DNA of 32,957 nt from Actinomycetota bacterium (lineage in GTDB: Bacteria > Actinomycetota > Thermoleophilia > RBG-16-64-13), in assembly GCA_012729575.1 (NCBI GenBank), contig JAAYCW010000027.1:1-32957 (forward strand), in the 5' to 3' direction. How positions within the stretch are numbered: position 1 is the stretch's first letter; the number at the start of each line of letters is the position of its first letter. Below the pieces are notes generated by a model. It did no database searches. It saw nothing but the letters and a program-made list of their open reading frames with translations, and was not told where the DNA came from. A program made the position numbers and the translations under genes. Below, piece after piece: positions 1-32,957 of this stretch.

Positions 1-1
1 A

Positions 2-74
2 AGCCGACGCGGGGAATCGAACCCCGGACCTGCTCATTACGAGTGAGCCGCTCTGCCATCTGAGCTACGTCGGC
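2..74 (-). tRNA. tRNA-Thr (anticodon CGT)
   Basis: Reverse complement folds as a cloverleaf: acceptor GCCGACG/CGTCGGC, D-stem GCTC/GAGC, anticodon stem GCTCA/TGAGC with loop CTCGTAA, T-arm CGGGG-TTCGATT-CCCCG. Confidence 0.96.
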
Positions 75-241
75 CGGTAATCTGTGGCGCTCCGGCATGT
101 CGCGCCGCGGGCGACTTAGTTTAGAAGTTCACGGCCAAGCTGACAAGTTCCCCGAGTGACAAGCGGCGGTTCACTTCCCCTGCGGCTCCGCTGCGACTTC
201 CCAAGACGCTCAGAGAATGGATGCCCTTCTACCGGCGACCG

Positions 242-1645
242 CTACTCTCCATCGCCGCTCGAGCCGCCGCCACCACCGGCTTTGCCGCCGTCCCGAGGGC
301 TTCTCTCGGAGCCACCGGTCGCCTCGCTGCCACTCCCTCCTCCGCCCGAACGACGCGGCTTCCGCCGGCGGCGGGATGGAGAGCTGGTCCCAGATGCACC
401 CGGCTGTTCGGCGCCTTCTTCGGCCCCCCTGGAGGACTTGTCCGAGTCTCGGCGGTCCTCAGCACGTGGCGTCTGGCGCCTTCTTCGGTCGGGACTGCGC
501 TGCCCCTGCTTCCCTTTCGACCTGGCCGTCGCACCACTACGGCCGTCTTCTCCGGCACCGCTGCCGGTCTGCCCTGCCGTGGCCTTCGCTTCGTCGGCGG
601 ATTCACCCGGCTCCCGGCTCTTGGTACGCCGCCGACCTCGCCCTCGACGACCCCGACGGCGGGAAGTCTCGGCCACCACAACCTCGACCGGTTCCCCGTC
701 TTCCCCCAGGACAACATCGGCCTCGACCACGGGCATGTCCTCGCCGCCATCGTCGGCCTTCGCCAGTGCTCGCAGCCCGGGAAGATCATCCAACATGGGG
801 ATGTAGGGCGGCTCCTGCACCTCAGGAATCACGAGGAGCCCGCCACCCTCTTGCTCCTCACAAGTACTTAGCTTGACCTCGTTGTACGATCCATCCTCCA
901 TCCGGACCATTATCGCGTCCTTGGTCACGCTGTAGCCCGCCACCACGCCTTCTCCCTCGGGGCACGATACGGGCGTGCCTTTGGGTGGCGCCTCCTTGCG
1001 AAAGCGCACGTACTGGTCCTGTTCATATTTCAAACAGCACATCAGCCGGCCGCACAGCCCGGATATCTTCATGGGATTGAGCGGGAGACTTTGTTCCTTG
1101 GCCATACGGATAGACACAGGTTCGTCGTCTCCCGCGAACAACGTGCAGCACAGGCTCCGGCCGCACGGGCCAAGCCCGCCGACCATGCGCGCCTCCTCAC
1201 GCGCCCCCACCTGGCGGAGTTCGATACGCATCTTGAGCGCCTTGGCCAGATCGGCCACAAGTTCGCGGAAGTCCACCCGCTCTTCGGCATAGAAGTTAAA
1301 GGTGATTTTCTCGCCCCCGAAGCCAATGTCCGCACCGACCAACTTCATATCGAGACCGTGAGCCGCGATCAACTCCCGACAGGTGTTCAGAGCCTCTCTG
1401 CGCAGGTCATCGCTTGCCGCCTGGCTTTCCAGATCCTTGCCTGTCGCTAGGCGAACCACCTTCTTCAGTGGTGCGGGCAGTTCGGAATCATCGATTACTC
1501 TGGGGGGTTCCACCACCTGGCCGATCTCCGGACCGCTGATGGTCTGGACGACCACACGGTCACCCCGGCTAAGCTCTAATCCGGCCGGATCGAAGTGATA
1601 GACCTTGACCCCGCTTCGAAAAACAACCCCTACAATCTCGGCCAC
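242..1645 (-). CDS. ricT: PSP1-domain protein, RicT/YaaT-like (RNase Y specificity/Y-complex family), with long basic low-complexity C-terminal tail
   Basis: N-terminal PSP1-like sequence (VVVQTISGPEIGQVV) with Cys-rich CGRSLCCTLF...GLCGRLMCCLKYEQDQY; adjacent to holB and tmk as in Bacillus-type order. Last ~140 aa are R/G/S/E-rich. Confidence 0.88.
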   Translation of the reverse strand: MAEIVGVVFRSGVKVYHFDPAGLELSRGDRVVVQTISGPEIGQVVEPPRVIDDSELPAPLKKVVRLATGKDLESQAASDDLRREALNTCRELIAAHGLDMKLVGADIGFGGEKITFNFYAEERVDFRELVADLAKALKMRIELRQVGAREEARMVGGLGPCGRSLCCTLFAGDDEPVSIRMAKEQSLPLNPMKISGLCGRLMCCLKYEQDQYVRFRKEAPPKGTPVSCPEGEGVVAGYSVTKDAIMVRMEDGSYNEVKLSTCEEQEGGGLLVIPEVQEPPYIPMLDDLPGLRALAKADDGGEDMPVVEADVVLGEDGEPVEVVVAETSRRRGRRGRGRRRTKSREPGESADEAKATAGQTGSGAGEDGRSGATARSKGKQGQRSPDRRRRQTPRAEDRRDSDKSSRGAEEGAEQPGASGTSSPSRRRRKPRRSGGGGSGSEATGGSERSPRDGGKAGGGGGSSGDGE

Positions 1646-2772
1646 TGAGTCAGGGCCTCCTTAATGGAGCGAAACATATCTCCAATCGCACATCGGGCAT
1701 CCACATTATACCGAAGCCTCTCTTGTGCCTTGCGGGCCGCCGTTACAGCCTGGGTGTAACGCAGAGCGCCGCCCGGGAGTGCCAAAGCGCGCAGTTCCTC
1801 CAGACGGTCCTGGTTAAGTACGGCTCTGTCCGCTCCAACGCACACCAGAGCGAGATCGCGGTACCATCCGGCAAACACCCGAGTGACCGTCCGGAGACCC
1901 TGAGTCAGCTGCCGCCGTTGCTGTCGCTTGACGTTCTCGTCGTGGCGTTTGGTGAGCCAACTCCTCGTTCGAGCGTCCCCGGCCCACTCCAATCGTCGTG
2001 CGAGCTCTTGCTCAAGATCTTGGGCGCGCTCCTTCGACCTCCCCTCGACGGAAGCCATGATCTCGTCGAGAGCCACCTGCGTATCCATGAGCCCGGCCGA
2101 CGGGATATCCCGAGCCAGATCGAGCAGCTGCTCACGTTGCCGACGCGCGCTTTCCGAGGTGGCAAGCTCACGAGCGTAGGCCAAGTCGCCGCCGGCCACG
2201 TGGGCCAAGACCAGAGCGTCCGCCTCCGGGAGTCCACACCGGTCGGACAAGTCGGCCGCTACGACCGCCACCGGAACCGCTGAGAACATCACCGGCTGGC
2301 AGCGGGACACTATGGTGGGGAGCAGACGCTCGGGGTGATCGGTCACCAGGACGAAATGTACGTGCCCGGGAGGGTCCTCCAACGTCTTGAGGAAAGCATT
2401 GGCCGCCTCCGCATTGAAGCTATCCGCCTCCAAGAATACGTACACCTTCGCCCGAGCTTCGTACGGCCGGTAGACGGCGTGCGTGTTGATCTCGGTGATC
2501 TGTTCCTTGCGGATGAAGCTGCCCTCTGGAGCGATCACGTCCACATCGGGATGCAGCCCCTCGAGAACCCGCCTGCAGGTGTTGCAGACACCGCAGCCTC
2601 CATCCGCACAGGTCAGGCCCGCAGCGAAGGCGCTAGCGGCTTGGCCTTTTCCTACCCCGGACGGGCCCGAGAAGAGATAGGCGTGAGAGGCGCCCTGCTC
2701 CAATGACCGGGTGAGAAGAGACACGGCCAACTGCTGGCCCACGATATCCGCGAACAGACTACTCAACTGCAC
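1630..2772 (-). CDS. holB: DNA polymerase III delta' subunit
   Basis: Walker A GPSGVGKGQ, Zn-binding CADGGCGVCNTCRR, LEDPPGHVHFVLVTDHPERLLPTIVSRCQ (SRC motif); neighbour of tmk. Confidence 0.93.
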   Translation of the reverse strand: MQLSSLFADIVGQQLAVSLLTRSLEQGASHAYLFSGPSGVGKGQAASAFAAGLTCADGGCGVCNTCRRVLEGLHPDVDVIAPEGSFIRKEQITEINTHAVYRPYEARAKVYVFLEADSFNAEAANAFLKTLEDPPGHVHFVLVTDHPERLLPTIVSRCQPVMFSAVPVAVVAADLSDRCGLPEADALVLAHVAGGDLAYARELATSESARRQREQLLDLARDIPSAGLMDTQVALDEIMASVEGRSKERAQDLEQELARRLEWAGDARTRSWLTKRHDENVKRQQRRQLTQGLRTVTRVFAGWYRDLALVCVGADRAVLNQDRLEELRALALPGGALRYTQAVTAARKAQERLRYNVDARCAIGDMFRSIKEALTQWPRL

Positions 2773-2864
2773 CTCCTGCGCCGCGCGGGCACCTCGCTCT
2801 GAAAAGCGTCCCGGTTCAGGTCGCCGGTCCGACGGCTGGCCGTGCTCCCCCGGCCGCGCCGTCT

Positions 2865-3581
2865 TCAGTGGCTGAAAAGCTCCAACTCCTCCTCGATGAC
2901 CGTCCGGACGCGCTTCTGCACCTCGGCTTCCGTCCCCTGCGCGTCCACCCTACGGATGCGATGCGGGTGCAGGGTAAGGAGCTGCCGATAGCCCTCGGCC
3001 ACCCGCCGGTGAAAGCCCTCGTCTTCAGCTTCCAGGCGGTCCGGCACTGCCGCCAACCTACCGGAGCGAAGTTCATCGTCAAGGTCCAGCAGGATCGTCA
3101 GATCGGGGAAGAGGCACTCGGTCGCCCAGGCGTTGAGCGTGATGATGTCGTCATTGCCAAGACCTCTCCCGTAGCCCTGATAGGCAAGAGAGGAATCGAG
3201 ATAGCGGTCGCACAAGACCACTTGCCCGTCCTCGAGGGCCGGGCGGATCACCTCTTGCGCCAGATGGGCGCGGGCCGCCGCATAGAGCAGAGCTTCGGCC
3301 CGCACCGACATACCGTGATGGCGCGGATCGAGCAGCAGGTCTCGTATGGCCTCGCCCAGCGCGGTCCCACCCGGTTCGCGCGTCACCAGCACCACATAGC
3401 CCCGCTCCTGCAAACCAGCGGCCAACAATTCCATCTGAGTGGACTTGCCACATCCGTCCAGGCCCTCAAAGGTGATGAGTAGGCCCTTGTAGCCACTCCC
3501 CAGTCCGGCCAGCACAGAATCATCGAGAGAGGCGTCCTCGGGGGGTTCGAGCGGCATTGGGCGGGTACTTCGATCGATCAA
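2865..3581 (-). CDS. tmk: thymidylate kinase
   Basis: P-loop FEGLDGCGKSTQ, TREPGGTALGE, CDRYLDSSLAYQGYGRGLG. Exact start uncertain (several in-frame candidates). Confidence 0.95.
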   Translation of the reverse strand: MIDRSTRPMPLEPPEDASLDDSVLAGLGSGYKGLLITFEGLDGCGKSTQMELLAAGLQERGYVVLVTREPGGTALGEAIRDLLLDPRHHGMSVRAEALLYAAARAHLAQEVIRPALEDGQVVLCDRYLDSSLAYQGYGRGLGNDDIITLNAWATECLFPDLTILLDLDDELRSGRLAAVPDRLEAEDEGFHRRVAEGYRQLLTLHPHRIRRVDAQGTEAEVQKRVRTVIEEELELFSH

Positions 3582-3599
3582 CCTACGGCCTCCTCACCC

Positions 3600-5870
3600 T
3601 TACGCCTTGTCGCCCACCGACGCCGGCGAAGCCGGGGTATCCTCCGAAGGCGCGGCCGCCTTCCGGGTGGCCGCCGTCTTCTTTGTTGTCCCAGCCTTCT
3701 TGGGTGCCCCAGGCTTCTTCGTCGCCGCAACTTTCTTCGTCGTCCCGGACTTCGTGGAGGTCCCGGTCTTCTTCGCGGCCGCCTTGGTACCGGGCTTCCC
3801 GGCCGCCGTATCCTTGCTCTGCGCCGCGCGGGCCTCTCTTTTCTCCCGATACTCCGCCTTCGTGGGGCAGTACGGATCGAGGCAGAGGATCCACGGCCTT
3901 CGCCCACCCAGGATCTTTATCTTCGGGCTGCCGCAATGCGGGCACAGTTCGTCCAACGCGATGATGTCACCCCGTTGGGGCAAAGGATAGGTCTGGTCGC
4001 ACTCCGGGTAGCCCTCACAGCCAACGAAGCGTTTCTTGGTCGCCTTCGATCGGATGATCCGCAGCTTGTTCTCGCCGCACTTAGGGCAAACCCCCAACAC
4101 GCGGTCTTCGGTGATGCCCTCATAAATCTTTGCCGCCATCTGCTGGCGATTCTCTTCCAGGGAACCATAGGCTTGGCGCAAGAGTTCCCGGGAGTGAGAG
4201 ACTACCTCCTCTTTGGTCCGCTCCCGAACCGAGATGAGGTCCATGTCGCGTTCCAGTTGAGCCGTCATCTCCGGCGAGGCGATGCGGGGCGCGAATTCCT
4301 GCAGAGCCTCCGCCATTTTGACACCCATCTCTGTCGGCTCCACCGGGTTGCCGTGAACGTAGCCCCGATCGTACAAGTTCTGGATGATCGCGTGCCGTGT
4401 CGCCTTGGTGCCCAGATTGTGTTTCTCCATAAGCTCGATGAGCGTCCCCTGTCCGTAGCGTGACGGCGGCTGCGTTTCCTTGGCATCCAACTGCTTGTCG
4501 ACGAGCTCGACCAAATCGTCCTTCGCGAGAAGGGGCAGTTCCAAGTCTTTCTGGCGGTTGTAGGGGTAGTAATCGAACCAGCCCGCGTGCACCACCCGGT
4601 TACCTCGGGCAACGAACGGTTCGCCGCTCACCGCTACGTCGACACGGTTCGACTCCATCTCCGCATCGTCCGCCAATGTAGCCATGAACCGTCGAGCCAC
4701 CAGCTCGTAGATCCGCCAGTTTCGGTCGTCCAGATCGTTGCGCCGCGGACTGTCCGTGGGATAGATCGGCGGGTGGTCGGTGGACCGCTTATCTCCTCTG
4801 CTGGGACGGAGTGCGCTCTGCGCGAGCAACTGGGCGACCTCTCGCCCGAACTCGCCTTTCGAAAGGACTCCTAATGCCTCGCGTAGGTCCAGCGAAGACG
4901 GGTAGACCGTGTTGTCTGTGCGCGGGTAGCTTATATGGCCGGCCATATAGAGATCTTCAGCGATACGCATGGCCGCAGCCGCGCCGAACCCCAGTGACGT
5001 CGCCGCGCTCGTGAAACTCGTGGTGTTGAAGGGGGCGGGCCGCCGCACCTTCCGGGAGGTGTGCTTCACAGCCGTGACCTTGCCTGGTGTCTCCAGCTTC
5101 TCGAAGACCGCTTTCGCCCGCTCTTCGTCGGAGAAGCGCTCCTCCTTGTGGACGGCGCTGAACTTCTGTCCTTGTGAATCCAACTCCACCCTGACCGCCC
5201 AGAACGGTTCGGGGACGAAAGCCCTCCGCTCCTTTTCCCGCTCCACCACAAGTGCCAATGTGGGAGTCTGGACCCGCCCCACGCTGAGGAACTGGCTGCC
5301 CAAGCGTGACGTGGCCAGTGAAACGAACCGGGTCAGGGTGGCTCCCCAGATCAAATCGATATCCTGACGAGCCTCACCGGCCCAGGCCAGCGGCTCTGAT
5401 AGATGATCCAGATGCTCGAAGGCCCGAGTGATCTCGTTGGCCGTCAACGCCGAGAACCGCGCTCGGCGGACGGTCCGGACCAACTTGGGGTTCTCTTCCA
5501 GGGCCAAGTTCAGGGCCTCCAACCCAATCAACTCGCCCTCCCGGTCGAAGTCGGTGGCGATGATGAGCCCGGTGGCATCGGCAGCCAGCTTCTTCACCGT
5601 CCGCACCACCACCTTAGCGGTCTCCGTCTTGATCAGCGGTGCGTCGATGAGCGACTTTGGCTCCACCTTTCGCCACTCCGAGTATTCGGGGGGGAAGTCC
5701 ACCTGCACGATGTGGCCTTTGAGCCCTACCGTTGCCGTCGGCTCTCCCTCGGCATCATCGAACAGGTAGTAGGGGACCCTGAAATGCGACTCCTCTTTGA
5801 CGGCCCCTTTGGCCAGGATGCCGGCGATCTTCTTTGCCACGTCGTTCTTCTCGGTGATTATGAGTCGCAA
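3600..5870 (-). CDS. topA: type IA DNA topoisomerase I, archaeal-like core, with Lys-rich repetitive C-terminal tail
   Basis: TOPRIM start MRLIITEKNDVAKKIAGIL, ATDFDREGELIG, active-site region GHISYPRTDNTVYP, tetra-Cys zinc motifs CPKCGENKLRIIRS...FVGCEGYPECDQTYPLPQ and CPHCGSPKIKILGGRRPWILCLDPYCP, then KKxxxx hexads. Confidence 0.95.
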   Translation of the reverse strand: MRLIITEKNDVAKKIAGILAKGAVKEESHFRVPYYLFDDAEGEPTATVGLKGHIVQVDFPPEYSEWRKVEPKSLIDAPLIKTETAKVVVRTVKKLAADATGLIIATDFDREGELIGLEALNLALEENPKLVRTVRRARFSALTANEITRAFEHLDHLSEPLAWAGEARQDIDLIWGATLTRFVSLATSRLGSQFLSVGRVQTPTLALVVEREKERRAFVPEPFWAVRVELDSQGQKFSAVHKEERFSDEERAKAVFEKLETPGKVTAVKHTSRKVRRPAPFNTTSFTSAATSLGFGAAAAMRIAEDLYMAGHISYPRTDNTVYPSSLDLREALGVLSKGEFGREVAQLLAQSALRPSRGDKRSTDHPPIYPTDSPRRNDLDDRNWRIYELVARRFMATLADDAEMESNRVDVAVSGEPFVARGNRVVHAGWFDYYPYNRQKDLELPLLAKDDLVELVDKQLDAKETQPPSRYGQGTLIELMEKHNLGTKATRHAIIQNLYDRGYVHGNPVEPTEMGVKMAEALQEFAPRIASPEMTAQLERDMDLISVRERTKEEVVSHSRELLRQAYGSLEENRQQMAAKIYEGITEDRVLGVCPKCGENKLRIIRSKATKKRFVGCEGYPECDQTYPLPQRGDIIALDELCPHCGSPKIKILGGRRPWILCLDPYCPTKAEYREKREARAAQSKDTAAGKPGTKAAAKKTGTSTKSGTTKKVAATKKPGAPKKAGTTKKTAATRKAAAPSEDTPASPASVGDKA
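3649..3783 (-). repeat. 18-nt-period degenerate tandem repeat encoding KK-containing hexapeptides in TopA tail
   Basis: Protein reads AAKKTG TSTKSG TTKKVA ATKKPG APKKAG TTKKTA ATRKAA: seven units with 6-aa periodicity. Confidence 0.85.
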
Positions 5871-5924
5871 GAGACAGACTCCTCGTAAGCGTTGATTGCA
5901 CTGGCCTCAGAGGCGAAGATAACA

Positions 5925-5941
5925 CGCCGGAGGTACCGGCG
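5925..5941 (-). terminator. candidate terminator-like hairpin downstream of STAS gene, before topA
   Basis: CGCCGG-AGGTA-CCGGCG (6-bp stem, 5-nt loop), 15 nt after the STAS stop; followed on the minus strand by TGTTATCTTC (only moderately U-rich). Confidence 0.35.
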
Positions 5942-5956
5942 ACCGAGGCCGGGAGC

Positions 5957-6322
5957 TCAGTTGGCTGAGAGAGCGTCCTCTACCTGGGGAAAGATGGAGA
6001 ACACTCCGTCAAAACCGGTGATGTGGAAGATCTTCAGAAGGAAGGGGTCATCCACGACGAGCCTGAAGACGCTGCCGCTGGCCTCCGTCTCCTGCAAAGT
6101 GCCGACCAGTACGCCAAGAGCTGTGGAGTCGATGAAGTCAACCTCGGACAGATCGAGGATCAGCCGGCCACCGCCGGCCGAGCCCTCGTCCAGAGCTTCC
6201 TTGAGACGGGGCGCGGTGTAAACGTCGAGGTCGCCCTTGACGTGGACGATGACCGCGCCGTCTCCCACGTCTGTACTAATGGACACGCTCAAACGCTTCC
6301 CCTCGTCTCCCGGGACGGGCAA
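5957..6322 (-). CDS. STAS-domain anti-sigma factor antagonist (RsbV/SpoIIAA-like)
   Basis: VKGDLDVYTAPRLKEAL...LILDLSEVDFIDSTALGVLVG with the conserved phosphorylatable Ser in DFIDSTALG. Confidence 0.92.
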   Translation of the reverse strand: MPVPGDEGKRLSVSISTDVGDGAVIVHVKGDLDVYTAPRLKEALDEGSAGGGRLILDLSEVDFIDSTALGVLVGTLQETEASGSVFRLVVDDPFLLKIFHITGFDGVFSIFPQVEDALSAN

Positions 6323-6395
6323 GACGCGGCCCGGGGTTGGTCACCGTCAATGGTTCCAGTATATACGTGAAGAACAGGATTTTCTTCCGAAACTG

Positions 6396-7100
6396 CTATT
6401 CAGTGTCGGTCGTCGTGGTAGCCGCGGACGTCGTCGTAGTGGTCGCATCTGTGGCCGTAGTGGTCGTGCTGATAGTGGTGGTAGTGGTCGCCGTCAGCAC
6501 CTCCAACTGCTCCCTAACTACCTCCGCCATATCCCCGTCCGGGTCCAACTCCAGGTATTTCTGCCAGGCCAATACGGCTGCAGACTTATCCCCCAAGCTT
6601 TGCTGGGCGATCCCAAGCTTGAGGAAGACCTCTGGATTCGCCGGATCGACCGAGGCCGCTTTGTTTAAAACCGCGATCGCCGCTTGGTTGTTGTTGAACT
6701 CCTGGCTCATATAGAGATTGGCCAGCCGCAAGTAGACGTCCTTGAGGGTAGGGTCCACATCAATGGCATTCTCCATAAAGGCTGCGGCGCGGACCAGATG
6801 CTCGGTGCCCTCGCCCTCGCCCGCTCGGTACAGGTCCTCATAGAGAGTGGCGATTGCCAGCATGGTAGTGGTGTCTTCAGGATTCGCCTGCAACACCTGC
6901 AGGTAGCCGTCCAACTTCTCCTGATTGCTTAGGGGCTGAGTGGTATCGGTATCACCGCCACCCCTGAAAAGAGCAGACAGGTCGAACCCCGCCCCCCCAT
7001 AGCCGACTCCCATGAACAGGAAGCTCAGCCCGAAGACGATGGCCAGCCCCAAGGCCACCCACTTGGCCCATCTTCTGATTCGCTTGCGATCGAGCAGCAA
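6396..7100 (-). CDS. membrane-anchored TPR protein with Thr-rich C-terminal tail
   Basis: N-terminal TM (WVALGLAIVFGLSFLFMGV), TPR-like helices (LRLANLYMSQEFNNNQAAIAVLNKAASVDPANPEVFLKLGIAQQSLGDKSAAVLAWQKYLELDPDG), tail TATTTTTISTTTTATDATTTTTSAATTTT. Confidence 0.88.
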   Translation of the reverse strand: MLLDRKRIRRWAKWVALGLAIVFGLSFLFMGVGYGGAGFDLSALFRGGGDTDTTQPLSNQEKLDGYLQVLQANPEDTTTMLAIATLYEDLYRAGEGEGTEHLVRAAAFMENAIDVDPTLKDVYLRLANLYMSQEFNNNQAAIAVLNKAASVDPANPEVFLKLGIAQQSLGDKSAAVLAWQKYLELDPDGDMAEVVREQLEVLTATTTTTISTTTTATDATTTTTSAATTTTDTE

Positions 7101-7321
7101 AACCGACTCCTCACATTGACTCTCGGCGTTGGTCCCCAGCCCTTTCGGGCGGTCTGCGGACCCCGCCGCAGATTGTGTGACAGATTATGCCGCATTCACC
7201 GTCCGGCGGCCACCATCCTCCAACTCCGCGGACTCTGCTACCGGCCGCGGCCTGCTCCACGCTGCCCGACCCGGGTCCCATGATGCCGCGCAACCGCCCG
7301 TGCCCGGACCTCAAGGCCTCC

Positions 7322-8725
7322 CTAGTCCCCCAGGCCCAGCTTAGTCCTTGTCCGTCCGAAGGACCGTTCCACCTCGACCGGGACTCCCTCCCCCCGGTAG
7401 ACGACCAATCCCTCCACCATCGTCATTTGTATGTCGGCAGCCACACAGTCACCCACAAGAGCGCCCGTCGGTTCTCGAACGGACCACGCCGCTGCGGCAG
7501 ACCCACCCGACAGATCCCCGCGTGACGGGACCCGAACGGCGATGACGTCCGCCCGCTTCCCCGCTTCCAGGCTGCCGGTAACACTATCCCATCCCAGAGC
7601 ACGCGCCCCATCCAATGTGGCCATGCGCAGCGCCACCTCCGGAGTAAGCGCGCCCATGGCCGCGCGCTCCTGACTCGCCGCCAGAGCAGCCCGCATCTCG
7701 GCGAACATGTCGAGGCTGTCGTTGGAGGCAAGGCTGTCGGTACCCAGACCTACCCTGACCCCAGCCGCACGGAGAGCGGAGACCGGCGCTGTGCCGCAGC
7801 GCAGTCGCAAGTTGGACCGGGGACAGTGAGCAACCGCAGCTCCACTCTCGGCCAAGATGGTGAGATCCTCCCCATCCAGGTGTACGGCGTGCACAACCAA
7901 TGTCGTAGGGCTGAGAGCGCCGGCCCGGTTCACGTATTGCATCGGACTCACACCCGGTGGGGTCCAGCGCCTGCCACTCCAGAGTTGCGCGGCCTTGTAG
8001 ACCTGAGAGATCGCGCCGCTGCCTCGCTCGAGGAGTTCCACTTCGGCCTGCGACTCAGCCACGTGCGTGGCCAGGGATAGGCTGCCGCGGCGCGCGAAGC
8101 GCGCCGCCTCCCGATAGAGACGAGAGGAGACGGTATACGGAGCATGGGGCGAAACCCCGACCTCGATCTCCGGTCCAAGGCCGGCAGTCTCAGTGGTGTC
8201 GACGCAACCGGCGCGCCACTCATGGCGGGTCTTCGCCAATGCGTCCTGCAGGCGCTCCATACTCTCAGGGAGATGCGCATCGTCCAGGCCGAAGACCTCC
8301 ACGTAGACGCGGGCGCGCAGCCCCGCTACGCGGGCTGCGCGCCCCACGGTCCACCCCGTATAAGACGTCTCGGCGATCGAGGTGACCCCGCTGCGCAAAC
8401 ACTCATACGCCCCCCAGAGAGCCGAGACGGCGTAATCGTTCTCGTCAAGCCTACGCCGGGCCAGCAACAACCGAGCCATCCACTCACTGAAGGAGCATGA
8501 GCGGGTGAAGCCCTGAAAGGCCGAATAATCCAGGTGAGTGTGAACGTTAACGAAGCCGGGCAGGAGAGCGCAACCTGGAAAAGCATGCTCACTCTTATGC
8601 GGAAACCGGATCCGGAGTTGCGCGGCAGGCCCCACCGCCTCGATGATCCGGCCCGATACCGCCAGCGCGCCGTCCGGGATGGGTGGTCCGCTGATGGGGA
8701 GGACCCAGTCCGCAAGGAGTAGCAT
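7322..8725 (-). CDS. amidohydrolase superfamily deaminase; possible aminodeoxyfutalosine deaminase (MqnX-like)
   Basis: LLPGFVNVHTHLDYSAFQGF, GVSPHAPYTVSS, ATHVAES..E, VVHAVHLDGEDL, CPRSNLRL, GLGTDSLASNDSLDMFAEMR: MTA/SAH-deaminase/aminofutalosine-deaminase type metal motifs. Substrate is an inference. Confidence 0.85.
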   Translation of the reverse strand: MLLLADWVLPISGPPIPDGALAVSGRIIEAVGPAAQLRIRFPHKSEHAFPGCALLPGFVNVHTHLDYSAFQGFTRSCSFSEWMARLLLARRRLDENDYAVSALWGAYECLRSGVTSIAETSYTGWTVGRAARVAGLRARVYVEVFGLDDAHLPESMERLQDALAKTRHEWRAGCVDTTETAGLGPEIEVGVSPHAPYTVSSRLYREAARFARRGSLSLATHVAESQAEVELLERGSGAISQVYKAAQLWSGRRWTPPGVSPMQYVNRAGALSPTTLVVHAVHLDGEDLTILAESGAAVAHCPRSNLRLRCGTAPVSALRAAGVRVGLGTDSLASNDSLDMFAEMRAALAASQERAAMGALTPEVALRMATLDGARALGWDSVTGSLEAGKRADVIAVRVPSRGDLSGGSAAAAWSVREPTGALVGDCVAADIQMTMVEGLVVYRGEGVPVEVERSFGRTRTKLGLGD

Positions 8726-8737
8726 CGCGGGGGCGAT

Positions 8738-10213
8738 CTACCGGAAGAGGGTGATGAACGCGCTGCCCACCGCGTCCCAGAGCCAAGAAGGTACGATCCC
8801 GATGATCAGTGTGGCAATGGCGCTCACCGCCAGGGACCCGGCCATGCCACCAGAGATGGGATGCTTGACCGCGTATTCCCCCTCGGGCTCCCGGAAGAAC
8901 ATATAGATGATCACCCGGAGATAGTAGTAGGCGGAAACCGCACTGAGCAGCACTCCGATCACGGCCAGCCACCACAGACCTGCCCATACCACCCCGCTGA
9001 ACACGTAGAACTTGCCGATGAAACCAGCCGTCCCGGGAATCCCAGTCAGGGACAGCAAGAACAGCGACAACAACACCGCCGCCCAGGGGGAACTCCGTCC
9101 CAAACCCGCCATCTGCTTCAGCGTGTGGTCGAAGCTCTCGGGTCTCTGGCTCTTCAGATAGGCGAGCACGCCGAAAGCGCCCAGGTTCATGAAGGTGTAG
9201 GCAGCCAGGTAGAGCATGACTCCCTGGCCTGGGTACGAATTCCCCGCCCACCCCATGGCTCCCACACCCGTCAGCAGATAGCCGGCGTGGGCGATCGACG
9301 AATAGGCGAGCATCCGTTTCACGTTCGTCTGCACCAGAGCAAAGACGTTCCCCACCAGCATCGTCACTATGGAAAGGACGATGAAGAGCAGCCCCCACTC
9401 CTTGACGGCGCCGGGGAAAGCCACGACAAAGGCGGCCATGATCGCGGAGAAGGCGGCAGCCTTCGGCCCGACTGAGAAGAAGGCCGCGACCGGCGTGGGC
9501 GCACCTTGATACACATCCGGTGTCCACATGTGGAAGGGGGCCGCCGACACTTTGAAGGCCAGCCCCATGGCAACAAGGAAGACTGCGAACAGAACGGCCA
9601 CACTGCCGCCCTGTCCGCCCAGAACCTGTCCGACGGCCACGTAGTTTGTCGCCCCTGATTGCCCATAGACCAGGGAGATGCCGTACAGCATGATGGCGGA
9701 GGCGAACGTCCCCGTTAGAAAGTACTTAAGCGCCGATTCGTTTGAGCGAGCGCGATACCGGAAGAAGGCCGCCAGCAGGTAGCTGCTGATGGCCATGAGT
9801 TCAAGCGCCAAGTAAAGCAGGATGAAGTCACGGGCGGCCGCCATAAGATCCATGCCTATGACCGCAAACAGGATCAGAGCGTAGTACTCGCCCAGATGCC
9901 GCCGGTGCGCCTCTAGGTAGAGGGGCGACATGAGTATGGTCAGTCCCGCGCCGATCGCGAACAACACTTTGAAGAAGACCGCCCAATCGTCCAAAACCAG
10001 CATCCCCGCGAAGCTCACCCGATGTTGGCCGACAAGAGCCAGCGACACCACCAAGGAGCCGGCCAGACCGGCCAACGCGATGCCCATGACGGCCGTCTTA
10101 TCACCTCTGCCTGGGCCCTCCGTCTTCAGGAAAGGCTCCACCAAGAGGACGGCGCATGCCGCCACCAGCAGGATCAACTCGGGGATCACGGGAACGAGGT
10201 CAGGCACCTGCAT
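8738..10213 (-). CDS. nuoN: NADH-quinone oxidoreductase subunit N
   Basis: Multi-TM antiporter-like subunit (FKVSAAPFHMWTPDVYQGAPTPVAAFFSVGPKAAAF) in nuo operon. Confidence 0.95.
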   Translation of the reverse strand: MQVPDLVPVIPELILLVAACAVLLVEPFLKTEGPGRGDKTAVMGIALAGLAGSLVVSLALVGQHRVSFAGMLVLDDWAVFFKVLFAIGAGLTILMSPLYLEAHRRHLGEYYALILFAVIGMDLMAAARDFILLYLALELMAISSYLLAAFFRYRARSNESALKYFLTGTFASAIMLYGISLVYGQSGATNYVAVGQVLGGQGGSVAVLFAVFLVAMGLAFKVSAAPFHMWTPDVYQGAPTPVAAFFSVGPKAAAFSAIMAAFVVAFPGAVKEWGLLFIVLSIVTMLVGNVFALVQTNVKRMLAYSSIAHAGYLLTGVGAMGWAGNSYPGQGVMLYLAAYTFMNLGAFGVLAYLKSQRPESFDHTLKQMAGLGRSSPWAAVLLSLFLLSLTGIPGTAGFIGKFYVFSGVVWAGLWWLAVIGVLLSAVSAYYYLRVIIYMFFREPEGEYAVKHPISGGMAGSLAVSAIATLIIGIVPSWLWDAVGSAFITLFR

Positions 10214-11740
10214 CTAAAAACCCCCGAAGAACGAGCCGGCCAGTCCCAGCAGGCTGTCGCCGTGCTCAGCCAGGTATGGTTGCACCTGAGCCATTATGTT
10301 CTGTGCCGGAGCATGGAGCAGATTCAGGAATGTGTGCGGGTAGAGGCCGATCCATATGGCCATCCCCACGAGCGGAACGAGGGTGATAATCTCCCGAGCG
10401 CTCAGATCTTTGAGGCTGAACCACTTCTCGTTGGCCTGCTGGAACATGGTCCGCTGATACATCCAGAGCAGGTAAGCGGCACCCAGCACGACCCCCACCG
10501 AAGCTATGACAGCGAAGACCTTCATGTACTGGAAGACTCCCACCAGGATCAGGAACTCGCCCACAAAACCATTCAGGCCCGGTAGGCCCAGACTTCCGAC
10601 GACGAACAAGCTGAAGAAGGCGGCGGCGACAGGCATGGGCTTGGCCATACCGCCGTAATCTCTGATCAAACGGGTGTGCGTGCGATCGTAGAAGAAGCCC
10701 ACCATCATGAAGAGAGCCCCCGTCAGGATCCCGTGGTTGACCATCTGCAGCACGGATCCCTCGATGCCCTGCTGGTTGAAGGTGAACAGACCTGCCGTGA
10801 CAAACCCCATGTGGCTTACCGAGGAATAGGCCACCAATCGCTTCATGTCGGGTTGTACCAAGGACATAGCAGCTCCGTAGACCACCGCGATGGCCGAGAG
10901 GATCAGGACGGGTAGCATGGCTTTCACCGCCACCTCGGGAAAGAACCCGATGCAGAAGCGGATCATGCCGTAGACCCCCATCTTGAGGAGCACGCCGGCC
11001 AGGATCACCGATCCGGCGGTGGGCGCCTCAGTGTGCGCATCGGGGAGCCAGGTGTGCACCGGGAACATGGGTACCTTGATGGCGAACGCGAGGAAGAACG
11101 CGGCGAAGGCCCACACCGCCAAGGAACCGCTGAAGCCCGCCTGCTGTAACGCCAGAATGTCGAAGGTGAGCGGTCCGCCGTTCTTCGCGTACCACCAGAC
11201 GATGGCCAGGATGGCCACCAGCATGAGCACCGAGCCCACGAAGGTGAACAGGAAGAATTTGATGGCTGCATAAACCCTGCGAGCACCGCCCCACAAGCCG
11301 ATGATGAAGTACATGGGAATGAGCTGGATCTCCCAGAACACGTAGAACAGGAAGAGGTCCATGGACACGAACACGCCCAGCATCCCCGTCTCCAGCACGA
11401 GAAGGCTGATGAAGAAGGCGAGTCCTCTGTCCTTGATGGAGTTCCAGGAACCCAGGATGGCCACCACGGAGAGCAGAGTGGTAAGCAGCACCAATACCAG
11501 CGAGATTCCATCGATCCCCAGGTGATAAGAGATCCCCAGACTCGAGATCCAGCTGTGGTCCTCGACGAACTGGTAGGCCGCGGTACCCGTTCGAAACCGA
11601 GCCGCCAGGTACACAGACAGAGCGAGGGTGAAGATGCTGGTGATGAGCGCTGTGGTCTTGTAGGCGGAGGGTCTTCCGCGCATGAAGATGAGCATGACCA
11701 GCGCGCCGGCGACAGGGAGGAAGGTGAGAGCGGTCAGCAT
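10214..11740 (-). CDS. nuoM: NADH-quinone oxidoreductase subunit M
   Basis: Multi-TM; KVPMFPVHTWLPDAHTEAPTAGSVILAGVLLKMG. Start set to the ATG at 11740 (MLTALTFLPVAGALV), which overlaps the nuoL TGA (TGATG); the supplied ORF extends upstream spuriously. Confidence 0.95.
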   Translation of the reverse strand: MLTALTFLPVAGALVMLIFMRGRPSAYKTTALITSIFTLALSVYLAARFRTGTAAYQFVEDHSWISSLGISYHLGIDGISLVLVLLTTLLSVVAILGSWNSIKDRGLAFFISLLVLETGMLGVFVSMDLFLFYVFWEIQLIPMYFIIGLWGGARRVYAAIKFFLFTFVGSVLMLVAILAIVWWYAKNGGPLTFDILALQQAGFSGSLAVWAFAAFFLAFAIKVPMFPVHTWLPDAHTEAPTAGSVILAGVLLKMGVYGMIRFCIGFFPEVAVKAMLPVLILSAIAVVYGAAMSLVQPDMKRLVAYSSVSHMGFVTAGLFTFNQQGIEGSVLQMVNHGILTGALFMMVGFFYDRTHTRLIRDYGGMAKPMPVAAAFFSLFVVGSLGLPGLNGFVGEFLILVGVFQYMKVFAVIASVGVVLGAAYLLWMYQRTMFQQANEKWFSLKDLSAREIITLVPLVGMAIWIGLYPHTFLNLLHAPAQNIMAQVQPYLAEHGDSLLGLAGSFFGGF

Positions 11741-13638
11741 CACAGGAACACCACCACCGTCACCACTACGAAAAGCCCGATGAACATGCCCAGCAGATAG
11801 TTCTGCACCCGGCCGCTCTGGACGGGCCGCGCAACCTGCCCAGCACGCTGCCACAGCCAGGCGGTGCCGTGCACCGCGCCGTCGATGATCTTCTCGTCGA
11901 AGTTGCGCCACACCCAGCGCGACCCGTCGACGGTGAGCCGCACCACAGTGGCCGCGTAGAACTCGTCGACGTAAAATTTGTTGTAGACCACCCGGTAGAC
12001 CGGCTGCAACCTCCGTCCCGCCAGCGCCGGCAGGTCGGTCCGCTTGACATACATGAACCAGGCCAGCACGATGCCTAACATGGCCACGATCACAGACACT
12101 ACCATGAGGACGTAGTCGGTTGCCGCAAGGCTGTGCTCATGAATCCCCAATATGTGGTTGGCGGAGCCAAAGACCGGCTCCAGGAAGCTCTGCAGGACCC
12201 CCAACTTGCCGGGTAGGCCCAGGAACCCGGCCAACAGAGCACCGAGAGCGAGGACTATCAACGGGACGATCATCGACCAGGGACTCTCGTGGATGTGCTC
12301 GCCGGTCTCCTCGTCCATACGCGGTTTGCCAAAGAAGGTCATGAAGATCATGCGGAAGGTATAGAAGGCCGTGATGAAGGCTGCAATGAGCCCCACAGCC
12401 CAGAACAGGTACTGCCCGTCACGCCATACCGAGCCCAGGATGTCATCCTTCGACCAGAAACCGGCGAAGGGAAAGATACCCGAGAGCGCCAGCGCTCCGG
12501 CCACGAGAGTGTAGTAGGTGGCGGGGATACGCTTACGCAGACCACCCATTTTGTCCATGTCCTGCTCGCCGCCCAACGAGTGGATCACAGACCCAGCCCC
12601 GAGAAAGAGTAGGGCCTTGAAGAAGGCATGCGTCATCAGGTGGAAGATGGCGATGGCCCATGCTCCGACTCCCAGAGCCATGAACATGTACCCAAGTTGA
12701 GAGACGGTGGAGTAGGCCAGCACCTTCTTGATGTCCTTCTGACAGATACCGATGACAGCCGCGAAGATGGCGGTGAAGGTCCCGATGATTCCCACCACTA
12801 GAAGCGCGGTGGGCACGCTGGCGAAGATGACCGCACTTCGGGCCACCAGGTACACGCCGGCTGTGACCATCGTGGCCGCATGGATGAGGGCCGACACCGG
12901 AGTGGGACCCTCCATGGCGTCCGGCAGCCAGACATGCAGCGGGAACTGAGCCGACTTGCCCATAGCCCCCATGAAGAGCAGCAGAGCGATGGCCAGGAGC
13001 GCCCCTTCCCCGATGCCCCCGACGCCTACCTGCTGGAACACGCCCACGTAGTCCAGGGTGCCGAAGGTCACGAATATCAGCATCACTCCCAGACCGAACC
13101 CGAAGTCGCCGACCCGGTTGACGATGAAGGCCTTCTTCCCGGCGGCAGCCGCCTCGGGCTTGTGGTAGAAGTAACCGATCAGGTAGTAGGAGCAGAGACC
13201 CACGGCTTCCCAGCCCAAGTACAGCAGCAGGTAGTTACCGGCCAAGACCAGCAGTAGCATGCTGAAACCGAACAGGCTCATATAGGCGAAGAACCGGTAG
13301 TAACCGGTATCGCCGTGCATGTAGCCCTTGGAGTAGATGAAGATGAGCAGGCTGATCCCGGATACCACCAGGCACATGACCGAGGACAGCTGGTCCATCT
13401 GGAGAGAGAACGGCACTTGGAAGCTCCCCACCGAGAACCAGCGCCATAACTCGACCACCACCGGCTCAGCACTGCCCCGGATCTGGATGAACGCGGCCAG
13501 CGAGAGACCGAAGGAACCGGCCATAGCGAGAACCGGCAGCCAGTGGGCCGAATCCTTGATCCACCACTTCCCGAAGATGAGAGTGATGATGAAGGCCACC
13601 AGCGGCAGCACCGGTATGAGCCAGATGTAGCTCCCCAT
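11740..13638 (-). CDS. nuoL: NADH-quinone oxidoreductase subunit L
   Basis: Multi-TM; GKSAQFPLHVWLPDAMEGPTPVSALIHAATMVTAGVYL. Confidence 0.96.
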   Translation of the reverse strand: MGSYIWLIPVLPLVAFIITLIFGKWWIKDSAHWLPVLAMAGSFGLSLAAFIQIRGSAEPVVVELWRWFSVGSFQVPFSLQMDQLSSVMCLVVSGISLLIFIYSKGYMHGDTGYYRFFAYMSLFGFSMLLLVLAGNYLLLYLGWEAVGLCSYYLIGYFYHKPEAAAAGKKAFIVNRVGDFGFGLGVMLIFVTFGTLDYVGVFQQVGVGGIGEGALLAIALLLFMGAMGKSAQFPLHVWLPDAMEGPTPVSALIHAATMVTAGVYLVARSAVIFASVPTALLVVGIIGTFTAIFAAVIGICQKDIKKVLAYSTVSQLGYMFMALGVGAWAIAIFHLMTHAFFKALLFLGAGSVIHSLGGEQDMDKMGGLRKRIPATYYTLVAGALALSGIFPFAGFWSKDDILGSVWRDGQYLFWAVGLIAAFITAFYTFRMIFMTFFGKPRMDEETGEHIHESPWSMIVPLIVLALGALLAGFLGLPGKLGVLQSFLEPVFGSANHILGIHEHSLAATDYVLMVVSVIVAMLGIVLAWFMYVKRTDLPALAGRRLQPVYRVVYNKFYVDEFYAATVVRLTVDGSRWVWRNFDEKIIDGAVHGTAWLWQRAGQVARPVQSGRVQNYLLGMFIGLFVVVTVVVFL

Positions 13639-13648
13639 ACCTGCTCCC

Positions 13649-13975
13649 CTAACCCTTCATCCGATCGAAGAGGTCGACCATGAGCGTCTGACGATTCCGG
13701 AACAAGGCCGTGGCGATAGCAAGACCCACGGCCGCCTCCGCGGCTGCGATAGCCATGACGAACAGCACGAAGTTCTGCCCCGCCAGATTCTCGTGGAAAC
13801 GTGAGAAGCCGACCAGATTTATGTTCACCGCGTTCAGCATCAACTCGAGCGAGAACAACACGATGAACAGGTTGCGCCGGATCAGCATCCCGGCGGCCCC
13901 AACTATGAAGAGCGCCGCGGAAAGGTAGAGGTACCAATCGACGGGGATGGCCATATCTGCCGGCGTCCCTCCCAT
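13649..13975 (-). CDS. nuoK: NADH-quinone oxidoreductase subunit K
   Basis: ~108 aa, GMLIRRNLFIVLFSLELMLNAVNINLVGFSR...IAAAEAAVGLAI. Confidence 0.95.
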   Translation of the reverse strand: MGGTPADMAIPVDWYLYLSAALFIVGAAGMLIRRNLFIVLFSLELMLNAVNINLVGFSRFHENLAGQNFVLFVMAIAAAEAAVGLAIATALFRNRQTLMVDLFDRMKG

Positions 13976-13980
13976 AACGG

Positions 13981-14568
13981 CTACACCTCCTCCTCTAGGG
14001 CTTCAGGGGTGGGCCGCTCTCCTGGCTCCCAGACACGCGTGGTGGCACCTGCAGTCTTCTCTCTCTTGACCAGGATGATCGCCCCGACCATTGCTACGAG
14101 AAGGACGACCGAAGCCACCTCGAAGGGCAGCAGCATGTTGTTGAAAAAGGCGTCGCCGAACACTTTCGTGCCATCTCCGGCCGCGCTGATGACCTCCGGG
14201 GTGAAACCGCCCCTCGCCGACGTGAACGTGATACCGGCCAGCACGATCACGAACTCTGCCAGCACCAGGATCGAAAGGGCCAGCGCGATCCACCGCTGCC
14301 GCCTGTGCGTCTGCTCCTCTTGCTCGAAGGTGCGGAGGTTGAGGAGCATGATCACGAAGACGAACAGCACCATGATGGCGCCCGCATAGACCAGTATCTG
14401 GACCACGGCGAGGAAGTACGCCTGGGTGAGGAAGAAGATGGCCGCCACGTTGAGAAAGACGAACACGAGGACGAGTAGCGCATGTACCACGTTCTTGCGC
14501 GTGATGGTGCCGATCCCACCCGCCACAGCGAGAGCCGCAAACACGATGAACAGGATCTTCTCGGTCAT
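13981..14568 (-). CDS. nuoJ: NADH-quinone oxidoreductase subunit J
   Basis: Multi-TM; VHALLVLVFVFLNVAAIFFLTQAYFLAVVQILVYAGAIMVLFVFVIMLLNL. Confidence 0.95.
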   Translation of the reverse strand: MTEKILFIVFAALAVAGGIGTITRKNVVHALLVLVFVFLNVAAIFFLTQAYFLAVVQILVYAGAIMVLFVFVIMLLNLRTFEQEEQTHRRQRWIALALSILVLAEFVIVLAGITFTSARGGFTPEVISAAGDGTKVFGDAFFNNMLLPFEVASVVLLVAMVGAIILVKREKTAGATTRVWEPGERPTPEALEEEV

Positions 14569-15092
14569 GAGCGGCCCCGCTCATTCGCGGTGCCGGCCTC
14601 CATAGGCGCCGGCGCGGTGTCCTCCGTAGGCTGGGCAAACACCTCTTTGTGCACGTAGACCTGGTTGGCGATCAACTTCTCCTTGTCGAGGTAGAAGTCG
14701 TCCTTGTCGAACGTGGCGAGCTCGTAATGCCGGGTCATAACAATGGCTGCCTCAGGACATACCTCCTCACAGAACCCGCAGAAGACACACCGGGAGAGAT
14801 CCAGTTTGAAGCTGGCCGGGCGGCTTCGGCCGTCGGCCGTCTGCTCTCCCACGATGTCGATGCACCCCGACGGGCAGATGGTGGCACACAGCATGCAGGC
14901 CACGCACTTCGTGTCTCCCGTCGCGGGATCGGTGAGCAGAGCCTGGACTCCACGGAAGCGCGGATAGACCTGTAGCTTCTCCTTGGGATACTCCACCGTC
15001 ATCTTGTCGACGACGAAGTATGTGCCGGTCACCGACATCCCGCGCAGGATGTCGACAAAGGCGCCCTTCTTGATGATGTCCGCCAAGCCCAT
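14565..15092 (-). CDS. nuoI: NADH-quinone oxidoreductase subunit I (2x[4Fe-4S])
   Basis: Two ferredoxin motifs CVACMLCATICPSGC and CVFCGFCEEVCP. Confidence 0.95.
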   Translation of the reverse strand: MGLADIIKKGAFVDILRGMSVTGTYFVVDKMTVEYPKEKLQVYPRFRGVQALLTDPATGDTKCVACMLCATICPSGCIDIVGEQTADGRSRPASFKLDLSRCVFCGFCEEVCPEAAIVMTRHYELATFDKDDFYLDKEKLIANQVYVHKEVFAQPTEDTAPAPMEAGTANERGRS

Positions 15093-15093
15093 T

Positions 15094-16128
15094 TCAATTC
15101 ACCGCGCTGATGACGACGGCAGTGACCAGGAGGTTTGCTATCGACAAGGGGAGTAGCACCTTCCAGCCGATAGACATCAGCTGGTTGTAGCGATAGCGGA
15201 TGATGGTCCAGCGAACCCACATGTAGACGAAGATCAAGAAACAGATCTTGAGGAAGAGCCAGATGGGCCCCGGAATGAAATCGAGCACCTCCAGAGGCGC
15301 GCGCCACCCCCCAAGGTACAGGGTCGAGACGATCATCGAGACGACTACCAAGTTCACGTATTCGGCGAAGTAGAACATCCCCCAGCGCATACCTGAATAT
15401 TCGGTCAGATGGCCGGCAACCAGCTCTTGTTCGGCCTCGGCCAGGTCGAACGGGGTGCGGTTCAGCTCGGCGATGCTGGCCACGAAGAAGACCAACCCAC
15501 CCACGATCTGAGGGATCCAGTACCAATCCCAGAAGTTGCCCGCCTGTCCGTCGACGATGTCGATCAGGCTCATGGATCCGGCCATCAACATGACGCCCGC
15601 CGCCGAGAAGCCCATGGCCAGCTCGTAGGAGATCATCTGCGCACCGGCGCGGAGACCGCCGAGCAGCGAGTAATTGCTGTTCGATGACCAGCCGCCCAAT
15701 ACCACGCCGTATACGGCCATGGCTCCCATGGCGAGGAACAGCACCAGGCCTGCATCGAAACTGGCTATCACGTAGTCGAAGCGATATCCGAACAGGTTCG
15801 CCTCACCACCCACCGGGCCGAAGGGGATCACCGCCATAACCAGGAAGACCGGGACGAAAGCGATATACGGTGCCAGCTTGAACACCGGCTTGTCCGACTT
15901 GGCCGGTATCAGATCCTCCTTGGAGATCAGCTTAAAGATGTCGCCGAACGACTGCAGCGAACCCCAGGGTCCCAGATAGGTGGGACCCACCCGGCCGGCA
16001 AAGAAACCGGCGAACTTCCTCTCGAAAAAGATGGCGAACGCCACAATCAGGATGATCAGCACCGGCATGACGATGGCCTTGATAATGAGGAATATCAGTT
16101 GGGCCACGGGGTCGCTCACCGGTCGCAA
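15094..16128 (-). CDS. nuoH: NADH-quinone oxidoreductase subunit H
   Basis: FFERKFAGFFAGRVGPTYLGPWGSLQSFGDIFKLISKED...RTPFDLAEAEQELVAGHLTEYSGMRWGMFYFAEYVN. Confidence 0.96.
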   Translation of the reverse strand: MRPVSDPVAQLIFLIIKAIVMPVLIILIVAFAIFFERKFAGFFAGRVGPTYLGPWGSLQSFGDIFKLISKEDLIPAKSDKPVFKLAPYIAFVPVFLVMAVIPFGPVGGEANLFGYRFDYVIASFDAGLVLFLAMGAMAVYGVVLGGWSSNSNYSLLGGLRAGAQMISYELAMGFSAAGVMLMAGSMSLIDIVDGQAGNFWDWYWIPQIVGGLVFFVASIAELNRTPFDLAEAEQELVAGHLTEYSGMRWGMFYFAEYVNLVVVSMIVSTLYLGGWRAPLEVLDFIPGPIWLFLKICFLIFVYMWVRWTIIRYRYNQLMSIGWKVLLPLSIANLLVTAVVISAVN

Positions 16129-17399
16129 TCCCCCAGCACGACGTCGACACTGGCGAAGATGGCTATCATATCGGCCACCATCTCACCTTCTACCAGGGCC
16201 GGCACCGCCTGCCCGTGATAGAAACTGGGAGTGCTGAACCGGACCCGGGCGGGTTTCGCGCCGCCCTCCGACCTTATGTAAACGCCCATCTCGCCTTTGG
16301 GAGCCTCGACGCATCGATAGACGGACCCCCGCGGCACCTGCGGTCCCCTGAAGACTTGGTAGAAGTCCTGGATCATGGCCGCGGAATCACGAAGCACGTT
16401 CTTCTTCATGGGTAGCGAATGAGCTGCGTCAGGGGCCAAGAATGGTCCAGGAGGCATCTTATCCAGACACTGGCGGATGATCTTGCACGACTCGCGCATC
16501 TCCTTCATGCGGACGAGGAAGCGATCATACACATCGGCGTTGTACTCCACGGCGACGTCGAACTCCACCTCGGGATAGGCCGCATAGGGCTCGTCCTTCC
16601 GCAGGTCGCGCGCTATGCCGGCGGCGCGCAACGTCGGGCCGGTCACCCGCCAGGCGTGGCAGTCCTCAGAGGTGAAGATGCCTACGTTCTTGGCCCGCTT
16701 AAGGAAGATGCGGTTCTGCTTGATGATGCGCTCGTACTCCGCCAACCGCTTCGGCAGGAAGTCGATGACCTTGCGGCACCGATGGTCGAAGCCGTCGGGT
16801 AGGTCCTTGGCCACGCCGCCGATGCGTGCAAACGAATGGGTCATACGCGCCCCGGTAAGCATCTCGAACAGATCCAGCACGTACTCGCGGTCGCGGAAGC
16901 AGATGGTGAAAAACGTCTGCGTCCCCAGATCCATGATGGAGGTCCCCAACCACAGTATGTGATTGGAGATGCGGCACAGCTCGTGCGTCATGGTTCGGAT
17001 GTAGCGACCCCGGGCCGGCACCTCAACGCCCATGAGCTTCTCAGCAGCTTCGCAGAACCCGTGGTTCATAGCGAAACCGCTGATGTAGTCCAGACGATCG
17101 GTGAGCGGGATGATCTGGTGGTAGGTGCGGTGCTCGCACAACTTCTCCACCCCGCGGTGTAGGTTGCCTATCTCCGGTCGTACGGCCAGTATGACCTCTC
17201 CATCCAGATCCAGCACCGCCCGATACACCCCATGCATGGAGGGATGTTGGGGACCCATGCTGATGGTCATCACGTCGCCGGTAGGCTCCAAGTGCCGCCG
17301 TGTGCGGTCCTTCCGCTCCCGCAGTTCCTCGAGACTGGGCCTGCGCGAGAGGGCCTGCGCCGCCGGCACCAGTCCCTGCGTATCCTGGGTCCCGCTCAT
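16116..17399 (-). CDS. nuoD: NADH-quinone oxidoreductase subunit D
   Basis: MGPQHPSMHGVYRAVLDLDGE...GNLHRGVEKLCEHRTYHQIIPLTDRLDY; C-terminal FASVDVVLGDCDR. Confidence 0.96.
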   Translation of the reverse strand: MSGTQDTQGLVPAAQALSRRPSLEELRERKDRTRRHLEPTGDVMTISMGPQHPSMHGVYRAVLDLDGEVILAVRPEIGNLHRGVEKLCEHRTYHQIIPLTDRLDYISGFAMNHGFCEAAEKLMGVEVPARGRYIRTMTHELCRISNHILWLGTSIMDLGTQTFFTICFRDREYVLDLFEMLTGARMTHSFARIGGVAKDLPDGFDHRCRKVIDFLPKRLAEYERIIKQNRIFLKRAKNVGIFTSEDCHAWRVTGPTLRAAGIARDLRKDEPYAAYPEVEFDVAVEYNADVYDRFLVRMKEMRESCKIIRQCLDKMPPGPFLAPDAAHSLPMKKNVLRDSAAMIQDFYQVFRGPQVPRGSVYRCVEAPKGEMGVYIRSEGGAKPARVRFSTPSFYHGQAVPALVEGEMVADMIAIFASVDVVLGDCDR

Positions 17400-17915
17400 C
17401 TAGATCTTCCCCCGCAGATCAGTACGGATGCGCCCACCCACTGTGCCGCGCAAAGGGAAGTCCTTTCTCATCGGGAAGCCTTCGAAATCCTCGGTCGTGA
17501 GCAGCCGGCGCAGATCCGGATGGCCGGCGAAGACTATGCCGTACATCTCCCAGGCTTCGCGTTCGTCGAACCCCGCCGACGGCCAAAGTCCGGTGATAGT
17601 CGGCAGATCTTGCCCCTCGGCCAGTGGGGTGGTTACACGCAGACGATGGCCGTGAGTGTGCGAGAGCAGGTGGACCACCACCTCGAACGGAGCCCCAGTA
17701 CGTTCCGGCAGGTGATCGCCGAGCAGGCAGTCGAGTTGATCGAAGGCCAGCTCTCTTGCGCTCCTGCAGAAGCTCAGGACCCGCATCCAATCCTCCGGCT
17801 CTACCGTGATGGTCAGGTCGCCGCAGCACTCGGTCTGCTTCCGCAGCCTGCCGCCGAACCGCTTCTCCAGCTTGGCCAGAACGACCGTCAGCGAAGTGTC
17901 CAGTCCCTCGTTCAA
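17400..17915 (-). CDS. nuoC: NADH-quinone oxidoreductase subunit C
   Basis: [47 protein letters not shown]. Confidence 0.95.
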
Positions 17916-18511
17916 GGCCTTGGCTCTCCGTGAAGCAAGACCTCGCGGGCGGGGATGCGCCGCAACCCATCGTAAGCATGCCTACTCTGCTTGACCCGGT
18001 CCCGGATCATCTCCAGACCCTGCCAGAGGGCCTCCGGGCGCGGAGGACAACCCGGAACGTAGACATCCACGGGGATGAGGCTGTCTATACCTTGGACCAC
18101 GTGATACGTGTCCCAGACATTGCCTGACACCGCGCACGAACCCATGGCCAACACCCATTTGGGGTCAGGGATCTGCTCGTAGAGCCTGACCACCCGAGGA
18201 GCCATCTTGATAGTGCACCAGCCCGCCACGATCATGCCGTCGGCTTGGCGGGGTGAGGCGCGCATGGCCTCCATCCCGAAGCGGGCCATGTCGAAACGGG
18301 ATCCCCCCAGAGCCATCATCTCTATGGCGCAACAGGCCAGCCCGAAGAGTAGGGGCCAGAACGAGAAGCTCCTGCCGAAGCCGAGCACCCGCTCGATCTG
18401 CACCGGCAAAGCTATGCCTCCCGGCAGACGTACCGGCCCACCCATGACCTCGTTCTGCTGCAATGCGGCACCGACCTCTGCGTCGGACGGCCGGCGTAGG
18501 GGATCGTCCAT
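17912..18511 (-). CDS. nuoB: NADH-quinone oxidoreductase subunit B
   Basis: [21 protein letters not shown]...GSCAVSG...[11 protein letters not shown] Fe-S ligands. Start at ATG 18511 (TGATG with nuoA stop) or ATG 18520; the longer ORF is spurious. Confidence 0.94.
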
Positions 18512-18879
18512 CACTCCCATTCGAACACGCCCTTCTTCCAGGCGTACACGTAGCCGACAAGGAGTATGGCGATGAAGATGAACATCTCGACAAGCGCGGG
18601 CGTGCCCAGCGATCGTAGTGAGACCGCCCAGGGATAGATGAACACCGCTTCCAGATCGAACAATACGAAGAGCACCGCGACCAGGTAGTAATGAACGTTG
18701 AAGGGCGCCCGGGCATCCGCCATTGGCACCACGCCGCACTCGTAGGGCTCACCCTTGCTGGGATTAACGCTCTTGGGTGAGAGCAGGTGTGAAATCGCGA
18801 TGAAAGCAACAGCCATCGCGGCACCGATAGCGAACATGATCCCAAACTGGATGAGCAAGTCGATGGTCGGATTGACCAA
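18511..18879 (-). CDS. nuoA: NADH-quinone oxidoreductase subunit A
   Basis: [52 protein letters not shown]. Proposed TTG start at 18879 with upstream GAGGTG Shine-Dalgarno. Confidence 0.92.
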
Positions 18880-18916
18880 GAAGACACCTCGCGTCGGGTA
18901 TGAATCATCAGTCGGC

Positions 18917-18937
18917 GGGCCGCCCTGACGGCGGCCC
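18917..18937. promoter_or_regulatory. GC-rich perfect hairpin in the nuoA-tatC divergent intergenic region
   Basis: GGGCCGCC-CTGAC-GGCGGCCC, 8-bp stem, 5-nt loop; 38 nt upstream of the proposed nuoA start. Confidence 0.45.
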
Positions 18938-19082
18938 ACTCTAGCAGTTGTGACGATAACAAACCCTGAATCCAAACGCAACTGACTGCGTTTCCAGCCC
19001 GCCCTTCACCCTCCACGACCGCCACGCAGTGCGCGCCGGATCGGGCACCCGGTCTCCCCTGCCCCTGGGATATACTTCCGGG

Positions 19083-19880
19083 GTGAGTAGAGATCCGAGC
19101 AAGAAGATGCCTCTCATGGGGCACTTGGGTGAACTGCGGAGACGCCTCACCTACGTGGCCATCGCCGTCGTTGTCTGCGTCATAGGCTGCTTCATCTTCA
19201 AAGATCAGGTGCTGGCCGTCGTCATACACCCACTCGGGAGCACCGACGTCAACGAGTTGACCACTCTGGGCGTGACTGAGAGCTTCATGAACGTGCTCAA
19301 GGTGTCCATCTATGCCGGGCTGATCGTTTCTCTACCCTTCATCCTCTACCAATTCTGGGCGTTCATCATGCCGGGACTCTATGAGAACGAGAGGAAGAGC
19401 ATCATCCCTTACGTCATTGCGACCACACTGCTCTTTCTCGGCGGAGTCGTGTTCGCATATTTCATAGTCCTCCCGGTCGGGCTGAGGTTCATGCTGGGCT
19501 ACGGAGACGAGTACTTCGGCCAACTTCTGCAGGCGGAGAAGTACATCAGTTTCGTGACCATGTTCCTTTTGGCTTTTGGAGTCGTCTTCGAGCTTCCCCT
19601 GATCATGATGCTGCTGGCCTGGTCCGGCCTAGTCGATCATGTGAAGATGCGCAAGGTACGCAAGTACGCCATCCTGGCCGAGGCCATTATCGCCATGGTG
19701 TTCACTCCCAGCCAAGATCCGGTCAGCATGGCCCTCATGCTGATCCCCCTGATAATCCTGTATGAGATAGGTATATTGCTGGCAAAGCTCATCGGCAGAC
19801 GAAGAGCAAAACGGGCCTTGCGGGAGGAACCTGTTGTATTGGGGGATAGCGGTCTGCCCGACTTGGGGAGCGAGGAGTGA
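19083..19880 (+). CDS. tatC: Sec-independent (twin-arginine) protein translocase TatC
   Basis: MGHLGELRRRLTYVAIAVVV...FWAFIMPGLYENERKSIIPYV...FGVVFELPLIMMLL...VFTPSQDPVSMALMLIPLIILYEIGILL. Start GTG 19083 or ATG 19107. Confidence 0.95.
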   Translation: MSRDPSKKMPLMGHLGELRRRLTYVAIAVVVCVIGCFIFKDQVLAVVIHPLGSTDVNELTTLGVTESFMNVLKVSIYAGLIVSLPFILYQFWAFIMPGLYENERKSIIPYVIATTLLFLGGVVFAYFIVLPVGLRFMLGYGDEYFGQLLQAEKYISFVTMFLLAFGVVFELPLIMMLLAWSGLVDHVKMRKVRKYAILAEAIIAMVFTPSQDPVSMALMLIPLIILYEIGILLAKLIGRRRAKRALREEPVVLGDSGLPDLGSEE

Positions 19881-19910
19881 GCACAGCCGAACCGCTTGTC
19901 GGCCAAGGAT

Positions 19911-19925
19911 GATGGTGTTACCATC
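19911..19925. promoter_or_regulatory. candidate FadR/GntR-family operator (GATGGT-GTT-ACCATC)
   Basis: Perfect 6-bp inverted repeat with 3-nt centre containing TGGT-N3-ACCA, the general half-site layout of FadR/PdhR/LldR-type sites; lies 7 nt upstream of the ATG at 19932 of a FadR-type regulator. Confidence 0.65.
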
Positions 19926-19931
19926 TTACCT

Positions 19932-21548
19932 ATGAGTGCTAGGGGAAATGAAGGGGATGACAAGGGCAGAACGCCCGCTCTTACGGACGGCCTCAAACCT
20001 GTCACGACGCAGACCGTCTCCGACCAGGTAGCCGACCAACTCCGACAGTTGATCTCCTCCGGCCAGTATAAGCCCGGGAAACGTATCCCCTCGGAACGTG
20101 AACTGGCCGTCAAGCTTGGGGTCGGGCGGCCTGCGGTGCGTGAAGCGCTGCGAGAGCTGAAGGCTCAGGGCTTCCTCATCACGGGCCGCGGCGCTCAGGG
20201 AACAACCGTAGCCGACCTTCCTTCGCCCAGCTTCTCCGCGCCCTTGACCTCACTGGTTGGGGCGGGGGCGGAGCGGATCATCGAGTTGATGGAGGTCCGC
20301 AGCGCTGTGGAGATAGAGGCGGCCGGGCTGGCCGCCCGGCGGGCGACCCTGGAGGATCTCCATCGGCTGTCCATACTCCTCACGGCGCCTGGAGATGTGA
20401 TCACTCCCGAGGAGGATGTGGCCTTCCACGCCGCCATCGCGGAGGCAACCCACAACCCTCTCATAGCCCGCGTCATTCAGGAGCCGGTCGAGCTTCTTCA
20501 CGACCACATGGCCGCGATATTCAGCGCCTATTACAAGGAGCCAGGTGGGGCGATCAGCCTGCAGCAACAGCACGATGCCATTCGACGGGCCATCCGGTCA
20601 GGCGACGAGCAGAGGGCCCGTCAGGCGATGCGCCACCATCTCGATCACGTGGCCCGCGGTCTGGCACAACTGGTTGGCACCGGCCGCGTTATGCGTCTGG
20701 TCTTCCTTGGTCTAGATGGAACCCTGCTTGCGGGTCCACGGCTCATCTCGGAGAGGGCAAGACGTACCATCGCGAACGTCCGCGAAGCCGGGGTGGAGGT
20801 GGTGCTGGTGTCTTCCCGTCCGCCGAGGGAGATTCGCCCTTACCACCAAGAGCTCGGATTGCTGACGCCCTTCATCGCCTGCAGCGGCGCACTACTTTGG
20901 AACGCGCAGGCGGCGGCAGGCCTGGTACACGAGTCGGTATCCGCGGAACTGGCGGAAGAGATCGTGGCGCTCGGCAGAGATCTAGGAGCAATCGCCAACG
21001 TCGAGAGCGACGACGAGTGGTTCACTGATCGTTTGCGAAACCTTGAACGAGACAGCATCACAGATTATGAGATCTCTGAGCCCAATGGGGTAGGGATGGT
21101 AGATGAGGTTCTGCACTCCGGGGAACCTATCGACAAAGTCTTTCTGGACCTACGAGATCTGCCGGAAGAAGTCGCGATTACGGCCTCGGTCACTCTCAGA
21201 CGAGCGTTCGAGGGCCGCGCGACCGTCGAAGAGAAGGCCCGCGGTATTGTGGACGTCATCTCCTTGGACGCTTCCAAGGCCGCGATGGCTCAGCAGTTGG
21301 CGCGACGGATGGCTATACCGGCCGAACAGACCATGGCAATCGGAGACGACGACAGCGATGCTGCTCTTCTGCGATGGGCGGGCATCGGGGTGGCGATGGG
21401 TAACGCCACTCCGGCTGCAAAAGCCGCGGCCGACACGATCACCTCTTCGAATATGAGAGACGGCGTTGCGGAAGCTCTGGAACAATGGCTGTTGAGAGGC
21501 AGGTCAGCAGGTGCCAACGTGAGCGTGCCCAAACCCGGGTTGCTCTGA
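19932..21548 (+). CDS. FadR-subfamily GntR regulator (wHTH + FCD) fused to a C-terminal Cof-like HAD domain
   Basis: wHTH: VADQLRQLISSGQYKPGKRIPSERELAVKLGVGRPAVREALRELKAQGFL. FCD: DVAFHAAIAEATHNPLIARV...HDAIRRAIRSGDEQRARQAMRHHLDH. HAD: LVFLGLDGTLL, VVLVSSRPP, SKAAMAQQLA, AIGDDDSDAALLRWAGIGVAMGNA. One uninterrupted frame. ATG 19932 preferred over TTG 19896, which would put the palindrome inside the CDS. Confidence 0.92.
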   Translation: MSARGNEGDDKGRTPALTDGLKPVTTQTVSDQVADQLRQLISSGQYKPGKRIPSERELAVKLGVGRPAVREALRELKAQGFLITGRGAQGTTVADLPSPSFSAPLTSLVGAGAERIIELMEVRSAVEIEAAGLAARRATLEDLHRLSILLTAPGDVITPEEDVAFHAAIAEATHNPLIARVIQEPVELLHDHMAAIFSAYYKEPGGAISLQQQHDAIRRAIRSGDEQRARQAMRHHLDHVARGLAQLVGTGRVMRLVFLGLDGTLLAGPRLISERARRTIANVREAGVEVVLVSSRPPREIRPYHQELGLLTPFIACSGALLWNAQAAAGLVHESVSAELAEEIVALGRDLGAIANVESDDEWFTDRLRNLERDSITDYEISEPNGVGMVDEVLHSGEPIDKVFLDLRDLPEEVAITASVTLRRAFEGRATVEEKARGIVDVISLDASKAAMAQQLARRMAIPAEQTMAIGDDDSDAALLRWAGIGVAMGNATPAAKAAADTITSSNMRDGVAEALEQWLLRGRSAGANVSVPKPGLL

Positions 21549-21556
21549 CAGTAACG

Positions 21557-22564
21557 CTAGAGGATAGACCACAGGGTGACGCCCAAGAACGCACCGTATA
21601 GGATGCCTCCCAGGAGAAGCGACCCCACTCCGAAACCGCTCTTTGCCAGGCGCAGGCGGCCGTAGAGGATCAGACCCGATAGGATGGCCACTCCTGCCGC
21701 CACCACCGCGTGCCAATCTCCACCGCCCCATAGCCGCCAATCAGTGAACGCCAGGCCGATAGCGACCGGGAAGGTGCTCTGGAAGACCATCGCTCCGGTG
21801 ATGTTTCCCAAGGCCAGCGTGTCCTTCTTGTCCCGCATCCACAGCACGCTGTTGAACTTCTCTGGGAGTTCCGTAGCCACCGGGGTCAGAAGCAACGAGA
21901 TCACCAGGGCGGGCACCCCGAGAGACTCGGCCACCTTGGTCAACTGCTCCACAAAAAGATCGGCGCCCAGAATGATCGCTGCCAGGGCCACTATCAGCTG
22001 GAGGATAACCCGCCCGAGCTGAGGAGATTCGGCGGTGCGATGGAAGTACAGAGATCGGCACTCCCCCTGCAGGTCCCCTTCGCTCGCCATGGTCCGGCGC
22101 ACGTAGAACGCGTAACCCACGATGAGTAACACCGCCACCACGTACCGGAAGAATCCGATGTTGAAGAGACCGCAGACCACGGCGATCGTGTACGCGATGA
22201 GGAAGTACGCAAGATCACGACGCATGATCGTCCTGTTGTAACGCACTTTGAGAGTGCGCCGCTTCGTCAGGCTGAAGATGACTATCGATATGCCGCAGAC
22301 GAAGATGGCCAGGGTCGAAAGCATGAAAGGCGCACCCAGGATGGCGCCGATACCGATCTCATGCCCCGAGTCTCCCCCTGAGACCAGGATGGCGATCAGA
22401 GGTATGACGGTCTCCGGCAGCGCCGTGCCCACAGCCGCAAGCACACTGCCCACCGCCCCCTCACCCAGATTCAGCTTGCGACCGAACCACTCGACCCCGT
22501 TGACGAACAGTTCGCAGCCGGCAAGAATCACGATGAACGAGATTATGAGAAGGACGATTGTCAT
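21557..22564 (-). CDS. sodium/calcium exchanger (CaCA) family membrane protein
   Basis: Two alpha-repeat-like motifs GSVLAAVGTALPETVIPLIAI and TPVATELPEKFNSV...GNITGAMVFQSTFPV; ~10 TM segments. Confidence 0.85.
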   Translation of the reverse strand: MTIVLLIISFIVILAGCELFVNGVEWFGRKLNLGEGAVGSVLAAVGTALPETVIPLIAILVSGGDSGHEIGIGAILGAPFMLSTLAIFVCGISIVIFSLTKRRTLKVRYNRTIMRRDLAYFLIAYTIAVVCGLFNIGFFRYVVAVLLIVGYAFYVRRTMASEGDLQGECRSLYFHRTAESPQLGRVILQLIVALAAIILGADLFVEQLTKVAESLGVPALVISLLLTPVATELPEKFNSVLWMRDKKDTLALGNITGAMVFQSTFPVAIGLAFTDWRLWGGGDWHAVVAAGVAILSGLILYGRLRLAKSGFGVGSLLLGGILYGAFLGVTLWSIL

Positions 22565-22657
22565 CCGCGCGATTCTAACCGAAGGGGTAGGCGCTCTGCA
22601 AACGCTCCCACGTTCATCAGTGCGCTGTCCATCGAGTGGAGCACGCGAACACTGAGG

Positions 22658-23011
22658 TCATGCCCGTAGGCCCAAGAGGACGCTCAGCACCAGCACCACA
22701 AGCACGACCAAACATACACCCGAGAAGACCCAAACCCGCTGCCGGCCAAACGCCACGAGGAGCATCACCACTCGGGCCGCCGGGGTGGCGAGGAGCACCA
22801 GCAGCCCCAGATCGAAGAATCCGCCCGGCTCGAGGTTGGCCAGCGCGCCGGGCAGGCCGGAGATCGAACTCCGCCGCGGTACTGCACCATCCGTCCCCAT
22901 AGCAGCAAGAACCGTACCGGCCAACATGAGCATGACTGCTAGAGACAAGCCCGCGATCAACAACCCCGATAAAGGACGGGCGAGGCGGCTCTCGAGACGT
23001 TCCTCATTCAC
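22658..23011 (-). CDS. DUF1634 family membrane protein
   Basis: ~117 aa, 3 TM (LIAGLSLAVMLMLAGTVL; FDLGLLVLLATPAARVVMLLVAF; VCLVVLVVLVLSVLLGL), ATGA overlap with upstream TSUP gene, a known pairing. Confidence 0.8.
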   Translation of the reverse strand: MNEERLESRLARPLSGLLIAGLSLAVMLMLAGTVLAAMGTDGAVPRRSSISGLPGALANLEPGGFFDLGLLVLLATPAARVVMLLVAFGRQRVWVFSGVCLVVLVVLVLSVLLGLRA

Positions 23012-23838
23012 CGCAGACTGATACCTCCTGCCGCCAGCAGCATCTGTACGGCGAAGGCGAAAAGCACGGCCGCCATTACCGCGGCAAGCACTGAACTCCT
23101 TACCCGCGAAGCCAGGCGCGATCCCAGAGAGGCCCCAACTACCACCCCCAGCACCACCGGTACCGTTACCACCGGGTCCACCATCCCCCGAGCCAAGTAG
23201 ACCAACGCACCGGAGCAGGCGGTGACACCCAACATCAAAGTACTGGTGGCAACGGAGGCTCTGATGGGCACTCCCATGGCCAACCTCATGGCCGGCACAG
23301 TGAGAAAACCCCCTCCAACGCCGAGAAGCCCAGAGACATTCCCGGCCACCAATCCAAGCAGAAGGCCGAAAGGCAGCCGGCGCACCCGATACCCGACCTC
23401 ACACCTCAGACTGGGATCGTAGTAAGCCGCTCCCAGACGACCCAGTCCCTCGTCCTCGAGAGGACGAGGCGCGGAAGCGTTTCGACGCACCCAAACGTAC
23501 AGCGAGACCACGATCATGACGCCACCGAACACGGCGCTCAAGGCCTCTCTATTAAGTAGCGCCCCCACCACGCCTCCTGTGAGTGCGCCGAGAGCGAGAG
23601 CCGTTTCCACGCTGGCCCCAAGGCGCAGATTCGCACATCCCCGGCGAATGTAGTTGATGGAGCCGGCGGTCGAGGTCGCGACCACCGCGAGCAGACTGGC
23701 GGCCACCGCTCCGTGGATGGGTACGCCCAGAAAGAGAACGAGCACGGGGACGACGAAGATACCCCCGCCGAGCCCCACCATGGAGCCGAAGGTGCCACCC
23801 ATGAATCCAGCCACTGTGAGAAGCACAACCTCTGTCAT
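23008..23838 (-). CDS. TSUP (TauE/SafE) family sulfite/sulfonate exporter
   Basis: GFMGGTFGSMVGLGGGIFVVPVLVLFLGVPIHGAVAASLLAVVATS...GNVSGLLGVGGGFLTVPAMRLAMGVPIRASVATST. Start set to MTEVVLL (ATG 23838). Confidence 0.9.
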   Translation of the reverse strand: MTEVVLLTVAGFMGGTFGSMVGLGGGIFVVPVLVLFLGVPIHGAVAASLLAVVATSTAGSINYIRRGCANLRLGASVETALALGALTGGVVGALLNREALSAVFGGVMIVVSLYVWVRRNASAPRPLEDEGLGRLGAAYYDPSLRCEVGYRVRRLPFGLLLGLVAGNVSGLLGVGGGFLTVPAMRLAMGVPIRASVATSTLMLGVTACSGALVYLARGMVDPVVTVPVVLGVVVGASLGSRLASRVRSSVLAAVMAAVLFAFAVQMLLAAGGISLR

Positions 23839-23952
23839 GTCGTAGAGGCTATCACGCGAGCGGAGTACTTCACCTATGCGACTCCAGTGCGCTACAGTTG
23901 CTCGTAGGGGAGTAGTCACCGCCGGTCGCACGGCTTCTCGGAGGGGGTGTCG

Positions 23953-25422
23953 ATGTTCTGCAGCGAATGTGGTCAGCAACTACCCGACGACGCCCGTTTC
24001 TGTGGGGTCTGCGGCGCCCCCGTCAACCGGTCGGATGCCCCTCCGCCGGCGGGAGCCCCACTGGTTCCTCCGCCCGGAGCGACGGAGCCACCCGCCGTCC
24101 AGGTCGCGACCCCACGTGAGCCGACCATACCGCCGCCGCCCTCTCCCCCAGAGCGCGTTTCTGCATATGGAAGCTACGGGCCCGCAGCCCCGCAGCCTCC
24201 CAAGAAGGGCCACGCCGCCGTTTGGATCGGAATAGCTGCAGCGGTGGTGATCATCGCCCTCGCCGTCGCAGTCCCGCTGATAGTCCTGGCCGGTGACGAT
24301 GACGAGCCGGCTTCGACTACCACGGTCTCACAGCCCCCCTCGTCGACCGTTCCCACGAACAGCTCGACCTCCGTCGCACCCACTTCAACATCCGTATTCT
24401 CCTCTACTTCCACCTCCGTCGCTCCGTCCACAACAATCACGCCGCCCGGAGTCCCTGGTGATTCTGAAGGCGAATGGGTGAGGATGGATCTGCCCGGACT
24501 CCCCGCGCCGGCCCGGGGAGTCTCCGCGTCGGATCGGGCCTTGCTCCTCGAGGTCGAGACGGGTGATGGCCGCGAGCTCTACGCCTACATGCTCGATCTG
24601 GGCACGGTGATCGAACTACCGGTCTCCGCCTCCGAGTTCTATGGTGAGGACATCGACGGCCTTCTTGCGATCTGGTGGGAAGGAGAATACGACGAGGAGA
24701 GCGGCCGGTATCACGACGAGCGTCTCTACGCCTTCCGACTCCCCGATGGCCCAAAGGTGGAGGTGGTTGCCCGCACCGGGATGTTTTACCCGTTGGTGGC
24801 CGGCCAATGGATCACATGGGTCGAGGGCGAGCCCTGGGAGGAAAACCCCGAGGAGTACTGGCTTCTGCGGGTGTTGGGCACCAAGATAGACTCGAACGGC
24901 TCCCCGCAGAGCGAACCGGTCGAGTTGGTCCCCTCGGCAACCGCCTTCGCCTTGGGCGACTCTGTCTGGACGTACGACCTCTCCGAGACCCACATCACCT
25001 GGGAACAATCGACCGCAGTCGGCCTGTACGAAGCCGGTACCTACGTGATGGATCTCTCCGCCCTCCAGCCTCTGGTTGTGGGCAACGAGGCCTGGCGGCC
25101 GTCACTGGGCGACGGTAAAGTGGCCTACTTTCAGGACGGGCTCAAGACGGTCGACCTGGCCACGGGGCAGGTCCAAGAGATCGATGCGGCGGGCGACTTT
25201 CCCACCGCCACGTCCACTTATGTCGCGTACTTCCGGAGCACACAGAGTGATGACCAATCGGCCTATGAGGTTGTGGCACGAGGCTACAACGGCAAGCACG
25301 AGCAAGCCTTGGGACTCCACTCCGACCCGCCCTGGCTTTCACCCCTCATCGCCGCTTCCGAGAGCCATGTGGCCTTCGCGGCCGACGGCCTGGCACACGT
25401 GTTCGAGTGGCAGGGCCGATAG
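23953..25422 (+). CDS. zinc-ribbon / TM / Ser-Thr-Pro linker / beta-propeller-like protein
   Basis: MFCSECGQQLPDDARFCGVCGAPV zinc ribbon, Pro-rich segment, TM (AAVWIGIAAAVVIIALAVAVPLIVLA), Thr/Ser linker, then propeller-like repeats rich in WITW/VAYF/VAFA strands. SD GGAGGGGG upstream of the ATG. Confidence 0.85.
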   Translation: MFCSECGQQLPDDARFCGVCGAPVNRSDAPPPAGAPLVPPPGATEPPAVQVATPREPTIPPPPSPPERVSAYGSYGPAAPQPPKKGHAAVWIGIAAAVVIIALAVAVPLIVLAGDDDEPASTTTVSQPPSSTVPTNSSTSVAPTSTSVFSSTSTSVAPSTTITPPGVPGDSEGEWVRMDLPGLPAPARGVSASDRALLLEVETGDGRELYAYMLDLGTVIELPVSASEFYGEDIDGLLAIWWEGEYDEESGRYHDERLYAFRLPDGPKVEVVARTGMFYPLVAGQWITWVEGEPWEENPEEYWLLRVLGTKIDSNGSPQSEPVELVPSATAFALGDSVWTYDLSETHITWEQSTAVGLYEAGTYVMDLSALQPLVVGNEAWRPSLGDGKVAYFQDGLKTVDLATGQVQEIDAAGDFPTATSTYVAYFRSTQSDDQSAYEVVARGYNGKHEQALGLHSDPPWLSPLIAASESHVAFAADGLAHVFEWQGR

Positions 25423-25446
25423 GCGTCCCACTGCTCGCAGCCTATC
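25418..25446. terminator. inverted repeat spanning both convergent stop codons; weak bidirectional terminator candidate
   Basis: GATAGGC (25418-25424) / GCCTATC (25440-25446), 15-nt loop; each arm contains one of the two TAG stops. No T-tract. Confidence 0.3.
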
Positions 25447-27859
25447 CGTCTCCCACTGATCCACCACTGTATGAACCCCAGGTCCAGTCTCTGACAAGAG
25501 GCATGTCCTCTCCGTGCTCTCTGATGTAGCGGCCGTGGTCGACGTGGATGTCGCGCACCAACTGCCTCAGATGAGCCGCGCGTACCCCCAGGCCCGGAAC
25601 CCGGTCGATCACATCGCGCACCAGACTGAAACGGTCGAGATCGTTCAGCACGGTCATGTCGAAGGGCGTGGTGGTCGTGCCTTCTTCCTTGTATCCCCTC
25701 ACATGCAGGTTCCGGTGGTTGGTGCGACGGTACGTGAGGCGGTGGATCAGCCACGGGTAACCGTGATACGCGAAGATCACCGGCCGGTCGACAGTGAACA
25801 GACTGTCAAACTCCGCGTCGGAGATGCCGTTGGGGTGCTCATCCGCCGGCTGCAGCGTCATGAGGTCCACCACGTTCACCACTCGGACCTTGAGATCGGG
25901 CACGTACTTCCGCAGGAAATCCACAGCGGCCAACGTTTCGATGGTGGGGACGTCGCCGGCGCAGGCCATGACCACGTCCGGCTCGCCACCCTGGTCGTTG
26001 CTCGCCCACGGCCAGATTCCGATACCCGCGCTGCAGTGACGTATAGCCGAATCCATGTCCAGCCACTGCGGCTGCGGCTGCTTGCCGGCGACGATCACGT
26101 TGACGAGATCCCGGCTCCGCAGGCAGAGATCGCTCACATAGAGGAGACAGTTGGCATCGGGGGGGAGATAGACCCTAGTAACCGACGCTTTCTTGGTGAG
26201 CACGTGGTCAATGAAGCCCGGGTCTTGGTGAGAGAAACCGTTGTGATCCTGCCGCCAGACGTGAGACGTGAGCAGGTAGTTGAGGGAAGCTACCGGTCTG
26301 CGCCAGGATATCTCCTCGCAGACATCCAGCCATTTCGCGTGTTGGTTGAACATGGAGGCGATGATGTGGATGAAGGCCTCGTAACAGGAGAAGAAGGCGT
26401 GACGCCCGCTCAGCAGGTAACCCTCCACCCATCCCTGGATGGTGTGCTCGCTAAGGATCTCCATCACCCGTCCTGTCGGAGAGAGACGGTCATCGCCGGG
26501 CAGGATGGCGGCATTCCAGGTACGAGGTGTGACCTCCAAGACCGCGTTCAAACGGTTCGATGTGGTCTCATCCGGACCGAACAGACGGAAATCGGCCTGC
26601 TCCAGGTTGGCCTGCATCACCCCGGCCAGAAATTCTCCCATGGTCCTCGTGGCCTGTCCGGTCGTTCCACCGGGCGACGGCACATCCACAGCGAACTCGC
26701 GAAAATCGGGCAGCTCCAGATCGCGCAGAAGCAGCCCCCCGTTTGCGTGGGGGTTGTCTCCCATGCGCCGAGTGCCCTCGGGCGCCAGATTGGCGAGCTC
26801 CGGCCGGAACGCCCCGGTCTCATCGAATAGCTCCTCAGGCTTGTAGCTCTTCAGCCACTCCTCGAGCAGCCTGACGTGCTCGTCCGTCATATCGGAGAAC
26901 GGCACTTGATGCGAGCGAAACGTGCCCTCGGTCGGAACCCCGTCCACGGTCTTCGGACCCGTCCAGCCCTTCGGAGTCACCAGCACAATGACCGGCCATG
27001 CGGGGCGCTCTACGATGCCTTCCACGCGCGCCCTCCGTTGGAACCGTTGGATGTCGTCCAACACGCGGTCCAAGGTGGCGGCCATCAGCTGGTGCATCTG
27101 CATGGGGTCATCGCCCTCGACGAAATACGGCGTGTGCCCGCACCCTCGCAGGTACTCGGCAAGTTCCTCCCGCTCTATCCGGGCAAACACCGTCGGATTG
27201 GCGATCTTGTATCCATTGAGATGGAGGATGGGTAGCACCGCCCCGTCGACGGCCGGGTTCAAGAACTTGTTCGACTGCCATGAGGCTGCGAGGGCGCCGG
27301 TCTCAGCCTCCCCGTCTCCTATAACACAGGTCACGATCAGATCCGGATTGTCAAACGCCGCTCCGTATGCGTGCGAGAGACAGTACCCCAGCTCGCCGCC
27401 TTCGTTGATGGAACCCGGAGTCTCGGCCGCAACGTGGCTGGGGACACCCCCGGGAAACGAGAACTGTTTGAACAGCCGTTGCATACCGGTCTCGTCTTGA
27501 GTGATCCCGCTGTAGTACTCGGTGTAGGTGCCCTCCAGATAAGTGTTGGCCACCATCGCCGGGCCCCCGTGACCGGGTCCGCACACGTAGATCATGTCGA
27601 GTTCCCGAGCCTTGATCACTCGGTTGAGATGCACGTAGACGAAGTTGAGCCCGGGACAAGTGCCCCAATGGCCCAGGAGTCGCCCCTTTATATCGTCGCG
27701 GGACAGAGGACGGCGAAGGAGCGGATTCTCCTTCAGATAGATCTGACCCACCGACAGGTAGTTGGCCGCCCTCCAATAGGCGTTCATGCGCTCCAATACC
27801 GCCGGATCGAGGGGTTTGGGCGACTCGGGCAAGAGGCCGGAAGAGTTGTCTGTGGTCAT
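25442..27859 (-). CDS. xfp: xylulose-5-phosphate/fructose-6-phosphate phosphoketolase
   Basis: [89 protein letters not shown], ~805 aa. Confidence 0.97.
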
Positions 27860-29184
27860 AGTGGTCCTCCCTCAGACGAAGGGACGTGATCGGGAACCGC
27901 GCCGGACGCCTCGCCGCGGCGCGATGCGCCGGCGTCGATCCCTCCAAATACCAGTTCATATGTATGACGGGCGATCATCAGCTCTTCATTGGTGTGTACG
28001 AGCATCACCGAACAGGACGCGCCCGGCGTACTCACGATCGACGCGTTCGCCTGGTTCCTTATCGGGTCCATGACGACACCCAGATATTCCAAGCCCTCGC
28101 AGATGAGCGAGCGGACGGTCACCGCGTTCTCCCCTATCCCCCCCGTGAAGACCAGCAGGTCCAGCCCGCCCAAGACCGCGGCCAGCGACCCGATGGTCCT
28201 GCGCGCCTGATAGCAGAACATCTCAACCGCCTGCGCCGCGGCTGCATGGCCGCCGGCGCGCAACTCCAACAGCGTCTCCATGTCGGCCGTCTCCCCCGAC
28301 ACCCCCTGCAGGCCGCTCTCCTTGTCGAGAAGGCGTTCCAGAGTCTTGTCATCGTAGCCGCATTCCCGGACCAAGTAGATCAATACCCCAGGGTCCAGGT
28401 CGCCGCTGCGGGTCCCCATCATGAAGCCGCCCAACGGGGTCATGCCCATGGTGGTCTCCACCGGGTGACCGTCAAGACAGGCCACCATGCTGCCACCGTT
28501 GCCCAGATGGGCGATCACCACACGGCCCTTCGCCCGTTCCGCGAGCACGCTCAACACGTATTCGTAAGACAGCCCGTGAAACCCATACTTGTGCACTCCC
28601 TGGTCGAAGAATCGACGGGGCAGAGGGAGCCGCCGGGCGATCTCGGGCATTCCGGCGTGGAACGCGGTGTCGAAACAGGCCACCTGGGGCAAACCGGGCC
28701 GCTGCGCCCGAAGGGCTTCGATGACCCGCAATCCGGCCGACATGTGCAACGGCGCCCAGGCCCTGTGCTCCCGCAGGTCATTGATCAACTCAGGCGTGAG
28801 TATCTTCGGACTGAAATGATTCGGCCCACCGTGGACCACCCGGTGCCCGATAGCCTCGATGGATGGAAGCTCCCTATCGGACAAGACGGCCAAGGCTTGG
28901 TCGATGGCGTATTCGTACTCGACGCTGTCCAGAACGCGATCGGCAAACGTCTCCCCGCTACAGTCGACGAACCACAGCCTTCCGCCGCCCTGTCCTATCC
29001 CCTCAACCGCCCCCCGGGCCAGCAACTCTTCCCCGGGACCATCTTCGGGCAGTCTCGGTCCCGACCCATCCTCCGCGGGCCCCCTGCCCCTGGGTGGCCC
29101 CATCTCATAAAGATGGAACTTCAAGGAGGAGGACCCACTGTTGATGCACATGATGGTCTGGCTGGCGGCCACCGCCTCATCCAC
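27856..29184 (-). CDS. ackA: acetate kinase
   Basis: [86 protein letters not shown]-type motifs; ATGA overlap with xfp. Start at 29184 or 29151. Confidence 0.97.
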
Positions 29185-29192
29185 ACTCTTCG

Positions 29193-29807
29193 TCAGAACC
29201 GACCACCCTCCCCACGTTCACGACGGCCTCCGTCTTTCAGTTCCTGCCAACGGAAGCAGTCGATCGTGTGATCATTCACCATACCGGTGGCCTGCATATG
29301 CGCGTAGCAGATCACAGGACCAACGAAGCGGAAACCGCGCGCTTTGAGGTCGCGACTTAACCTCCTGGCCTCATCCGTCTCAGCCGGGACCTCCGCAACG
29401 GTTCGCCACCTATTATGAATGGTTTCACCATCGACGAATCGCCAAACGTAAGTGGCGAAACTCCCATGGTCCTCTTGAACGCGCAGAAAGGCCCGGGCGT
29501 TGGAGATGGCCGCTTCCACCTTCAGACGATTGCGGATGATGCCTGGGTCGGCCAGCAACCGCTCGACATCCTCCGAGCCGTAATCTGCCACTTTCGCCGG
29601 GTCAAAACCTGAGAAGGCTTTGCGGTACCCCTCGCGCCTGCGAAGTATGGTCAGCCAACTCAACCCTGCCTGAGCACCCTCAAGCAGCAGGAACTCGAAT
29701 AGGCGTTGATCATCGTGGACCGGTACGCCCCACTCCCGATCGTGGTACCTGACGTAGAGAGGGTCATCTCCCACCCAGGCGCAGCGTCCAGGCGATTCCG
29801 GCATCAA
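29193..29807 (-). CDS. tag: DNA-3-methyladenine glycosylase I
   Basis: RCAWVGDDPLYVRYHDREWGVPVHDDQRLFEFLLLEGAQAGLSWLTILRRREGYRKAFSGFDP; GFRFVGPVICYAHMQATGMVNDH. Confidence 0.96.
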   Translation of the reverse strand: MMPESPGRCAWVGDDPLYVRYHDREWGVPVHDDQRLFEFLLLEGAQAGLSWLTILRRREGYRKAFSGFDPAKVADYGSEDVERLLADPGIIRNRLKVEAAISNARAFLRVQEDHGSFATYVWRFVDGETIHNRWRTVAEVPAETDEARRLSRDLKARGFRFVGPVICYAHMQATGMVNDHTIDCFRWQELKDGGRRERGEGGRF

Positions 29808-30013
29808 GCTGAGATCCTCTCAGTGGAGCGTCCGCAGCGGCCGAACCGAGCACCGGTCATACCAGGCACGATGCGCAGCCACCAGGACGCTCTACTCATC
29901 ACAGACCCTCAACTCAACGCTCGGTTCTAGGACAATCACCCTCGAGTCTGAGACTTCTCAACACCCCCTGACGGTCTTCGTTGGCGTCGCAGCTCCTTCA
30001 CCGTCAAGCACGG

Positions 30014-31315
30014 TCATGTTGTCAGACCCGGAAGGAACGTCGCTATTTGCGGGAATAGTAGTAAGAATATGATACAGACGATCAATGCAGCGAGAAACGG
30101 AAATATACCCCTGAATATCGTTTCCAGAGGTACATCTGGTGCCACCCCTTTTATAACATATACGTTCACACCTACCGGGGGAGTGATAACGCCCATTTCT
30201 GCAGCAAGAACTATCATGACTCCGAACCAGATAGGGTCATATCCCATCTTAGTGACAATGGGGAACAGAATCGGGATTGTAAGAGTGACAAGGGCCAGCG
30301 AATCCATGAAGCAGCCGCCGATGAGATATATAGCCATGATCATCAACATGATGAGCATTGGGGGGACCGGCAGCCCTCCCACCCATTCAGAGAGCGCGAA
30401 CGGCGCTCTGGTTATCGCCATGAAGTGACCGAATATGGTGGCGCCGGCAATGATGGTGAACACCATGGCCGTTATTCGGGTCGTCTCAGCCAGAGCACTC
30501 CACAGGGCCTTCACACTCACCGTTCTCCTCACCACGGCGATCACGAGAGCCCCAAAGGCCCCGATCGCTCCGGCCTCCGTGGGAGTGAACCAGCCGACGA
30601 ACAGCCCTCCCATCACCAGAGCGAACAGCAGCAACATCTCGATGATGCCACTGAGCGCTCTCACCTTCTGGCCCAAAGACGTCTTCTCCGCAGCGGGAGC
30701 AAGCTCGGGCTTCCGCCATACCAGAAACATCACCGTGAGGGCAAACAGAATGGTGAGGAGAATCCCCGGTAGAATGCCCGCGATGAACAGCTTCCCGATG
30801 GACTGTTCGGTCATTACCCCGTAGATGATCAGCACCGTACTCGGGGGGATCATGATGGCCAAGCTGCCGGCAGAAGCAACCGCTCCGGTGGCAAGAGCGT
30901 CCTGGTACTTGTAACGCTTCATCTCGGGCAACGTCACCTTGCCCATAGCGGCGGCCGCGGCGGTCGTGGACCCGCACATGGCTCCAAACCCGGCGCACGC
31001 GACGATAGTGGCCAGCGCCAGACCGCCACGTCGGTGCCCGAACCAAGCGTTGGCAGCTCCGAACAGGCGCGTACTGATCCCAGCGTAGAACGCTATCGTC
31101 CCCATCAAAACGAACATCGGTGCTACAGACAACGAATACGACGAATACGTTACCCAAATGTCCTTCGCAACGATCCGCAGGGCCGGCGACCATGCCGACG
31201 CAATACCGAATCCTACACAACCGACCGCAGCCATCGTATATGCCACAGGCATACGCAGCAGAAATATGATAACCAGAACTACAATACCAAGTACAGCAAT
31301 GGTTGTCGCACTCAT
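30014..31315 (-). CDS. dctM: TRAP transporter large permease (DctM family)
   Basis: Multi-TM, GFGAMCGSTTAAAAAMGKVTLPEMKRYKY, SLAIMIPPSTVLIIYGVMTEQSIGKLFIAGILPG, GWFTPTEAGAIGAFGAL, MGVITPPVGVNVYV. Confidence 0.96.
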   Translation of the reverse strand: MSATTIAVLGIVVLVIIFLLRMPVAYTMAAVGCVGFGIASAWSPALRIVAKDIWVTYSSYSLSVAPMFVLMGTIAFYAGISTRLFGAANAWFGHRRGGLALATIVACAGFGAMCGSTTAAAAAMGKVTLPEMKRYKYQDALATGAVASAGSLAIMIPPSTVLIIYGVMTEQSIGKLFIAGILPGILLTILFALTVMFLVWRKPELAPAAEKTSLGQKVRALSGIIEMLLLFALVMGGLFVGWFTPTEAGAIGAFGALVIAVVRRTVSVKALWSALAETTRITAMVFTIIAGATIFGHFMAITRAPFALSEWVGGLPVPPMLIMLMIMAIYLIGGCFMDSLALVTLTIPILFPIVTKMGYDPIWFGVMIVLAAEMGVITPPVGVNVYVIKGVAPDVPLETIFRGIFPFLAALIVCIIFLLLFPQIATFLPGLTT

Positions 31316-31797
31316 GGCTTCACAGCCTTACTTATACTTTTTATCCAAGAGGGTAATATCGCAACAGCCGTCATCGCTAGGCCAAAAGCCAAAAACCACA
31401 AAAACGGATAAAACGGCACGTACACAGCCATAGTAGTCTCACGTGATACTTTCATTTCTTGTCCGACTATTACGGCCTGCCAACTAGCAATAGCAAAAAA
31501 CGCTACGCTAAACAGTCCAATGAAGCTGCCAACAATACCCTGAACACGATCAGGAAGCCGTTCCATCAAAATCTCAACTGCAATATGGCCGTTTTCGTAT
31601 GCACAATAGGCAACTGCCGAGCTGACAGATACTGCGGTTAGTAACTGAACATAGTCATAGGTTCCCTGGATAGAACTCCAACCATATCTGAGTATCACAT
31701 TGGCAACAACAAGCATCATCATAACGAACAAGCCAATGCGGGCGATATAGTCGAAATACTTGGTTATTGCTCCAACGAAACGGAAGAGTTTATCCAT
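31312..31797 (-). CDS. dctQ: TRAP transporter small permease (DctQ family)
   Basis: 4-TM protein, VANVILRYGWSSIQGTYDYVQLLTAVSVSSAVAYCAYENGHIAVEILMERLP; ATGA overlap with dctM. Confidence 0.92.
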   Translation of the reverse strand: MDKLFRFVGAITKYFDYIARIGLFVMMMLVVANVILRYGWSSIQGTYDYVQLLTAVSVSSAVAYCAYENGHIAVEILMERLPDRVQGIVGSFIGLFSVAFFAIASWQAVIVGQEMKVSRETTMAVYVPFYPFLWFLAFGLAMTAVAILPSWIKSISKAVKP

Positions 31798-31841
31798 GTT
31801 GAAGCGACCTCACCTTTCGAGTCGCAGCGAGAAGGTATCGT

Positions 31842-31879
31842 GTCTTTGGGCGCCCCGGCAAACCGGGGCGCCCGAAGAC
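31842..31879 (-). promoter_or_regulatory. strong intercistronic hairpin between dctP and dctQ
   Basis: GTCTTt-GGGCGCCCCGG-CAAA-CCGGGGCGCCC-gAAGAC: 11-bp perfect GC stem with tetraloop, extended by 5 bp beyond one mismatch; no T-run after it on the minus strand. Confidence 0.75.
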
Positions 31880-31893
31880 TATGAAAGGCCGAT

Positions 31894-32957
31894 TTACGGT
31901 TCCCACTTTTCGTATTCACGCTCGTTGGCTTCGGCCATGATCGCCTTCACGTCGGCGATGATCTCCTGTCCAGGCAGACCTAGACCGTCCAGGGTGGCCT
32001 GATGCTCCACCTCTATGGGCTTGATGATCTCGGTCAGCTTCGCCTGCTCGGCCTCGGGCAGGTAATGGATCTCATGTCCCTCGGATATCTCGATCGCGTG
32101 CTCATGAGCGTAATCCCACATGGCGCCGGCCTTTATGGCTGCATCCATCGCGACCTGGTCGAACGCCGCTTTGAGATCATCCGGGAGCGAATTCCACTTG
32201 TCCAGGTTCATAGCCACCCAGAAGAAGTCCGAAGCATAGAGCTGGTTCATGAGCGTGGAATGGCCAAAGAGCTCATTGTGCTTCCAACCTTCCAATGTTT
32301 CCGCCGGGGAGAGAAGGGCGTCGATGGTACCCTTCTGAGCCGCTTCATAAACGTCTGCCATCGGCATGGATATCGGGTCTGCGCCGACCAGCCCGATGGC
32401 TCCCACCGAGGTACCGGAACATCTGATTCTCAGGCCCTTGAGCTGGTCGACGGTTTCGATCGGATAGTCGGCATGCAGCCATCCGGGCCCGCAGGCATAG
32501 ATGAAGAGCACATGGGTACCGGCGAACTCTTCAGGTTGGTACTTGTCGTACAGCGTCTGACCTGCCCAAGCCATTGCGCTCGTGTTTTCCGGAGGAGAGA
32601 TGCCCGGCTGCATCGCCGTCTGCATCACCGGGAACGACTGCGGATTGTAACCCATGCTCGATTGTCCGCAATCGGCAATGCCGGACTTCACCGCGTCATA
32701 GTTGTCCGCCGGAGCCGACAGCGTGTTGACTGGGAACCATTCGATCTCGAACTTGTACTTGCCGTTGGTGGCCTGCTCCACCATCTCAAACAGGCCGGGG
32801 AAGTTGTGCGTCTGGTCGACGTGCGTAGGAGGCTTCTCATGAGTGAACGAGAGCTTTATGACCTCGGGCTCTGCTGTGCCCGCGGTGGTCGTGGTTTCCG
32901 GAGCGGCTGTTGTCTCCGGGCCCGCTGTGGTCTCTGGGCCGGCGGTAGTCTCCGGAC
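31894..32957 (-). CDS. dctP: TRAP transporter substrate-binding protein (DctP family), 5' end truncated by window edge
   Basis: LSFTHEKPPTHVDQ..., KSGIADCGQSSMGYNPQSFPVMQ, TVDQLKGLRIRCSGTSVGAIGLVGADPISMPMADVYEAAQKGTIDALLSPAETLEGWK. Frame stays open to 32957, upstream of the supplied ORF start. Confidence 0.93.
   Translation of the reverse strand, partial: PETTAGPETTAGPETTAAPETTTTAGTAEPEVIKLSFTHEKPPTHVDQTHNFPGLFEMVEQATNGKYKFEIEWFPVNTLSAPADNYDAVKSGIADCGQSSMGYNPQSFPVMQTAMQPGISPPENTSAMAWAGQTLYDKYQPEEFAGTHVLFIYACGPGWLHADYPIETVDQLKGLRIRCSGTSVGAIGLVGADPISMPMADVYEAAQKGTIDALLSPAETLEGWKHNELFGHSTLMNQLYASDFFWVAMNLDKWNSLPDDLKAAFDQVAMDAAIKAGAMWDYAHEHAIEISEGHEIHYLPEAEQAKLTEIIKPIEVEHQATLDGLGLPGQEIIADVKAIMAEANEREYEKWEP
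32878..32955 (-). repeat. 18-nt tandem repeat encoding PETTAG-type linker in DctP
   Basis: Minus-strand reading PETTAG-PETTAG-PETTAA-PETTTTAG followed by TAEPEVIKLSF; may continue beyond the window. Confidence 0.85.

Follow-up and report, generated by a model that had tools for sequence, protein, structure and literature searches.

A single gene in the stretch of DNA analysed here (the window; 32,957 nt of contig JAAYCW010000027.1, assembly GCA_012729575.1, forward strand) encodes a GntR-FCD-HAD fusion, hereafter the window protein, in which a FadR-type transcription factor continues into a sugar-phosphatase-like HAD domain. With moderate confidence, we interpret it as an FCD repressor that controls its own gene and carries a second domain, of phosphatase origin, that would bind a phosphometabolite and, in those lineages that have lost catalytic aspartates, would not hydrolyse it. 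The motif I losses, a conserved putative operator and a probable leaderless start are new relative to the preliminary description of this sequence.

The frame runs on the forward strand from ATG 19932 to the stop codon at 21548 (538 aa) with zero interrupting stops, and is also open from 19896. It encodes a winged-helix DNA-binding domain (residues 30–92; 20019–20207; PF00392, E = 2.9e-20), an FCD ligand-binding domain (residues 118–238; 20283–20645; PF07729, E = 5.5e-22) and a Cof/YidA-type HAD domain with a C2 cap (residues 254–521; 20691–21494), the last matched by Hydrolase_3 over its full length (PF08282; residues 258–516, E = 3.1e-47, profile positions 2–255 of 255). All three Pfam matches exceed their curated cut-offs; among NCBIfam models, the Cof subfamily (TIGR00099) scored over its cut-off and the LldR, PdhR and GlcC models under theirs. 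In sequence and PDB fold comparisons the HAD part grouped with YidA (1rkq) and related HAD-IIB phosphatases. A GntR winged helix followed by FCD places the protein in the FCD (FadR) subfamily, and domain profile and fold place its C-terminal part among the Cof-type HAD-IIB hydrolases. The original proposal that one frame joins all three domains, the HAD domain complete with its cap, is confirmed.

Within the actinobacterial family to which the window belongs, 14 of 18 genomes, from 10 of 12 genera, have the full-length fusion (47–88% identity), as a single gene and not as the two separate genes whose presence in relatives had been raised as a possibility; the named relatives are uncultured Actinobacteria, e.g., RBG_16_64_13. 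The FCD/HAD junction, correctly described earlier as lacking a stop, aligned without insertions or deletions across all 14 proteins, and Met254 (ATG 20691) is replaced by Val, Ile or other residues in most of them. A separate internal start at this ATG is thus unsupported, and the indel-free junction together with the unconserved Met254 indicates that all three domains are produced in a single polypeptide. Given that the genomes are mostly metagenome-assembled, one might suspect an artefact, either an overlooked frameshift or stop codon or a frame that yields two products; however, the identical open junction in 14 of the 18 family genomes argues against an assembly fluke, and with the low dN/dS described below and the variable residue 254 it makes such an artefact extremely improbable.

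Beyond the family, the fusion was not found in about 1,500 distinct genomes sampled, in overlapping draws of 399 genomes from the class and 398 from the phylum, and in 299, 250 and 201 genomes from three further phyla entered via Pseudomonas, Streptococcus and Chloroflexi records, respectively. These draws are samples, the large searches having scored few candidates per genome, and absence of the fusion outside the family is likely. Longer HAD matches elsewhere, starting from residue 207–216, turned out where read (L026 and L030) to be frames running through into unrelated upstream sequence and not fusions, as did two plain HAD matches that were read (L018 and L028). Unfused FCD proteins of G013 and G017, which adjoin pyruvate:ferredoxin-oxidoreductase-like genes, were rejected as positional orthologues. 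One genus without the fusion (g11) has an unfused FCD regulator with 43% identity (L123, 8940–9695; L124, 9127–9792), adjoining pyruvate:ferredoxin-oxidoreductase-like genes.

Metal binding is not universal among FCD proteins. The window protein has the Asp and His residues of an FCD metal site (Asp162, His166, His214 and His236), all four invariant in the 14 fusions, and the spacing of its histidines (166/214/236) equals that of the metal-site residues His148, His196 and His218 of LldR (PMC4746285), suggesting that the FCD pocket is of the metal-carboxylate type.

Motif I of the HAD domain reads VFLGLDGT in the window protein (Gly-Leu-Asp at residues 260–262; 20709–20717), with Gly260 at the position of the nucleophile Asp in the DxDGT motif of active HAD phosphatases. 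The other residues expected of such enzymes are present, namely the motif II Ser/Thr (Ser294), the motif III Lys (Lys449) and the motif IV Asp pair (Asp472 and Asp476), and these four are invariant in the 14 fusions. Motif I is an intact DxD in eight fusions and has lost Asp in six (window protein, GxD; L002, GxG; L004 and L009, DxG; L007, NxD; L011, NxG), both aspartates being gone in L002 and L011. By comparison, among free-standing Cof relatives (n = 72) the nucleophile Asp is present in 70 of 71 and the second Asp in all 71, and DxD is therefore the likely ancestral state. On a protein tree built without the motif I columns, intact and lost motif I were separated by five changes (bootstrap range 4–5), only two of which are forced by strongly supported branches. 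Other positions also set the fusions apart: the motif II Gly is found in 65 of 71 free Cof proteins and in none of the 14 fusions, the motif IV Asn in 70 of 72 and five of 14, respectively, and residues such as Arg299, Trp323, Glu358, Lys402, Arg408 and Arg509 never vary among the fusions and are seldom found in free Cof proteins. All HAD motifs are canonical in five fusion members.

Despite these losses the HAD domain is under purifying selection: where dN/dS could be estimated it was about 0.05–0.16, comparable to the FCD part, although the ratios are rough because dS approaches saturation in many pairs. This also holds for the window/L002 pair, in which both proteins have lost the nucleophile. 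An AlphaFold2 model showed the HAD fold intact, with high confidence, despite the lost Asp; the model was poor in the FCD part (12 sequences), and we draw no claim from it on domain packing. Since the other active-site residues (Ser294, Lys449, Asp472 and Asp476) are invariant and dN/dS is low, the HAD domain has been retained in the loss lineages, apparently not as an enzyme. Mutating the HAD nucleophile Asp is the usual route to substrate-trapping mutants, and a ligand trap would be expected to look like this, lacking the reacting Asp in an otherwise preserved pocket. The motif I losses in an otherwise conserved domain suggest an enzyme turning into a sensor.

Immediately upstream of ATG 19932 lies a perfect palindrome, GATGGT-GTT-ACCATC (19911–19925, + strand), that fits the operator consensus of the FadR subfamily, TNGTNNNACNA (PMC2230225), and overlaps a predicted leaderless promoter; we consider it a putative, probably autogenous operator. 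It is conserved upstream of the fusion gene in 12 of the 14 genomes, the mean majority-base frequency of its 15 bases being 0.91 vs. 0.47 and 0.41 in the flanks, and TGGTNNNACCA occurs twice in the window vs. 0.28 matches expected. At the L010 locus, TGGTAAGACCA precedes the upstream YchF-like gene of a probable operon, and no operator was seen at the L011 fusion locus. The predicted -10 element is TACCAT (TANNNT; 19919–19924), its first T 13 nt upstream of the ATG, and its place and form match those of actinobacterial leaderless genes (PMC3160421); a -35-like hexamer, TTGTCG (19896–19901), lies 17 nt further upstream. TTG 19896, which had been taken as a possible start codon, is unlikely to serve as such: it coincides with this hexamer, the conserved operator and -10 element lie between it and ATG 19932, and, since TACCAT sits at the leaderless -10 position at this distance from TTGTCG, it is probably part of the -35 box.

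Conservation of the operator before its own gene points to autorepression. No other conserved operator was found near the fusion gene, either between nuoA and tatC or at other neighbours. Across the 18 family genomes, TGGTRTTACCA matched exactly 21 times and its reversed control 18 times; roughly half of the 21 matches are the autogenous site, and the non-autogenous ones had no common target gene.

The fusion and its conservation, the purifying selection, the motif I losses and the conserved putative operator are evident from the sequences themselves; that the protein represses its own gene, that its HAD domain binds a ligand and that the domains are coupled is what we infer. Early in the history of one actinobacterial family, an FCD-type (FadR/LldR-like) regulator would have acquired a sugar-phosphatase domain of the YidA/Cof type at its C terminus. 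The protein would bind the TGGTNNNACCA operator over its own leaderless promoter and repress itself, with the metal-carboxylate FCD pocket as its first input. Although the nucleophile or the general acid was lost repeatedly, the HAD domain would still have its binding residues for Mg2+ and a phosphorylated ligand; in the loss lineages, including that of the window, it would sense a second ligand without hydrolysing it, a short linker connecting it to the final FCD helix. Both functions offered by the preliminary description bear on this reading. A two-input metabolite sensor gains support because both pockets keep their ligand or metal residues and the HAD domain is under purifying selection despite catalytic loss, the inputs themselves being predicted; a moonlighting regulator/phosphatase is doubtful for the window protein, whose nucleophile position is Gly260. 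More tentatively, a sugar-phosphatase domain taken up by a family of FCD repressors may have turned, in about five parallel events, into a sensor that traps its substrate without hydrolysing it, giving a factor that responds to a carboxylate and a phosphometabolite.

Against a sensor stands the retention of DxD in eight of the 14 fusions, five of them with all motifs canonical, where catalysis may persist; it is also odd for a two-input sensor that no target beyond its own gene was found. Both points agree with a self-regulated (trigger) enzyme, in which most members would have a working phosphatase in the HAD domain, with GntR-FCD serving mainly to set its expression through autorepression, the motif I losses being secondary decay or variants with residual activity. 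The eight DxD members also keep the Lys, Ser and motif IV Asp residues, the gene's own operator is the only conserved one, and a second full-length Cof protein is usually missing from the genome: in 12 of the 14 carriers Hydrolase_3 has no full-length match besides the fused domain, a count that also favours the sensor. However, the domain stays conserved in the six members with losses, even where both aspartates are gone (L002 and L011), and many members with intact DxD differ at the motif II Gly and motif IV Asn; we rate the trigger enzyme as rather unlikely. That the HAD domain is a structural or oligomerisation module binding no regulatory ligand would agree with a fold retained while catalytic residues vanish and with the short, indel-free linker, yet invariance of Ser294, Lys449, Asp472 and Asp476 and of the fusion-specific polar residues Arg299, Glu358, Lys402, Arg408 and Arg509 exceeds the needs of a scaffold, and this explanation is improbable.

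FCD-type GntR regulators (LldR, PdhR, GlcC and NanR; C. glutamicum LldR, 2di3; T. maritima TM0439) share with the fusion the winged helix-FCD order, the metal-site His spacing (compared with LldR) and a FadR-type operator form, which the putative site of the fusion gene fits; they stop after FCD, and the fusion continues with a HAD domain of 270 residues. YidA and Cof-type HAD-IIB sugar phosphatases match this whole domain, including the cap, and share its Lys and motif IV Asp, but the fusion is joined to a DNA-binding regulator and has lost the nucleophile or acid Asp in six of 14 members. In Enterobacteria (NZ_CP077309.1, CP061233.1), the neighbouring genes dgoR (FCD regulator) and yidA (Cof phosphatase) together cover 90–92% of the fusion at 28–30% identity, but as separate genes without a fusion; this adjacency possibly links FCD regulators to Cof phosphatases elsewhere. 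MocR/PdxR (GntR with an aminotransferase fold) and ROK repressors (from sugar kinases) likewise sense through a repurposed enzyme fold; they differ from the fusion in using other enzyme folds and, for MocR, in having no FCD domain. No described protein of the GntR-FCD-HAD layout was known to the preliminary description, and we found none in the open-access literature.

Enzyme-to-regulator evolution is usually known only from its first and last stages. Among close relatives of this fusion, motif I ranges from complete through partly to fully lost in a pocket otherwise preserved, a graded series in which the change from catalyst to sensor could be tested one protein at a time. If the sensor reading is true, the family would hold a natural series of enzyme-to-sensor intermediates, and a second effector domain would be added to the FCD regulators, which make up a very large group of transcription factors in bacteria.

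The order nuo (reverse strand), tatC, fusion gene is kept in nine genomes, followed mostly by a CaCA antiporter gene or genes beyond it; on deeper branches the fusion gene lies at other loci, in some cases close to electron-transfer-flavoprotein-like genes or immediately downstream of a YchF-like gene (neighbours in relatives were identified by eye). In the window, the nuo (complex I) operon (8738–18981, - strand) is divergent from tatC and the fusion gene, and the gap between nuoA and tatC holds a block, GACGATAACAAA, conserved in 7–8 of nine genomes and possibly the nuo -10 region. tatC also looks leaderless: at about 19080–19090, TATACT lies a few bases upstream of a GTG start, an arrangement conserved in several relatives, and therefore the listed start, GTG 19029, is probably too far upstream. 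Downstream, adjacent phosphoketolase-like and acetate kinase-like genes (25442–29184, - strand) are conserved in several relatives.
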